From Yoonia vestfoldensis (GTDB lineage: Bacteria; Pseudomonadota; Alphaproteobacteria; Rhodobacterales; Rhodobacteraceae), in assembly GCF_002158905.1 (NCBI RefSeq), contig NZ_CP021431.1, forward strand, positions 62,001 to 126,000: DNA of 64,000 nt. Direction: 5' to 3'. Below, piece after piece: positions 1 to 64,000 of the stretch. Positions within the stretch are counted from its first letter, which is position 1, and each line of letters begins with the position of its first letter. Made by a program: the position numbers and the translations under genes. Below the pieces are notes generated by a model that saw only the letters and a program-made list of their open reading frames with translations, had not been told where the DNA came from and searched no databases.

Positions 1-18
1 CGTGCGCCGCTAGGACTG

Positions 19-978
19 TCAGCTTTCGATATGTGCCATAGTTTCAAACAATGCGTCGTCGAGCGGCAACCCACTGTTAGGTGCCGTGAGCAATACATCT
101 CCATAAAAGATCGAGTTTGCCCCTGCCATGAAACACAAAATCTGATCACTTACTGAAAACCCGTCGCGACCCGCTGAAAGCCGCACGCGGGTCTTGGGGA
201 TCAAGATGCGGGCTGTTGCTACCATACGGACCATTTCCATCGGGTGAATGCGCGGCAAATGCCCTAAAGGTGTTCCAAGAACTGGTATCAAAGCATTGAT
301 AGGTACACTTTCCGGTTGTGGGTCAAAGCTTGCGAGCACCGCCAACATCTCAGCGCGATCACGCAGGCTTTCGCCCATACCGATGATCCCGCCACAACAA
401 ATCGTAATCCCAGCCGCCCGAACGTAATTCAGTGTTTCAAGCCGGTCACGGTAGGTTCTTGTGCCGATAATTTCGCCATAAAATTCGGGACCGGTATCAA
501 GGTTGTGGTTGTATGCAGTCAAGCCCGCGTCAGCCAGTGCTTCCGCTTGATGTGGTTGTAACATGCCAAGTGTGACGCAGGCCTCCATCCCCAACTGTCT
601 GACGCCGCGCACCATATCGAGAACAGCGTCAAATTCCGCGCCATCGCGCACTTTGCGCCAGGCCGCGCCCATGCAAAACCGATCCGCCCCCATCGCGCGC
701 GCCTGTGCCGCCATTTCTATGACCAGATCGGGGCTCATGAAATGTTCTTTTTGCAATCCGACCTCTTTGTGGTGTGCAGATTGCGGGCAGTAGGCGCAGT
801 CTTCGGGACAGCCGCCGGTCTTCACGCTAAGCAAGCTGGCCTTCTGAATGTCTTCTACATCGTGATGCGTCCGGTGAACGGACGCCGCGTTGTGCAATAG
901 CGTCAGCAACGGGCTGCGTAGCAAGGCTTCGGCTTTGTCAGCCAAAGGTGCTATATCTAGGCTTGCGAGATCAAGCAT
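19..978 (-). CDS. bioB: Biotin synthase BioB
   Basis: Radical-SAM enzyme that inserts sulfur into dethiobiotin, the last step of biotin synthesis in the cytoplasm. The 319-residue protein has the CxxxCxxC cluster motif ([13 protein letters not shown], Cys57, 61, 64) for the 4Fe-4S/SAM site, the YNHNLDT motif and a late VRLSAGRDG segment holding the arginine ligand expected for the 2Fe-2S cluster. Length is normal for the family. It is the third gene of a minus-strand set bioR-bioY-bioB, four bases after bioY, so it is probably co-transcribed from the BioR-controlled promoter upstream of bioY. No other biotin synthesis genes (bioF, bioD, bioA) are in the window. Confidence 0.97.
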
Positions 979-982
979 AAGA

Positions 983-1540
983 TCAATTCCTAACCCAGCG
1001 CCTCAAGCCTGCGGGTGCATACGCAACGAGTACCGCAGCCAGAGCAACTTTTACAAGATCGCCAAGAAGAAAGGGCGTCAGGCCAAATGCTAGAAGTTTG
1101 TCCGCGGGGACGAACTGCGCTAGCCAAACCAGTCCGGCACCATAGATTGCAGCCAAACCAAGAGGCATTGCAAACCAAACAGCTTTTATACCGAAGCGAT
1201 CAACGGCCCAGCCCACAAGAGCCGCCGCAATAAGAAAGCCGAACAAATAACCACCAGTTGGACCAGCCATGTATGCAAGACCTACGCCTTTTTCGGGGGT
1301 GCCGGCGAAGACGGGCAGTCCGGCAGCCCCTGCCATTAGATATGCCAACATGCTTACTGCGCCCAATTGAAGGCCGCCGATACCGCCGATCAGAAGAACA
1401 GCGGCAACCTGCATCGTCATCGGCACTGGAAAGAAGGGGACCGTCACCTTCGCCGAAACCGTCAGGATACAAACAGCCAGAGCGACTTTAAGTAAGCGGC
1501 TGTTGGCGAGGGACATATGGCGTGGCAGAGTTTTTTGCAT
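983..1540 (-). CDS. bioY: Biotin transporter BioY (ECF S component)
   Basis: Substrate-binding membrane subunit for biotin uptake. The 185 residues form about six hydrophobic segments and carry the family signature near the middle ([20 protein letters not shown], then GLPVFAG and PTGGYLFGF). No bioM or bioN energising genes are adjacent, so it either acts alone or uses a shared ECF module. The ATG at 1540 is preceded by an AAGAG-type ribosome site; a second ATG eight codons in is possible. A BioR box lies just upstream, so biotin-dependent repression of bioY-bioB is expected. Confidence 0.95.
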
Positions 1541-1551
1541 CGGTTTCTCTT

Positions 1552-1561
1552 TTATCTATAA
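1552..1561. promoter_or_regulatory. BioR operator box, proximal to bioY
   Basis: The plus strand reads TTATCTATAA, an exact match to the alphaproteobacterial BioR consensus TTATMKATAA as I know it. It sits 12 bases upstream of the bioY start codon, a position where bound repressor would block initiation. The adjacent upstream gene is a GntR-family regulator that fits BioR. Confidence 0.85.
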
Positions 1562-1588
1562 AAATGCAATCCGCGATCGCGAATCATA

Positions 1589-1598
1589 TTATTTATAG
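1589..1598. promoter_or_regulatory. Second BioR-like operator box
   Basis: TTATTTATAG lies 28 bases upstream of the first box in the bioR-bioY gap and differs from the consensus at two positions. Two boxes in one short intergenic region suggest dimer pairs on one face of the promoter or autoregulatory readthrough control; this is inference. Confidence 0.65.
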
Positions 1599-1628
1599 AT
1601 TTAAATTCAAGGCACGTACAAGAGGTAG

Positions 1629-2228
1629 TCAGCGGCGCAAGTGCCGTATGAGAACTTGGCAAGCTGCTTGAGCATCCGCGCGCGCCAAAGCATGAACAAT
1701 TGCGCCGTGGTCCCGATCTGATGATTTGACCCAATCTTCACGCCATCGAGAGTGGAAACGATGCGCCGACAGGCGTTGCAGTTGCGCAATGCGTTGGAGT
1801 AAGCGTGGACGCTCGCACGCGTCGAGGATAGTTAAGTGGAAAGTTCGATTAGCCTTTTCCCAGCCAATTGGCTCGGATGCATTGTCGCAAGATGTTCTTG
1901 CCGCCTCGATTTCGATAAGTTTCGCAGACGTCATTTTGCTCGTCGCGCGATGCAGGGCGAGAGGTTCCAACGCCAGTCTCATTTCCTGAATCTCAAGATG
2001 GTCTTCTGGCGATAGAGAAAACACACGGACGCCGCGACGTGGCTCCGTAGTTGCCAGTTCCATCTGAACGAGCCGCTGTAATGCTTCGCGCACCGGTACG
2101 TGGCTACTTTGAAAGCGGTCGGCAATATGATCCTGTCCAAGACGTGATCCGGGTGGAATCTCACCGCGAATAATTTCTTCAGCCAGCGCTTCGGCGATAA
2201 GGGCGGGTTTTGTAGATAATTTCGTCAT
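1629..2228 (-). CDS. bioR: GntR-family biotin regulator BioR
   Basis: A 199-residue regulator with an N-terminal winged helix of the GntR type (IIRGEIPPGSRLGQDHIADRF, then VPVREALQRLV) and a C-terminal FCD-type helical ligand domain (EMRLALEPLALHRA, FHLTILDA). In alphaproteobacteria lacking a DNA-binding BirA, a protein of this type represses biotin genes at TTAT(C/A)TATAA boxes. Two such boxes lie directly downstream, before bioY. Its place as first gene of bioR-bioY-bioB supports the name. The ATG at 2228 is the first in frame. Another GntR function is possible but unlikely given the boxes. Confidence 0.85.
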   Translation of the reverse strand: MTKLSTKPALIAEALAEEIIRGEIPPGSRLGQDHIADRFQSSHVPVREALQRLVQMELATTEPRRGVRVFSLSPEDHLEIQEMRLALEPLALHRATSKMTSAKLIEIEAARTSCDNASEPIGWEKANRTFHLTILDACERPRLLQRIAQLQRLSAHRFHSRWREDWVKSSDRDHGAIVHALARADAQAACQVLIRHLRR

Positions 2229-2365
2229 GAACGTGGTCTATCGCAATGAATACACTTTGCGAAGTTAAGATCTGACAATCATTCCGCCCATGCGTCTGAA
2301 ATTTGTGAACCCATTTGGTGCTGCAGGGCTCAGATGAATTTTTTGCGGCACCTTCCGACGCGTGC

Positions 2366-3223
2366 TTATTTGCCCAACGGATCAATTGCGATATTGTCGA
2401 TCAATCTCACACCGGCCAGCCACGCCGCTGCCAGAAGCCGCGCGGGACGCTCTGGGCTGTCCATCAATTCAAGTTTATCCGCCGATCTTAAATCGAGATA
2501 CTCGACCTCGGTGAACCTGGCCCGCTCGATCCGCTTAATCGCTTCGGTCTTCAAAACGACTAGATCACCCCCTGCGGCCAACCCCTCAGCCATTTCTTCC
2601 ATAGCGCGGTTCAGCTCTGGCGCCCATGCGCGCGCTCGGTCTGACAACAGCAGGTTGCGCGACGACATCGCCAATCCGTCTTCTTCGCGAATTGTTGGGC
2701 ATGCAACGACTTGTATTGGCAAATCCAAATCCCGCGCAAGCTGTGTAACAACCTGTAGCTGCTGGTAATCTTTCTCACCAAAATAGGCCCGATCCGCTTG
2801 GGTTTGGCTGAACAGCTTTGCCACAATTGTTGCTACACCATCAAAATGCCCGGGCCGATGTGCGCCGCACAGCCCTTGTGTGATAACTTCAACAGAGACA
2901 GTTGTTGCAAACCCGACCGGGTACATCTGCGCCCCGTCTGGAACGTAAACCACATCTGCCTTAAGCGAGATCAACTTGCGCGCATCCTCTTGCTCTGTGC
3001 GCGGATAGTTTTCGTAATCGGCTGGCGTGTTGAACTGCTTTGGGTTGATGAAAATCGTCACAATTGCGCGATCACACTGCGCCTTGGCGGCCCTAACAAG
3101 GCTTAGATGCCCCTGATGCAACGCGCCCATTGTCGGGACAACACCGACGCTTTCCCCTGAAGCCTTCCAACCGGCAACAACTTCGCGCAGTTCAGCCAGC
3201 GTTCGAATAATCTTGGGTGTCAT
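2366..3223 (-). CDS. panC: Pantothenate synthetase PanC
   Basis: ATP-dependent ligase joining pantoate to beta-alanine to give pantothenate. The 285 residues show the nucleotidyltransferase motif HQGHLSL (residues about 36-42) after VPTMGAL, the [10 protein letters not shown] segment and the SSRNLLL segment expected for the active site. Its ATG overlaps the panB stop by four bases (ATGA), giving translational coupling in a panB-panC operon. Length is normal. No panD or panE is present in the window, so beta-alanine and pantoate must come from elsewhere. Confidence 0.96.
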
Positions 3224-4047
3224 GTTTCGGAAACCTGGTCAGCAAACACATGCTCGGGCCCAGGAAACGCTCGTGCCTTCACCTCGTCTGCATAGGCTAG
3301 AACAGCGACTTTGGCCTCGTCGCCCAAATATGCGTAGCGCTTTACGAATTTTGCCTTAAACGCGGTGAACAGTCCCAGCATGTCGTCGACGACCAAAATC
3401 TGCCCATCGCATTTTGCCGACGCGCCAATACCGATGGTCGGGATCGGCACGTCGCGGGTTATCTGATCGGCCAAGCTTTCGGGCACTTTCTCCAGCACAA
3501 CCGCGAACGCGCCCGCTTCTGCGACGGCCTTTGCATCTGCCATCAATTGATCACCGGTATCCCCACGTCCCTGCACTTTGTAGCCACCCAAAGTATGAAT
3601 AGATTGCGGCGTCAGTCCGATATGGGCCATCACTGGGATGCCCCGCTGGGTAAGAAACGCGATCGTCTCGGCCATGACCTGTCCGCCTTCTAGCTTAACC
3701 GCGCCAGCGCCTGTTTCTCGCATCAGAATGGCGGCGTTGGCAAAGGCTTGTTCTGGGCTTTGTTCATAACTGCTGAACGGCATGTCTACGACCAACATGG
3801 ATCGCGACAATCCTCTTCTGACAGCTTGGCCATGCAAGATCATCATCTCCATCGTCACATCGAGTGTAGACGCCAAGCCATGCAGTACCATCCCGACGGA
3901 ATCCCCAACCAGTACGAAATCACAAACCCCATCCATGACTTCGGCCATCGGCGTCGTGTAGGCGGTCAAGCTTACGATAGGCGTCCCACCCTTTTGGCCC
4001 AAAATATCCATCGGCATCGGGGCAGTCTTGCGAGCGGTGGAACTCAT
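3220..4047 (-). CDS. panB: Ketopantoate hydroxymethyltransferase PanB
   Basis: Uses 5,10-methylene-THF to convert alpha-ketoisovalerate to ketopantoate, the first committed step of pantothenate synthesis. The 275-residue TIM-barrel protein has the metal-binding [12 protein letters not shown] motif, the early [15 protein letters not shown] motif and the GGYKVQGRG segment. It is the first gene of a two-gene operon with panC. No regulatory site upstream was recognised. Nothing unusual. Confidence 0.96.
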
Positions 4048-4286
4048 GCATGCAGTCCTCTCTGAGCGAGTTTTCGATTACGTACTAATATTCTGTCAAT
4101 CTGCATGGGAACAACCCACTACTATTCTAAAACCCTAAAGGTACCGGCAGAGGTTGAAGAATCCAATGTCAAGGCGGCCATTGGTTCTATCCGCTGCATC
4201 GGTCAAAGTGGGCGCTGCCGTAAGAAGTATCAAACGATCATGACCGCTTCAAAATGACGAACGGCTCCAACCATTCGTCAGAATTT

Positions 4287-4916
4287 TCAGATATCAATCC
4301 TTTCTGCTATGCTCGGCGCGTCTTCGAGCTCGACCCCCAGATATCTGACGGTGCTATCAACCTTTGTGTGGCCATGCAGAAGCTGAACAGCACGCAGGTT
4401 GCCTGTCTTGCGATAGATTTCCGCCACTTTCGTTTGGCGTATAGAATGGGTGCCGTAGCGACTTGGTTCCAAACCAACCGAGACGACCCAATCCCGAACC
4501 AAACGCCTATACTGGCGTGTTGATATGTGCGGCCGAAGAAATCGGCTCGGAAATAAGAACTGTGCATCCGGTCATTTCCGGAGACTTGATCCAGTCGGTC
4601 ACCGTTTATGCGTGTTTTCAGCAAGTTCAAACTGCACAGGCTTGTTCGTTTCGCTTTGAACGACGGACGCGCGTTCACGAATTCGGACGTCCCTGAGAAG
4701 GTCAATGACCTTCAGAGACACCAAGTCGCAACAGCGCAACTTGCTATCGATTGCGACATTGAACAGAGCCAGATCGTGAAGATTGCCTGCGAGTTCAAGG
4801 CGTGCGCGGATGGCCCAAACCTGTTTGGGAAGTAGCGAACGCTTTTGCCCGACAAGGCGGCCCCTATTCCAAGCTCTGCGGTTAGGGGTGACGGCGGGAA
4901 GTTGGACTCTCGGCAT
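4287..4916 (-). pseudogene. Decayed small tyrosine recombinase
   Basis: A damaged paralogue of the intact recombinase at 15346-15978. N-terminal and C-terminal portions lie in the same frame and align along their length (GRLVGQKRSLLPKQVWAIRA; then RLVRDWV, HSIR, HGHTKVDSTVRYLGVE). Between about 4555 and 4603 the frame contains two TGA stops, while the +1 frame there matches the intact protein (WIKSPEMTGC versus WVCSPEMLGC). Two compensating frameshift indels therefore broke the gene. The natural start is the ATG at 4916 behind GGAGG, as in the intact copy. It should no longer yield an active integrase. Confidence 0.85.
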
Positions 4917-5296
4917 GATTTGCCCTCCACCAACCCTCCAGCCCAAACATCAACATAGCGCTGACGACGTATTATGGCCTAAAAACTTATGTCGGCTTCG
5001 CTGCTGGCGCACGATCAAGTGTTTCTGCAAAAAGCAAAAGGCGGCTTAGAGTCCACATTGACCAATTCTGCGTCTTGCGCGAAGGTCTGCTCTTAATGAC
5101 AAGTCTTGATGGGACCTTCGAACAGAGAAGTTTTTGGTCGCTGGCCCTCATGAATTTGTCTCAGGCTGAGTTATTGTGATCTGGCGCGTTCAATGGAGAT
5201 GACCAATGCGAGGCAGTTGCTTGTGTAGTACAGTGAATTTTCAGGCGTCTAGTCGCATGAGGTCGGCTGCTAACACACGTTCTTCGAGAATACCGC
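4917..5296. other. Non-coding stretch, nothing recognised
   Basis: About 380 bases between the decayed recombinase and the ABC-ATPase fragment. I see no convincing gene, RNA or repeat in it. The stretch just upstream of 4916 resembles the leader of the intact recombinase at about 15979-16010 (GGAGG and a shared CCTCCA-rich block). Confidence 0.5.
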
Positions 5297-5587
5297 ATGA
5301 TTGAGTTGTCAGACATCCATGTCACCTTGGGGCGCGGCAAAGGGCGCACGGATATTCGCGCCCCAAACCTGAGCGTGGCGGCGGGTGAAGCGGCGTGTCT
5401 GTCAGGCCAAAATGGGAGCGGCAAGACAACGCTTTTGCGGGTGTTGGCAGGGTCGGTCAGCCCAGCGACAGGACAAGTGCGTGTCCAGCGTCCAACAGTC
5501 GCTTTCACAGATATAGACCGCCAATTGCAGGCGTATTTTGGCCGTTCGCTTCCAGCATTTACGATGACTCATCAGAGTGGTCCTTGA
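5297..5587 (+). pseudogene. Truncated ABC transporter ATPase
   Basis: The first 96 residues of an ABC ATPase: a beta-strand start (MIELSDIHVTL), Walker A GQNGSGKTTLLRVLAG (residues about 38-53), and then premature divergence and a stop. There is no Q-loop, LSGGQ signature, Walker B or H-loop, so it cannot hydrolyse ATP in the usual way. It lies directly before the TPP riboswitch and thi operon, which suggests a remnant of a thiamine or pyrimidine-precursor transporter, but the substrate cannot be read from this fragment. Confidence 0.65.
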
Positions 5588-5619
5588 TCTTCTGAAATCT
5601 ATTAGATACGTAAGTTTCA

Positions 5620-8596
<2,977 letters not shown>

Positions 8597-8763
8597 CGTT
8601 TCGGCTTTGACGTTTGCGTCCGCACTTGATGAACTTGGGTATTCAAACCCTGCCATCGCCACCGCGCTGAATGGCATGTTTATCCCACGCGACGCCCGCG
8701 AAATGACGCAGATAAACGAAGGTGACCGCCTCGAAGTCCTCGCTCCGATGCAGGGAGGCTGAA

Positions 8764-9531
8764 ATGCAGCTTTATGGCATTGAAATCACCTCCCGGCTTT
8801 TGCTGGGCACCGCGCAATACCCGTCGCCCTCGATCCTTCGGGATGCAATCACCGCCAGTGGTACGGAAATCATCACCGTTTCGCTGCGACGGGAAACTGT
8901 TGATGGGTCGGGGGCAGGGTTTTGGGCCGGTTTGCGCGCCCTAAATATGCACATCCTGCCCAACACCGCCGGATGTTATTGCGTACAAGAGGCCGTGACG
9001 ACCGCGCATATGGCGCGTGAGGTTTTTGGAACGGACTGGATCAAGCTGGAGGTGATCGGTCATGCAGACACGTTGCAGCCGGACGTTTTCGCGCTGGTCG
9101 AGGCCGCGCGCGTGCTTTGCGGCGACGGGTTCAAAGTTTTCCCCTACACGACGGACGATCTTGTGGTGGGTGAAAAGCTGATTGAGGCTGGCTGTGAGGT
9201 TTTGATGCCGTGGGGGGCGCCGATTGGGTCGGGCCAAGGTTTGCGCACGCCGGATGCACTGCGCAGCATGCGCGCCCATTTTCCGGACATTCCGTTAATC
9301 GTGGATGCAGGGATCGGGCGGCCATCGGACGCCGCCCATGCGATGGAACTTGGCATGGATGCGGTTTTGTTGAACACGGCCGTGGCCAAGGCGGGTGAAC
9401 CGGCAAAAATGGCGCATGCCATGGCCTTGGCGATTGAAGCCGGGCGCGCGGGCTTTGCCGCCGACCTGATGGAGCCACGCGACATGGCCGTGCCATCAAC
9501 GCCCATCATGGGGCTGGCGAAATTGGCATGA
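8764..9531 (+). CDS. thiG: Thiazole synthase ThiG
   Basis: Condenses deoxyxylulose 5-phosphate, iminoglycine and ThiS-thiocarboxylate to the thiazole phosphate. The 255-residue TIM barrel shows the family motifs [43 protein letters not shown] and [19 protein letters not shown] use the ATG at 8764 (MQLYGIE), just after thiS, because longer in-frame starts overlap thiS with unrelated residues. AATGPAS-type catalytic lysine is in the WIKLE segment. Confidence 0.95.
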
Positions 9532-10124
9532 TGGAACGGTTTTATCTAATTGTCAGTCATGTTGCCCGCCTGGAATTGTTGGTGCCTCTCGGGGTGAAGC
9601 TTGTGCAGTTGCGGATCAAGGATCAACCTGACACCGAAATCCGCCGCCAGATAACGCGGGCCCGCGATTTTTGTGCCGTGCACGGTGCGCAACTGGTTGT
9701 GAATGATCATTGGCGCGCCGCCATCGATTTGCGCTGTCGTTTTGTGCATTTGGGGCAAGAGGATATGCAAACCGCGGATTTCGTGGCCTTGCGAACAGCC
9801 GGGGTTCGCGTTGGGCTGTCGACCCACGATGAGGCGGAATTGGATCGCGCGCTGTCGCACGATCCGGCTTATGTCGCACTTGGGCCGGTCTATCCGACGC
9901 TGTTAAAGAAAATGAAATGGGGGCCACAGGGGCTAGAACGGGTGGCGCAGTGGAAAAAAATCGCTGGTCAAACGCCCGTGGTCGCCATTGGCGGGCTTAC
10001 GCCGGATCGATTGCCGGGCGTGTTTGCAGCAGGGGCTGACAGCGCGGCAGTGGTGACGGACATCCAGATGGCAGATGATCCCGAAGCGCGGACCAGAACA
10101 TGGCTGACGGCGTGTGCGTCATGA
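9528..10124 (+). CDS. thiE: Thiamine phosphate synthase ThiE
   Basis: Joins HMP-PP and the thiazole phosphate into thiamine monophosphate. The 198-residue protein retains [48 protein letters not shown] and [28 protein letters not shown], the substrate- and phosphate-binding loops of the family. Its start overlaps the thiG stop (ATGATGG). It is slightly shorter than typical ThiE but complete. Confidence 0.93.
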
Positions 10125-11089
10125 ACCGGTATGCGCGTCAAATAATCCTGCCTGAAATCGGGACTGAGGGGCAATCAAAGCTAAGCCGCGCCCGTGTTCT
10201 GGTGGTGGGGGCAGGCGGGCTGGGCTGCCCCGTGTTGCAATATCTTGTCGGGGCAGGGGTCGGGCAGATTACGGTGCTGGATCCTGATATCGTCGAAGAA
10301 AGCAATTTGCACCGCCAACCGCTTTATACGATGTCGGATGTGGGACGGCCCAAGGTGTTGGCCGCCCGTGATCACCTGTTGGATGCCAATCCCGCATCGT
10401 CATTACAGACACATATGACGTCACTTTACCCCGGTAATGCGGCGGCACTGGTGAACGATGCAGACGTGGTCGTTGATGCGGCTGACAGTTTTGCCGTGAC
10501 TTATACGCTGTCGGATGCCTGCAAAATTGCCGGTGTGCCCCTGATTTCCGCCAGTGTCCTTGGCCAATCCGGTTATGCGGGCGGGTTTTGCGGGCCTGCG
10601 CCGTCAGTTCGCGCCATTTTCCCTGATTTGCCAGCGCGCGCGGGCACATGCGCCACGGCTGGTGTGATGGGGCCGGTCGTGGGCATGATCGGCACGGTGC
10701 AGGCGCAAATGGTGCTTCAAATCATACTGGGCCACGCGCCCAGCCCGCTTGGGCGGATCGTGACGTTTGACGCGTCTACGTGGCATTTTGGGGGCTTTTG
10801 TTTTGCCGGTACGCCGGAACCGCAACATCGGCCTTCGTTCGTGGGGCGTGCGGACATTTGCGGCGATGACCACGTAATCGAATTGCGTACCGAAGAAGAG
10901 GCGCGGGATACCATCACGTCGCAGGCCGAAAGATGGAGCGTTGAAACGATCCCTGATTTTGTGCCGCGGGCCGGACGCCGCGTGGTTTTGTGTTGTGCAA
11001 CGGGGGTACGGGCGTGGCGCGCGGCATCAATCCTCAATGAAAACGGGATCACAAATACAGCCTTGCTTGCAATAAGGTGCTGCGAATGA
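10121..11089 (+). CDS. thiF: ThiF-type adenylyltransferase with C-terminal rhodanese-like domain
   Basis: Activates the ThiS C-terminus as an acyl-adenylate for sulfur loading. About 322 residues from MNRYARQI, whose ATG overlaps the thiE stop. Residues 1-230 are an E1-like ThiF/MoeB domain (VVGAGGLGCPVLQYLVGAGVG, then DPDIVEESNLHRQ). The zinc-type cysteines of classic ThiF are not obvious. The last 80 residues resemble a rhodanese domain with an active-site-like CATGVRAWRAA loop, suggesting that persulfide delivery is fused to the activating enzyme. Confidence 0.88.
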   Translation: MNRYARQIILPEIGTEGQSKLSRARVLVVGAGGLGCPVLQYLVGAGVGQITVLDPDIVEESNLHRQPLYTMSDVGRPKVLAARDHLLDANPASSLQTHMTSLYPGNAAALVNDADVVVDAADSFAVTYTLSDACKIAGVPLISASVLGQSGYAGGFCGPAPSVRAIFPDLPARAGTCATAGVMGPVVGMIGTVQAQMVLQIILGHAPSPLGRIVTFDASTWHFGGFCFAGTPEPQHRPSFVGRADICGDDHVIELRTEEEARDTITSQAERWSVETIPDFVPRAGRRVVLCCATGVRAWRAASILNENGITNTALLAIRCCE

Positions 11090-11814
11090 CGCGCGTGCTT
11101 TTGATTGGTGGAACGGACAGCAGCGGCGGCGCAGGATTGATGCGGGATGGGGCCGTGACATTTGATTTTGACTGCGTGCCTCTGCCGATTGTGACAGCGG
11201 TTACCGCGCAAACAGATCAGGCCGTTCAGGTTGTTCATCTGGTCCCGCCGGAGATCGTTGTTGCGCAACTGAAAACTGCTTTTGTCGGTGATCCACCGGA
11301 TGCAGTTAAGATCGGAATGGTGGGGACCCGTGAATGTGCGCGTGCCGTCGCAAGTGTGTTGATGAACTATCGGATCCCGATTGTTTTGGACCCGGTGTTG
11401 CACGCAAGTTCTGGCGCGGCTCTTTATGCTGGGGGGGGGGTTAGCCCGCTTACAAAAATTGCAACGCTTTTGACGCCAAACCTGAATGAGGCAGCGGCGT
11501 TGCTTAACCGTCGTCCGGCCACTGACGATGACGACATTGCGGACCAGGCACGGGCGTTGCGCGCTCGCGGTGTCAACGCAGTGTTGATGAAAGGGGGACA
11601 TTCACAGGACCATGAGTGCACGGATCACCTGTTTGATGCCGGCGGACATCACCTATTTACGGGCAAGCGGCAGCCAATGACGCGCCGCGGCACCGGATGT
11701 ACCCTTGCGACCGCCATAGCGTGCCGTTTAGGGGCACATCGACAGCTTGTTGATGCGTGCCGGGATGCGTTTGACTATACGAAAATGTGGATTTCGGCTG
11801 GCCAGTTGCCCTGA
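11086..11814 (+). CDS. thiD: HMP/HMP-P kinase ThiD
   Basis: Phosphorylates hydroxymethylpyrimidine and its phosphate to HMP-PP. The 242-residue ribokinase-fold protein shows LLIGGTDSSGGAGLMRD at the N-terminus, PIVLDPVLHASSG in the middle and the anion hole RRGTGCTLATAIACRLG. The ATG overlaps the thiF stop. It is the last gene of the thi operon; thiL and thiM are not present here. Confidence 0.93.
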   Translation: MTRVLLIGGTDSSGGAGLMRDGAVTFDFDCVPLPIVTAVTAQTDQAVQVVHLVPPEIVVAQLKTAFVGDPPDAVKIGMVGTRECARAVASVLMNYRIPIVLDPVLHASSGAALYAGGGVSPLTKIATLLTPNLNEAAALLNRRPATDDDDIADQARALRARGVNAVLMKGGHSQDHECTDHLFDAGGHHLFTGKRQPMTRRGTGCTLATAIACRLGAHRQLVDACRDAFDYTKMWISAGQLP

Positions 11815-11884
11815 CCGCAGAGGCCCAATTCACAAGGCCCACGCCTTGCGACGCATAATTTCAGCCTTGTGTCTGGTGCTGATC

Positions 11885-12796
<912 letters not shown>

Positions 12797-12803
12797 GGCC
12801 GTC

Positions 12804-13271
12804 TTACCCACGCCCGCGATAGGTCGGGACACCTTGATCAGGAATCCAGACGCCGCTGGGTTGCGCGCCGGTCTGGAAAAAGACATCAATCGGGATGCCG
12901 CCGCGCGGATACCAATAGCCGCCCACGCGCAGCCATTTCGGCGCTAATGACTCAATCAGGCGCTTGCCGATCGTCACGGTGCAGTCTTCATGAAACGCGC
13001 CGTGGTTTCGGAACGAGCCCAAAAACAGCTTCAGTGATTTGCTTTCCACCAACCAGTCGCCTGGTACATAATCCAGCACGATATGGGCAAAATCCGGCTG
13101 GCCGGTCATGGGGCAAAGCGAGGTGAACTCTGGCGCGGTAAAGCGCACGGCGTAATCGGTCCCCGCCTGCGGGTTCGGGACCCGTTCCAGCACAGCCTCT
13201 TCCGGGGTTTTCGGCAGCGTGGTTTGGCCGCCCAACATGGTGAGGTTTTTGTAGATATCTTCGTTTGACAT
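12804..13271 (-). CDS. queF: NADPH-dependent preQ0 reductase QueF
   Basis: Reduces preQ0 (7-cyano-7-deazaguanine) to preQ1, a step toward queuosine in tRNA. The 155-residue unimodular form carries the catalytic cysteine in [15 protein letters not shown], the NADPH-binding [15 protein letters not shown] and the FHEDC segment. It is the last gene of queC-queD-queE-queF and ends seven bases from the convergent bluB stop. Confidence 0.95.
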
Positions 13272-13286
13272 AATCAGTTCCTTGTC

Positions 13287-14006
13287 TCACACGCCGCGCT
13301 TGTTGCCCCAGATCAGGGTATGAAGCTGCGGCAGAATATGGGGGGTGAACCAGCGGTCACCCAGTGTTTTGTCGACCAGCCACTGCATGCGGTCGATGAT
13401 ACCATCTATGTCGATGACGGCGTCCTGCGCATCTGGCGGCGGTGGGGTATGATTGCCCGGCTGAAGATAAAGAGGCAGGGCGGCGTAGCGGCCGGCCACG
13501 TCGCGGGCCCAATTATAATCGACCTCGTCGAATATAACGATCTTCAGGACTGTCCGCGCGGTTTTGGCCTGCGCGAGGCAATCGTCAAACTTGTCCCAGT
13601 CCACGGTTTCACCCGATGAGGGCGGTTTGGGGCTGAGCACCAGAAGATCGAGGTTCTCAAACCAGTCCTGCGCAACCGACCCCTGCGTTTCCAGTGCAAA
13701 CTTGTACCCCTGCGCGTGGCCCATACTCATCAACGGACCAAAGTTCTGGATTGCAGGGTTGCCGCCCGAGAGGGACACGGTCAAAGGTGTGCCGCCCGAC
13801 AGATCCCAAACCTTGGCCCAAATGTCGTCGGTTGTCATTTTGGCCCAGTCGTGGCGGTATTCGCTGTCAACGGCGTGCAGGCTGTCACACCAGCTGCACC
13901 GATAATCACAGCCACCGGCCCGAACAAAGACCGTCGGCGCGCCGATCAACGCGCCTTCGCCCTGAATGGTGGGGCCGAAAATTTCGGCGATGCGTAATGC
14001 GGTCAT
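13287..14006 (-). CDS. queE: 7-carboxy-7-deazaguanine synthase QueE
   Basis: Radical-SAM enzyme converting 6-carboxytetrahydropterin to CDG. The 239-residue protein has the short-spaced cluster motif [10 protein letters not shown] (CxxxCxxC) near residue 33, preceded by [20 protein letters not shown], and the GGNPA motif for SAM binding. Its start overlaps the queD stop by four bases, consistent with tight coupling in the que operon. Confidence 0.95.
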
Positions 14007-14359
14007 GGCCGGTATTCCGCCCAGGTCTTGGGCGTCTCGCTGACCTTAACGGCGCTGGTCTGGTCCCAGCGCGCCTTGCACCAGTCATACAACATCTGCG
14101 CCATCCATTCCGATGTCACCTTGTCGTGGCCAAACACCTCGTTCAGATGGCGGTGGTCCATCTCGTCGTCGATGTAGCGTTTTAGCGGGGCAAGCGCGTT
14201 GTAATCCAACACGAACCCGTCCTCGTCGAGGGTGTCACACGCCAATTCAACCACGACGATGTAATTGTGCCCGTGCAGCCGCGCACAGGGATGATCCTGA
14301 TGTAGATGGCACAGCTGATGGGAAGCCGAAAAATGGAATTCTTTAGTAATTCTGAACAT
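14003..14359 (-). CDS. queD: 6-carboxytetrahydropterin synthase QueD
   Basis: Makes 6-carboxytetrahydropterin from dihydroneopterin triphosphate. The 118-residue protein has the zinc-binding histidines (FHFSASHQL and RLHGHNY) and the catalytic cysteine in the [10 protein letters not shown] context. The ATG at 14359 shares its last base region with the queC stop. Length is normal for the single-domain QueD. Confidence 0.95.
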
Positions 14360-15057
14360 TACAATTGCCCCTTTTCGACAGTGGTCTTCCAGAAGTCAGG
14401 GTCGTCGTATTCGGTCGGGTCAATAACCTCTGCCAAGGCAAATGCCTCTTGGCGCTCAACGCAGGTGCCGCACCGCCCACAATGTTTTTCACCGCCTTTG
14501 TAGCAGGACCATGTGTCGCCAAAGGGTGTGCCGTGGGCCGCGCCTTCGATCACGATGGCGGATTTCGGGATGTGCACGAATGGCGTGTAAAGCCGGATCG
14601 CGGCGTACCCATCCAGCGCGTGTTTCTGCATGGCTTCGAAGGCGTCGATGAACTCGGGGCGGCAATCTGGATAAATGAAATGATCGCCCCCATGCACCGC
14701 CGCCGCCACTGCGTCCGCCCCCTTAGCCGCACCAATCCCGAAGGCAATGGCCAGCATGATCGCATTGCGGTTGGGAACAACCGTAATCTTCATGCTGTCC
14801 TCCGCATAATGCCCGTCCGGCACATCAACATCATCCGTCAACGCCGACCCGCTAAGATGTTGGCCAATATGGCGCATGTCGATCAGATCATGCGGCACGC
14901 CCAGCCGGTCCGCACAGCGCGCTGCAAATTCGACTTCTTTCTTGTGCCGCTGGCCGTAGTCAAACGAGACGAGGCCAATGAGGTCGTTTTCGTCGGCCAC
15001 TTTATGGGCAAGCGAAACAGAATCGAGACCGCCTGAGCAGATTACAATCGTTTTCAT
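14359..15057 (-). CDS. queC: 7-cyano-7-deazaguanine synthase QueC
   Basis: ATP-dependent conversion of CDG to preQ0. The 232-residue protein starts MKTIVICSGGLDS, which contains the PP-loop, and ends with a four-cysteine zinc site (WSCYKGG, HCGRCGTC). I start at 15057 because AAGGA lies six bases upstream and earlier in-frame codons run through the structured leader. First gene of the que operon; a preQ1-I-like aptamer overlaps its ribosome site. Confidence 0.96.
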   Translation of the reverse strand: MKTIVICSGGLDSVSLAHKVADENDLIGLVSFDYGQRHKKEVEFAARCADRLGVPHDLIDMRHIGQHLSGSALTDDVDVPDGHYAEDSMKITVVPNRNAIMLAIAFGIGAAKGADAVAAAVHGGDHFIYPDCRPEFIDAFEAMQKHALDGYAAIRLYTPFVHIPKSAIVIEGAAHGTPFGDTWSCYKGGEKHCGRCGTCVERQEAFALAEVIDPTEYDDPDFWKTTVEKGQL

Positions 15058-15062
15058 GTCAT

Positions 15063-15098
15063 ATCCTTGTTTTCTAAACCGGGTAGGCTGCGACCGGT
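15063..15098 (-). promoter_or_regulatory. preQ1-I-type riboswitch in the queC leader
   Basis: On the minus strand the leader reads CCGG-TCGCAG-CCTA-CCCGG-TTTAGAAAACAAGGA. This has the P1 stem (CCGG/CCGG), a loop starting TCGCAG, and an A-rich tail ending AAAACAAGG, closely matching the crystallised type-II preQ1-I aptamer, which has GGTCGCAG, CCC and AAAACAAGG in the same order. The AAGGA at the end is the queC Shine-Dalgarno sequence, so ligand binding would shut off translation of queC. Confidence 0.72.
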
Positions 15099-15118
15099 GT
15101 CTGGGCTTTCCAGACACC
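15096..15118 (-). promoter_or_regulatory. Stem-loop just 5' of the preQ1 aptamer
   Basis: A perfect nine-base inverted repeat (GGTGTCTGG / CCAGACACC, five-base loop). Its 3' arm shares two bases with the first strand of aptamer stem P1. The two helices therefore either stack end to end or compete; which applies cannot be told from sequence. Confidence 0.6.
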
Positions 15119-15345
15119 GCATCTTTATCAACCACATTCTGGAATGTGAAGACGATTGGCAGCCACACGCTCTTGCGTCGGCTGTGGAGCGCGTCTCCGC
15201 AACTCGCGGAGTCTGCTTACCGCGCTTCGCTTCAAATTGATTGCAGTAAAGCGTCCGGAACTATGGATTCAATGCCGCCACATACCCCGCCTTGATACAT
15301 AACCGGCCCGGGAAGGCGAACAGCATAAAGCCGTTCTACCACGCA

Positions 15346-15978
15346 TCAAATGTCGATCTTCTCGGCGATGCTCAGCGCATCTTCAAGTTCGACACCGAGA
15401 TATCGCACTGTACTGTCAACTTTGGTGTGTCCAAGCAGAAGTTGGACCGCGCGGAGGTTGCCAATTTTACGGTAGATCGACGCCGCCTTCGTGCGCCGCA
15501 TCGAATGCGTACCGTATCCACTCGGATCGAGACCAATCGCTGAGACCCAATTCCGAACCAGACGACCATACTGCCGTGTCGACACGTGTGGCCGATCATG
15601 GAAACGGCTCGGAAACAGGAAACTGCACCCGAGCATTTCCGGACTGCAAACCCAATTCCACAGAGAATCGCGCGTGCTTTCAGAGACTTCGAACTGTACT
15701 GGCCGATTGGTTTCACTCTGGATGACCGAAACACGTTCGCGAACCCTATCGTTGGAGACGAGATCAGTGACTGTCAGTCGGACAAGATCGCAGCCCCGTA
15801 ATTTGCTATCAATCGCGAGGTTGAACGGCGCCAAATCTCTGAAACTTCCTGCGAGTTCAAGCCGAGCACGAATGGCCCAGACCTGCTTGGGCAGCAATAG
15901 GCGCTTTTGACCAATCAGCCGCCCCTTGTTCCAGGGTCGGCATTTAGACTTGACGGCAGGAAGTTGGATTCTGGACAT
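15346..15978 (-). CDS. Small tyrosine recombinase/integrase
   Basis: A 210-residue site-specific recombinase with a complete catalytic set: first Arg in SKLRGCDLVRL, HSMR (HxxR), LLGHTK and the nucleophile Tyr in STVRYLGVE. It is shorter than XerC/D, with only a brief N-terminal portion, as in many integron- or island-borne alphaproteobacterial integrases. I use the ATG at 15978 because a strong GGAGG lies seven bases upstream; the frame continues 14 residues further without a ribosome site. Paralogous to the broken gene at 4287-4916 in the same orientation. Confidence 0.88.
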   Translation of the reverse strand: MSRIQLPAVKSKCRPWNKGRLIGQKRLLLPKQVWAIRARLELAGSFRDLAPFNLAIDSKLRGCDLVRLTVTDLVSNDRVRERVSVIQSETNRPVQFEVSESTRDSLWNWVCSPEMLGCSFLFPSRFHDRPHVSTRQYGRLVRNWVSAIGLDPSGYGTHSMRRTKAASIYRKIGNLRAVQLLLGHTKVDSTVRYLGVELEDALSIAEKIDI

Positions 15979-16288
15979 GAGTTTTCCTCCATCCATCCCT
16001 CCAACCCAAGGCATCGACACAGTGTCGACGGTCGAATTCGATCAAGAAAGGTAAATGGCCGCTCTCAGGGTGGCGTGATCGCGCTGAACCGCAGCGTTGC
16101 GAATGGCAGTGATGAGCCCAAACAACCGATTTTCGGGATATAGAGAAGGCTAGACGCGTTTGGTGGCCTGCTCCTTCAAGCATCAAGCGCGCATCTGTAG
16201 ATTTCTTCGAAAACTCCAATTGAACATCAAGATGTCATTCGGGCATAATGCCCCCATCAAATATCCAAGAATGGAAAGCAGTTAACAC
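15979..16288. other. Intergenic region between divergent recombinase and SDR genes
   Basis: About 310 bases that must hold promoters for the leftward recombinase and the rightward dehydrogenase. I find no confident operator, RNA or repeat. The SDR start at 16289 is preceded by GGAAAGCAG. Confidence 0.5.
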
Positions 16289-17053
16289 ATGGCCAAAGTA
16301 GCGATTATCACGGGTGGTTTGTCAGGGATGGGTCTGGCAAGTGCCAAGCGGTTGATCGCTGATGGCGTGACTGTTTGTATCGGCGCGCGGCGCGGCGATG
16401 ATGCCGATGCAGTAGCCGCGCTACATGCCAAACTGGGCGTCGTGGTGTTTGTCGCCAAGCTAGACGTGCGCGACAGCGACAGCGTTGCGGGTTTTGTGTC
16501 GGCGGTTGTCGCGGCCCATGGCACGGTTGATATCTTGCTCAACACGGCGGGCGTATACGAAGAGTCCGCGGTCATCGATCACCCTGATGACATGTGGGAT
16601 GCTCATATCGACACCAACTTGACCGGCACGTTCAAAATGATCCGCGCAGTGATGCCAATTATGAAAGCCAAAGGCTGGGGCCGGATCATCAATCTCGCCT
16701 CGACGGCGGCCCATGAAGGGCTGGAAAATAACGTGGCCTATTGCACCTCTAAGGCCGGACTTTTGGGGCTAGGCCGCTGTGTCAGCCTTGAGGGGGCGGC
16801 CCATGGCATTACCTGCGTCAGCATCAGCCCAACTTGGGTCGAAACCGAAATGCTCAAGTCCTTTGTGGATCAAGAGACCACTGAAACAGGTCTGCCTCGC
16901 GCCAAAATTCAAGCTAAATATGAGGCCTCAAATCCGCAAAATGCCTTGGTCCAGCCGTCCGAAATCGCTGATCTTGTCGCGTTTTTGGCCAGTGATGCGG
17001 GTCGCGCGATCACCATGGAAGACATCAAGGTGAACGCTGCGACGAACTGGTAA
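16289..17053 (+). CDS. SDR-family NAD(P)-dependent oxidoreductase
   Basis: A classical short-chain dehydrogenase of 254 residues: cofactor motif TGGLSGMG (residues 8-15), NTAGVY, catalytic Ser in NLASTAA, YxxxK as YCTSKAG, and a PTWVETEM segment after it. It most resembles the 3-hydroxybutyrate dehydrogenase-like branch, but its substrate is not defined. Its last nine codons overlap the 3' end of the NRPS-like gene on the other strand, and the two may serve one pathway: reduction of an aldehyde or keto product. Confidence 0.85.
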   Translation: MAKVAIITGGLSGMGLASAKRLIADGVTVCIGARRGDDADAVAALHAKLGVVVFVAKLDVRDSDSVAGFVSAVVAAHGTVDILLNTAGVYEESAVIDHPDDMWDAHIDTNLTGTFKMIRAVMPIMKAKGWGRIINLASTAAHEGLENNVAYCTSKAGLLGLGRCVSLEGAAHGITCVSISPTWVETEMLKSFVDQETTETGLPRAKIQAKYEASNPQNALVQPSEIADLVAFLASDAGRAITMEDIKVNAATNW

Positions 17054-19880
17054 AGCGGCGCGCCACCAAGGCCTGTGGGTCAGCGGCCGCCGCAAGAGGT
17101 GTTCCGGTGATCTGACCCCATGCCGTTTGCGCCGCCCCATGATCAAAACAAGACGCCGCACGCAGCACGCTGGTGTCCGAGGCGATCAAGGCGCGCTCTG
17201 CCTCTGACAAAGGCGCGTCGCGCAGCCATGTTTGCAACGGGAGCACTGCAAACCCTGCCGGGATCATCTCGGGTGTGACAAAGGCATCAGGGGCAAAGTT
17301 GTAAAACGCTTGCCCCTTGCCTGCGGGGAGCCCGACGAGGAAATTTGCGACCTCATGCACATCTACCATACGAAATGTGAAACCCTCAGGCACCGCGTTC
17401 ATGGCCATGCAAGCTTTCATGATGATCTCGTAGATGTCTTTGGCATTGGGCGCCGCAAGGTCGTAAAGCGACGGCAGGCGCACAATGGCTGCCGGGACAT
17501 TTGACGCTGAAATCTGGGCCTCGGCTTCGATTTTTGCGGCCCCATAGCCAGAACTCCCATCGAAGACTGTTGTTCTGGCCTCTGGGTACGGGCCGCCGGT
17601 ATCAGGGAACACCGCAGACGATGAGGTGAAGCGCAAATCCGCGCCCGCATCGTCGCAAAACTGCAAGATAATGGTGATACCCGTTTGGGACCATGTCTGC
17701 GTATGTCTGCGATCCACCGCAAGATTAACCATCGCCGCACAATGGATCACCGAAGTTACACAGGAGACCAACGCGCCATAGCCGGGTGCATCCAATCCAA
17801 ACCGCGCCTCATCAATAGAACCGGCAATCAGAACCAAGCGATCAGGGTCCACACTTTGGTCTTTTGCAATCCGCAACAACCGATCTGTGGGTGCATTGCG
17901 TTTTTCACGGATCACGCAGTAGATCACTTGATCAGCAGGTAAGGCACGTGCGGCGGCTGCCAGCACGCGACTGCCCAAAAATCCGGTGACTCCCGTTAGT
18001 AAAATCCCCTTGCGGGTAAAGGCGGTGTGGGGCTCTGGCGTGCTTTCAGTCTTAGCAAGAATGTCATGCAAACGTCCCAACGGCACATTCAGCGCAAAGT
18101 CAAAATCCACGCTTCGGCTGTAAATCTCTTCCAGTGCCAACAGCAGGGTTACGGCCATCAATGAATCACCACCTTGGGCGTGAAGGGACAACGCGGGGTC
18201 AAGGTCGCTGACCGAACAGCCCATGACCTTTGCGCATTGCACGATAGTCGGGAGCGCGTCCAATGCGGCGTGGTCATCGATTTGGGCCAACGTGATGTCG
18301 GGCAAGGATTTGAAATCGCATTTGCCCGACACAGCATGGATTGGTATCTCGTCCAGCCGCACCAGATAACTGGGGATGCAATAGGCTGGCAGGTCCTTGC
18401 GCATGACTTTGGATAGGGCGGATGGTATGCGTATTTGGCCTGTGCCCAAGGCCCAATTGCGGTCATTTTGCGCGGCTTGATCCGCATCACTGCTATAATA
18501 AATGATCAGGGCTTTGCCACGGCCTGCGATATCTTTGATCCAAGGCACGGCCTGACCAAATCCGATATAGGCACGCAGCGTTTCCACCAACTCACGCGTC
18601 TGAATACTATGCCCTCGGAGCTTGAGCATATGGGCAATGCGCCCCATGACAAACACGGCTCCTTGCGCATCCACATAGCCCTGATCACCGGTGTCATAGA
18701 GCCGCACGCCGCGACCTTGAAGCGTGAGATTGCGGAATCGCAACGCTGTTTCATCAGGTCTGTTAATGTAGCCCGGCCCCAGCATTTGCGGCCCCTCAAA
18801 ATGCAACAATCCCGGCTGTCCTTCCGGGCAGACTTGATCGCTGTCATCCAGCACAACTGCGCGTAGATGTGGCATGGGCACCCCCACAGACACTGGCCCG
18901 CTGTTGGATTGACGCTGTGTGACATCAGTTATCGCAATGTCATGGGTCTCGCAAATACTATATAGGTTCCAGAGCTTCACATGCGGCAACTTTGCATGCA
19001 CCGCCGCGATCAGATCATCACTGACGACTTCACCGTTGAGGATGATGCGCTGCAACGCTACGCCTGTGATGGCCGTTGCAGGCAAGGCCTGCAGAGCGTT
19101 CTCTAAGGCCGATGGGGTGAACAGCATTTCCGTCACGGCGTGGCGATGCCAAAATTTTACCAAATCAAGCGGGCTCATGAGTTCGTTGAATTGGGCAAAG
19201 CAAATGGTGGCACCTTTTCGCAAAGGGCGGAACATTTCCCAAATCGCAAAGATATAACACCCGACCCGGTCATCAGGGCCATAAGGCGTATAGGCGTCAC
19301 GCCATTCATAGGACAAAAACGCAGAGGTCTGTGTCACAGGAATACACTTTGGTTTCCCAGTCGTGCCAGACGTCGCCACGATATAAATGATGTCATCTGG
19401 TGCTACTTGTGCTCCGACGACGGGACGCGCAGGCTGGTCATTCAGATTTTGAGCAAGCGCCGCGACATCAAAGCAGGCGCAGCTTTGTGGCAATTGCCCT
19501 GTCGCGGGCGGCTCGGCGTGAAAAATCACGCCGATCCCAAGCTCGTCGATGATATTGCGTAACACATCATGTGGCATCGCAGGATCAAGATGTACAAAGG
19601 GGCGTCCAAACACGACACAGGCTGTCACCGCAGCGCCAAAAGCAGCGGACGGTTTCCCGAAGACTGCAACCGGTGCTGCCGTTGGCATATACGTTTGAAG
19701 CCGCTCAATAAAATCTGCCAGCTGACCATACCGTATCGATGTATTCACATCGGTCAGGGCAATGAGATCATGGTGATTTTGGAGGGCCTGTGCGATCTGC
19801 GCGGGAACATTTGAAAGTGCGGTCAATGAGTTTATCACTTTATGGGTTCCTAACGACGCTTTAACTAGGGATTGCGACAC
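17025..19880 (-). CDS. NRPS-like adenylation-carrier-reductase protein
   Basis: A 951-residue A-T-R protein. The adenylation domain has A3 ATSGTTGKPKCIP (169-181), A5-like LYSICETHD, A7 LYDTGD, A8 GRIAHMLKLRG and the A10 lysine in SGKCDF (520). The carrier domain has the phosphopantetheine serine in QGGDSL (573). The reductase domain has the NAD(P) motif TGVTGFLG (629-636) and YGAAK (Tyr779, Lys783). Such proteins load a carboxylic or amino acid and release it as aldehyde or alcohol (Lys2, CAR and similar). There is no condensation domain. Substrate unknown. The annotated start is GTG; a later start near residue 15 is possible. Confidence 0.85.
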   Translation of the reverse strand: MSQSLVKASLGTHKVINSLTALSNVPAQIAQALQNHHDLIALTDVNTSIRYGQLADFIERLQTYMPTAAPVAVFGKPSAAFGAAVTACVVFGRPFVHLDPAMPHDVLRNIIDELGIGVIFHAEPPATGQLPQSCACFDVAALAQNLNDQPARPVVGAQVAPDDIIYIVATSGTTGKPKCIPVTQTSAFLSYEWRDAYTPYGPDDRVGCYIFAIWEMFRPLRKGATICFAQFNELMSPLDLVKFWHRHAVTEMLFTPSALENALQALPATAITGVALQRIILNGEVVSDDLIAAVHAKLPHVKLWNLYSICETHDIAITDVTQRQSNSGPVSVGVPMPHLRAVVLDDSDQVCPEGQPGLLHFEGPQMLGPGYINRPDETALRFRNLTLQGRGVRLYDTGDQGYVDAQGAVFVMGRIAHMLKLRGHSIQTRELVETLRAYIGFGQAVPWIKDIAGRGKALIIYYSSDADQAAQNDRNWALGTGQIRIPSALSKVMRKDLPAYCIPSYLVRLDEIPIHAVSGKCDFKSLPDITLAQIDDHAALDALPTIVQCAKVMGCSVSDLDPALSLHAQGGDSLMAVTLLLALEEIYSRSVDFDFALNVPLGRLHDILAKTESTPEPHTAFTRKGILLTGVTGFLGSRVLAAAARALPADQVIYCVIREKRNAPTDRLLRIAKDQSVDPDRLVLIAGSIDEARFGLDAPGYGALVSCVTSVIHCAAMVNLAVDRRHTQTWSQTGITIILQFCDDAGADLRFTSSSAVFPDTGGPYPEARTTVFDGSSGYGAAKIEAEAQISASNVPAAIVRLPSLYDLAAPNAKDIYEIIMKACMAMNAVPEGFTFRMVDVHEVANFLVGLPAGKGQAFYNFAPDAFVTPEMIPAGFAVLPLQTWLRDAPLSEAERALIASDTSVLRAASCFDHGAAQTAWGQITGTPLAAAADPQALVARRFTSSSQRSP

Positions 19881-20207
19881 TCATCATCGTATCTCTTTCG
19901 AAGATCAAGGCGCAAAACGGCAAGGTCCGCTGTAAAAAAAGAAATAGGCCATTAATGAGGAAGCTGGATGCAAAAGGCATCCACATGGTTGCTGGTCAAC
20001 GACGTAATCTCGCAATGCCAAGTGAGGCTGCAGACATTGAAACTCGTGAAGGGAGTGTTGAGTTTGTTCCGAGGGGCAGTCCCAAAACGTCCTACTTGCA
20101 AAGTGCCCAAATGACAGATTTTCAGTGATCATATCGTTGATACCGACTTGCCTCCGTTATTCTGAAAGTCCGGAAATTCATCGCTAAATGCTAGCGCAAC
20201 GCAAGCG
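19881..20207. other. Intergenic region upstream of the NRPS-like gene
   Basis: About 327 bases between the start of the NRPS-like gene and the end of nadC. It must contain the promoter of the NRPS-like gene. No RNA gene, repeat or operator was recognised. Confidence 0.45.
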
Positions 20208-21056
20208 TCAAAAATCCAAACCAATATCAACGGTAGCTGCCGAATGCGTCAACGCGCCGGATGAGATGTAGTCAACGCCCGTCGCTGCGATCGACGCGAT
20301 ACGACCGCGTGTGACGTTTCCGCTTGCTTCCGTCTTCATGCGCCCATCAACAAGTTCAATTGCTTCGTGCAGCATTTCGGTGCTCATATTGTCCAGAAGA
20401 ACGACTGACGCCCCACCTACCTCAAGGACGTCTGCCAATTGATCTAATCGGTCCACTTCGATCTCAACAGCCATCATGTGGCTTGCATGAGCCTTGGCGG
20501 CTTCAAGCACTTGCCGCACACCACCCGCTGCCGCGATGTGGTTATCCTTGATTAAGATTGCGTCCGACAATGAGTAACGGTGATTGAACCCGCCGCCGTG
20601 GAGCACCGCTAGTTTCTCGACCAAGCGCAGGCCCGGCGTCGTTTTGCGGGTGCAGGTCACGCGGGCAGCCGTGCCTGCGGTTTCCGCGACAAAAGAGGCC
20701 GTCTTTGTTGCAATACCCGTTAAGCGCCCCGCAAAATTTAAGGCCACCCGTTCCCCTGACAAGATCGACGCTGCACTGCCTTTAATGGTCATCAGGGTGT
20801 CGCCAGCTTTACAGGGCTGGCCATCCACAACATGAGTTTCAATCTCAAGCGTTGCATCCACCAGATGAAATGCAATACGCGCCACCTGCATGCCCGACAC
20901 AATGGCGTCGGCCCGAGCATTCAGACATGCTGTGTATGTCGTCTCGGCCGGGATCACTGCGCGGGTTGTTACGTCGCCGTAGCTGCCCAGATCTTCCATG
21001 AGTGCGTTACGGATCATCGGTTCTAGGATCATGTCAGGAACACAGGAAAAGCTCAT
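20208..21056 (-). CDS. nadC: Nicotinate-nucleotide pyrophosphorylase NadC
   Basis: Converts quinolinate and PRPP to nicotinate mononucleotide. The 282-residue protein has the family segments ARVTCTRKTTPGLRLVEKLAV, GGGFNHRYSLSDAILIKDNHI and the barrel motifs VEIEVDRLDQL and SGNVTRGRI. I start at 21056 (MSFSCV), where the ATG overlaps the nadB stop. Last gene of the nadA-nadB-nadC operon. Confidence 0.95.
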   Translation of the reverse strand: MSFSCVPDMILEPMIRNALMEDLGSYGDVTTRAVIPAETTYTACLNARADAIVSGMQVARIAFHLVDATLEIETHVVDGQPCKAGDTLMTIKGSAASILSGERVALNFAGRLTGIATKTASFVAETAGTAARVTCTRKTTPGLRLVEKLAVLHGGGFNHRYSLSDAILIKDNHIAAAGGVRQVLEAAKAHASHMMAVEIEVDRLDQLADVLEVGGASVVLLDNMSTEMLHEAIELVDGRMKTEASGNVTRGRIASIAATGVDYISSGALTHSAATVDIGLDF

Positions 21057-22618
21057 GATGCTTCCTCGCAAATTTGGGACCGTATAGTCATGGCGTCGTT
21101 TAGCGTGAGGCGTGACCGTTGGCCGTCGCCGGGGAATATATCTGGAAAATCTGACCGTTCATGCGCGCCTCGGCTTTCTTCACGGGTGAGTGCTGAGGCC
21201 GCGATCAAAGTAGCGGTCGCCGTCATATTTAGAAATGAGACACTTGCCCCGAAGGTCGTCTCAAGCTCAGCGATCTTGCGCAGTGCCGTCTTGAGGCCAT
21301 TTGCATCACGCACGACGCCCACAAAAGTTGTCATGGTTTGGCGTAACTCTGTCACCGCATCAGGATCAGGCGGCGCACCGCCGTCTTCGAACGTGATGTT
21401 GATCTCAGGTGCCGTGCCGTCTGGCACTACTGCTGCTATACTTTCGGCGCAAATACGCGCGTAGACCAAGGCCTCAAGCAAGCCGTTTGAGGCCAGACGA
21501 TTGGCACCGTGTAATCCGGTTGAAGATGCCTCGCCGCAAACCCAAAGATTACCTAAAGACGCGCGGCCATCGGTGCCCGTTTCGATCCCTCCCATGTGAT
21601 AATGCGCGGCGGCGGCCACCGGAATGGGCATCATCGCAGGGTCGATTCCGTTCCGGGCGCAGGCTTCTGCGACGGCAGGATAATCTGTCTTGATTGTCTC
21701 GCCCAAGACATCACGTGTATCAAGCATTGGACGCTGCCCAGCTTGGGATTGGGCAAATATCGCGCGAGCCACGACATCACGCGGCGCAAGCTCAGCATCG
21801 GGATGCAAGGCCTGCATGAACCGTTCACCTTGATTATTGATCAAGATAGCACCTTCACCGCGCAGAGCTTCGGTTGCCAGTGGGGCAGGATCTTCACCAA
21901 CGTTCATCGCGGTTGGGTGGAATTGAACAAACTCTGGGTCTGCAATCGTAGCACCTGCACGGGCAGCCATACCAATCACCTGCCCACGAATGCGGGGCGG
22001 GTTTGTCGTCACAGCATAAAGCCCACCGGAGCCACCACCCGCTAGCAACACGGCACTGCCCCGCAGCATCACAGGGGCAGAGCACAGGTCATCGGAAGAT
22101 TGAATCGCGATGCCGGTAACCTGCCCACCCGTGACTTCCAGATCACGCGCCATGGTGCCTTCTAAAATCTGAATTGACGGGGTCTTGCGGACCTTTTCGA
22201 TCAATGCGCCCATGATCTCGGCACCAGCTTGGTCTCCTTTGACGCGGACGACACGGGCAAAGCTATGGGCGGCTTCTCGCGACATGACGTAGTCACCGTT
22301 TTCGGCTCGGTCAAAGGGTGTTCCAAGAGCCGTCAGATCAAGGATGTGGGTACGCGCCTCTTGTGTGACCAAATTGGCGACGACGGGATCAACGGTTCCG
22401 TCACCTGCCTTGATCGTATCGGCGGCATGGCTTTGGGCACTATCATTGACGTTCATCGCCGCGGCAACGCCACCTTGCGCCCAAGCCGAACTCGCCCCTT
22501 CCCCCAAACACTCGGGAGAGATCACCACAACGGGCCGCGGCGCGAGTTTGAGCGCCGCATAAAGCGCAGCAAGCCCTGCGCCGACAATGACAATACGATC
22601 GGTCTGAATGGTTTTCAT
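21053..22618 (-). CDS. nadB: L-aspartate oxidase NadB
   Basis: FAD enzyme oxidising aspartate to iminoaspartate, the substrate of NadA. About 521 residues with the dinucleotide motif IVGAGLAALYAALKL, SSAWAQGGVA, and the succinate-dehydrogenase-like active site FVQFHPTAM and RGEGAILIN, plus GLHGANRLASNGLLEALV near the FAD. I start at the ATG at 22618, six bases after the nadA stop; a TTG three codons earlier overlaps nadA. It is oxygen- or fumarate-dependent. Confidence 0.95.
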   Translation of the reverse strand: MKTIQTDRIVIVGAGLAALYAALKLAPRPVVVISPECLGEGASSAWAQGGVAAAMNVNDSAQSHAADTIKAGDGTVDPVVANLVTQEARTHILDLTALGTPFDRAENGDYVMSREAAHSFARVVRVKGDQAGAEIMGALIEKVRKTPSIQILEGTMARDLEVTGGQVTGIAIQSSDDLCSAPVMLRGSAVLLAGGGSGGLYAVTTNPPRIRGQVIGMAARAGATIADPEFVQFHPTAMNVGEDPAPLATEALRGEGAILINNQGERFMQALHPDAELAPRDVVARAIFAQSQAGQRPMLDTRDVLGETIKTDYPAVAEACARNGIDPAMMPIPVAAAAHYHMGGIETGTDGRASLGNLWVCGEASSTGLHGANRLASNGLLEALVYARICAESIAAVVPDGTAPEINITFEDGGAPPDPDAVTELRQTMTTFVGVVRDANGLKTALRKIAELETTFGASVSFLNMTATATLIAASALTREESRGAHERSDFPDIFPGDGQRSRLTLNDAMTIRSQICEEAS

Positions 22619-22623
22619 CTGTG

Positions 22624-23673
22624 TCAAAGGCCCAGTTTGCGCGACATGTCGATCATCGCTTGCACGGATTGGCGGGCCTTTTCAGCGACGGTAGGGTCTA
22701 CGAGCACTTCGTTTTCACCGCTATGCAGAACCCACAAGATTTTCTCAAGTGAGATTTTCTTCATATAAGGACACATGTTGCAAGGGCCAACAAAGTCTAC
22801 CTCTGGCAGGCGATCCGCGATATTGGACGCCATTGAGCATTCGGTGATTAGCATTGCCTTTTCGGGCTTTTCGTCCGTGACATACTTAAGAATACCGCTG
22901 GTCGAGCCAGAGAAATCTGCCTCTGCCACAACGTCTGGCGGACATTCAGGATGCGCAATTAACCGTGTGCCCGGATTCCATTCGCGGAATTCGCGCAGGT
23001 CTTTGGCGGTGTATTGTTCGTGAACGATGCAAGAGCCGGGCCAATATACCACGTTCTTATGGCTTTGACTGGCGACGTTTTGTGCAAGGTATTTATCTGG
23101 CGTCATAATAACCGTGTCGCTTTCCATCGCGTTCACGATTTGCAGCGCATTTGATGAGGTGCAACAAATGTCTGACGCGGCCTTCACTTCGGCGGTTGTG
23201 TTCACATAGGTCACGACCGGCGCGCCTGAGTATTTAGCACGCATCTCATCAATACCAGCCGCCGTGATGCTCTCCGCCAAGGAACATCCGGCATCCATAT
23301 CGGGCATCAAGACCGTCTTTTGCGGGCTGAGAATTTTCGATGTTTCCGCCATGAAGTGAACGCCAGCTTGAACGATCACATCCGCATCAACGTCACTGGC
23401 CTTCATCGCAAGCTGTAAGCTGTCGCCAACGAAGTCAGACACGCCATGAAAAATCTCGGGCGTCATGTAATTGTGCCCAAGAATAACAGCATTGCGCTCT
23501 TTTTTTAAAGCGTTGATTGCCTTGACATAGGGCGCATAAGTGACCCAATCTGGCGGCGACACGACGCGCGACATACGCGAGTAGGTATCTTGCAATTCCG
23601 AAGCACATTCGAGTGAAGGGGTAAGATCATAGTGACCTGAAAGAACGGTGCGAATATGCGAAAGGTCTAGCAT
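22624..23673 (-). CDS. nadA: Quinolinate synthase NadA
   Basis: Iron-sulfur enzyme condensing iminoaspartate with dihydroxyacetone phosphate to quinolinate. The 349-residue protein keeps the three cluster cysteines (MDAGCSLAE, CPPDVV context and the late GPCNMCPYMKKISLEK), and the HNYMTPE and VTYVNTTAEVKA substrate motifs. First gene of the nad operon; I could not identify a NadR, NrtR or NadQ site in its leader. Confidence 0.95.
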   Translation of the reverse strand: MLDLSHIRTVLSGHYDLTPSLECASELQDTYSRMSRVVSPPDWVTYAPYVKAINALKKERNAVILGHNYMTPEIFHGVSDFVGDSLQLAMKASDVDADVIVQAGVHFMAETSKILSPQKTVLMPDMDAGCSLAESITAAGIDEMRAKYSGAPVVTYVNTTAEVKAASDICCTSSNALQIVNAMESDTVIMTPDKYLAQNVASQSHKNVVYWPGSCIVHEQYTAKDLREFREWNPGTRLIAHPECPPDVVAEADFSGSTSGILKYVTDEKPEKAMLITECSMASNIADRLPEVDFVGPCNMCPYMKKISLEKILWVLHSGENEVLVDPTVAEKARQSVQAMIDMSRKLGL

Positions 23674-24097
23674 TGAGGGTGTCTCCGGTTATTTTGGACA
23701 TCCAATACACGGCAAACGCCCGCAGGCCAATCTCTTGCTCATGTAACAGTGATTTTCGGCGTGACTTCCAAAACCAGCCATTGGAACAGCGGCAACCAAC
23801 GGCGGATTTGTCCGCAGTGTGTGAATTCAGGTCTTCAGAATTGCTGCAAAATGCCCCAATGACCGCATTCACCTCTGCGGCGCGGCGACGATTTCGCGGC
23901 GGCGCAGCAGGTTCTCGTGCTGCGTGCGCACGCAGCGAATTTTTGACACTTCCGGTGTGGGCTCACGGACGAAGCCGCTCGCGCGGCAATGGCGCTCGTG
24001 GCTGGTGTTGGTCTTGATCTGATAGACCAGCGCATTTTGCGATTTGGCTGACTTGTTTGACGATTGGGGTTTCTCAATCGACGGACAGGAGGATTTC
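23674..24097. other. Intergenic region with an 18-bp palindrome
   Basis: Separates nadA from the IS91-type unit. It holds a perfect palindrome, GCTGCGTGCGCACGCAGC, at 23919-23936, almost repeated at 61130-61147. The segment after about 23880 probably belongs to the IS91-like element. No gene is convincing here. Confidence 0.45.
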
Positions 24098-24985
24098 ATG
24101 GTCAGTGAGAGAACAACGCCGCTTCGTGAGCGGATGATCGAAGACATGCGCATTCGGGGGCTGGGGCACCAATCCCAGCGATCGCATATCCGGGCGGTGA
24201 AGGATTTTGCTTCGTTTCTGGGGCATTCACCGGATACGGCCACGCATGAGGAGCTGCGCGCGTATCAGCTTCATATGACGGATACCGAGGTCACGCCCTC
24301 AGTTTACAACGCGCGGATCACTGCCTTGCGTTTCTTTTTCTCAATGACCTGCGGACGTGATGAGGTGAAGAAGTACATGCAATTCCGCACCGAACCGCGC
24401 AAGCTACCCGCTGTGCTCAGCGTCGAAGAGGTTTCCGAGCTTCTGGCCGTCGCACCTGGTCCCGGGCTTAAGTACAGCGCGGCGCTCAGTATCTCATATG
24501 GTGCGGGGCTGCGCGCCTCAGAGGTTTGTAACCTCACCACCGGCGATATCGACAGTGATCGCATGCTGATCCATGCCCTGCAGGGCAAGGGGCGTAAAGA
24601 CCGCAAGGTGATGCTGTTGCCCGGATTGCTCGACCTGTTGCGGGATTATTGGTGCGAAGCACGGCCTGAGGGGTGGATGTTCCCTGGCAAACCGAAGATT
24701 AATCCGATCTCACCGCGTCAACTCAACCGGGCCTTCACATCGGCTAAACGCATGGCCGGGATCAACAAGCCCGCGACGTTGCATACACTGCGGCACAGCT
24801 TTGCCACCCATCTGCTGGAAGCAGGTACCGATGTGCGGGTCATTCAAGTGCTGCTTGGCCATGCCAAGCTGACGACCACAGCCCAGTACACCAAAGTCGC
24901 CACCAAGATGATCCGGGATACGACCAGTCCGTTTGAAGCCCTCAAACAGTTGAACCTCCAGACCCGCAAAAAGCGACCGGAGTGA
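24098..24985 (+). CDS. Tyrosine recombinase of an IS91-like element
   Basis: A 295-residue phage-integrase-type recombinase with an N-terminal SAM-like core-binding domain and a catalytic domain showing GAGLRASEVCNL (Arg), GKGRKDRKV (Lys), HTLRHSFATHLLEAG (HxxR) and LLGHAKLTTTAQYTKV (His and Tyr). The ATG at 24098 follows GGAGG by six bases. Genes of this type accompany IS91-family transposases, and the next frame is a broken IS91 transposase, so it is likely the element's accessory recombinase. Confidence 0.85.
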   Translation: MVSERTTPLRERMIEDMRIRGLGHQSQRSHIRAVKDFASFLGHSPDTATHEELRAYQLHMTDTEVTPSVYNARITALRFFFSMTCGRDEVKKYMQFRTEPRKLPAVLSVEEVSELLAVAPGPGLKYSAALSISYGAGLRASEVCNLTTGDIDSDRMLIHALQGKGRKDRKVMLLPGLLDLLRDYWCEARPEGWMFPGKPKINPISPRQLNRAFTSAKRMAGINKPATLHTLRHSFATHLLEAGTDVRVIQVLLGHAKLTTTAQYTKVATKMIRDTTSPFEALKQLNLQTRKKRPE

Positions 24986-24995
24986 CGGACGGGGA

Positions 24996-25313
24996 TTGCC
25001 GCGCGCAAGGCTGGAGGTCGCTGACATATTCCGCAAGCATGGTCCCGCATGGCGGCGGGCCAATGCAGGGCATGTCAGCCTGAGCCAGCTTAAGGTGATG
25101 TCAGCGATAGAGGCCTGCCGGACCGAGGCGCTCGGTGGGCATGTGGCAGCCTGCACCAAGTGCGATCACCAGCATATCGCCTACAATAGCTGCAAGAACC
25201 GGCATTGCCCGAAGTGTCAGGGACCTGCTGCGCGCGACTGGATGGCGGCACGGGCCGAAGACTTGCTGCCCGTTGAGTATTTCCATGTGGTCTTCACCCT
25301 GCCAGCCGAGATT
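24996..25313 (+). pseudogene. Truncated IS91-family transposase
   Basis: Only the N-terminal part of an IS91-type transposase remains: the start motif LEVADIFRKHGPAWR, then the zinc-binding CTKCDHQHIAYNSCKNRHCPKCQ and the EYFHVVFTLPAEI stretch. The Y2 HUH nuclease domain that nicks DNA is missing. Homology appears to stop near 25313. The element end (oriIS or terIS) on that side is therefore lost, and it is not self-mobile. The start codon is TTG. Confidence 0.8.
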
Positions 25314-25637
25314 GGCCTAACTGGACCGAACGTGCATATTTGGGCATCTTGAAGAACAAGTTGAGAACATTCGGCGTTCGCTGACTTTCGCTGCGCCAGC
25401 CACGAACTGGTGAGATGCGGACGAAGCGTAAATTCGCTGCGCATGCGTGTACGGCTGCTTAAGCGCGCGTTGCGGCCTTTCAAGATGGTTTGCTGACCTT
25501 CATTGGTAATGGTCTCTATCGGGTAAGAGAGTCTGCTCATCGTTCCGACTTCGAGCCATAATCCAAACTTCTGTCACATAGCTGACCGCCACGCCATGTG
25601 AAGTGGCGATCAAAGCACGTGACTTAGGTGGTTAGAC
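25314..25637. other. Junction region, nothing recognised
   Basis: About 320 bases between the broken IS91 transposase and the end of the copper operon. No frame shows a known family; it likely marks the deletion or insertion scar that removed the rest of the element. Confidence 0.45.
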
Positions 25638-26087
25638 CTACGAATGGCGCTCAAACACAATGGTCTCTCCACCATGCAATACAAGTAGCGTTTCGAAAGC
25701 ATCGCGCTGGTCCCCCATCTCCATGCCGGGCGAGCCGATCGGCATTCCGGGAACGGTCAGGCCAACGGCATCTGGACGCTCAGCCAACAGGCGTTGGATG
25801 TCAGCCGCCGGGACATGGCCCTCGATGACGTACCCTTCTATGAACCCTGTGTGACAGGAGCTAAGCTCGGGTGTTATCCCTGCATTGTCCTTGGCGGCCC
25901 ACAAGGCATCTTGCGTGATGTCTTGCGCATCGACGTCAATCCCGGCGGATTCAACGTGGGCGATCCATGCCGAGCAGCATCCGCAAGTCGGGGATTTGAG
26001 CACTTTCATGCTTGGCGTTGCGGCAAAGACCGGACCAGCGGCAAGTGCTGAGCCAGCGGCGATCATTAGGAAGTTTCTACGGTTCAT
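25638..26087 (-). CDS. DUF411 metal-binding protein
   Basis: A 149-residue exported protein of the DUF411 family, often found in copper-resistance operons. The N-terminus (RRNFLMIAAGSALAAGPVFA) looks like a Tat-type signal. A thioredoxin-like metal site CGCC follows (Cys35, 37, 38), and a further cysteine and histidine lie in SSCHTGFIEGYVIEGHVPA. Role probably copper binding or delivery in the periplasm; the biochemical function is not established. It is the last gene of the minus-strand Cu operon. Confidence 0.85.
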   Translation of the reverse strand: MNRRNFLMIAAGSALAAGPVFAATPSMKVLKSPTCGCCSAWIAHVESAGIDVDAQDITQDALWAAKDNAGITPELSSCHTGFIEGYVIEGHVPAADIQRLLAERPDAVGLTVPGMPIGSPGMEMGDQRDAFETLLVLHGGETIVFERHS

Positions 26088-26127
26088 TGGATTTCTCCTT
26101 TGGTGTTTTATTCTGGCGCTACGTGGT

Positions 26128-27519
26128 TCACGCCACGCGCAGCCATGTCATCATTCCGCCTGCAGAATGCTCCAGCATGTGGCAATGCAAAAGCCAATCT
26201 CCGGGATTGTCGGCAACAAATGCGATCTGCGCGGTCTCGCCTCGGTCCATAAGAAGCGTGTCACGAAGCGGACCTGCCGTCCCATTCGAGCCGATCTGGC
26301 GGAAATGGTGACCATGAAGATGCATCGCGTGGGGCCAGGCCGTATCGTTGGTGATGTCGATCCGAACGGTTTCGCCCCGATCAGCCGCAACCAAAGGCTC
26401 ATCCGGCATGTCGGCCATGCCGTTGAAGGCCCAGACTTTACCGGCTCCGGCCATCTCGCGCATGCCCATCATCTGTCCGCCCATCATGGCACCACCCATA
26501 CGTCCCATGGCCCCGCCTTCCATCAGAAGGGCTGCCTTTCTGGCAGTCTCCAAAGGGCCAAGCTGCGGCACCGGGTTGGGTGGCAGTGGTGACGGAGCGT
26601 CCAGACGTTCGGATCGGGCGATCGCTGTGACATCAAATGTTGCGATTGCATAACCGCCGTCACGCTCGAAACTCACAAGGAAAGCTTCCTCGCCAACGCT
26701 CGCTGTCACGTCAACAATGATATCCGCCCGTTGTGCCGGTGCCAGTGTCAGGCGATCCAACGGTTGTGGTGCATCAAGCGGCATGCCGTCCAACGCAATG
26801 ATCCAGCCCCCAAGGCCCTGAGCCTCAAGCGAGAAAATCCGCGCATTTGCGGTGTTCACAAGGCGCCAACGATGACGACTGTGCTGCTGAACAGGTTTCC
26901 GCCAGTCACCCAATCCGTTCACAGTGATCCAGTTCCCGATCCGACCGGCATGCGCCCAATCGTGCATATCACCGAAACCGCCCGCGATCTGGGCATCCTC
27001 CGCCAGACGCCAGTCATCAATTAAAAGCACCTCATCGTTATCGACTTCGGGGCCTCCCCCGGCCTCTTCGACGACCAGCGCCCCGGATAGCCCCCGCGCC
27101 ATCTGCTCATAAGACCGATTGTGGGGATGATACCAATAAGTTCCGGCATCTGGCACAACGAAGTCATAGAGAAATGTCGCTCCAGGTTCGACGACGTCTT
27201 GTGTCAGACCGGGGACGCCATCCATCGCGTTGTCGAGGCGGATCCCATGCCAGTGGATGGTGCTCGGCTGCGGGAGTTCATTTTGAAATCGGCGCGTCAT
27301 TCGGGCGCCTTGCGGCAGCCTGATCATAGGACCCGGAACCGCTCCGTTGTAGCCCCACACCTGTGTTTCAGGGTAGTTCGCGGGCGCAAGTTGAAGCACG
27401 CCTTCACGCGCGATCAGGTCTGGCGGCGTTCCAGCCTGTAGAGCTGTCGGACGAAAGCCAGTTGCCGCCAATGCCGCAACCATCCCACCTCCAAACCTCC
27501 GACGTGTGATCGTTTTCAT
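26128..27519 (-). CDS. Multicopper oxidase (CueO/CopA-like)
   Basis: Periplasmic copper-dependent oxidase that probably detoxifies Cu(I). The 463-residue protein has a Tat signal (RRRFGGGMVAALAATG), and all copper ligands: HWHG, YWYHPH, HAMHLHGHHF and HCHMLEHSAGGMMTW with the Met axial ligand. A Met-rich stretch (GGAMGRMGGAMMGGQMMGMR) resembles the substrate copper lid of CueO. I start at the ATG at 27519, which overlaps the copD stop and follows GAGGGGG; the frame extends much further upstream but without family sequence. Confidence 0.9.
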   Translation of the reverse strand: MKTITRRRFGGGMVAALAATGFRPTALQAGTPPDLIAREGVLQLAPANYPETQVWGYNGAVPGPMIRLPQGARMTRRFQNELPQPSTIHWHGIRLDNAMDGVPGLTQDVVEPGATFLYDFVVPDAGTYWYHPHNRSYEQMARGLSGALVVEEAGGGPEVDNDEVLLIDDWRLAEDAQIAGGFGDMHDWAHAGRIGNWITVNGLGDWRKPVQQHSRHRWRLVNTANARIFSLEAQGLGGWIIALDGMPLDAPQPLDRLTLAPAQRADIIVDVTASVGEEAFLVSFERDGGYAIATFDVTAIARSERLDAPSPLPPNPVPQLGPLETARKAALLMEGGAMGRMGGAMMGGQMMGMREMAGAGKVWAFNGMADMPDEPLVAADRGETVRIDITNDTAWPHAMHLHGHHFRQIGSNGTAGPLRDTLLMDRGETAQIAFVADNPGDWLLHCHMLEHSAGGMMTWLRVA

Positions 27520-28466
27520 AAGAAACCCCCTCTGTTCGTTTCTGTGGTCTGACCGCTGGCGGCCGCACTCCCGATTTGGTTTGTCGCTTCGGGCGCGCTT
27601 ATCGTTGTCAGGATTGCTGTTGTCACAAGGATCAGTGCCACAAGCACCGATTCCATTTGAATGCTCCGACGCAGATGCGCGCTGGCACCCGGCTCTTGCC
27701 GGAGCAAGGCAGGCGTAAGCCGCAACTTGTTCCATGCGGCAAAGCCAATGATGCCGAGAAAAACGCCCAGCTTGATTGCAAAAAACTGCCCGTAGGAGGT
27801 AAAAAACGCATCCAGTACGTTGCCAGTTAGCAGCCATAGGGTAACTCCCCCCGCCAAGGTCAACGCACCAACGACCCAGACGGCAATCCGGCCAAAATCG
27901 TGGCTGACCTGCCCGGCGACACTGGCCGTGTCCGCCCCCGAAAGGCGGTAGAGCGGCGTGAAGGCCCCAATCCAGAACGCCAAGCCCAGGATATGGAGCG
28001 AGATGAGTGCGGCAAGCAAAAAGCGTGGTTCTTCCAGCGCATGGCCGCGAAACACGAAAGATGCCGCCACGACAAGGACGCCGAAGACCGCGAGCGGTCG
28101 CCCTTGGCGTGCGGGCAGCAGGATCGCACAAATCAAAGCCAGTCCGACAAGCCGCAAAACGATGCTGGAGCCCAGGGGGCTTTCCGAAACCATCGTCAGC
28201 ATCATCGGATCAGTTGCGCCCTGCCATGTGCCGCCCATCAGGAAACTCGCACGCAGCGGAAGTCGCAACAGAGACAAAAGGGCTGCCCCAATGGCGCAGA
28301 AGACCGACAACCGGCGCAGCGTTTGCACCTCGGGTGCGGGAAGACGGCGGAGCATTAAAATACTCAATATGCTGCCCATTGCGATCAAGGCCGTCGCGTA
28401 GACAAGCGCCTTTACGCAAATGGACAGCCAAGTGACCAAGTCAGCTGAAGCGAGCGCGCTCAGCAT
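27516..28466 (-). CDS. copD: Copper resistance protein CopD
   Basis: Inner-membrane protein of 316 residues with about eight hydrophobic helices, of the CopD family. Works with CopC to move copper across the inner membrane. Conserved pieces include FRGHALEEPRF, ISLHILGLAFWIGAFTPLYRLS and FFAIKLGVFLGIIGFAAWNKLRLTPAL. It sits between copC (six bases away) and the multicopper oxidase gene, which it overlaps by four bases. Confidence 0.9.
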   Translation of the reverse strand: MLSALASADLVTWLSICVKALVYATALIAMGSILSILMLRRLPAPEVQTLRRLSVFCAIGAALLSLLRLPLRASFLMGGTWQGATDPMMLTMVSESPLGSSIVLRLVGLALICAILLPARQGRPLAVFGVLVVAASFVFRGHALEEPRFLLAALISLHILGLAFWIGAFTPLYRLSGADTASVAGQVSHDFGRIAVWVVGALTLAGGVTLWLLTGNVLDAFFTSYGQFFAIKLGVFLGIIGFAAWNKLRLTPALLRQEPGASAHLRRSIQMESVLVALILVTTAILTTISAPEATNQIGSAAASGQTTETNRGGFL

Positions 28467-28472
28467 CGGCTC

Positions 28473-28832
28473 TCAATTCGAGATTTCAAAACTGAACGTC
28501 CCTTGCATTGGATGACCATCGGTTGCCAGTCCCCGCCACTCGACCTTGTACTGACCTGCTGGCAACGCTGGCGGCGCGGCACTGAATTCACTGACAGGCT
28601 GCATATTGTCGCTGCGCGTCACATCATGCGAAGCTCCATCCTGATCGGTGAGAGAGATCAGAGTGACGCGCATTGGCATGTCAAAGCGCATTGAAATTGT
28701 CGGCGGAGACGTCTCCAGAACGGCCCCATCCGCTGGCTCCGTTGCCTCTTTCTTGGAATGCGCATCTGCGCTTGGAGATGCGAACGCCAGCGAAAGTGCC
28801 GCGATCGCGGCAAAGTAAACGGCAGGTTTCAT
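28473..28832 (-). CDS. copC: Copper-binding periplasmic protein CopC
   Basis: Small secreted copper carrier, 119 residues with a Sec signal ending at ADA and the mature His1-type N-terminus (AHSKKEATEPADGA). The cupredoxin-like body has MRFDMPM and YKVEWRGLATDGHPMQGTFSFEI, typical of CopC. Partner of CopD in the same operon. Confidence 0.92.
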   Translation of the reverse strand: MKPAVYFAAIAALSLAFASPSADAHSKKEATEPADGAVLETSPPTISMRFDMPMRVTLISLTDQDGASHDVTRSDNMQPVSEFSAAPPALPAGQYKVEWRGLATDGHPMQGTFSFEISN

Positions 28833-28901
28833 ATTTTGCTCCTGAGCCTGGATTTGAAAAACGCTGACCGGAAACCAGGTCTCCGGCCAGCCGTCGCCGC
28901 C

Positions 28902-29246
28902 TTATTCAGGCATCATCGCGCCAATTGCATACATGCCGTCGTCGCCCTTGATCAGCATCAGCGTGACGGAATCTCCAGCCGCAATATCGCCCATCATTTC
29001 CGCGTCGGGCATCATCGCCAAATCCATCGTCATGGCGGGCCAGCCGATTTCAGGGATGGGTTCGTGACTGACATTGGCAGTGCCTTCGCCGATGGAATTC
29101 ACCACGGCCTTGGTATGTACGGCACCTTCCATCATTTCGTCACTCATCGGCATGTTCGAATGGTCCATGTCCGAGTGGTTCATTTGCGCAAACGCCAGTG
29201 GCGCGCTCAGAACGAGAACGGAGAGGGCAAGAGGGAGAGTTTTCAT
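28902..29246 (-). CDS. CusF-like periplasmic copper/silver-binding protein
   Basis: A 114-residue secreted protein with signal peptide (ALSVLVLSAPLAFA), a Met/His-rich stretch (MNHSDMDHSNMPM) and the CusF metal site in order: His in SHEPIPEIG, Trp in WPAM and Met in TMDL. It should hand Cu(I) or Ag(I) to the Cus efflux complex. It directly follows cusA. The small OB-fold matches the repeated domains of the CusB protein encoded upstream. Confidence 0.9.
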   Translation of the reverse strand: MKTLPLALSVLVLSAPLAFAQMNHSDMDHSNMPMSDEMMEGAVHTKAVVNSIGEGTANVSHEPIPEIGWPAMTMDLAMMPDAEMMGDIAAGDSVTLMLIKGDDGMYAIGAMMPE

Positions 29247-29283
29247 GGGTAGTCCTTTCAGGTTGGGTTTTGATTGGCAGGTC

Positions 29284-32200
29284 CTATTCCGCCGGTACAG
29301 GTGCTGCGGGTTCTTGAGCTGGTTGCAGCAATTCTCTGTTGACCCGTTTCAGGGCCAGCCTTTTCCAGATCACGAAGATCGACGGAATGACAAAGAGCGT
29401 CAGAAGGGTCGCGGTCGCCATGCCACCGATCATCGGAGCCGCGATCCGCTGCATGATCTCGGACCCGGTTCCGGTGCCGTACATGATCGGAATCAGTGCT
29501 GCGAATATGGTTGCGACTGTCATGACTTTGGGACGGACGCGTAGGAGCGCGCCTTCAAAAACAACCTCTTCCACATCTAGCGAGGTCATTTCGCGCCGCT
29601 CAGTCGCGGCTTCTTTCTTGCGTTTTTCCCATGCCAGATTGAGATAGAGCAGCATCACGATGGCCGTTTCGACCGCCACGCCAGCCAGCGCGATAAAGCC
29701 CACCAGAACAGCGACCGAAATATCGAAGCTGAGATACCATAGGAACCAGACGCCCCCGGCCAGGGCGACCGGGAGGGCGGCAAGGATAATCCCCACCTCG
29801 ATTACCCGATTGAAGGCCATGAACAGCATCAGGGTGATAATTAGAAGTGTCGCCGGAGCTACGAGCTTGAGCCGTTCCTGCATGCGTTCGATGTATTCGT
29901 ACTGCCCGGACCACGTGATCGAATAACCCGTTGGTAGTGTGACCTGATCGGCGACGAGCGCACGAGCTTCGTTGACATAACCACCCAAATCACGCCCCGC
30001 GATGTCAATAAAGACAAATCCGGTGCGTCGGGCGTTCTCAGAGCGGATCATGGCAGGTCCATCGACGACTTTGATTTCCGCCAGACTGCCGAGCGGAATG
30101 TGCGCACCCGAGGGCGTCACCACCGGCAGATCGCGCAGCCGTTCGGGGCTGTTGCGCCATTCCTGCGGGTAGCGCAGGTTAATCGGGAAACGCTCAAGAC
30201 CCTCGACGGATTCAGATACCTGCATTCCGCCTATGGCAGTCTGCACAACATCCTGAATGTCGCGGACAGACATCATGTAGCGGGCAGCGGCATCGCGATC
30301 CACGTTGATCTCAACAAAACGCCCGCCAATGGGGCGTTCAGCGTAGGCCGATGCCGTACCATCAATATTGGCCACCACGCGCTCTACCTCGATCCCGATC
30401 TGTTCGATCACACTGAGGTCTGCGCCGGATATCTTGACGCCCACGGGTGTCTTTATGCCGGTCGCCAGCATGTCGATCCGGTTCTTGATCGGTTGAATCC
30501 AGACATTGGTAACGCCGGGGATCTGTACCACACGATCAAGCTCGTTGCGGATCATCTCCATCGTCATGCCGGGGCGCCACTCGTCCTCGGGCTTCAACTG
30601 AATGGTGGTCTCGATCATCGTCAACGGCGCGGGATCGGTGGCGGTGTCCGCCCGGCCCAGCTTGCCATGCACGGTCAGAACCTCGGGCACCGTCGCAATC
30701 AGGCGGTCCGTCTGTTGCAAGACCTCGCGCGCCTTGCCGATAGACACACCGGGATAGAGCGATGGCATATAGAGGAAATCGCCCTCGTTCAGTTCGGGCA
30801 TGAATTCGGTTCCGATACGCTGAAGCGGCCACATCATCGAGGCGACAAGTGCGCCCGCCAGCACCGTCGTGGCCCATGGCCACGCCACAGCGGCGTCCAA
30901 AAACGGGCGGTAAATCCAGATGACGATCCGGTTCAGCGGGTTCTTTCGTTCAGGCAGAATGCGCCCGCGCACGAAGTATCCCATCAACACCGGCACCAGC
31001 GTGATCGACAGGATTGCAGCAGCGGCCATTGCGTAGGTCTTGGTGAAGGCGAGCGGTTTGAAAAGCCGCCCCTCCTGGCTTTCCAGCACGAACACCGGCA
31101 GGAAGCTGACCGTGATGATCGCAAGCGAATAGAATAGGGCGGGCCCAACCTCTGAGGCACATTCACTGACGATGCGCCAACGATTTTCGTTCGTCAGTTT
31201 CTCCTTTTCGATCCGCCGGTGCATCGCCTCGATCATGACGATCGCGGCGTCCACCATGGCGCCGATGGCAATGGCGATGCCGCCCAGCGACATGATATTG
31301 GCGTTCACCCCTTGCAGCTTCATGATGATAAAGGCCGCAAAGATGCCAAGCGGGAGCGACAGCAGGATCACCAGCGACGACCGGATGTGTAAAAGAAAGG
31401 CGGCACAGACCAAAATGACGACGATGAATTCTTCAGTCAGTTTCTTTTGCAGGTTCTCGATCGCACGCTCGATCACGCCCGCGCGGTTGTAAGTGGTGAC
31501 GATCTCGACACCTTCGGGCAGGCTGGATCGTAGCTCTTCGATGCGGGTTTCCACGGCCTTGATCGTGGCCAGCGCATTGCCGCCCCAGCGCAGGATCACC
31601 ACGCCGCCGACGGCGTCACCCTCTCCGTTGAACTCGCCCACACCCCGTCGCATCTCGGGGCCAAGGCGAATGTCGGCGACATCGGCCAAAGTGATTGCCG
31701 CACCGCGCGCATTTACCATCAAAGGCGCTTTGGCCAGATCGGCCAGTTCGTCGACATAACCCGTGGAGCGGACCATGAATTCGGCCTCGCCCATCTCGAT
31801 CACGCTACCGCCTGTCTCGCGGTTCGCGCCCTGGATAGCGTTGCGGATCTGGGCAAGCGTTACATCATAGGCGCGCAGTTTGTTGGGATCGACGACGACT
31901 TGGTATTGTTTGACCATGCCACCGATGGTGGCGACCTCGGACACGCCGTCGACAGTTTGCAGCTCGTACTTCAGGAACCAGTCCTGAAGCGTGCGCAACT
32001 CGGCCAGATCATGGCCGCCGGTGCGGTCGATGAGCGCGTATTGGTAGATCCAACCTACGCCCGTCGCGTCCGGTCCAAGCTGGGGTGAGACACCTTCAGG
32101 CAGATCGGCAGCGATCTGGCCAAGGTATTCCAGCACCCGCGTGCGCGCCCAGTAGAGATCGGTTCCGTCCTCGAACACCACATAGACATAGCTGTCGCCG

Positions 32201-32463
32201 AAGAACGAAAACCCGCGCACGTCGCTGGCCCCCGGCACGGCAAGCATGGCGGTTGCAATGGGATAGGTGATCTGGTCCTCGACCACCTGCGGCGCTTGAC
32301 CGGGATAGGGCGTTTTGACGATCACCTGTACATCCGACAGGTCAGGAATCGCGTCTACGGGGGTTTCCCGAATTGCCCAGATACCCGCAACGGCCATCAT
32401 CACCGCAAGAGCCAGAATGATCACGCGGTTCGCGATGGAGGCACGAATGATGGCCGGGATCAT
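29284..32463 (-). CDS. cusA: CusA-type RND copper/silver efflux pump
   Basis: Inner-membrane proton-driven pump of 1059 residues, HME-RND type. The N-terminal helix and porter domains (IPDLSDVQVIVKTPYPGQAPQ), the proton-relay-type helix IAIAIGAMVDAAIVMIEAMH and the conserved VGFIALAGVAVETAIVMLLYL are present. Metal-transporting RND members use a methionine relay, and several Met in the porter domains fit. Its start overlaps the cusB stop. No CusC outer-membrane factor gene is in the window, so the complex must recruit one encoded elsewhere. Confidence 0.93.
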   Translation of the reverse strand: MIPAIIRASIANRVIILALAVMMAVAGIWAIRETPVDAIPDLSDVQVIVKTPYPGQAPQVVEDQITYPIATAMLAVPGASDVRGFSFFGDSYVYVVFEDGTDLYWARTRVLEYLGQIAADLPEGVSPQLGPDATGVGWIYQYALIDRTGGHDLAELRTLQDWFLKYELQTVDGVSEVATIGGMVKQYQVVVDPNKLRAYDVTLAQIRNAIQGANRETGGSVIEMGEAEFMVRSTGYVDELADLAKAPLMVNARGAAITLADVADIRLGPEMRRGVGEFNGEGDAVGGVVILRWGGNALATIKAVETRIEELRSSLPEGVEIVTTYNRAGVIERAIENLQKKLTEEFIVVILVCAAFLLHIRSSLVILLSLPLGIFAAFIIMKLQGVNANIMSLGGIAIAIGAMVDAAIVMIEAMHRRIEKEKLTNENRWRIVSECASEVGPALFYSLAIITVSFLPVFVLESQEGRLFKPLAFTKTYAMAAAAILSITLVPVLMGYFVRGRILPERKNPLNRIVIWIYRPFLDAAVAWPWATTVLAGALVASMMWPLQRIGTEFMPELNEGDFLYMPSLYPGVSIGKAREVLQQTDRLIATVPEVLTVHGKLGRADTATDPAPLTMIETTIQLKPEDEWRPGMTMEMIRNELDRVVQIPGVTNVWIQPIKNRIDMLATGIKTPVGVKISGADLSVIEQIGIEVERVVANIDGTASAYAERPIGGRFVEINVDRDAAARYMMSVRDIQDVVQTAIGGMQVSESVEGLERFPINLRYPQEWRNSPERLRDLPVVTPSGAHIPLGSLAEIKVVDGPAMIRSENARRTGFVFIDIAGRDLGGYVNEARALVADQVTLPTGYSITWSGQYEYIERMQERLKLVAPATLLIITLMLFMAFNRVIEVGIILAALPVALAGGVWFLWYLSFDISVAVLVGFIALAGVAVETAIVMLLYLNLAWEKRKKEAATERREMTSLDVEEVVFEGALLRVRPKVMTVATIFAALIPIMYGTGTGSEIMQRIAAPMIGGMATATLLTLFVIPSIFVIWKRLALKRVNRELLQPAQEPAAPVPAE

Positions 32464-34670
32464 TGAATCACCTCGGGGGCCGCAGCCACGCCAACAAGCG
32501 TCAATGAGAAGTCCGCGTTGCGCTTGAGCAGAAGCGTGATCTCGTCTCCCTCCGGCAGGCGCGACACATCAACTGACGGATCAATGGCAAAATCCATCGT
32601 CATCCCCGGCATCCCGATCTCCATCATCGGGCCGTGGGTGATGTTTGCCACACCCGCCGCGGTATCGATGGCATTGATCGTGCCTGGCACTTCCATCGGT
32701 GGGGCAATGGGTTCGGCTGAAGCAAGGATCATTGTCATACCATCCGGGCGGGCGAAGGTCAGGGTCATCTCCTGCCCGGTAATCAACGCGGCAGGATCAA
32801 GCGCCGCCTCCAAGGCGAAGCCCATGGTCATGCCGGGCATCCCGATCTCGACAATTGGTCCGTGCGCGATCGTGGCCATGCGGGTCTCTGGATCAACGCT
32901 CTCGATCGTTCCAGACACCACAATCGGCGAGGCCGCAGCATCGTCTGTTGCCGCTTCCATCGGCTCAGACATGTTCATCTCGTTGTCGCTCATCATTCCG
33001 TCGCCTCTCACGGCGACGATTGTGAAGAGCCCATCCTCCCCTTTGGACAAATCAAACTCGACGGGCTGATCGAGCGGCACCTCTGCAACGTCGAACCCTG
33101 CAACTGGCATGTCCATCTGCATTGAAGGCCACCCCAATTCCGGGATCGGATCATGAGATAGTGTCAGTTTGCCATCCGCCGTAACGGCCATGACAGTTCC
33201 TGTGCCTGTTGCGGCAATTCCATCGTCGCTGCCAAGCTCGATCAGGCTGAGCAACCCGTCCGCGCCGCGTGCCGCGCGGAACGCCACCTGCAGACCCGGT
33301 TCCAACCGGCCCAGCGGAACATCGGCGCGCAACGGAAAACGCGATGTCATCGCAGGCCAATCCAGCGCGTCCAGTGCCGCATGTCTGATCGTGGCGCTGC
33401 GGTTTTCGATATCGAGCGCAATCAACTCGCCTGTCCCGCGCGCAGGAGCCTCATCCGTCGGTGCCATTCGCATCAGACCAGCGCTCAAAGCGCTCTCGCT
33501 GTCGATCAAAAACTGAGCGGAGGCCACGACTTCTTCACCGGGGGCAAGGCCCTGCACGACTTCCGTCCGGCCGCCTCCGCCAAAATTGTCCCGCAAGCCC
33601 GTTGTGATCAGGCGGGGCTTGAACGTGCCCTCTCCGGTTTTCAAAATGACGCGTTCGGCAGCGCCTGTGCGAATGATCGCCTCGGTCGGAACCGTCAGCG
33701 CCATGCGGGTCTCGTTCGGGATCAAGCTGACATTGCCGAACATGTTGGGCCTGAGCAGCCCTTCGGAATTGTCGAACCGCAGGCGCACGGGCAGCGTGCG
33801 GGTCTCGGCATCAAGCTCGGGATAGACGTAATCGACCACGCCCTCGAAGGTGCGTCCGTGCAAGTGCTCGAACCGCGCGACGGCACGCATATCTTCGGTC
33901 ATGCGGGCGATGTCGCGCTCGAACACATCGACGATCAGCCAGACGGCACTGAGGTCGGTCAAAGAGACGGCGCGAACACCAGGTTGCAGGAACATCCCAT
34001 CTGCTGCCTCGAGGGAGATGACCACCCCGTCCTGCGGGGCCAAAACCTCAATGTTGCGCGCAAGCACACCTTCGGCTTCGATCCGGGCGATCTGGTCGTC
34101 CGACATGCCGAGGCTCCGCAAACTGCTGCGGGCGGCTTCGAGGATGCGGGGGTCGCCATCTTCAACCGCGCGCACCAGATCGCTGCTGGCAGAGCCGATC
34201 TGGGGCGAGAACATTTCGAATAGGACGTCGCCCTTGCGCACCGGATCTCCGACGGCGCGGACGTTCAACGCCTCGATCCAGCCCTCGACGCGGGTATGCA
34301 CATGGCTTGTCAGGTGTTCGTCATAGCCCACGAAACCCACCGTCTCGATCCGCTGCGAAATCTCGGCGGTCTGCGCAATCGCGGTGCGGACACCGATCGC
34401 ATTGATCTCGGCCGCTGAAAGCGTCACCTCGGATGGATCGCCGGAGGGCTCCTCACCTGCAAAAACTGGCACCAAATCCATTCCCATGGGGGATTTGCCG
34501 GGACCCGGCTGCCGGAAATTGGCATCCATCGGCGCAACCCAATAGAGGATTTCTGGCCCTGTCGATCCGGCCATGTCCGAAGGATTGAAGTACAGTCTTT
34601 CCAGATAGATGCCACCAGCAACCCCGGCGGCAAGCGCCAGAATGCTCAGGGCTGAATATCGTCCACGCAT
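32460..34670 (-). CDS. cusB: CusB-type adaptor with four C-terminal CusF-like domains
   Basis: Periplasmic adaptor of the Cus efflux complex, 736 residues from ATG 34670. Order: a membrane/signal helix (SILALAAGVAGGIYL), a heavy-metal-binding YHS-like motif (YWVAPMDANFRQPGPGKSPM), the HlyD-type barrel-sandwich core (to about 410), then four tandem CusF-like domains at about 414-480, 491-555, 587-655 and 663-730. Domains 1 and 2 keep Trp before the Pro (LDWPAM, LGWPSM); 3 and 4 have Met (IGMPGMTM). Family members usually have no or one such domain. It likely ferries Cu or Ag within the same protein. Confidence 0.92.
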   Translation of the reverse strand: MRGRYSALSILALAAGVAGGIYLERLYFNPSDMAGSTGPEILYWVAPMDANFRQPGPGKSPMGMDLVPVFAGEEPSGDPSEVTLSAAEINAIGVRTAIAQTAEISQRIETVGFVGYDEHLTSHVHTRVEGWIEALNVRAVGDPVRKGDVLFEMFSPQIGSASSDLVRAVEDGDPRILEAARSSLRSLGMSDDQIARIEAEGVLARNIEVLAPQDGVVISLEAADGMFLQPGVRAVSLTDLSAVWLIVDVFERDIARMTEDMRAVARFEHLHGRTFEGVVDYVYPELDAETRTLPVRLRFDNSEGLLRPNMFGNVSLIPNETRMALTVPTEAIIRTGAAERVILKTGEGTFKPRLITTGLRDNFGGGGRTEVVQGLAPGEEVVASAQFLIDSESALSAGLMRMAPTDEAPARGTGELIALDIENRSATIRHAALDALDWPAMTSRFPLRADVPLGRLEPGLQVAFRAARGADGLLSLIELGSDDGIAATGTGTVMAVTADGKLTLSHDPIPELGWPSMQMDMPVAGFDVAEVPLDQPVEFDLSKGEDGLFTIVAVRGDGMMSDNEMNMSEPMEAATDDAAASPIVVSGTIESVDPETRMATIAHGPIVEIGMPGMTMGFALEAALDPAALITGQEMTLTFARPDGMTMILASAEPIAPPMEVPGTINAIDTAAGVANITHGPMMEIGMPGMTMDFAIDPSVDVSRLPEGDEITLLLKRNADFSLTLVGVAAAPEVIQ

Positions 34671-34760
34671 TGTTGCCTCGACCCCAGTTCCGACAACGGA
34701 ACTGTTTCTAATCAATTGCAGTCGCGCAGTCGCAGGATGCGGCCACGGTTCGGAAATCAA

Positions 34761-35168
34761 TCAGAAGTGTCTTGGGGGTCGATCTTTTGAGGAGCTGACG
34801 CTGGAAGTTATAAGCCTGCCGCGATCCAGCAATGTGGCATCGGGCAAAAGCATGCCCGCAGCGAGGGGTTCCGATGACGGGAACGTCATGTGAAAGCAGC
34901 ACGTTGAAGGCACGCAGTGCGCGCACTTCTCCTGTGACACACCATTTTCTTGGGCGGTTTCGGCAGTGTTCGCCATCTTTGCCAAGTGCATCGGACAGTC
35001 ACTCTCTGTACCCGACATGACCTGGTGGTGCGCCTGGCTATCGAACATAGAGGCAGCGGCATGTGCAGAAGGCGATATGAGCTGAAAAACGAACACCAAG
35101 ATCAGGAGCAAAAGCCCCATCGGTCGCAAAGCCGACCCGATCCCGAATCTTTCATTCAGCCATGTCAT
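34761..35168 (-). CDS. Small Cys/His-rich exported protein, DUF2946-like
   Basis: A 135-residue protein, the first gene of the minus-strand Cu operon. A hydrophobic N-terminal helix (LLLLILVFVFQLISPSAHA) is followed by His- and Cys-containing motifs (HHQVMSG, CPMHLAKM, KCAHCVPSTCCFHM). Resembles DUF2946-type proteins found with copper genes. Probably a membrane-anchored or secreted metal binder; the function is not defined. Confidence 0.6.
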   Translation of the reverse strand: MTWLNERFGIGSALRPMGLLLLILVFVFQLISPSAHAAASMFDSQAHHQVMSGTESDCPMHLAKMANTAETAQENGVSQEKCAHCVPSTCCFHMTFPSSEPLAAGMLLPDATLLDRGRLITSSVSSSKDRPPRHF

Positions 35169-35402
35169 GCAGAGGTCATCCAGTGTTCAAGACCGAAATG
35201 CAAGTCAGATCGGCGTGAACGAGCTGATCAGCGAAGATCTGCAAACGCTAAGGCTCTGCAAATAAAAGCTGATTGATCGTTCACACGAAACGCTTTTCAA
35301 AGTCTGCCGTATCCAACCTGCTATAGTTTTCCTTTTTTGTTCGGAACCTTCCATCGCAGGAATGTTGTTTGTTTCCAAAGGCTGCAGTTTGGAGAATGAA
35401 AA

Positions 35403-35879
35403 ATGAGCTATACGAGATTCATTTCAATGATCGTCACATCGACGGTCGTAATGTTCGGGTTAATGTATCTGAATACATATGCGTTGGGACACATCCAGTT
35501 CAGCGAAACACGGGCGTATATGGCGCTTTATATGGGTGCGGTGATGGCAGTCATAATGCTGCTTTTCATGTGGGGCATGTATAAAAAGAAAGCGTTCAAC
35601 TATGCCATCATCGGATCGAGCGTGGTTGTCTTTGCCGTATCGCTCTTCTTACTGCGATCACAAACAACCGTTCAGGATGTGTCTTGGATGCGGGCGATGA
35701 TTCCGCACCACTCCATTGCGATCTTGACCAGTGAGCGCGCGGAAATCTCTGACCCACGAGTGCAGCGACTTGCCCAAGACATCGTTGAAGCGCAACGCCT
35801 CGAGATTGCGGAAATGAATGCCTTGATCGCTGACCTTCAGGGAGGACCGCCCGCGACGCCGGAAATAGATGGGCGATGA
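35403..35879 (+). CDS. DUF305 membrane protein
   Basis: A 158-residue protein with three hydrophobic helices (residues about 5-85) and a C-terminal DUF305 domain with the family pattern MRAMIPHHSIAILTSERAE and ARD-like AQDIVEAQRLEIAEMNALI. DUF305 proteins often accompany copper efflux genes; the histidine pair and Met residues suggest metal binding. It is the first of the rightward Cu genes and precedes the Cu ATPase. Confidence 0.85.
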   Translation: MSYTRFISMIVTSTVVMFGLMYLNTYALGHIQFSETRAYMALYMGAVMAVIMLLFMWGMYKKKAFNYAIIGSSVVVFAVSLFLLRSQTTVQDVSWMRAMIPHHSIAILTSERAEISDPRVQRLAQDIVEAQRLEIAEMNALIADLQGGPPATPEIDGR

Positions 35880-35938
35880 GGCGGCCTTGACCTTCCAGTC
35901 ACTGGAAGGACTATGTTGAGCCTATGGAGGACCTGAGC

Positions 35939-38386
35939 ATGTCGGAGACAGCACTCGCCGAGAAAATCATCACGCGCGATCCCGTATGCGGAATGACAGT
36001 CGACGCGGACGCGGACAAACCGCGTCTGGAGCATGATGGGCATGTCTATCATTTCTGCCACGACGGATGCAGGGATAAGTTCGTCAAAGATCCTGAGGCG
36101 TATATCGAGGCGACCGATCCCGTTTGTGGGATGACCGTCACGCGGGCGACAGCGCAGTTTCTGTCAAAACATGCGGGTGATCGATTCTATTTCTGCTCGG
36201 AACGCTGCCAGCACAAGTTCGATGAAGCTCCCAACGACTATCTGGGGGATCGTGCCGAGAGTGAGCCGATGCCGGAAGGCACCATGTATACCTGCCCAAT
36301 GGACCCTCAGATCGTTCAGGAAGGGCCGGGTGACTGTCCGATATGCGGCATGGCACTCGAGCCGATGATGCCCACAGCTGATGCAGGACCAAACCCCGAA
36401 TTGGTCGACTTTCGACGCAGGCTCTGGATCGGAGGACCATTGGCGCTGGCCGTCCTCGCGCTTGAAATGGGCGGGATGATCGGCATTCCGTGGGCTGGGT
36501 GGTTCGGCGCTGAAACCGTCCGCTGGCTTCAGTTCCTGCTCGCTTCACCGGTTGTCCTCTGGATCGCGCTCCCATTCTTCAAGCGTGGCTGGTCGTCGAT
36601 CGTGACCGGCAATCTCAACATGTGGACGCTGATCGCGATTGGCACGGGTGCCGCCTATGCCTTCAGCCTCGTTTCTCTCCTCGCACCGGGTATTTTCCCT
36701 GCCAGTCTATTGGGCGATCACGGTCCGCCACTCTACTTCGAGGCTGCGGCCGTGATCCTTATCCTTGTCTTGGTCGGGCAGGTGATGGAGCTGACGGCCA
36801 GAGAACGGACCGGTGACGCGATCCGCGCACTCATGGATTTGGCTCCCAAGACGGCGCGACGCGTGACGGATGCTGGCGACGAAGATGTAGCACTTGATGA
36901 CGTGGTCAAAGGCGACAAGCTACGGGTGCGGCCCGGTGAAGCTGTGCCCGTGGATGGAATTGTATACGAAGGCCGATCATCAGTAGATGAAAGCATGCTC
37001 ACCGGGGAACCTGTCCCGGTCGAGAAGGCTGCGGGAGACGCGGTCACGGGCGGCACTCTCAACAAGACCGGTTCGTTCGTGATGACAGCGGAGGCCGTGG
37101 GCAGCGATACAGTACTTTCAAGGATCGTTGCAATGGTTGCGAGTGCTCAGCGTTCGCGTGCGCCAATCCAGGCGATGGCAGACCGGGTGGCAGGCTACTT
37201 CGTGCCGATCGTCATCGGTATTGCAGTGCTGGCTTTCGTTGTCTGGATGGTCATCGGCCCAACACCAGCACTCGGCTATGCGGTTGTGGCTGCCGTCAGC
37301 GTTCTGATCATCGCTTGCCCCTGTGCCCTCGGGCTAGCCACACCGATGTCGATTATGGTGGCAACTGGACGGGGCGCTCAGGCAGGTGTCCTGATCCGAG
37401 ACGCAGAGGCGCTGGAACGATTTGCAAAGGTGGATGTTCTCGTGCTCGACAAGACAGGCACGTTGACGGAAGGAAGGCCGACTCTGACGGATGTTGTCGC
37501 CTTGGGCGATAAGACAGAGAAAGAGGTGTTGGGGTATGCGGCAGCTCTTGAACGCGGCTCAGAGCACCCTCTTGCCGAGGCTATCCTGAAAGGTGCCGGG
37601 GAGCGCGGGGCCGGGAAGCTGGACCTAGCGGATTTCAGTGCGGTCACTGGCAAAGGTGTCCGCGGCAGAATTGACGAAACCGAAGTCGCCCTTGGCAACA
37701 CGGCACTGATGCAAGGCCTCGGCGTCGACATTTCTGCTGTCAAAGATCAACTGGCCGCGTTCCAGAACAGCGGAAAAACCGCCATGCTCCTGGCTGCAGA
37801 CGCTAAACTTGCCGGGATTGTCGCAGTTGCCGACCGGATCAAAGACACGACACCTGCGGCCATTCGTGATCTGCATGCAGCCGGTCTCAAGATCATCATG
37901 GCGACAGGAGACAGTCAAGGCACCGCAGACGCCGTCGCCCGAGACCTCTCGATCGATGAAGTGCGTGCCGAGGTCTCGCCCGAAGACAAGGCGGATCTGA
38001 TCGCGGAACTGAAAGCGAAGGGATATTCGGTCGCTATGGCTGGCGACGGCGTGAATGACGCGCCCGCCCTTGCGGCGGCGGATGTCGGCATCGCAATGGG
38101 CACTGGCGCGGATGTTGCGGTGGAGAGCGCTGGCGTCACCCTGCTGAAGGGCGACCTCGGCGGCATCGTGCGTGCGCGGGTTCTGGCGCAAGCCACGATG
38201 CGCAATATCCGCCAGAACCTGTTTTTCGCTTTCATCTACAACACGGCGGGCGTCCCGATTGCAGCGGGCATCCTGTTCCCGGTTTTTGGCGTGCTTCTGT
38301 CACCCATGATTGCAGCGGCGGCAATGAGCCTGTCGTCGGTATCCGTAATCGGTAACTCGCTGAGACTGCGGAGTATCAAATTGTGA
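35939..38386 (+). CDS. Copper/silver P1B-type ATPase with YHS domains
   Basis: Exporter of 815 residues. The N-terminus has two YHS/TRASH-type metal domains in tandem ([18 protein letters not shown]; then [18 protein letters not shown]) and a heavy-metal-binding motif ([16 protein letters not shown]), but no classical HMA GMxCxxC domain. The core has CPC ([13 protein letters not shown]), DKTGTLTEG and [11 protein letters not shown] start at 35939 (MSETALAE), which follows GGAGG by eight bases. The stop overlaps the GTG start of the cytochrome c gene. Confidence 0.93.
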
Positions 38387-38847
38387 AGCTGGTCGTCTCA
38401 ATCGGAATCGCGACTGCACTGGCGGGTATGGTTGCATTCTTTTTCTTTGACGCAGGTCCGCAGACCTCTGTAACCAGTGGAGACTATCTGCCGAACCTTG
38501 CGCGCGGTGAAGCGGTCTATGCGGAGGCATGTGCTTCATGTCATGGCGCAAATCTAGAAGGGCAACCGAATTGGAGATCACCGGGACCAGATGGACGTCT
38601 ACCTGCACCACCGCATGACGAAACCGGTCACACATGGCACCATCCAGATCGATTGCTGCTTCAAATCACCGCTTTGGGCACTGCAGCCGTGGTCGGAAAT
38701 GGATATGAAAGCAACATGCCTGGTTTTGGTGAAATGTACTCAGAAGATGAGCTTCGAGACGTGCTGGCATGGATCAAAACCCAATGGCCCGATCGTGAGC
38801 GCGACCACCAAGTGCAAGTCACCGCGCAGGACAGCCAAAGCAATTGA
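38383..38847 (+). CDS. Membrane-anchored cytochrome c
   Basis: A 154-residue c-type cytochrome with an N-terminal hydrophobic anchor ([18 protein letters not shown]) and one haem site CASCH. The methionine late in the chain (NMPGFGEM) is a likely axial ligand. It starts at a GTG inside the ATPase stop region, so is coupled to it. The role in copper handling is inferred: it may carry electrons for copper oxidation or act as a general monohaem cytochrome. Confidence 0.85.
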
Positions 38848-38887
38848 CATGCGTTGACCGCCAGGTTCGTATTACAGGAATAAGCCG

Positions 38888-39505
38888 CTATGAGACGAGG
38901 CGCACACGTCCGCGCGCCGGCCTAATCACCCGCCCTTGTTTCTCAAGTCTGGCGAGTGCCCGGTAAAGTGCAGGTGCCGTCACATCCAGATCCTGCGCCA
39001 ATGAAAGAAGCGGAACGTCTTCGGGCAAATCATCATTCTCATCCACCACCTCAATGAGCCTCGCGATAATGCCCTCGGTCAAAGGCTTGGTTGCCCTCAG
39101 TTCGAGCAATCGTCGGGACTGCATCAGCGACTTTGACAAATAAGCAGCAAAGCGCTGTGCGAGGTCAGGTGACGTCGCCAAAGCATCCAGAACGGCCTTC
39201 CGAGGCAATAGATCGACTGCGGCTGGTGTGCGTGCGACAGCGTCGCAATGGCAGGTTTCAGCAAAAAGGGATGCTTCAGCGAAGGTTTCGCCCTGCCCTG
39301 CCGCGTGAATGCGTATCGAACGCCCCGTCTCGGACCACCTGACCAGATCAATCCGGCCTTCATGCACCTTCATGAAACCCGGGCTCGTTTCTCCTTGGCG
39401 AAATAGGACTTCACCAGCGTTCAGCATCACCCGCCTTGCTTTGGCCGGTGCGCAATTATGGCTCAGTTCAGCAAAAAAATCGACAGTCGACATGACCATA
39501 ATCAT
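38888..39505 (-). CDS. Crp/Fnr-family transcription regulator
   Basis: A 205-residue regulator with an N-terminal cNMP-binding-type beta-roll (GEVLFRQGETSPGFMKVHEGRIDLVR), a dimerisation helix and a C-terminal winged helix (SLAQDLDVTAPALYRALARLEKQGRV). No four-cysteine FNR cluster motif; a CHC near residue 92 is the only clustered cysteine. It lies convergent to the cytochrome c gene and divergent from the secreted His-rich gene, so may control this part of the island. Several ATG starts sit at 39493-39505. Confidence 0.85.
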   Translation of the reverse strand: MIMVMSTVDFFAELSHNCAPAKARRVMLNAGEVLFRQGETSPGFMKVHEGRIDLVRWSETGRSIRIHAAGQGETFAEASLFAETCHCDAVARTPAAVDLLPRKAVLDALATSPDLAQRFAAYLSKSLMQSRRLLELRATKPLTEGIIARLIEVVDENDDLPEDVPLLSLAQDLDVTAPALYRALARLEKQGRVIRPARGRVRLVS

Positions 39506-39560
39506 ATTCGCATAGAGCGCTCGACGCTACCTATCATCCCAACCAAGAAAGGAAACTCCT

Positions 39561-40121
39561 GTGAAAGTTCTGTATCTCCCTTGCCTTATCCTGACTTGGA
39601 CGCTTGCGACGGCGAGTACGACGTCAGCCCAGCACAGTGATCATCAAAATCATGGAAGCATGCATTCGACCACGACCATGCCAACGGAACCGGGCGATGC
39701 CTCTTTTGCCGCAATTAGCGAGATCGTGAAAATTTTGGCGCAAGACCCGGACACCGATTGGGAGCGCGTTGATATCGACGCCTTGCGCGTTCACTTGGTC
39801 GACATGACCCAGCTAATTCTGGGCGCGAGCGTTGAAACAGAAGAGATACCGAATGGCCTTCGAATGACAATATCGCGGTCGGGCCGTCCGGGGGGAGCCG
39901 CATCCCGCATGGTCCCCGCGCATGGTCCCGTCCTTGCGAGTGAAACCGGTTGGTCATCGATAGTCGTTTCCAACGAACGATCGATCACTTGGACCGTGAC
40001 CGACCCCGAAGACGGCGATGTCTCTCAGATAAGGTCACTTGGTTTTTTTGGTCTGATGGCGACGGGGGACCACCACAGAGCACACCATATCGCTATCGCA
40101 AAAGGTGTTTCGACTCATTAG
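39561..40121 (+). CDS. Secreted His/Met-rich protein of unknown function
   Basis: A 186-residue exported protein with a signal peptide (residues about 1-23, ending TSA). The mature N-terminus is rich in His and Met (HSDHQNHGSMHSTTTM), suggesting metal binding in the periplasm. The body has DWERVDIDALRVHLVDMTQL and a late DHHRAHH segment. I do not recognise a family with certainty. Located at the end of the Cu island. Confidence 0.6.
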   Translation: MKVLYLPCLILTWTLATASTTSAQHSDHQNHGSMHSTTTMPTEPGDASFAAISEIVKILAQDPDTDWERVDIDALRVHLVDMTQLILGASVETEEIPNGLRMTISRSGRPGGAASRMVPAHGPVLASETGWSSIVVSNERSITWTVTDPEDGDVSQIRSLGFFGLMATGDHHRAHHIAIAKGVSTH

Positions 40122-40265
40122 CGAGTGACCGCTTCGACCACATCGCTAAAGCTGATCCATATCTCTATCAAAGGCTACGGTGTGCTTATCGTATGCTCGG
40201 CCAATGCTGATGATAATCATCAATAACAATTGGGTGGCTGATCTTGCCCCCGTTTCACCGGACAC

Positions 40266-41135
40266 TCAGGCGGTTGCGGTTTGAGCTGCGATGAACTCGC
40301 GTGGTGAGCGCATCTTCAGCCCCGAGTGCGGGTGGTTTTCATTGTAGTCTTCGAACCACCCGGCAATCAATCCAAGGACGGTGACGGCGTCTGGCAGCGG
40401 CGTGACATTCACGTAATCCCGCTTCAGGGTGTTGACGAATGCCTCTGATATTCCATTGCTCTGGGGGCTCTTCACCGGCGTATAGCAGGGTTTCAGGCCC
40501 AGCTGGCGGGCGAAGATGCGTGTGTCCTTGGCGATGTAGGGCGAGCCATTGTCGCTGAGCATCTCGACTTGGTGCGGCGCGCGATAGCCGCCGAACCGCG
40601 CCTCCACCGCCGCCAGCATCATGTCTCGCACGTCGGAGCCACTGATGCCCGCGTTCACGACGACGCACCAGGCGATGATTTCTCGGTCGTGGGCATCGAT
40701 GATGAATGCGCCACGAATGATGTCGCCGTTCCAGCAGGTGAACTCGAAGCCATCACTGCACCAGCGAAGGTTCGATCGCATGGTCACGATCTTGCCGTTA
40801 TGCGCGCGGTCAGGCCGCTCGGTGTAGTGGCGTGCCAGCAGCAGGTTCTGGGCCCGCATGATCCGGTAGACGCGTTTGTGGTTAACAGGCGCTGCGCCCG
40901 CGGTGCGTAATTGCCGGTTCAGGATGGCCGTGATGCGACGATATCCGTAGGTCGGTCGCGCCGCCACGAGTGCAGTGATGAGCGGCACCACCGCCGCATC
41001 TTGCGCTTTGTGATAGCGCCGACGCGGCTTCGCGCTTCCTGTCACCCGGGCGTGCAGGTTCGATCTGGAGACGCCCAGGGTCTCGGCCACGACGCTCATC
41101 GGGAACCGTCCTTCGGCTGCGACTGCGCAAGCCAC
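40266..41135 (-). CDS. IS3-family transposase OrfB (DDE)
   Basis: The 289-residue frame holds the catalytic core: RPTYGYRRITAIL, first Asp in WCSDGFEF, second in MLSDNGSPYI, then Glu in SNGISEAFVNTLKRDY. Probably made as an OrfAB fusion by -1 frameshifting at 41141-41147, since the frame is open upstream of the ATG to that site. It is similar to IS2-group transposases. Confidence 0.9.
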   Translation of the reverse strand: MACAVAAEGRFPMSVVAETLGVSRSNLHARVTGSAKPRRRYHKAQDAAVVPLITALVAARPTYGYRRITAILNRQLRTAGAAPVNHKRVYRIMRAQNLLLARHYTERPDRAHNGKIVTMRSNLRWCSDGFEFTCWNGDIIRGAFIIDAHDREIIAWCVVVNAGISGSDVRDMMLAAVEARFGGYRAPHQVEMLSDNGSPYIAKDTRIFARQLGLKPCYTPVKSPQSNGISEAFVNTLKRDYVNVTPLPDAVTVLGLIAGWFEDYNENHPHSGLKMRSPREFIAAQTATA

Positions 41136-41479
41136 GTCAGTTTTTTTGAGCGTGACTTGTCGAGCGCCTCCTTCAGGATCTCGACTTCGAGGGTCTTGCG
41201 TCCCAGTTGGCGCTCCAGCTCGCGAATGCGATCCTCCATCTGCCGGACAGCGCGATTGCTTGTGACGTCATCGTCTCCTGACACGGCCACGGCTCCCCCT
41301 TCCAGCATTAGACGCCGCCAACGATACAACAGGTTGGGCGCCACGCCATTCCGGCGCGCAACGACCGAGATGCTGGCGGTCTCGTCCAACGTTTCCTCCA
41401 CAATCCGCAGCTTCTCGGATGACGACCAGCGACGTCGGCGGCCGCCATCGGTGATGATTTCATAGTCAGACATAAGCAC
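41096..41479 (-). CDS. IS3-family transposase OrfA
   Basis: A 127-residue helix-turn-helix protein (RRRWSSSEKLRIVEETL, VARRNGVAPNLLYRWRR) with a leucine-zipper-like tail (MEDRIRELERQLGRKTLEVEIL). Binds the terminal repeats and joins OrfB by frameshifting. Confidence 0.88.
   Translation of the reverse strand: MLMSDYEIITDGGRRRRWSSSEKLRIVEETLDETASISVVARRNGVAPNLLYRWRRLMLEGGAVAVSGDDDVTSNRAVRQMEDRIRELERQLGRKTLEVEILKEALDKSRSKKLTWLAQSQPKDGSR
41141..41147 (-). promoter_or_regulatory. Programmed -1 frameshift site of the IS
   Basis: An A7 run on the coding strand (TCA AAA AAA CTG in the OrfA frame). Slipping back one base continues into the OrfB frame (AAA AAA ACT GAC GTG). This is the usual means of making the OrfAB transposase in the IS3 family. 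Confidence 0.65.
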
Positions 41480-41544
41480 GTGCTTAGGGCTATCCCTAAG
41501 CCTCCATGGTTATGCCTGAGTGTCCGGTCGAAAGGGGGGCCAGT

Positions 41545-42819
41545 TCAGTGGCTGTGTGATCGGCCGCCGCGAACATGCGGGTGATCTTCTGGAAGATCAT
41601 CATGAACATGTTCGAAAGTTCCAGTATCGTCACGCGCCCAAAGTAAGACCCCACAAATTATCCCAATGGCTGCGAGCAATGCCAAGAATGTAAAGGCCGT
41701 TGTGGGTCCCGTGATGGTAATCAGCCAGCCTGCAAGCGGGTATGTCACCAGCCAGCAGGAGTGTGATAAAGCAAACTGAGCAGCGTAGACGGCGGGTCTG
41801 TCTTCAGCGTGTGCGGATCGTTTGAGTAGCCGCCCTGATGGGGTCAGCACGACAGAATAGCCGATCCCGATAACGAACCATCCCGCAAGCAGTGGGAGCC
41901 ACTGCGTGTAGTAGATCAGTGAGATCAGCGACAGACTGAGCAGCGAGATAACCAGCACTGCCGCACCGCCGATCATCACCGGGCGGTCGAGGAAGTTGTC
42001 CAGAAGTCGGGGAAGCAAAAGGGCGGCCAGCATTGACCCGCCACCGAATGCACCAAGAGCAATGGCGACTTGCGCATCCCCAAGCCCCAGATCGGCGCGG
42101 ACCAGCACCACGGTGTTGACCAACACCATAGAACCCGCTGCTGCCGCTGCGAGGTTGAGCGACAACAGCCCGCGCAGGCGCGGTGTGGCGAGGTATATCC
42201 GCATCCCGCGCGTGGTGCGATCATAGATGCCCCGATGCGCGGTTGGTTGCGGGCTGGGCAGCAGAACCGACACGACCAGAAAAGCCGAGCCAACGAATCC
42301 GATCACGGTGCCGAAGAACAACGCATGATAGCTCACGAAGGTCAGCAGGATTGCGGCTAACATCGGGCTGATGATGTTCTCAAGGTCGTAGGCCAGCCGT
42401 GAGAGCGACAGAGCCCGAGTATACCGGTCTTCCTCTGGCAGGATGTCGGGGATGGTCGCCTGAAACGTCGGCGTGAACGCGGCAGATGCGGATTGCAGCA
42501 CAAAGATCAGGATGTAGGCCTGCCAAACCTCGGTTACGAATGGCAGGCACAGCGCCACAGCGGCGCGGACCAAGTCGAGGCTGACCAGCATCGTGCGGCG
42601 CGGCCACCGATTGGCGAAGGCCCCAGCGATGGGCGCAATTCCGACATACGCCACCATTTTGATGGTGAAGATCGTGCCCAACACCAGCCCTGCGCGTTCG
42701 CCTGACAGATCATAGGCCAAAAGCCCCAGAGCGATTGTTGCAAGACCTGTCCCAAGCAGGGCCACGATCTGTGCAAGGAAGAGATGCCGGTAAGTGCGAT
42801 CAGCCAGGACAGAGAGCAT
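41545..42819 (-). CDS. MFS transporter, probable Ni/Co exporter, C-terminus cut by IS
   Basis: A 424-residue, 12-helix major facilitator (for example ANRWPRRTML, DILPEEDRYTRALSLSRLAYDLENIISPM). The tail is His/Asp-rich (EHVHDDLPEDHPHV, then RSHSH), as in metal exporters. The stop TGA comes from the inserted IS. Beyond the IS the frame continues PIVIDDYHQHWPSIR before a TAA at 40186-40188, so about 15 residues were lost. It lies next to an RcnR-like metal repressor, suggesting nickel or cobalt export. Drug transport is the alternative. Confidence 0.82.
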   Translation of the reverse strand: MLSVLADRTYRHLFLAQIVALLGTGLATIALGLLAYDLSGERAGLVLGTIFTIKMVAYVGIAPIAGAFANRWPRRTMLVSLDLVRAAVALCLPFVTEVWQAYILIFVLQSASAAFTPTFQATIPDILPEEDRYTRALSLSRLAYDLENIISPMLAAILLTFVSYHALFFGTVIGFVGSAFLVVSVLLPSPQPTAHRGIYDRTTRGMRIYLATPRLRGLLSLNLAAAAAGSMVLVNTVVLVRADLGLGDAQVAIALGAFGGGSMLAALLLPRLLDNFLDRPVMIGGAAVLVISLLSLSLISLIYYTQWLPLLAGWFVIGIGYSVVLTPSGRLLKRSAHAEDRPAVYAAQFALSHSCWLVTYPLAGWLITITGPTTAFTFLALLAAIGIICGVLLWARDDTGTFEHVHDDLPEDHPHVRGGRSHSH

Positions 42820-42828
42820 GGGCCTTCC

Positions 42829-43107
42829 TCATAAGTACTTGGTGATCGCCTTGAACTCTGCTGTTGCGGGCGCGCCGTCCCTGCCCGCACCGGCCATTGC
42901 AGCATCAAGGCAATGGTCGATATGATCCTGAATCAGGGTGCGCTTGGCCTGCGTGATGGCCTTCTCGACAGCATGGAGTTGCTGCGCGATGTCGGTGCAC
43001 GGGCGCTCCGCCTCGATCATCTCGATCACGCTGAGAAGATGGCCGTTGGCACGTTTCAGCCGCTTGATAATATTGGGGTGGGTTGCATGGGGCGTGTGTT
43101 TTGTCAT
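42829..43107 (-). CDS. RcnR/FrmR-family metal-sensing repressor
   Basis: A 92-residue all-helical repressor of the CsoR/RcnR superfamily, starting MTKHTPHATHP (the longer frame adds 21 unlikely residues). His3, Cys37 in RPC, and two histidines in QDHIDHCLD match the His-Cys-His-His sensing pattern of RcnR rather than the Cys-His-Cys of CsoR, so Ni(II) or Co(II) is the likely signal. It sits between the MFS gene and the divergent HupE module and probably controls both. Confidence 0.82.
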   Translation of the reverse strand: MTKHTPHATHPNIIKRLKRANGHLLSVIEMIEAERPCTDIAQQLHAVEKAITQAKRTLIQDHIDHCLDAAMAGAGRDGAPATAEFKAITKYL

Positions 43108-43170
43108 AAACAGACGGTATCCCCCCTGGGGGGATAGAGCAAGCGGGCCAAGACCTGCAGAAACGGGCAC

Positions 43171-43530
43171 ATGAAACGACAGGTGAACTCAGTCCTGCGC
43201 TATGCAATGACCATCGCTTTGGCGGTCGGGATCATGGTGTCGTCTTATGCGCAGAGCGAGCTGCATGAATTTGCCGAGTTCGCAGAACTCCTGGCCGAGC
43301 ATCAGGCCGAGATCGAAGACCATGGCCATTCCCATGATGATATCGTGGATATTCTGCACATTTTCCAAGGCCATGCCCATGAGATGGCCGATCACGACCA
43401 CAACACCGCCTATCTATCCCCCAGACGCGGCTTGGGTTTCGTTGCGCCTTCAAGCACCACTTGGTCTCTGATTGAAATTGCAGCGTCCGACCGCAGCGCT
43501 CACGATTTAGATCGACCGCCACGAGTGTGA
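43171..43530 (+). CDS. Small His-rich secreted protein
   Basis: A 119-residue protein with a signal-like N-terminus (TIALAVGIMVSSYAQ) and a His/Asp-rich central region (DHGHSHDDIVDIL, QGHAHEMADHDHN), consistent with periplasmic metal buffering. Divergent from the RcnR-like gene by about 60 bases and upstream of the HupE-like gene, so likely part of the same nickel/cobalt regulon. No characterised homologue comes to mind. Confidence 0.65.
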   Translation: MKRQVNSVLRYAMTIALAVGIMVSSYAQSELHEFAEFAELLAEHQAEIEDHGHSHDDIVDILHIFQGHAHEMADHDHNTAYLSPRRGLGFVAPSSTTWSLIEIAASDRSAHDLDRPPRV

Positions 43531-43584
43531 TGTCGCGCCTATCCGGCGCTGTCCTCCATCAAACTCAATAAACGGAAAATCAAA

Positions 43585-44322
43585 ATGAAACCCAACCGAT
43601 CCTATCGGTCAGGGCACCCGTCGCATGCTTTGCGGCAGACCCTGATCCTATTTACCACTATCGTGCTGATACTGATCGCTTTCGCGACCTCGGCTTACGC
43701 CCATGCCGTGACCCCCGGTGACGCGGGCTATATCCAGGAGATTTTCGGGGTGCATATCATCTCGTTCATCTATCTGGGCGCAAAGCACATGATTACGGGA
43801 TATGACCATATCCTGTTCCTGCTCGGCGTCGTCTTCTTCCTATACCATATGAAAGACGTGGCGATTTATGTCAGCATCTTTGCCGTCGGCCACTCCGTCA
43901 CCATGATTGCGGGCGTCTGGTTTGGCTGGGGCATCAACGCCTATATCATCGACGCCATCATCGGCCTGTCGGTTGTCTACAAGGCGCTCGACAACCTTGG
44001 CCTCTATCAGAAATGGCTCGGGTTTCAGCCAAACACCAAGGCCGCAACCCTGATCTTCGGTCTGTTCCATGGCACCGGCCTTGCGTCAAAAATCCTGGAT
44101 TATCAATTGTCCGAAGACGGGCTGCTCGCGAACCTTCTGGCCTTCAACGTGGGCGTCGAGGTGGGTCAGCTTTTGGCGCTCTTCGTGATCCTTATCGTGA
44201 TGGGGTACTGGCGTCGCAGCCCCAACTTCATGCGTCAGGCTTCTGTCGCGAACATCATCATGGTCGGCCTTGGCCTTCTGCTCACCTACCAGCAGATCGC
44301 AGGCTACATCGCCAGCACATAG
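43585..44322 (+). CDS. HupE/UreJ-family membrane protein
   Basis: A 245-residue integral membrane protein with six or more helices. It has the family's His/Asp motif (HMITGYDHILFLLG) and FGLFHGTGLASKIL, the positions implicated in nickel or cobalt passage by HupE/UreJ relatives. It lacks the long N-terminal domain of UreJ-2 types. In this module it may work as a secondary transporter with the RcnR-like repressor; direction of transport is unclear. Confidence 0.8.
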   Translation: MKPNRSYRSGHPSHALRQTLILFTTIVLILIAFATSAYAHAVTPGDAGYIQEIFGVHIISFIYLGAKHMITGYDHILFLLGVVFFLYHMKDVAIYVSIFAVGHSVTMIAGVWFGWGINAYIIDAIIGLSVVYKALDNLGLYQKWLGFQPNTKAATLIFGLFHGTGLASKILDYQLSEDGLLANLLAFNVGVEVGQLLALFVILIVMGYWRRSPNFMRQASVANIIMVGLGLLLTYQQIAGYIAST

Positions 44323-44337
44323 AGATTGGAAAGAAAA

Positions 44338-44952
44338 ATGAACAACGCACCGAAACCCAACATCGAAGACCTGCCGACCCCCACCCAATTACGCCGGTCC
44401 ACCATCATTGCCAGCCTGACGGCAGTCGCCATAGGCGTTATGGTCTACCTGCCCGCCGAATACGGCGCCGACCCCACAGGCGTAGGGAGCATCCTTGGCC
44501 TTACGGAAATGGGCGAAATCAAGCAGCAGCTTGCCGCAGAAGCGGCGGCGGACGAAGCGCTTCATGGCAACGATGACAGCTCATCTCTGATGAATGATAT
44601 CTTCGGCCTATTCGTCGGGGCAGCGCACGCACAAGAGGCCTGGCAGGACGAGATCACATTTACCCTCGCGCCCGGCGCATCCACCGAGATCAAGGCCACG
44701 ATGGAGGAAGGTGCCACTATGAACTACTCGTGGGTCGCTACAGGCGGGCGGATCAACTTCGATCTTCACGCTCATGCAGATGGTGAGGAAGTGACCTACG
44801 ACAGAGGTCGCGGCCAAACATCAGGTGACGGCAGTTTTGAGACCCCCTTCGCGGGGGATCACGGCTGGTTCTGGCGAAACCGTGATGATGCTGACATCAC
44901 CGTGATCCTGCAATTGCGTGGTGACTACAGCGAGATCGTTCGTAGCGAGTGA
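44338..44952 (+). CDS. Membrane-anchored periplasmic protein next to HupE
   Basis: A 204-residue protein from ATG 44338 with one N-terminal membrane helix (STIIASLTAVAIGVMVYLP) and a soluble domain that includes EITFTLAPGASTEIKA, FDLHAHADGE and DHGWFWRNRDDADITVILQLRGDY. It follows the HupE-like gene by 15 bases and is likely its partner. I know it only as an uncharacterised transmembrane-anchor protein; His residues suggest metal contact. Confidence 0.6.
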   Translation: MNNAPKPNIEDLPTPTQLRRSTIIASLTAVAIGVMVYLPAEYGADPTGVGSILGLTEMGEIKQQLAAEAAADEALHGNDDSSSLMNDIFGLFVGAAHAQEAWQDEITFTLAPGASTEIKATMEEGATMNYSWVATGGRINFDLHAHADGEEVTYDRGRGQTSGDGSFETPFAGDHGWFWRNRDDADITVILQLRGDYSEIVRSE

Positions 44953-45371
44953 TGCAAGAAACCAGCCACCCGCTCAGGGATGTGCGGGTGGCCGCAAGGC
45001 CAGTACTGGAAGGTTAAGCCGACATCCAAACGGTGTGCAGCATCGGTCAGGTTGGGCTCCTAGCGGCCGGTCGCCGCCCGCCGCCTCAATGTCGGCTTTA
45101 TTGATCAACAAGTTCGGCGGTTTTGCTGCGTGGCTTTCTCTTTGTTGCTGAGGAGGGCGGATTGCGTTGACGGCCCGCCCTTCTTAATAGCTTTTGGGCC
45201 GGATCCCCTGAAAAGCGAAAGATGCCGTAATGGGGCTATCGGCGAATCGAGCACGTTTCGCTTGCTTGACAGCATGATGTGGAGTGCCGTTGCCCTTGAT
45301 GCGCCTGCAGCGCGTCTACGAGGTCGTATGTTTCCATGCGCCTCAATTCCTAAGAATAGAAGGGCAACGAC
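44953..45371. other. Non-coding left flank of the IS110 transposase
   Basis: About 419 bases with no supported gene. Part of it, probably the right half, is the left end of the IS110 element. In the best studied IS110 members the non-coding end encodes a structured bridge RNA that pairs with target and donor DNA. I could not fix the boundary or fold the RNA by eye. Confidence 0.5.
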
Positions 45372-46403
45372 ATGAATGTATTTATCGGACTGGATGTATC
45401 TCTGGCAAGCACGGCGATTTGTGTGCTGGGGCCACAGGGGAGGATTGTTGAAGAATTACAGGCGGAAAGCGAGCCTGAGGCATTGGTACGTGCAATAGCG
45501 TCATTGTCATATTCGATCGATGCGATCGGGCTCGAAGCCGGACCTTTGTCCCAATGGCTGAGCAAGGGAATGGAAGAAGCTGGCTTTGACGTGGTCATGA
45601 TGGAAACGCGGTTGGTGAAAGCCGCTTTGAAAGCCATGCCGATCAAAACCGATCGGCGCGATGCTCAGGGCATTGCGCGCTTGCTTCAAATGGGATGGTA
45701 CAGGCCCGTGCACCGCAAATCGGTGTCCTCCCAGGAAATCCGCGCGTTGCTGACAGCGCGCAAGTCAGTTCAGCAGGCCATCATCAACCTTGAGCTTTCC
45801 ATGCGGGGTGTTTTGCGGAACTTCGGTCTGAAGCTGGGACACGTCACCCGGATCAGGTACGAGGCCCGGGTGAGGGAACTGGTTGAGCAGAATGAAATCC
45901 TGTCGGTGTCGACAGAGGCCCTTTTGCGCGCGCGTGCGCAGTTGCGCGCCGAGTTGGCTGAAATGGATGCGACAATCGCGGATCTGGCAAAACAAGACGA
46001 CGTTTGCCGTCTGATGATGACGATGCCGGGCGTCGGTCGGATCGTCGCCCTGACGGTCAAATCCGCGATCGACGATCCGACCCGCTTTGCGCGATCGAAG
46101 GATGTTGGTCCGTGGGTGGGGCTGACGCCGAAGCGCACTCAATCCGGAGAGATGGACATCGTCGGGCAAATTACGCGAGCCGGCGACCGGGCCCTTCGAA
46201 CGGCCTTGTATCAAGCGGCGATGATCTTGATGCACCGTGGGTCACCAAACTGGCTCCAGGCCTGGGCGCTCAGAGTGGCCCATCGGCGTGGATCGAAACG
46301 GGCTTTGATTGCACTTGCGCGGCGCATTGGCGTTGTTTTGCACCGCATGTGGCGAGACGGCACACCATTCCGCCATGCGCAGAGCTCCCCGGCAACGGTC
46401 TGA
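45372..46403 (+). CDS. IS110-family transposase
   Basis: A 343-residue DEDD recombinase. The N-terminal RuvC-like half has FIGLDVSLAST, GLEAGPLSQWL and PIKTDRRDAQGIARLLQMGWYR; the C-terminal transposase-20 half has MPGVGRIVALTVKSAI, VGPWVGLTPKRTQSGEM and RAGDRALRTALYQAA. It inserts without terminal inverted repeats, probably guided by an element-encoded RNA. The subgroup (IS110 or IS1111) is not settled. It lies between the nickel module and the strawberry-notch gene. Confidence 0.9.
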   Translation: MNVFIGLDVSLASTAICVLGPQGRIVEELQAESEPEALVRAIASLSYSIDAIGLEAGPLSQWLSKGMEEAGFDVVMMETRLVKAALKAMPIKTDRRDAQGIARLLQMGWYRPVHRKSVSSQEIRALLTARKSVQQAIINLELSMRGVLRNFGLKLGHVTRIRYEARVRELVEQNEILSVSTEALLRARAQLRAELAEMDATIADLAKQDDVCRLMMTMPGVGRIVALTVKSAIDDPTRFARSKDVGPWVGLTPKRTQSGEMDIVGQITRAGDRALRTALYQAAMILMHRGSPNWLQAWALRVAHRRGSKRALIALARRIGVVLHRMWRDGTPFRHAQSSPATV

Positions 46404-46828
46404 GTAATACAATTCCAGAACTTGATCGGACGGAGGAATGCACTGCACCTGACGACAGGTACGACGAGGTCCCTTGCCGGGACGGGGTTCCTGGAGATGC
46501 CGAAAGCCCGCTAGTTATCGGCTAACGCTGAATACGCGTAAAAGATGGGCACCCAGGACCAGATTTGGACCAGGCATAGAGTGGCAGTCATGAGGCTGAC
46601 TACGGACGGAAGAGCGAAGCCCGTGCAGGGGGTGTCCTTCAGTCCTGACGTGCGGGTGCAGTGAAAAAGAAAAAGTAAGCTTCTGAATTTGTGTCTTAAA
46701 ACTCGGCGAGGAATGAGATCTTCGCCGGGATTTTTGACTTGCCCGAAACCCTTGACAGAGGCCCGCCCCATTACGGAAGCGGGCTTTTTGTCCTTTGGAA
46801 CTCAGACCCTGATCCAAAGGAAACCCCC
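46404..46828. other. Right flank of IS110 and leader of the strawberry-notch gene
   Basis: 425 bases without a gene. Contains the probable right end of the IS110 element and two stem-loops followed by T runs: CGGCGA/TCGCCG at 46704-46727 with TTTTT, and the terminator at 46761-46789. The strawberry-notch gene starts at 46829 behind AAAGGAAA. Confidence 0.5.
46761..46789 (+). terminator. Rho-independent terminator
   Basis: GCCCGC / GCGGGC stem with a 12-base loop followed by TTTTT. It lies 40 bases before the next start codon, so it probably ends transcription arriving from the IS110 side. Confidence 0.6.
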
Positions 46829-49122
46829 ATGACCAAGCCCAATCCGGCAAACCCGGCATTCCCAATCTCCGACACTGATCTCGTCTCTGCCATCGCGCAG
46901 ATCGGCGCGGAGGTCGACCACCAACCCCTGCGCAGCTCAGCGCTCGCGCGCATCATGCGCGAGACGTTTCATGGCAGCGATGCCGGCGGTGCCTGGGACT
47001 GGCGCATGGCATATGACCTGATGCAGGCCGCGGCTGTCCAGGTGCTGCTGCGTGGGGACGGCGCGGCAGGTGACATGGCCGCTGCAAAGCTGCTTGCCTC
47101 ACGGCTCCTGACGGAAACGCGCCGGTCAGAGCAGCAAATCCGGCTCCAGCAGTTTTCCACGCCGCTGGCATTCGCGGCGCTGGTCTTACGGGCGGCGGCG
47201 ATCCGCAAGGGCGAGACCGTGCTGGAACCCTCGGCTGGCACTGGTGCCCTGACCGCTTTCGCTGCCCGGGCCGGTGCCACGCTTGTGCTCAATGAAATCG
47301 ACCCCTTTCGCCAGCGCCTCCTGCGCGCGGTTTTCGGCGGCGAGGTCACAGGCCATGACGGCGAGCATATCGATGATCTGCTGCAGACGCCGGTTCTACC
47401 CGACGTCGTGGTGATGAACCCGCCCTTCGCCTCCTCGGTCGATCGCTCCCGAGACAAGCACATCGCCGCCAAACATCTCATCGCGGCAGCAAAGCGCCTG
47501 GCGCCCGGTGGGCGGCTGGTGGCGATCATGCCGCCGGGATTCACGCCCGAACGCGATGCCGCGCATTGGTCCCGCGCCTGCAGCCTCCTGACGCCGCGAC
47601 TGGCGTTGACGATGCCGGGGCAGGTCTACCGCAAGCTCGGCACCTCTGTCGAAACCCAGCTGATGGTCTTCGACAAGGTGCAGGAGGATGGCGAGATGAT
47701 CCGCGCCATTGTGTGCGATCTGGATGAGGCCCTTCCTTTTGTCGACGCCGTGGCCGCGACCCGGCCCGAGATGCGCCCCGTACAACAGGCAGCGGCGATC
47801 CCTCATGCTCAGCCGACCGTTCCATCATCTGCCCCGCGCAACCGCCGCGCTGCGCCTGTTGCCGCCTCCAAACCCCGGGCCAATGCCGTCCGTCCGCTCA
47901 GCTTCACAAGCTTTGAGACCCCTCGCGACAACACGCCCATCTCGGACATCTATGCGCGCTACCGTCCTCAGCGGATCGAGATTGCGGGTGCGCAGGAACA
48001 CCCCACGCCGCTCGTCGAAAGCATCGCCATGGCCTCGGTTGCCCCGCCCATGCCCTCAAACACGGGCAGTGATGACTTGCGCTTGCCCGCACGGTTGATC
48101 GAGGAGGGACATCTCTCCGAGGCGCAGCTGGAAACCATCATCATGGCGCATGACGCCCATGGGCGCGACCTGCCCGGTCAGTTTACCATCGATGACGACC
48201 AGACCAAGCTGACGCGCGCCGATGATGACCCGGATGCACGTGCCTATCGCCTTGGCTATTTCCTCGGCGACGGCACCGGTTGCGGCAAGGGGCGCGAATG
48301 CGCGGGGCTCATTCTTGTGAACTGGCTTGCCGGGCGCAGGAAGGCGATCTGGGTTTCCAAATCCGCCACGCTCATCGAGGACGCGATCCGCGACTGGACC
48401 GATCTTGGCGGCTCGCCAGCTGACATCCAGCCGCTCTCCAAATGGAAACCGGACCAGCCTGTCCCTATGGGTGACGGTATCATCTTCGTCACCTACGCCA
48501 CGCTGCGGTCCGCGGGCAAATGCGGCACCACGCGCCTGAGCCAGATCCTCGCCTGGATGGGTGAAGACTTTGACGGCGTTCTTGCCTTCGATGAGGCCCA
48601 TGCCATGCAGAACGCGGCCGGGTCCGAGCAGGGCAGGGGGGTCAAACCCTCCCAGCAGGGCCTTGCTGGCCTGCGGCTGCAACTGGCAGCACCCCGCGCC
48701 CGCGTCTTCTACATCTCGGCCACGGGCGCCACGAGCGTGCACAACCTGGCCTATGCCGCGCGGCTGGGGCTCTGGGGGCAGGGACCCGAATACCCCTTCC
48801 CGAGCCGCGAGAGTTTCGTGTCGGCGATGGAAGCCGGCGGCGTTGCCGCCATGGAAGTGGTCGCGCGTGATCTCAAGACGCTCGGCCTCTACACGGCGCG
48901 CGCCCTCAGCTTCGATGGCGTGGAGTATGACGTGCTCGAACACGCACTTACTCCGGCCCAAATCGAGATCTACGACGCCTATGCGGGTGCCTTCCGCACC
49001 ATTCACCACAATCTCGAGGCGGCGCTGACGGCGACCGGTGTCAACGATGCCTCGGGGGAGACCAACGCCTCCGCCGCACGTGCCTCGGCCAAGTCCCGGT
49101 TTGAAAGCACCAAGCAGCGCTT
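46829..49122 (+). pseudogene. Strawberry-notch-type methyltransferase-helicase, part 1 of 3
   Basis: N-terminal 764 codons of a large plasmid/ICE gene. Residues about 125-240 are a DNA-methyltransferase-like domain (EPSAGTGALTAFAARAG, NPPF near 197). A superfamily-2 helicase follows: Walker A-like GDGTGCGKG near 484 and FDEAHAMQNA near 588, then YISATGAT. The frame is cut by an IS3-family element at 49123. With both insertions removed, 46829-49122, 50452-50640 and 56957-58736 join into an exact open frame of about 1420 residues. Start ATG follows AAAGGAAA. Confidence 0.85.
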
Positions 49123-49172
49123 TGAACCGCCCTGGGTTTACCGGAGAGTAAAACACTCAAAGGATGAACCCT

Positions 49173-49505
49173 ATGACAAAGAATCGACATACCCCCGCCT
49201 ATCCTGCCGAACTGCGTGAACGTGGTGTTCGGCTTTTCAGAGAGAACCGTGCTGACTATGCCAGCGACACGGCAGCCTATAAGGCAATTGCGCCGAAGCT
49301 TGGCTGTTCACCGGACAGCCTGCGCGTCTGGTGTCAGCAGGCCGAACGCGATGCCGGGCAGCGGGCTGGGCTGACAATTGCCGAGAAGGATCGGATCAAG
49401 GAACTTGAGCGTGAGGTCCGTGAACTGCGCCAGGCCAACGAGATCCTGAAGAAGGCCAGCGCATATTTCGCAGCGGCGGAGCTCGACCGCCCGTTTCGCA
49501 AATGA
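49173..49505 (+). CDS. IS3-family transposase OrfA, copy 1
   Basis: About 110 residues: a helix-turn-helix (YPAELRERGVRLFRENR, APKLGCSPDSLRVWCQQAER) and a coiled-coil tail (KDRIKELEREVRELRQANEI). Start at 49173 behind AAGGA. Overlaps OrfB by four bases; the full transposase is probably OrfAB. Confidence 0.88.
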   Translation: MTKNRHTPAYPAELRERGVRLFRENRADYASDTAAYKAIAPKLGCSPDSLRVWCQQAERDAGQRAGLTIAEKDRIKELEREVRELRQANEILKKASAYFAAAELDRPFRK

Positions 49506-50407
49506 TCGTGTTCATCGACGATCACCGTCGTGTCCATGGTGTCGAGCCGATCTGCCGGGTTCTGGGGATCGCACCATCGACGTATTACGCCCTCAAGGCC
49601 GTGGAGCGTGATCCGGACCTGGCATCGGATCGGGCTAAGCAGGATCAACTGGACATGGCCGCCATAAAAGAGGCCTTCGATGGCAGTCGGGGCCGATACG
49701 GCGCGCGCAAGGTTTGGCACCAGTTACGCCGCAGCGGGCACGATATCGCTCGCTGCACTGTGGAGCGGCTTATGAAGGCTATGGGATTACAAGGGGTTGT
49801 GCGGGGCAAGAAAGTGACCACGACCAACCCCGATACGGCACAACCTTGCCCGGACGACAAGGTGAACCGGGCTTTCGTGGCCGCTATGCCGAACCAGCTC
49901 TGGGTCAGTGACTTCACCTATGTCTCCAGCTGGCAGGGCATGGTCTATGTGGCCTTCGTCATCGACGTCTTCGCCCGCAAAATCGTCGGCTGGCGCGTCT
50001 CGACCTCGATGACCACCGGTTTCGTGCTCGATGCCTTGAACCAGGCCATCTGCCAGCGCGCCCCGTCCGAGGCGGACAAGCTCATCCACCACAGCGATCG
50101 TGGCAGCCAATACCTGTCGATCCGATACACCGAACGGCTGGCCGAGGCTGGGATTGATACTTCGGTGGGCAGCGTTGGTGACAGCTACGATAACGCCCTG
50201 GCCGAAAGCATCATCGGCCTGTTCAAGACCGAGGTCATCAAGTTTCTCGGTCCATGGAAATCGGTCGGCCAAGTCGAATGGGAAACTCTCAAGTGGGTCG
50301 ACTGGTATAACAAAACGCGCCTGCACAGCGCCATCGGATACATTACACCGAACGAAGCAGAGGAGGCATTCTACGCAAACTTGAACGTTGACGAAAAAGC
50401 AGCGTAA
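49502..50407 (+). CDS. IS3-family transposase OrfB, copy 1
   Basis: A 301-residue DDE integrase: RYGARKVWHQLRR, first Asp in WVSDFTYV, second in HHSDRGSQYL, Glu in DSYDNALAESIIGLFKTEVI, and KTRLHSAIGYITPNEAEE at the end. Intact, so the element can probably move. Confidence 0.93.
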   Translation: MIVFIDDHRRVHGVEPICRVLGIAPSTYYALKAVERDPDLASDRAKQDQLDMAAIKEAFDGSRGRYGARKVWHQLRRSGHDIARCTVERLMKAMGLQGVVRGKKVTTTNPDTAQPCPDDKVNRAFVAAMPNQLWVSDFTYVSSWQGMVYVAFVIDVFARKIVGWRVSTSMTTGFVLDALNQAICQRAPSEADKLIHHSDRGSQYLSIRYTERLAEAGIDTSVGSVGDSYDNALAESIIGLFKTEVIKFLGPWKSVGQVEWETLKWVDWYNKTRLHSAIGYITPNEAEEAFYANLNVDEKAA

Positions 50408-50448
50408 TCATTGAACCACAAACTCTCCGGTAAACCCGGGGCGGTTCA

Positions 50449-50640
50449 CTTCTTCAACCATCTCCTGATGGGCATGAAAGCCCCGACCATCATCCGCGCC
50501 ATCGAGGATGACCTCGCGGCGGGCCACGCTTGCGTCATCCAGGTGGTCTCGACAGGTGAGAGCCTGCTGAAACGCCGGCTTGAAACGATGGACCCCGACG
50601 ACGAGCTCGTCGAGGGTGCCTTGACGCCGCGCGACTATGT
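50449..50640 (+). pseudogene. Strawberry-notch gene, part 2 of 3
   Basis: About 63 codons of the helicase C-terminal half between the two insertions: FNHLLMGMKAPTIIRAIEDD, HACVIQVVSTGESLLKRR and ALTPRDYV. The frame is cut by the RIT element in the DYV-LGYLEQ region; translation would stop ten codons into the element. Confidence 0.85.
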
Positions 50641-50641
50641 C

Positions 50642-50661
50642 TTATCCGGAGTTCCGGATAA
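50642..50661. repeat. Palindrome at the left tip of the RIT element
   Basis: TTATCCGGAGTTCCGGATAA, a nine-base inverted repeat with a two-base centre, found only at the left tip and not at the right. It resembles a paired tyrosine-recombinase binding site. A related sequence (TTATGCGGAGTTCGGGAT) occurs 42 bases inside each terminal repeat. Confidence 0.75.
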
Positions 50662-50833
50662 AACATAATATGCCGCGTCACCGTTATGCGGAGTTCGGGA
50701 TTTCAACCTGTTGTTCTGCTGATTCATTTTCGGGTTTCCACTTTGGATAATCATGATGCCTCTGCTCTCAACCGCAGAAGGACATCCCCCATGAACTCCC
50801 CCTCCAACTCTCCGCTCGGCGGCCGTGCTGACG
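50662..50833. repeat. Left 172-bp terminal inverted repeat of the RIT element
   Basis: Identical base for base to the reverse complement of 56786-56957. Carries the sub-terminal TTATGCGGAGTTCGGGAT motif, a possible -10 (GATAAT, 50746-50751), AGAAGGA ribosome site and the ATG at 50791 with the first 14 codons of ritA (MNSPSNSPLGGRAD). Confidence 0.95.
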
Positions 50834-52317
50834 CCGACGACGTCGCTCTGGTCAGTGCCTATCTCGCAGACAATCCCCGGCTCTCGAAGGGCGCCGTGGG
50901 TGCCGCCCGGCATTTTCTGAAGTGGGCACGCGCCCGGAAGATCCCGACCAGAGACCTCGACGCATCGGCGGTGGATCGGTTCCTTCGCCATCGCTGCCGC
51001 TGCGGCCGCTACAGCCCTGCGCAACTGTGCAAGCCTGCCTACGCCACAGATACACGCAGATTCCTGAGCTATCTCGAAGCCACCGGGGTGGTCTTCATTG
51101 CAAATGAAGTCGCCCGGCTCGGGCAATATCTGGAGGCCCATGCAGAGAAGCTCTGCGCCACCGGATATAGCAAGGTGACGTACTCGACGCAGCTGACTCA
51201 GGCCCGCCATTTCGCGGAATGGGCGCTGCTGATGCGTGTTCCGGCCCACGGAATCGATGAGGCTACCATCGATCATTTCGCACGGCATAATTGCCGTTGT
51301 GGGGAGAAGACCAAACATGGCAAGGACATGCTGGGCTCGCGCCTCAAGAACCGCCGCCGTGGTGCGCGTGCTTTTGTCCGGTTCCTGAGAGATGAGGGTC
51401 TGATCCCGCCTGAAGCGCCTGACTGCGTTACCACCTGCGATCCGCGCCTGACCGAGTTCTCGGAATGGTTGCGCCGCGAACGTGGGGTGACGCACGAGAC
51501 CGTACGGCGCTTCTTGTACGAAGCGAGCCGCTGGCTGGATAGCCTCGGGGCAACCCCGAAAGACTACAACGCGGCGGCAATCCGCTCGATCGTTTTGAAC
51601 CAGGGCGAAGAGCGCTCAAGATCTTCGGTGCGGATGACGGTGACCGTTCTGCGCGCTTTCTTGCGCTTCACGATTGTTCAGAATCAATGCGCCCCGTTGC
51701 TCCTGTATGCTGTGCCATCTGCCGTTTCGCGCAAGCTGTCAACGGTACCACCGACGATCCCTCGAACCAAAATTGAAGAGATAATAGCGTCCTGTGGAAC
51801 CAAAACGCCTGTCGAGATACGGGACCGCGCCATACTCCTTCTGCTCGCGCGGCTGGCTTTGCGCGCCGGTGACATCTGGCAATTGCGGCTGTCAGACATT
51901 GACTGGCGTGCGAGTCGGTTGCGATTGCATGGCAAAGCCAGACGCGAAGTTTTGGTACCAATACCACAGGATGCTGGGGATGCGCTGCTGACCTATATCG
52001 AAGATGTGCGTCCGGTCGTCACAACTGACAGGGTCTTTCTGCGCATTCAGGCGCCATTCACTCCGTTTCGGTCCTCTGCTGAGATCGCCGGGATCGTTTC
52101 CCGTGTCCTTGCCCGGGGTGGCTTCACCGGTCTGCCGACGGGCGCGCACGTGTTTCGCCATTCACTGGCATCGGCCTGGTTGCGCGGCGGCGCGGATCTT
52201 GATCAGATCGGTGTCGCGCTTCGCCACAGCTCGCGTGATACGACCGCGATCTATGCCAAGGTCGATATCGAGATGCTGGCAGGTGTGGCCCAGCCTTGGC
52301 CGGAGTGCGCATCATGA
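50791..52317 (+). CDS. RitA, first tyrosine recombinase of the trio
   Basis: A 508-residue recombinase. The long N-terminal part has two CxC-containing segments (RHRCRCGRYSPAQLC; RHNCRCGEKTKHG) that may bind zinc. The catalytic domain has ALRAGDIWQL (Arg), HGKARREV (Lys), HVFRHSLASAW (HxxR), ALRHSSRDTTAIYAKVD (His and Tyr). The start lies inside the terminal repeat; residues 1-14 are therefore the same as those of the primase-helicase. Its stop overlaps the ritB start. Confidence 0.9.
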   Translation: MNSPSNSPLGGRADADDVALVSAYLADNPRLSKGAVGAARHFLKWARARKIPTRDLDASAVDRFLRHRCRCGRYSPAQLCKPAYATDTRRFLSYLEATGVVFIANEVARLGQYLEAHAEKLCATGYSKVTYSTQLTQARHFAEWALLMRVPAHGIDEATIDHFARHNCRCGEKTKHGKDMLGSRLKNRRRGARAFVRFLRDEGLIPPEAPDCVTTCDPRLTEFSEWLRRERGVTHETVRRFLYEASRWLDSLGATPKDYNAAAIRSIVLNQGEERSRSSVRMTVTVLRAFLRFTIVQNQCAPLLLYAVPSAVSRKLSTVPPTIPRTKIEEIIASCGTKTPVEIRDRAILLLLARLALRAGDIWQLRLSDIDWRASRLRLHGKARREVLVPIPQDAGDALLTYIEDVRPVVTTDRVFLRIQAPFTPFRSSAEIAGIVSRVLARGGFTGLPTGAHVFRHSLASAWLRGGADLDQIGVALRHSSRDTTAIYAKVDIEMLAGVAQPWPECAS

Positions 52318-53225
52318 TGCATTCCCATGTCGATCGCTTCGTTCAACTGAACCGCGCCCTTGGAAAGAAGTTTGCCGCGCAAGAGACGTCCTTGCGCTCT
52401 TTCGCGGATTTCGCTGCAGACCGATCAGCCAGCCACGTGACAACTACCCTGATATTGGAATGGGCTGGTGGCGCCTCGACGCCAGGTGCCGTGCAAATCC
52501 GGGTCGATCAAGCCCGGGCGTTAGCCGTATTCCTGCATGCGGAAGATGCGCATCACGAGATACCGCCGTTGAATCTGCTGGGCCGTTCACGACGGCGGCG
52601 GCCCGCCCCGTATATCATGACGCAGGGCCAGATCAGTCGGATCATGCGGGAAGCGCTTCTGGTGCCGGGCCTGACATCAATCAGCCCGCTGACTTACCAC
52701 AATCTTATCGGTTTGCTTGCATCGACAGGTTTGCGGATTTCGGAGGCTTTGTCCCTCCGGTGCGACGACCTGACCGACGACGGTCTCATGATCCGGCATG
52801 GCAAGTTCGGCAAGAGCCGCCTCGTGCCGATACATGCTTCGACCCGCGCCGCGCTTGACCGCTATCTCGAAGCCCGAGGCGTCGTGCGCAATCCCGGCGA
52901 TGATCTTTTCGTACTCGGCCATGGCCGTGCCCCGACGGCGACCAGGGTCCACGTGGTCTTCGTCCGGATCGTCCGCAAGCTCGGATATCGCACTCCGACT
53001 GGTCCCGGACCCCGGCTGCACGATCTGCGCCATACATTCGCGGTGCGATCTCTGGAAGCCTGCGGGAACGATCCGCAGGCGGTCATGCGGCACATGAAGG
53101 CCCTGAGCACGTATCTCGGCCATGTCGATATCGCCAACACCTATTGGTACCTTGAGGCCACGCCAGTGCTGCTGGAGATGATCGCCTCGACCGCCGAAGA
53201 GACCTGGATCGGAGGTGCAGCATGA
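52314..53225 (+). CDS. RitB, second tyrosine recombinase of the trio
   Basis: A 303-residue recombinase with a short core-binding domain and the catalytic set STGLRISEALSLR (Arg), HGKFGKSRLVPI (Lys), HDLRHTFAVRSLEA (HxxR), YLGHVDIANTYWYLEA (His, Tyr). ATG at 52314 overlaps the ritA stop; the stop overlaps the ritC ATG by four bases. Such overlapping trios act together in RIT and Tn554-like elements. Confidence 0.9.
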   Translation: MMHSHVDRFVQLNRALGKKFAAQETSLRSFADFAADRSASHVTTTLILEWAGGASTPGAVQIRVDQARALAVFLHAEDAHHEIPPLNLLGRSRRRRPAPYIMTQGQISRIMREALLVPGLTSISPLTYHNLIGLLASTGLRISEALSLRCDDLTDDGLMIRHGKFGKSRLVPIHASTRAALDRYLEARGVVRNPGDDLFVLGHGRAPTATRVHVVFVRIVRKLGYRTPTGPGPRLHDLRHTFAVRSLEACGNDPQAVMRHMKALSTYLGHVDIANTYWYLEATPVLLEMIASTAEETWIGGAA

Positions 53226-54226
53226 CCCCGCTCGCTCCCGATCTTTCGGCCTTCATGCAAACCCATCTTCCGGGCGAGTGCGGTGCAAGCCGACATACCA
53301 TCGCAGCCTATGCCCACGCGTTCACCCTCTTGCTGCGGTTTGCCGCTGGACGGCTCAAGCGCTCCCCTTCGGAACTCGCAATCGAAGACCTCGATGTTCA
53401 GATGATCAGGGCGTTTCTTGAACACATCGAGGTAGGGCGCGCCAATTCCGTCCGGTCCCGCAACGCGCGGCTGGCGGCGATCAAATCGTTCTTCCGTTTC
53501 GTCGAACATCGCCACCCGGCCTGTCTCGAGCAGGCGCTGATGATCCGAGCCCTGCCCGTCAAGCGCACGGATACAAGGCTCATCGACTACCTGACCCGGG
53601 AAGAACTCCAGGCCCTGCTTGCCGCACCGAACCGCCATACGCTTGGGGGACTGCGTGACCGGGCGATGCTGCACCTGGCCTATGCTGCGGGCTTGAGGGC
53701 GTCCGAGCTGCTCGCAGTGCGAATGGGCGATTTTCCTGAAGGCTCGTTTTCCAGCGTGCGGATTCTTGGCAAGGGTCGGCGGGAGCGGATTCTGCCGCTC
53801 TGGAAAGAGACCCAGGCCGCCATTCGCGCGTGGCTGGCTGTCCGGCCAGGCGATGCGGGGCCGGAACTATTCCTGAACCGTGATGGTCGCCAGATGACAC
53901 GGGACGGGTTCGCCTACAGGCTCCGGCAGCATGTGGTGACAGCTGAACGCTCGGCGCCGTCGATCGCCGCAAAGCACGTCACCCCGCATGTGCTACGACA
54001 CAGCTGTGCGATGCATACACTTCAGGCAACCGGCGATGTCCGCAAGGTCGCGCTCTGGCTCGGTCATGCCAGCATCCAGACAACGGAGATGTATCTGCGC
54101 GCAGACCCGACCGAGAAGCTCGCGCTCTTGGATGCCCATCACGCACCGTTGATCAAACCGGGCAAGTTCCGGGAACCCTCGGACAAGCTGATGCAGATAT
54201 TGGCGGCGGCCACGCAGCGTTCCTGA
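53222..54226 (+). CDS. RitC, third tyrosine recombinase of the trio
   Basis: A 334-residue recombinase, XerD-like throughout: AAGLRASELLAVRMGDF (Arg), LGKGRRERILPL (Lys), HVLRHSCAMHTLQATG (HxxR) and WLGHASIQTTEMYLRADP (His, Tyr). Ends 40 bases from the convergent primase-helicase stop. All catalytic residues are present in all three proteins of the trio. Confidence 0.9.
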   Translation: MTPLAPDLSAFMQTHLPGECGASRHTIAAYAHAFTLLLRFAAGRLKRSPSELAIEDLDVQMIRAFLEHIEVGRANSVRSRNARLAAIKSFFRFVEHRHPACLEQALMIRALPVKRTDTRLIDYLTREELQALLAAPNRHTLGGLRDRAMLHLAYAAGLRASELLAVRMGDFPEGSFSSVRILGKGRRERILPLWKETQAAIRAWLAVRPGDAGPELFLNRDGRQMTRDGFAYRLRQHVVTAERSAPSIAAKHVTPHVLRHSCAMHTLQATGDVRKVALWLGHASIQTTEMYLRADPTEKLALLDAHHAPLIKPGKFREPSDKLMQILAAATQRS

Positions 54227-54259
54227 CCGGACGCGTAACAACTGGCGTCCCGCGTCCGG
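54227..54259. terminator. Stem-loop between convergent ritC and primase-helicase genes
   Basis: CCGGACGCG / CGCGTCCGG, a perfect nine-base stem with a 15-base loop just after both stop codons. It has no T run, so may be a bidirectional structural terminator or an RNA-stabilising hairpin. Confidence 0.5.
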
Positions 54260-54266
54260 CGGGGCG

Positions 54267-56828
54267 CTATTCCATCACATAGCCGAGCGCCCGATAGCCT
54301 GTTCGTCGCTTGGTCGCCATTCTGGACAGGACCGGAACCGAACTGTCGACATAGTCGACCACCAGGACGTCTTTCTTTCCGTCATGTTGCCGATGCAACC
54401 TGCCGACATATTGCGCCAGCGTGCCTTTCCAGGCGATCGGCATGGTCAGGAACAGGGTGTCGAGCCGCGCATCATCGAAGCCCTCACCGATGTAGCGCCC
54501 TGTCGCGAGGATCAGCCGTTCCTCATCGTCATCGACAGTCAGCCCCGCATGCGCTGCCTTCCGGTCCTTTGCGGACATGCCGCCGCGGAGCACGATAATG
54601 TTTTTCGCAAATCGGGAGAACCGGTCCTGAAGATACTGGAGGTGATCCTTCCGTTCGGTCAGCACGATCGGCGAGCGTTTGGCCTCCAGTGATTTCAGCA
54701 CATCGTCGAAGATCAGATCGTTTCGAGCAGGGTCCTCCGCTAACGCGGCATAAATTGCAGGTATGGATGGGCGCTCCGCCATGGCGAGGGGCTCCGGCAA
54801 ACGGAATCTCGTGTGACGTTCACGCGCCCGATGGTGAATGCCGCTTTCGGCGGCCTGCGATTTGGCGCTCACCTGATGGCGCACGGGGCCGCATTGCATG
54901 AAGATGATCGGATGATGTCCGTCTTTTCGGACGACGGTCGCCGACAACCCGGTGACGTAGCGCGCCTTCGATCTGCGGGCGACCAGTTCAAAGCTTGACG
55001 CAGACAGATGATGGCATTCATCGACGATAAGGTGTCCGTAGTCGGCAACAATGTCGTCTACTTCGCCTTTGCGGACCAGGCTCTGGATCAGCGCCACGTC
55101 GATCACACCGGTAGGTTTGCGTTTGCCGCCGCCGATGGTGCCGATCAGCTTCGGGTCGATCTGCAGAAAGGACTTCAGCCGCTCGACCCATTGGTTTAGC
55201 AGTTCCCGGCGGTGAACCAGCACCAGTGTATTGCGTGCACGATGTGCGATCAGCGCCGCGGCCACGACCGTCTTGCCGAATGCGGTCGTGGCGGCAAGCA
55301 CACCGGTATCATGTTCGGCCAGGGCGTCAAACGCGCGCGTTTGCGGCGGGCGAAGTTCGCCACGGAAGCGGACCGTCTCCGGCAAGCGGGTTCCGTCTGC
55401 ACGTAAATCGTCCAGGTCGGCTGTCGCACCGTGATCGGACAGGAACCCGATCGCTTCGTCGAAGCAGCCGCGCGGCAGGGCGACGTGTCGGGGATGTAGT
55501 TCGGCACAGGACACAATTCGCGGCTTGCCGAATGTCGGCAGCCGCATCGCCTGGGCGCGATAGAATTCGGGGTTCTGGAACGCGGCCAGCCTGACCAGTT
55601 GGGCAATCATGGCCGAAGGCAGCTCTGACCGGTCGAGATAGATCTGGTCTGCGACTGTCACCTTGATGGTTTGCGGGATGGGCACATCCAGACGTCGTGG
55701 CGTGCTGTGGCGTGACGGAGACATCTTCCAGGGCTCATTCGCCTGTTCGTCATCCACCGGCATGCGCACGCCCAACACCCGCCCGGAAAGCTCCGCCGTT
55801 TCGACGAGGTCACTCACCGCTGACGCCGACATTCTCGGCAGGGAAGACAAAAAGGCCCACTGATCGTCAAATGGCCGCATTCCCGCGTCCACAAAGACGC
55901 TGTTGCCAGCCTTGCGCGCAGTGTTCTGAAGCGGCAGTGCGATCAGATTGCCGAAACCGCCGAGCGGCATGATATCCTGGTTTGGAAACAGCCGGTCATA
56001 GGAGGCAAAGCCAATCTCCGGCCGCCTTTCCATCGTTTCCGTGATCAAAACCGATCCGAGCTGGCGCGCCAGACGGGCGGACACGGGTTCTGAGAAGAAG
56101 ATCCAGACATGACCGCCGTTGCCCGATCTCGACCGCTCCAGCGCTGCAGGGACTCCCTTTGCTCGGCAGGTTTCCAGCAGCGCACTGGCGTCTTCCGCCC
56201 AGGATGCCTTGTCAAAATCCGCAGCAAGAAACCAGCATGTATCACCCTGGAGCAGCGGGTAGACGCCCGCGACAAAATCCCCGCTGCGTCCATCATCACC
56301 GCGCAGGTGTTTTTCCATGATGCACTCATTCGGAGGGATGAATTTCTGATGTGGGCACTCGCCGCATTTGACCTTCGGCTTGCCGCAAATGCCTTTCACC
56401 CATTCGTTGGCACAAGCAGGCGAATATCCTGAGCGTTCGGTCTTCCTGTTTTCCCACCGCACAGGAAACACGTCAGGCCGACCGGCGAATAGACTTCGGA
56501 ACAGATCGACCTTTTCATGCGACGGCGAACTGTTCGTCACCGGAGCGTCCTCGAAGGAAGGCTGTTTCACGGCTGGCGCGTGCTCAGCGGCGAGGCGAAC
56601 CTCGAGGGACGCCATCTCGCGCTGAAGCTGCTGCCGTTCGGCATCCAGATTGGCTAGACGCGCTCGAACCCGCGCCATTTCCGCCTCGATGTTGCTCTTT
56701 TCTGCCACCGCGGTTTCCACCCAATCCTTTCCGTCCCGTCCAGCATAAAGCGGGAAAGCGGCTCGCGTAAGCAGGCTTTCTCGATCGTCAGCACGGCCGC
56801 CGAGCGGAGAGTTGGAGGGGGAGTTCAT
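54267..56828 (-). CDS. Archaeo-eukaryotic primase plus SF2 helicase (TOTE-like)
   Basis: An 853-residue protein starting within the right terminal repeat (first 14 residues as RitA). Order: coiled coil 44-84; a Cys cluster (Cys139, 148, 155, 158); an archaeo-eukaryotic primase domain about 180-305 with the metal motif ADFDK (Asp204, 206), SGNGGHVW (His240) and FPNQD; and a superfamily-2 helicase with ATTAFGKT (513-520), DECHH (604-608) and GLSAT, then a second RecA lobe with GRYIGEGFDDARLDTLF and YVGRLHRQ. Resembles the core of TOTE conflict systems. May prime or repair transposition intermediates or attack foreign DNA; role unproven. Confidence 0.87.
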   Translation of the reverse strand: MNSPSNSPLGGRADDRESLLTRAAFPLYAGRDGKDWVETAVAEKSNIEAEMARVRARLANLDAERQQLQREMASLEVRLAAEHAPAVKQPSFEDAPVTNSSPSHEKVDLFRSLFAGRPDVFPVRWENRKTERSGYSPACANEWVKGICGKPKVKCGECPHQKFIPPNECIMEKHLRGDDGRSGDFVAGVYPLLQGDTCWFLAADFDKASWAEDASALLETCRAKGVPAALERSRSGNGGHVWIFFSEPVSARLARQLGSVLITETMERRPEIGFASYDRLFPNQDIMPLGGFGNLIALPLQNTARKAGNSVFVDAGMRPFDDQWAFLSSLPRMSASAVSDLVETAELSGRVLGVRMPVDDEQANEPWKMSPSRHSTPRRLDVPIPQTIKVTVADQIYLDRSELPSAMIAQLVRLAAFQNPEFYRAQAMRLPTFGKPRIVSCAELHPRHVALPRGCFDEAIGFLSDHGATADLDDLRADGTRLPETVRFRGELRPPQTRAFDALAEHDTGVLAATTAFGKTVVAAALIAHRARNTLVLVHRRELLNQWVERLKSFLQIDPKLIGTIGGGKRKPTGVIDVALIQSLVRKGEVDDIVADYGHLIVDECHHLSASSFELVARRSKARYVTGLSATVVRKDGHHPIIFMQCGPVRHQVSAKSQAAESGIHHRARERHTRFRLPEPLAMAERPSIPAIYAALAEDPARNDLIFDDVLKSLEAKRSPIVLTERKDHLQYLQDRFSRFAKNIIVLRGGMSAKDRKAAHAGLTVDDDEERLILATGRYIGEGFDDARLDTLFLTMPIAWKGTLAQYVGRLHRQHDGKKDVLVVDYVDSSVPVLSRMATKRRTGYRALGYVME

Positions 56829-56957
56829 GGGGGATGTCCTTCTGCGGTTGAGAGCAGAGGCATCATGATTATCCAAAGTGGAAACCCGAAAATGAATCAG
56901 CAGAACAACAGGTTGAAATCCCGAACTCCGCATAACGGTGACGCGGCATATTATGTT
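56786..56957. repeat. Right 172-bp terminal inverted repeat of the RIT element
   Basis: Exact reverse complement of 50662-50833. Supplies the ribosome site and the first 14 codons of the primase-helicase on the minus strand. On the plus strand it opens a frame at ATG 56865 that runs into part 3 of the strawberry-notch gene. Confidence 0.95.
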
Positions 56958-58736
56958 CTGGGCTACCTCGAACAGGCATTCCCGATCCACGCGCAAAAGC
57001 TCGTGGAGATCGACGGCAACATGGTCGCGGAACCCTTGCGGGATGAGGCGGGCGCGCTCGTTGTCTCGCGCGAGGCGCTCGCTCTGCGGGATGCGGCCAT
57101 GATGGAATTGATGGCGCTGGCCCCGATCCCCTCGGCGCTCGATCAGATCCTATGGGCCTTTGGTGAAGAGGCTGTCTCCGAAGTCACGGGCCGGTCCATC
57201 CGGCCCCTCAAGGCCGAGGATGGTCATCTCTTCATCGAAAAGCGCGCCGCCAGCAGCAATTCCTCCGAAACCCAAGCCTTCATGGACGCCGAAAAGGATA
57301 TCCTGATCTTCTCCGATGCGGGCGGCACGGGCCGGTCCTATCACGCGGCGCAAACGGCGAAGAACCAGAAACGGCGGCGGCACTACCTGCTGGAGCCCGG
57401 CTGGCGCGCGGATGCGGCCATCCAGGGGCTGGGACGCACGCATCGCTCTGCCCAGGTCAGCGCGCCGTTCTTCCGGGTCTGCACCTCCGATGTGCATGGC
57501 GAGAAACGCTTCACCTCAACTATAGCCAAGCGCCTCGACCAGCTGGGGGCCTTGACCAAGGGTCAGCGCGAGACCGGCTCGCAGGGCATGTTCCGCGAGG
57601 AGGACAATCTCGAAAGCCCGATCGCACGGGCCGCGCTGCGTGGGTATTTCGCCGATCTTGCCGCCGGGCGCGCCGAGGCGATGAGCTACGAGAGCTTCAC
57701 CGACTGGACGGCCCTGCGGCTGATCGACAAGGACGGGGTGCTCCTTGAGGAGCTTCCCCCGATCCAGCGGTTTCTGAATCGGGTGCTTGCCCTTCCCATC
57801 CACATGCAGAACGCGCTCTTTGCCGAGTTCATGAGGCGGATTGCCGATCAGTCTGAGCGGGCGCGCGCGGCGGGCACGCTCGATCTCGGCGTGGAAACCC
57901 TGCGCGGCGAAAAGATCGAACAGGTCTCCACAGAGGATCTCTGGACCTGCCCGAAATCCGGCGCCGTGACGCGGATCATCGGACTTGAGGTGACGGACCC
58001 GGTCCACGTCCTTGGGGCAGAAGAGGCCATGTCGCGCAATCCCGACAAGCTGCCGATGGTCAATCGCGCTTCAGGTCGGGCGGCGCTCCTCTCGGCACGG
58101 CCCATGCAGATGTATGACGAGGACATCGTCACGCTGATGCGGAAGGCGGTGCGGCCAAGCGGCTCGAGCTACCTCGAGGAGACACGGTTCGAGGCCTCGG
58201 CTTGGGAAGAGATCGGCAAGCCTGAGTTCGCACGGCTTTGGGATGCGGAGGCTGCGTCCCTGCCAAAAACCACCACGACCAAGCTCTACCTGTTGACTGG
58301 GCTGCTGCTGCCGATCTGGAAGGATATCCCGACCACGAATGAGCGCATCTACCGTGTGACGCCAGACGGAGCGATAGCGATGATCGGGCGCACGTTGAGC
58401 GAAGAAGGGGCGGCCGCGCTCCGCGCCCGCTTCCTCGTCTGCAATCCGCAAACGCCGCAAGAGATGCTGACTGCCGCCTTCGGCACCTCCGCGCCGGTCG
58501 ATCTGGGCCGGGGTCTGACGCTGACCCGTCGCCGGGTCGCAGGCGAGATGCGCCTCGAGTTCTCTGGTGCGGATCGGGGCATGATTGAGGGTCTCAAGGC
58601 CCTCGGCTGTTTCACCGAGATCATCGCTTTCCAGCTACGGGTGTTCCTGCCGCATGGGGACGGGATCGACACGGGAAGCATTCTGGCCCGGATCGTGGGG
58701 CAGAGGCCTGCCATCACGGCAGACCAACCCGCCTGA
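56958..58736 (+). pseudogene. Strawberry-notch gene, part 3 of 3
   Basis: About 592 codons of the C-terminal helicase half: GYLEQAFPIHAQKL at the cut, VEIDGNMVAEPL, LIFSDAGGTGRSYHAA, QGLGRTHRSAQVSAP (a helicase motif VI-like QxxGRxxR) and later domains. The frame is open from ATG 56865 inside the RIT repeat, which follows AGAGG, so a 623-residue chimeric C-terminal protein could be made. The complete gene is widespread on alphaproteobacterial plasmids and ICEs. Confidence 0.85.
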
Positions 58737-58862
58737 AAAGCCAAAGCAGGCTTTGGGTGGGGCGTCGCGGATCGGGATTTGACCGGTCTGCGCGTTCCTG
58801 GTGCGCGGGCAGGCCAATGGCACGCCTGCGCGCGCCCCAAATTCAGACAAGAGGACAGACCC

Positions 58863-59249
58863 ATGACCAATCCCCAGATCGACTATGCCGCGCTTGCGGC
58901 TCAGTGGCGCGCGGAGCGTGAAACCACCTTGAAGGCATCCCGAACGGAGCTGCTCGCGCAACTACGTGCGCTTGGCATCAGCGAGGTCACTGCCGAATAC
59001 GAAGGCTATGGCGACTCCGGCAATGTCGAGGATGTGACGGTGCAGCCTGCAGAGGTCAAACTGCCGGAGGCGCTTGCCACAGAGGTTAGCGACTTCGCCT
59101 GGTCGCTCGCCTATCACCATCACCCGGGGTTCGAAAACAACGAGGGCGGCTATGGCACGCTGACCTGGGACATCACCGCCGACAGTGTCACCTTGGATCA
59201 CGCGGACCGCTATGTCGAATGCTCGCACAGCTATGTCGAGGGTCTTTGA
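58863..59249 (+). CDS. DUF6878-like protein
   Basis: A 128-residue soluble protein starting MTNPQIDYAA behind GAGGACAG. The acidic body includes AEYEGYGDSGNVEDV and FAWSLAYHHHPGFENNEGGYG. Genes of this kind are found beside strawberry-notch and DUF736 genes on plasmids and ICEs. Function unknown. The next gene starts two bases after its stop. Confidence 0.65.
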   Translation: MTNPQIDYAALAAQWRAERETTLKASRTELLAQLRALGISEVTAEYEGYGDSGNVEDVTVQPAEVKLPEALATEVSDFAWSLAYHHHPGFENNEGGYGTLTWDITADSVTLDHADRYVECSHSYVEGL

Positions 59250-59250
59250 G

Positions 59251-59661
59251 ATGGCGCATCCGCTTCATCATGCTGAAAGCTCTGCCCGAAAATTCGGCGG
59301 GGTGCCATCTGACTATCAGTCTGTGCACGATTGGTTTGACGCCTCGAAAGAGCACCTCGCGCTCTTCACGCACCGAGCCATGCGCCACCACGCTCAAGGC
59401 CTATTCGAGGCCGAACGTGTCTTCGGCCTGACCCTGACCAATAGCGCGGGTCGGGACATACCCGTGCGCTGGATCGGCGAGCAGCATATCCGCGAAGACT
59501 GTCAGGGCCGTATCCCGAGCATGGCGGACTGGCTGCGACGGATCCAGCCCGAGCCATGGATGGCCAATGGCCACACCGGCATGCCGGCGATGAGCCCTGC
59601 GGCGACCCAAGGGTTGCCTGGGCCTCCGAGGTTGCCGCCGGAAGAACGGTTCTTGGCCTGA
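59251..59661 (+). CDS. DUF6915-like protein
   Basis: A 136-residue protein starting MAHPLHHAESSARKFGG. It has WFDASKEHLALFTHRAMRHHAQGLFEAERVFG and RWIGEQHIREDC, which look like a His-rich small fold typical of this plasmid-linked family. Function unknown. It is probably co-transcribed with the DUF6878 gene. Confidence 0.65.
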   Translation: MAHPLHHAESSARKFGGVPSDYQSVHDWFDASKEHLALFTHRAMRHHAQGLFEAERVFGLTLTNSAGRDIPVRWIGEQHIREDCQGRIPSMADWLRRIQPEPWMANGHTGMPAMSPAATQGLPGPPRLPPEERFLA

Positions 59662-59743
59662 AGGATTGGATGGCGGCGCGCGCGACGCAAGCCACGCAAG
59701 GTGCCTGACAGCTCTCGGCCGTTGGCCAAACAAATGCTGCATG

Positions 59744-59772
59744 GAAGCCCGGTTGGACGACCGGGCTTCTTG
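59744..59772 (+). terminator. Stem-loop between DUF6915 gene and next gene
   Basis: GAAGCCCGGT / ACCGGGCTTC, a perfect ten-base stem with a six-base loop followed by TTGC. The T run is minimal, so a weak terminator or a structured leader. Confidence 0.5.
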
Positions 59773-59808
59773 CGTCGTTTCCCCACCATTCTTCTTGAGG
59801 AGGTTCGC

Positions 59809-60111
59809 ATGACATTCGAAGACATCAAGGCCGCCGTCGATGCCGGCCAGACCGTGCACTGGGCCAATACCGGCTACGTTGTCCACAAGGACCGGTTCGG
59901 TCAGTACCTCATCACCTATGTGCCGAATGGTAGCTGCATCGGTCTGACCGACCGGGGCGGGCACCGGTTGAACGGAAAAGAGGCGGAGTTCTTCATCGCG
60001 CGATTGGAGGACGGCGCGGAAAATCCGGGCAGCCAATCAAGACCAGACCGGCACGGGAGGGGCGTAGCACCCGGAGGCGCGGGGGCATTACCACTCGGAC
60101 GGCAGCTCTGA
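59809..60111 (+). CDS. Small hypothetical protein
   Basis: About 100 residues from MTFEDIKAAVDAGQTVHW, ATG 59809 behind TTGAGGAGG. The N-terminal 60 residues (YVVHKDRFGQYLITYV, GSCIGLTDRGGH) look like a compact beta-rich fold. The Arg/Gly-rich tail is low complexity. Family not recognised with certainty; common next to DUF736 genes in plasmid-like regions. Confidence 0.6.
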   Translation: MTFEDIKAAVDAGQTVHWANTGYVVHKDRFGQYLITYVPNGSCIGLTDRGGHRLNGKEAEFFIARLEDGAENPGSQSRPDRHGRGVAPGGAGALPLGRQL

Positions 60112-60235
60112 CCCGTGGGCGGGGCTGAAAGGAAAGCAGGCTTTCTGATTTGTGATCCCACGAGGGGTCGAGAATGCAATCCCGGATGCGCTGGCAAGGA
60201 CGTCAGACACCGGCCAATCCAAAAGGAACCATCCC

Positions 60236-60964
60236 ATGTTCGCAGGAACCCTCACCCGCAATGTCGAGACCGCAGCCGCTCAGTACACCGGCATGATCCA
60301 CTCGACGCGCTTTGACATCGCCATCCAGTTGGAGGCGCGGGCCAAGATGTCCGAACGCAGCCCGGATTTTGACGTGACGGCAGTCAACAAATCAGGCCGC
60401 AAGGTGCGCATCGGCACGGCCTGGAACGAGACCGGCAATACCAGCGGCAACCCCTACATCTCGATGCAGATCGATGTCGGCTTCGGCCCGTTCCGGGTCA
60501 ACGCGGTGCAGACGAAAGAGGCGCGTGCGGCCCAGAGCGGCGAATTCGAGATCATCCCGCTGGTCTCGAACGGCCTGATGAAATCCGGCTCGATCTCGGG
60601 CGAGCTCACCGCCATGGACGCCGACAACGCATTCACCGGCTACATCGCCAACATGATGTTCGATCTGGAGTTCATGCTGATCGAGAACGGCTACAAATCC
60701 GAGGAGACTCACCCTGATTATCGCATCGAGGTCAGCTCGCCCCGGGGCACGCCGATCCGCGTCGGCTCGGCGTGGATGGCCAAAAGTAGCCGCACGGGCA
60801 ATGACTACTTGTCACTGCTGATCAACACGCCTGATGGCGACCTGCGCGTCAACGCCGTGCAGAACGAAGAGCAGCGCGGCGGGCAGACCTTCTCGATCAT
60901 CCCGTTCATCGACAGCGGTGAGCAGCCGCAGGACGCGGGCGCGGGGTTGTCGCTGGTCGCATGA
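60236..60964 (+). CDS. Tandem DUF736 protein
   Basis: A 242-residue protein with two DUF736 copies (usual size about 110 residues each): the first from FAGTLTRNVETAAAQYTG to AVQTKEARAAQSGEFEIIPL, the second from GYKSEETHPDYRIEVSSPRG to AVQNEEQRGGQTFSIIPF. Both share the pattern S-G-(R/T)-x-R-(I/V)-G-(T/S)-AW and R-V-N-A-V-Q. Function unknown; a marker of alphaproteobacterial plasmid/ICE regions. Start ATG 60236. Confidence 0.8.
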   Translation: MFAGTLTRNVETAAAQYTGMIHSTRFDIAIQLEARAKMSERSPDFDVTAVNKSGRKVRIGTAWNETGNTSGNPYISMQIDVGFGPFRVNAVQTKEARAAQSGEFEIIPLVSNGLMKSGSISGELTAMDADNAFTGYIANMMFDLEFMLIENGYKSEETHPDYRIEVSSPRGTPIRVGSAWMAKSSRTGNDYLSLLINTPDGDLRVNAVQNEEQRGGQTFSIIPFIDSGEQPQDAGAGLSLVA

Positions 60965-60994
60965 TCAACGCGCGAGGTTAGACGAACCGCACAG

Positions 60995-61029
60995 AAAGGG
61001 GAGCCGTGGGATCACGGTTCCCCTTTTTC
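60995..61029 (+). terminator. Rho-independent terminator after the DUF736 gene
   Basis: AAAGGGGAGCCGTG / CACGGTTCCCCTTT with a short loop and a run of T, 30 bases after the stop codon. The strongest intrinsic terminator in the window. Confidence 0.88.
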
Positions 61030-61479
61030 TGTACTGGTGTGGTTGAATGAACCCGGCGTACATTGCAGATGTTCGTGTCGCCCGCAGCTAATGCAACCGA
61101 AGAGCCCGAGTCGGCCATTGTGATTTTGTGCTGCGTGCGCTCGCAGCGTGATAAATGCGGCATGAGCGAAAAAGTTCGTGCTGCCGCGCAGCGGTTCAAC
61201 CGGCCATTCGTGGATGTCGCGGCATAGATCAGGCGTCGAATTTACAAGATGCCGGACAAAACCGACCATGGAACTCTTCTGATGAGCGACCGCTTTCACT
61301 ATGTTGCACTCTAAGTGAAGTGTTGCATTGCGCTGTACCGCCGTTCGCTGCTTCCAAAACAAATGACTGCGTTCTTGTGTAAAGCCGACATGGTCACTTT
61401 TTCCCTTGACCTGTCTATAGCTTCACACTTTAGGACGACCACAACGGTCAAGAATCGGTGTGAATGGACAAAGAAGCGG
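61030..61479. other. Intergenic region before the MerR-methyltransferase gene
   Basis: 450 bases without a supported gene. Holds a near-palindrome GCTGCGTGCGCTCGCAGC at 61130-61147, almost the same as 23919-23936. A possible MerR-type promoter lies at 61406-61436 (TTGACC, then a spacer of 17 to 19 bases, then TTTAGG/TAGGAC) just before the MerR gene; this is tentative. Confidence 0.4.
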
Positions 61480-62649
61480 ATGGTGCAGATTTCGGAACTG
61501 GCGGAGAGTGTGGGCCTGTCGCGCGCGACGCTACTCTACTACGAGAAGCTCGGTCTGCTGAAGGGCAAGCGGCAGGCGAACGGCTATCGTGTCTACACCG
61601 ATGCCGACCGGCAGCGGCTACGGCTGATGCAGCAGCTTCAGGCGGGTGGATTGAGCCTGGAGGAATGCCGAGCCTGCCTTGATGGCAAGCTCGATCACGA
61701 TGTTTTGGAACAACGGCTAGAGACCCTCGAGCGTGAGATCGCCGAGAAGACACGGTCGCGCGATCTGCTTGCGGCACTTCTCGGGCGTTCGAGCCTGAAG
61801 GGATGGCATGAGGAGGTTGAGCGGGTCGCGCCTGACCTGCATCGCGCCTGGCTGATGACACAAGGATTTTCCAGCGAGGAGGCCGCGCGTGTCGCGTGGG
61901 TATCGAAGGACATGAACGCACACGATGATTACATGGCCAGCTTCATGGAGGTGTTCTCCGAGCTCGACTGGTGGGGACCGGCAACACCAGCGGCGACGCG
62001 ACGCGCACTTGGAATGGTGCCCTTCGCGCCACAAACGATCCTCGAGATCGGGTGCGGCCCCGGCATGGCGACGATGACACTAGCGGAAGCGACGACCGCC
62101 CAGATCACTGCAATCGACACGGACGACGGCGCATTGGATCGACTGCGGGCCCGGGTGGCGACACGGGATCTGGGCGAGCGGGTCACGGTGCGCAATCTGG
62201 ATATGGCACAGCTTCCAGTGCCGGATCAGCCTTGGGATGTCATTTGGGCCGAGGGCAGCGCCTATATCATCGGTGTTGAGCGCGCGTTGACCGACTGGCG
62301 CAAGCTCCTGCGCCCCAACGGCGTATTGGTTTTTTCCGAGATGATGTGGCGCACACAGACGCCGTCGGACGAGCTGCGCGCCTACTGGGCCTCGGAATAC
62401 CCAGCCATGACGCATGTTCCGGAGCGGCTCGCCCAGGCAAAGCACGCCGGTTACCGCGTGCTCGGCCATTTCGACATGGGGCGAGAGGCGATGGACACCT
62501 ACTACCGCCCGCTGGAGGCACAGGTCGCGGCAATGGAGGCGCGTCTCGCGGGAAGCCGTGTGCTTGAAGACCTGCGCGCAGAACTGGCCGCCTATTACGC
62601 TTGCGACGGCCTCGTGAGTTTCGAGATGTTCGTGCTGCAGAAGCCCTGA
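61480..62649 (+). CDS. MerR-type regulator fused to a SAM methyltransferase
   Basis: A 389-residue protein. Residues 1-70 are a MerR DNA-binding domain (QISELAESVGLSRATLLYYE, GYRVYTDADRQRL), then a coiled coil (76-100) and a linker like the TipAS/effector segment (110-165). From about 180, a class I methyltransferase: motif I LEIGCGPG (188-195), then IDTDD and LPVPDQPWDVIWAEGSAY. A fused regulator-enzyme may bind and methylate a small molecule. I start at the ATG at 61480; longer frames lack family sequence. Confidence 0.8.
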   Translation: MVQISELAESVGLSRATLLYYEKLGLLKGKRQANGYRVYTDADRQRLRLMQQLQAGGLSLEECRACLDGKLDHDVLEQRLETLEREIAEKTRSRDLLAALLGRSSLKGWHEEVERVAPDLHRAWLMTQGFSSEEAARVAWVSKDMNAHDDYMASFMEVFSELDWWGPATPAATRRALGMVPFAPQTILEIGCGPGMATMTLAEATTAQITAIDTDDGALDRLRARVATRDLGERVTVRNLDMAQLPVPDQPWDVIWAEGSAYIIGVERALTDWRKLLRPNGVLVFSEMMWRTQTPSDELRAYWASEYPAMTHVPERLAQAKHAGYRVLGHFDMGREAMDTYYRPLEAQVAAMEARLAGSRVLEDLRAELAAYYACDGLVSFEMFVLQKP

Positions 62650-62716
62650 AAAGGTGGCGCGATCTGAATTTCAAATACAACTGGGCGGGTCTCACCCCGC
62701 CAACGGAGAGAAGACA

Positions 62717-63060
62717 ATGGAGTTTTCAACGGACTACGAGACCCACGCCGAGAGGATCGTGGACCTCTTCGGGGCGACCTTCACGGCGTCAGAGGGCGCG
62801 GAAGAAGGCGCGCTGATCGGCGGCCTAGTGCGTCGCCTGATCGCAGAGACACCCGGTGACGACCTTCGTGTGTTCACCGCATGGGAAGACCGCGCGCTCC
62901 TCGGCGGCATCCTCTTCTCACGTCTGGCTTACGAAGGCGATCCGCGCACGGTCTTCATGATGGCACCCGTGGCGGTGGCCACCGAGCATCAAGGCAAGGG
63001 CCTTGGGCAGCAGTTAATTTCCCACGGCCTCGACGTGCTCAAGCAGGAGGGTGTGGATAT
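62717..63060 (+). pseudogene. GNAT acetyltransferase, cut by IS
   Basis: N-terminal 114 residues of a GNAT enzyme, ATG 62717 after a GGAGAG-type site. It contains the acetyl-CoA motif VAVATEHQGKGLGQQLI but the C-terminal half is lost to the IS element at 63061. The frame runs on into the IS for about 35 codons without homology. Confidence 0.75.
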
Positions 63061-64000
63061 TGAACCGCCCCGGGTTTACCGGAGAGTTTGTGGTTCAATG
63101 ATTACGCTGCTTTTTCGTCAACGTTCAAGTTTGCGTAGAATGCCTCCTCTGCTTCGTTCGGTGTAATGTATCCGATGGCGCTGTGCAGGCGCGTTTTGTT
63201 ATACCAGTCGACCCACTTGAGAGTTTCCCATTCGACTTGGCCGACCGATTTCCATGGACCGAGAAACTTGATGACCTCGGTCTTGAACAGGCCGATGATG
63301 CTTTCGGCCAGGGCGTTATCGTAGCTGTCACCAACGCTGCCCACCGAAGTATCAATCCCAGCCTCGGCCAGCCGTTCGGTGTATCGGATCGACAGGTATT
63401 GGCTGCCACGATCGCTGTGGTGGATGAGCTTGTCCGCCTCGGACGGGGCGCGCTGGCAGATGGCCTGGTTCAAGGCATCGAGCACGAAACCGGTGGTCAT
63501 CGAGGTCGAGACGCGCCAGCCGACGATTTTGCGGGCGAAGACGTCGATGACGAAGGCCACATAGACCATGCCCTGCCAGCTGGAGACATAGGTGAAGTCA
63601 CTGACCCAGAGCTGGTTCGGCATAGCGGCCACGAAAGCCCGGTTCACCTTGTCGTCCGGGCAAGGTTGTGCCGTATCGGGGTTGGTCGTGGTCACTTTCT
63701 TGCCCCGCACAACCCCTTGTAATCCCATAGCCTTCATAAGCCGCTCCACAGTGCAGCGAGCGATATCGTGCCCGCTGCGGCGTAACTGGTGCCAAACCTT
63801 GCGCGCGCCGTATCGGCCCCGACTGCCATCGAAGGCCTCTTTTATGGCGGCCATGTCCAGTTGATCCTGCTTAGCCCGATCCGATGCCAGGTCCGGATCA
63901 CGCTCCACGGCCTTGAGGGCGTAATACGTCGATGGTGCGATCCCCAGAACCCGGCAGATCGGCTCGACACCATGGACACGACGGTGATCGTCGATGAACA
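63061..64000 (-). mobile_element. IS3-family insertion sequence, copy 2 (partial in window)
   Basis: Starts with the same end (TGAACCGCCCCGGGTTTACC) as copy 1 read from its right side, and continues unchanged to the window edge, so it is an inverted copy. The flanking bases TAT (63058-63060) are the likely target duplication; the other end is outside the window. Confidence 0.92.
63102..64000 (-). CDS. IS3-family transposase OrfB, copy 2, start outside window
   Basis: Runs to the window edge; by comparison with copy 1 the start codon lies seven bases beyond position 64000. The DDE motifs WVSDFTYV, HHSDRGSQYL and DSYDNALAESI are present. Appears to encode the same protein as copy 1. Confidence 0.9.
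   Translation of the reverse strand, partial: FIDDHRRVHGVEPICRVLGIAPSTYYALKAVERDPDLASDRAKQDQLDMAAIKEAFDGSRGRYGARKVWHQLRRSGHDIARCTVERLMKAMGLQGVVRGKKVTTTNPDTAQPCPDDKVNRAFVAAMPNQLWVSDFTYVSSWQGMVYVAFVIDVFARKIVGWRVSTSMTTGFVLDALNQAICQRAPSEADKLIHHSDRGSQYLSIRYTERLAEAGIDTSVGSVGDSYDNALAESIIGLFKTEVIKFLGPWKSVGQVEWETLKWVDWYNKTRLHSAIGYITPNEAEEAFYANLNVDEKAA

Follow-up and report, generated by a model that had tools for sequence, protein, structure and literature searches.

A probable site-specific RIT transposon carrying a PrimPol-helicase gene as cargo in Yoonia vestfoldensis

The stretch of Yoonia vestfoldensis DNA analyzed here (64,000 nucleotides, referred to as the window) contains a Recombinase-in-Trio (RIT) element at positions 50642-56957, which consists of 172-bp inverted repeats (IRs), three tyrosine recombinase genes, and a convergent PrimPol/helicase gene. 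The reading that best explains the comparisons described below, and that we consider fairly probable, is a RIT transposon that inserts site-specifically and carries a cargo gene. Those comparisons indicate that the four-gene unit moves as a whole. New details are that the element takes a 20-bp palindrome along when it moves and that the paired copies examined face opposite ways; part of the anatomy of the ends may already be in print.

Element ends, target site and recombinases

The element interrupts a plasmid-type strawberry-notch (Sbno) gene on the plus strand, the 5' part of which (46739..49122) encodes a methyltransferase-like part and the strawberry-notch helicase, and the 3' part of which lies at 56958..58736. 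An IS3-type element (49123-50448) is a second interruption of the same gene, and a host gene fragment (50449..50641, plus strand) is found between it and the RIT element. Uninterrupted Sbno genes read GACTATGT-TCTGGG at the insertion point in all four that were fetched, out of 492 matching plasmid records, and are contiguous there, in agreement with the precise insertion proposed in the initial annotation. Comparison of occupied and empty sites thus shows a unit, bounded by near-identical IRs, that has moved into a fixed site in Sbno genes, between GACTATGT and TCTGGG, in either orientation and with no loss of host sequence.

The left junction core is TATGTC (50636..50641, plus strand), which is TATGTT at empty sites. 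It is followed by a 20-bp palindrome, TTATCCGGAGTTCCGGATAA (50642..50661, no strand assigned), that occurs on the host-5' side only, is missing at all four empty sites read, and is reverse-complemented in the second copy in the same genome (L106). As the palindrome is part of the element, the left edge falls at about 50641, where it had been placed initially. The left IR (50662..50833, plus strand) and the right IR (56786..56957, minus strand) are perfect reverse complements, with 100% complementarity over 172 nt, as first described. At the right end, the junction core TATGTT (56952..56957, plus strand) is joined directly to host CTGGGC, without a palindrome. The left IR includes the RitA start codon and the first 14 codons, and a purine-rich stretch within it could be a ribosome-binding site; a search of the IRs for a sigma-70-like promoter found none. 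The predicted fold of the left end has a z of -2.1, from which we draw no conclusion.

The recombinase genes all lie on the plus strand and encode RitA-like (508 aa, 50791..52317; longest ORF from 50686), RitB-like (303 aa, 52314..53225), and RitC-like (334 aa, 53222..54226) proteins. Each adjacent pair of genes overlaps by 4 bp (ATGA between RitA and RitB), and each protein matches Pfam Phage_integrase (E values of 3e-22, 2e-18, and 3e-31, respectively), which upholds the earlier description of three overlapping, complete recombinases. The catalytic R..R..Y residues were present in all three on inspection by eye, and R358, K382, R456, H479, and Y488 of RitA are invariant in an alignment of 10 sequences. 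RIT elements are described as having two sequential core-binding domains in RitA and an extra C-terminal helix in RitC (PMC8138268). The RitA in the window contains a repeated N-terminal module (HFxxWA...H.CRCG), and its sequence alignment with those of L113 and L116 suggests one extra N-terminal repeat, perhaps three modules.

Paired copies and a possible flipping mechanism

A second copy of the element, 100.000% identical over 6295 bp, is found on another contig of the same genome, within a diverged Sbno gene and in the opposite orientation; its flanks are reversed, and their alignment, part of which is still the IR, gives 79.4% identity. Across genomes, 14 genomes together have 19 units in which paired IRs enclose all four genes, a count that excludes L001 and L010, which have helicase and recombinase genes on contigs that end before both element ends. 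The initial annotation, which had called for a search for the same unit within matched IRs elsewhere, was therefore right to propose a RIT-type element that moves as one unit with a primase-helicase passenger. The homology of the host genes, and that of the IRs and element itself, would permit the copies to have spread through homologous recombination, either of Sbno genes or of plasmids, rather than transposition, but such recombination is expected to keep orientation and to carry flanks along. Instead, identity stops at the element ends in the Y. vestfoldensis pair, with flanks reversed and near 79% identical, and does so likewise in six further pairs; we regard this explanation as very improbable.

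Near-identical pairs (99.98-100%) face opposite ways in all eight genomes examined, a sample in which the idea came from the first five genomes, three were later tests, and one (G1124) is represented by one end of each copy. It leaves out other multi-copy records, G1143, with two non-identical copies, and B. barranii, in which the left edge is within a duplicated region and the flanks are common to two copies; the three B. barranii copies have at least 7273 bp in common, spanning the helicase and the trio. When up to 4 mismatches are tolerated, each of the 19 elements tabulated has a single palindrome. All 18 tabulated Sbno insertions have it toward the 5' part of the host gene, which corresponds to the RitA end in 11 of them and to the opposite end in 7. 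Palindromes with an asymmetric center are reverse-complemented between paired copies in all four genomes that have them (Y. vestfoldensis, Gemmobacter, Rhizorhabdus, and Sphingobium amiense).

In the mechanism that we propose, the recombinases would excise the element as a circle, the joint of which would read IR-core-palindrome-core-IR and form a symmetric site, its two cores being equivalent. The old orientation would be restored if integration took place through one of them, and the element would be flipped if it took place through the other; in the eight genomes, the flipping core seems to be preferred. One exact pattern for the circle joint was found in none of 394 genomes and in no viral contigs; assemblies would rarely contain such a joint. 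We give an even chance to a stricter version, in which the core used for excision differs from that used for integration, each transposition reversing the element in its target, and in which the PrimPol-XPB helicase was loaded more than once as cargo. The travelling palindrome would then provide a pair of opposite cores, and alternation of both ends in both roles would keep the near-perfect IRs alike.

Opposite orientation could instead stem from selection or from recombination between plasmids. More generally, the junction may be symmetric and orientation random, the eight pairs reflecting selection or chance; this is a possible explanation, to which we assign a substantial minority of the probability. 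Both orientations do occur among the 18 Sbno insertions, and eight of eight by chance is a 1 in 256 event in a sample that was unplanned. Against a random orientation, the same Sbno genes in Sagittula and S. amiense contain two further RIT units, which are also reversed between paired plasmids (that of S. amiense being seen only in part, within L164), and no clear selective reason is evident.

The primase-helicase gene and its relation to the trio

The fourth gene (54267..56708, minus strand) is convergent to the trio and encodes a PrimPol (AEP) domain fused to an XPB-type SF2 helicase, 813 aa from a GTG at 56706-56708 that is the likely start by homology to RefSeq calls. The protein matches Pfam AEP-TOTE (PF22548; E value 1.4e-96; score 323 bits, cut-off 27) as well as a ResIII/DEAD helicase domain, and its PrimPol and helicase motifs are intact. 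Its PrimPol domain resembles the CRISPR-associated PrimPol CAPP (PDB 7nqd), with a Foldseek TM of 0.82 by target length, 24% identity, and a profile E value of 3.3e-18. In the window the helicase frame reaches an alternative ATG (56826-56828) inside the right IR, the mirror of the RitA start. As the start of both outer genes, this IR ATG was kept for RitA and dropped for the helicase, because it is out of the helicase frame in 15 of 21 related loci; it is in an open frame in the other 6 (the window, L106, L081, L082, L117, and L009). None of 1336 matching phage records covers 80% of the protein, and the 15 phage matches listed align within residues 377-905.

Several observations bear on whether this gene serves the element. 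The helicase is missing from sister RITs that have the same target and palindrome, and plain RITs are also found as 100% identical pairs; two plain relatives, L115 and L163, have 3711 bp in common. In the plain sister RITs the IRs measure 93-98 bp; a long, near-perfect IR is not special to the helicase. In the RitC tree the helicase label changes three times, with at least two changes forced, indicating about two or three acquisitions of the helicase by RIT lineages. The initial annotation had raised the case of a later insertion into a plain RIT element: the gene indeed looks like an addition, because sister RITs with the same target lack it, whereas all 15 rows of the Rhodobacterales clade carry it. 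In a family sample of RitC loci with at least 84% identity, the helicase adjoins in 6 of 6, plus the two Y. vestfoldensis copies.

Median dN/dS is lower for the helicase than for the other three genes (RitA, 0.167; RitB, 0.122; RitC, 0.082; helicase, 0.077), which points to purifying selection as strong as that on RitC. Its frame is also still open and under constraint at loci that have lost the trio or retain a stub of it: at eight loci without the trio in the DNA covered, dN/dS is 0.077-0.132, the weaker cases being L011, which ends at a contig edge, and L008 and L020, which have no RIT remnant. In Bradyrhizobium a solo helicase lies between 89-bp IRs with a RIT-type palindrome. The gene adjoins TniQ in Sinorhizobium meliloti and TniB/TniQ in Agrobacterium, with no RIT recombinases alongside. 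Inverted repeats around the helicase in L014, and an inner pair in L017, were rejected as element ends, as they look like copies of a DUF736-type gene; such a gene is annotated beside the helicase in L136.

These data make it unlikely that the primase-helicase is part of the transposition machine, priming a second strand or unwinding a single-stranded or strand-biased intermediate, as SE copy-out would need. Its presence throughout the Rhodobacterales clade, its low dN/dS, its intact motifs, and the copy-out movement proposed for SE elements (PMC10214605) favor such a role, and in that clade the helicase could indeed help transposition. However, the paired plain RITs, the open frame beside a trio stub, and the occurrence of the gene with other vehicles all speak against it, as does the Thermus ICETh2 PrimPol, reported to be without effect on circle copy number (PMC9751324). 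The initial suggestion that the element primes its own replication during excision thus finds no support here, and the helicase is most likely cargo under its own selection rather than a transposition factor.

A defence role for this cargo is possible, and that it is a conflict gene spread between plasmids by the RIT element is an alternative that we hold tentatively, well short of even. The Pfam domain is named for the TOTE conflict system, the PADLOC model for CRISPR-associated PrimPol matches at 1.7e-88, and the gene persists without the trio. Of 212 ORFs around loci L011-L080, 123 were selected, longest first, and 90 were scanned, yielding AbiEii in four, Fic in three, and Schlafen AlbA_2 in two; accessory DNA often contains AbiEii and Fic genes in any case. 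On the other side, there is no fixed partner gene, none being dominant among the 90 neighbors, Pfam searches found no nuclease or toxin domain in the protein, no CRISPR genes are annotated in the plasmid regions fetched, and a literature search gave no paper on TOTE systems behind the Pfam name. As cargo, the protein likely carries out priming or gap-filling on unwound DNA to the benefit of the plasmid or host, likely settings being damage tolerance, plasmid establishment, or conflict with phages or plasmids.

Comparison with known elements and significance

RIT elements are described as three adjacent tyrosine recombinase genes with overlaps of 4-8 bp (PMC3414803), and the element shares with them the RitA-RitB-RitC order, 4-bp overlaps, IRs with a palindrome, and identical copies within one genome. 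It differs in having a fourth gene, to which it owes its size of 6.3 kb (about 3.5 kb without other genes in known RITs), IRs of 172 bp rather than the 28-34 bp reported, a RitA of 508 aa rather than up to 410, and a defined target site with a palindrome on one side only. Tn554, SE elements (intA, CDS2, intB, CDS4, and a 6-bp footprint), and GInts (ginABCD; PMC10214605, PMC5385486) likewise combine several tyrosine recombinases with site-specific insertion and accessory genes, but here a large primase-helicase is encoded by the fourth gene, and what travels is a 20-bp palindrome. Family models recognized only the convergent primase-helicase as a further gene between the IRs, and thus none of the small helpers (GinD, Srap, or TnpC) that adjoin the recombinases of GInt, SE, and Tn554 elements. 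CAPP and AEP-TOTE proteins share the PrimPol catalytic domain; here it is fused to an XPB-type helicase, and CRISPR genes are not annotated alongside in the regions fetched. Thermus ICETh2 also places a PrimPol on a tyrosine-recombinase element, but with a single integrase (Int2) named in place of a trio and, in the portion of that report available to us, no mention of a helicase fusion (PMC9751324).

Target specificity, empty sites, and movement of RIT elements are listed as not tested in Table 1 of PMC10214605, the authors of which knew of no laboratory transposition in the sections that we draw on. The present set defines target and ends exactly, and it supplies a palindrome that travels, elements with and without the helicase load, and natural double copies in the cultured Dinoroseobacter shibae, on pDSHI01 and pDSHI03 of strain DFL 12; two identical RIT copies were listed for this species earlier (PMC3414803), probably our L083 and L089. 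The three-recombinase mechanism is therefore directly testable, and at least two kinds of vehicle spread a PrimPol-helicase between plasmids.

A RIT-family element with a primase-helicase gene

The unit at window 50642-56957, which the initial annotation had taken for a RIT (Recombinase-in-Trio)-type element with a primase-helicase passenger, is a RIT-family element, a variant carrying a primase-helicase. A perfect pair of 172-bp inverted repeats (IRs; 50662-50833 and 56786-56957) encloses three tyrosine recombinase genes on the plus strand (RitA, RitB and RitC, adjacent genes overlapping by 4 bp) and a single convergent AEP-helicase gene on the minus strand. Domain searches place PF22548 AEP-TOTE at residues 161-396 of the helicase protein (P0004) and a ResIII/DEAD helicase from residue 547. 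The stretches DFD, SRSGxGxH, AFGKT and DECHH are conserved in an alignment of 14 sequences, in which x of SRSGxGxH is K or N at one place and E in one row. The AlphaFold2 model (mean pLDDT 75.7, pTM 0.52) matches, by structure search, XPB-family helicases and the CAPP PrimPol domain (TM 0.82 by target length), and the sequence profile is concordant with these matches. RitA contains an additional N-terminal repeat (window 50791-51500), present in L111 and L115 and absent from the shorter RitA of L113 and L116; it is perhaps a third core-binding domain. PMC8138268 describes RitA with two such domains.

PMC3414803 puts the length of RIT elements at about 3.5 kb, reports a palindrome that overlaps an inverted repeat of 28-9 bp, and already catalogues two identical RIT copies in D. 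shibae. We found no description of a RIT-type element with a primase-helicase in open-licence papers on RITs and helicases, on three tyrosine recombinases with inverted repeats, on primase-helicases and tyrosine recombinases (PMC7824862 among them) or on TOTE systems.

The interrupted host gene, Sbno, combines a methyltransferase-like part with a strawberry-notch helicase and had already been broken by an IS3-type element. At the insertion point, intact homologues read GACTATGT-TCTGGG (four of the four read, out of 492 matching plasmid records). The left junction runs from GACTATGTC through TTATCCGGAGTTCCGGATAA into the IR, and the right from the IR end CATATTATGTT into CTGGGC; compared with the uninterrupted homologues, the host sequence is therefore wholly kept and the 20-bp palindrome (50642-50661) is additional. 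The IS3-type element (27-bp IRs) has full copies at window 49123-50448 and at 15414-16739 of L106, the locus of the second RIT copy in this genome, and a third copy at window 63060-64000 is truncated by the window end. One copy breaks the window Sbno gene, and another sits next to where the second Sbno gene starts.

That second RIT copy, on a 111-kb contig, is 100.000% identical across 6295 bp; its Sbno flanks are reversed and 79.4% identical in an alignment that still takes in the IR. Paired IRs are present in all 16 four-gene loci of the batch examined, as well as in L111, L117 and L106, for a total of 19 units from 14 genomes: our own, Roseinatronobacter, Pseudodonghicola, Brucella daejeonensis, a Rhodobacteraceae MAG, an Aurantimonas MAG, Sulfitobacter, D. 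shibae, two Paracoccus, Pukyongiella, Sagittula, Gemmobacter and Rhizobium. The total includes damaged units (L085, with an IS3 in RitA; L033, with a helicase frame break) and incomplete ones (the contigs of L009 and L033 stop inside an IR), and excludes L010, whose four genes lie on a contig that stops within both element ends, and L001, which is cut within RitB. The helicase occurs in 10 of 394 genomes of the own-family sample, some of them probably among the 14, with two equal copies in four of the ten. In Sulfitobacter, genes for a nucleotidyltransferase and a CBASS phospholipase (L081 18555-19977) lie about 5 kb away from the element.

When the outer 145 bp are compared, nine of ten elements have ends that match each other at 97.9-100% identity, the exception being L088 of Sagittula (89.0%), while the median identity between left ends taken from different elements is 86.0% (range 69.7-95.9, 45 pairs). 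The ends of an element are thus either maintained as similar sequences or have recently been made similar. The L088 ends (6164-6344 and 12274-12453) are 85.6% identical over 181 bp and the helicase end is similar to the Pukyongiella element, so L088 may be a hybrid, built from two elements.

Relatives and role of the helicase

Sister RITs without the helicase (L112 and L115, IRs of 98 and 93 bp) share the palindrome type and the Sbno target; the annotation of L112 covers only the last part of RitA, and this copy may be broken. Among own-family RitC loci, the helicase adjoins all six at 84% identity or more, not counting the two own copies, and none of the three at 63% or less, one of which (L128) extends only 95 bp past RitC. 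It was absent near RitC from the locus DNA examined at 15 loci in a sample centred on a sphingomonad genome. On the RitC tree the helicase label changes three times, at least two of them forced, with gains and losses not distinguished; helicase-bearing groups are a Rhodobacterales clade (15/15 rows), L111, and L013 with L017.

The helicase also occurs in other settings. In Bradyrhizobium ARR65 (L018) it stands alone between 89-bp IRs with a RIT-type palindrome, and L015 is probably likewise a lone helicase (62-65 bp IRs). At L133 and L135 it is found beside TniQ genes (TniQ accounts for 3 of the 90 neighbour ORFs scanned) and is probably carried by a DDE-type transposon; it lies immediately downstream of TniB/TniQ or TniQ (L135 1-5966, L133 2275-5912). 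Bradyrhizobium barranii has three copies (L160 4976-12248, L161, L162) of a unit measuring 7.2 kb or more, in which the primase-helicase and a distant RIT trio point the same way; it adjoins duplicated DUF736-type DNA.

Median dN/dS is 0.167 for RitA, 0.122 for RitB, 0.082 for RitC and 0.077 for the helicase (54-55 pairs, 11 elements). At eight loci whose examined DNA lacks the trio (L011 stops at a contig edge; L006 has an IR only; L008 and L020 have no RIT remnant), helicase values are 0.077-0.132, each against the nearest RIT-borne relative. At L004, L007, L043, L084 and L082, a RitC piece lies beside a helicase frame open across the conserved part. The helicase is therefore kept where its own trio can no longer move it, which favours a cargo beneficial in itself over a transposition factor.

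Palindrome and orientation of paired copies

A TTAT(12)ATAA palindrome stands at exactly one end of all 19 tabulated elements (up to 4 mismatches allowed), and in 18 of 18 Sbno insertions it stands on the host-5' side, which is the RitA end in 11 of them and the other end in 7. The palindrome is part of the element. Where its centre is asymmetric, the palindromes of paired copies are reverse complements of each other (4/4: own, Gemmobacter, Rhizorhabdus, S. amiense), as expected if the palindrome turned together with the element; D. shibae, Pukyongiella and Sagittula have an identical perfect palindrome in both copies, so turning is invisible there.

Near-identical paired copies are oppositely oriented relative to the host gene in all eight genomes counted: helicase-bearing pairs in our own genome, Pukyongiella and Gemmobacter (100%) and in D. 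shibae and Sagittula (99.98%), and plain RIT pairs in Rhizorhabdus wittichii DC-6, Sphingobium amiense and G1124 (100%; for G1124 over 2622 bp, with one end per copy seen and the host side read by eye). The first five genomes had suggested this pattern, and Rhizorhabdus, S. amiense and G1124 were inspected afterwards. The count leaves out G1143, whose copies are non-identical, and B. barranii, which has two copies alike in both flanks and orientation and a third reversed relative to one flank.

Sagittula and S. amiense also carry a second RIT unit, with another recombinase type, which shares the Sbno gene with the first and lies a few hundred bases away from it (L088 1997-5830 and L090 12626-16459; L164 1-2084 and L165 8201-10284). 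These units are 100% identical between the two plasmids over the part compared, and on the two plasmids they face opposite ways in the host gene.

For RITs, PMC10214605 enters target specificity, empty site and movement as not tested. We propose that excision would join both ends with the palindrome in between, giving a circle that bears two opposite cores (the short junction sequences at the element edges). Integration via either core would set the palindrome on the host-5' side, matching the observation; orientation would be decided by which core is used, and a preference for the core unused in excision would yield a flip. The predicted circle joint, searched as a single exact pattern, was absent from the 394 genomes and viral contigs, which is weak evidence because assemblies rarely include circles. 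The palindrome on one side and the opposite orientation of pairs go beyond the original claim and are the most interesting part of these findings.
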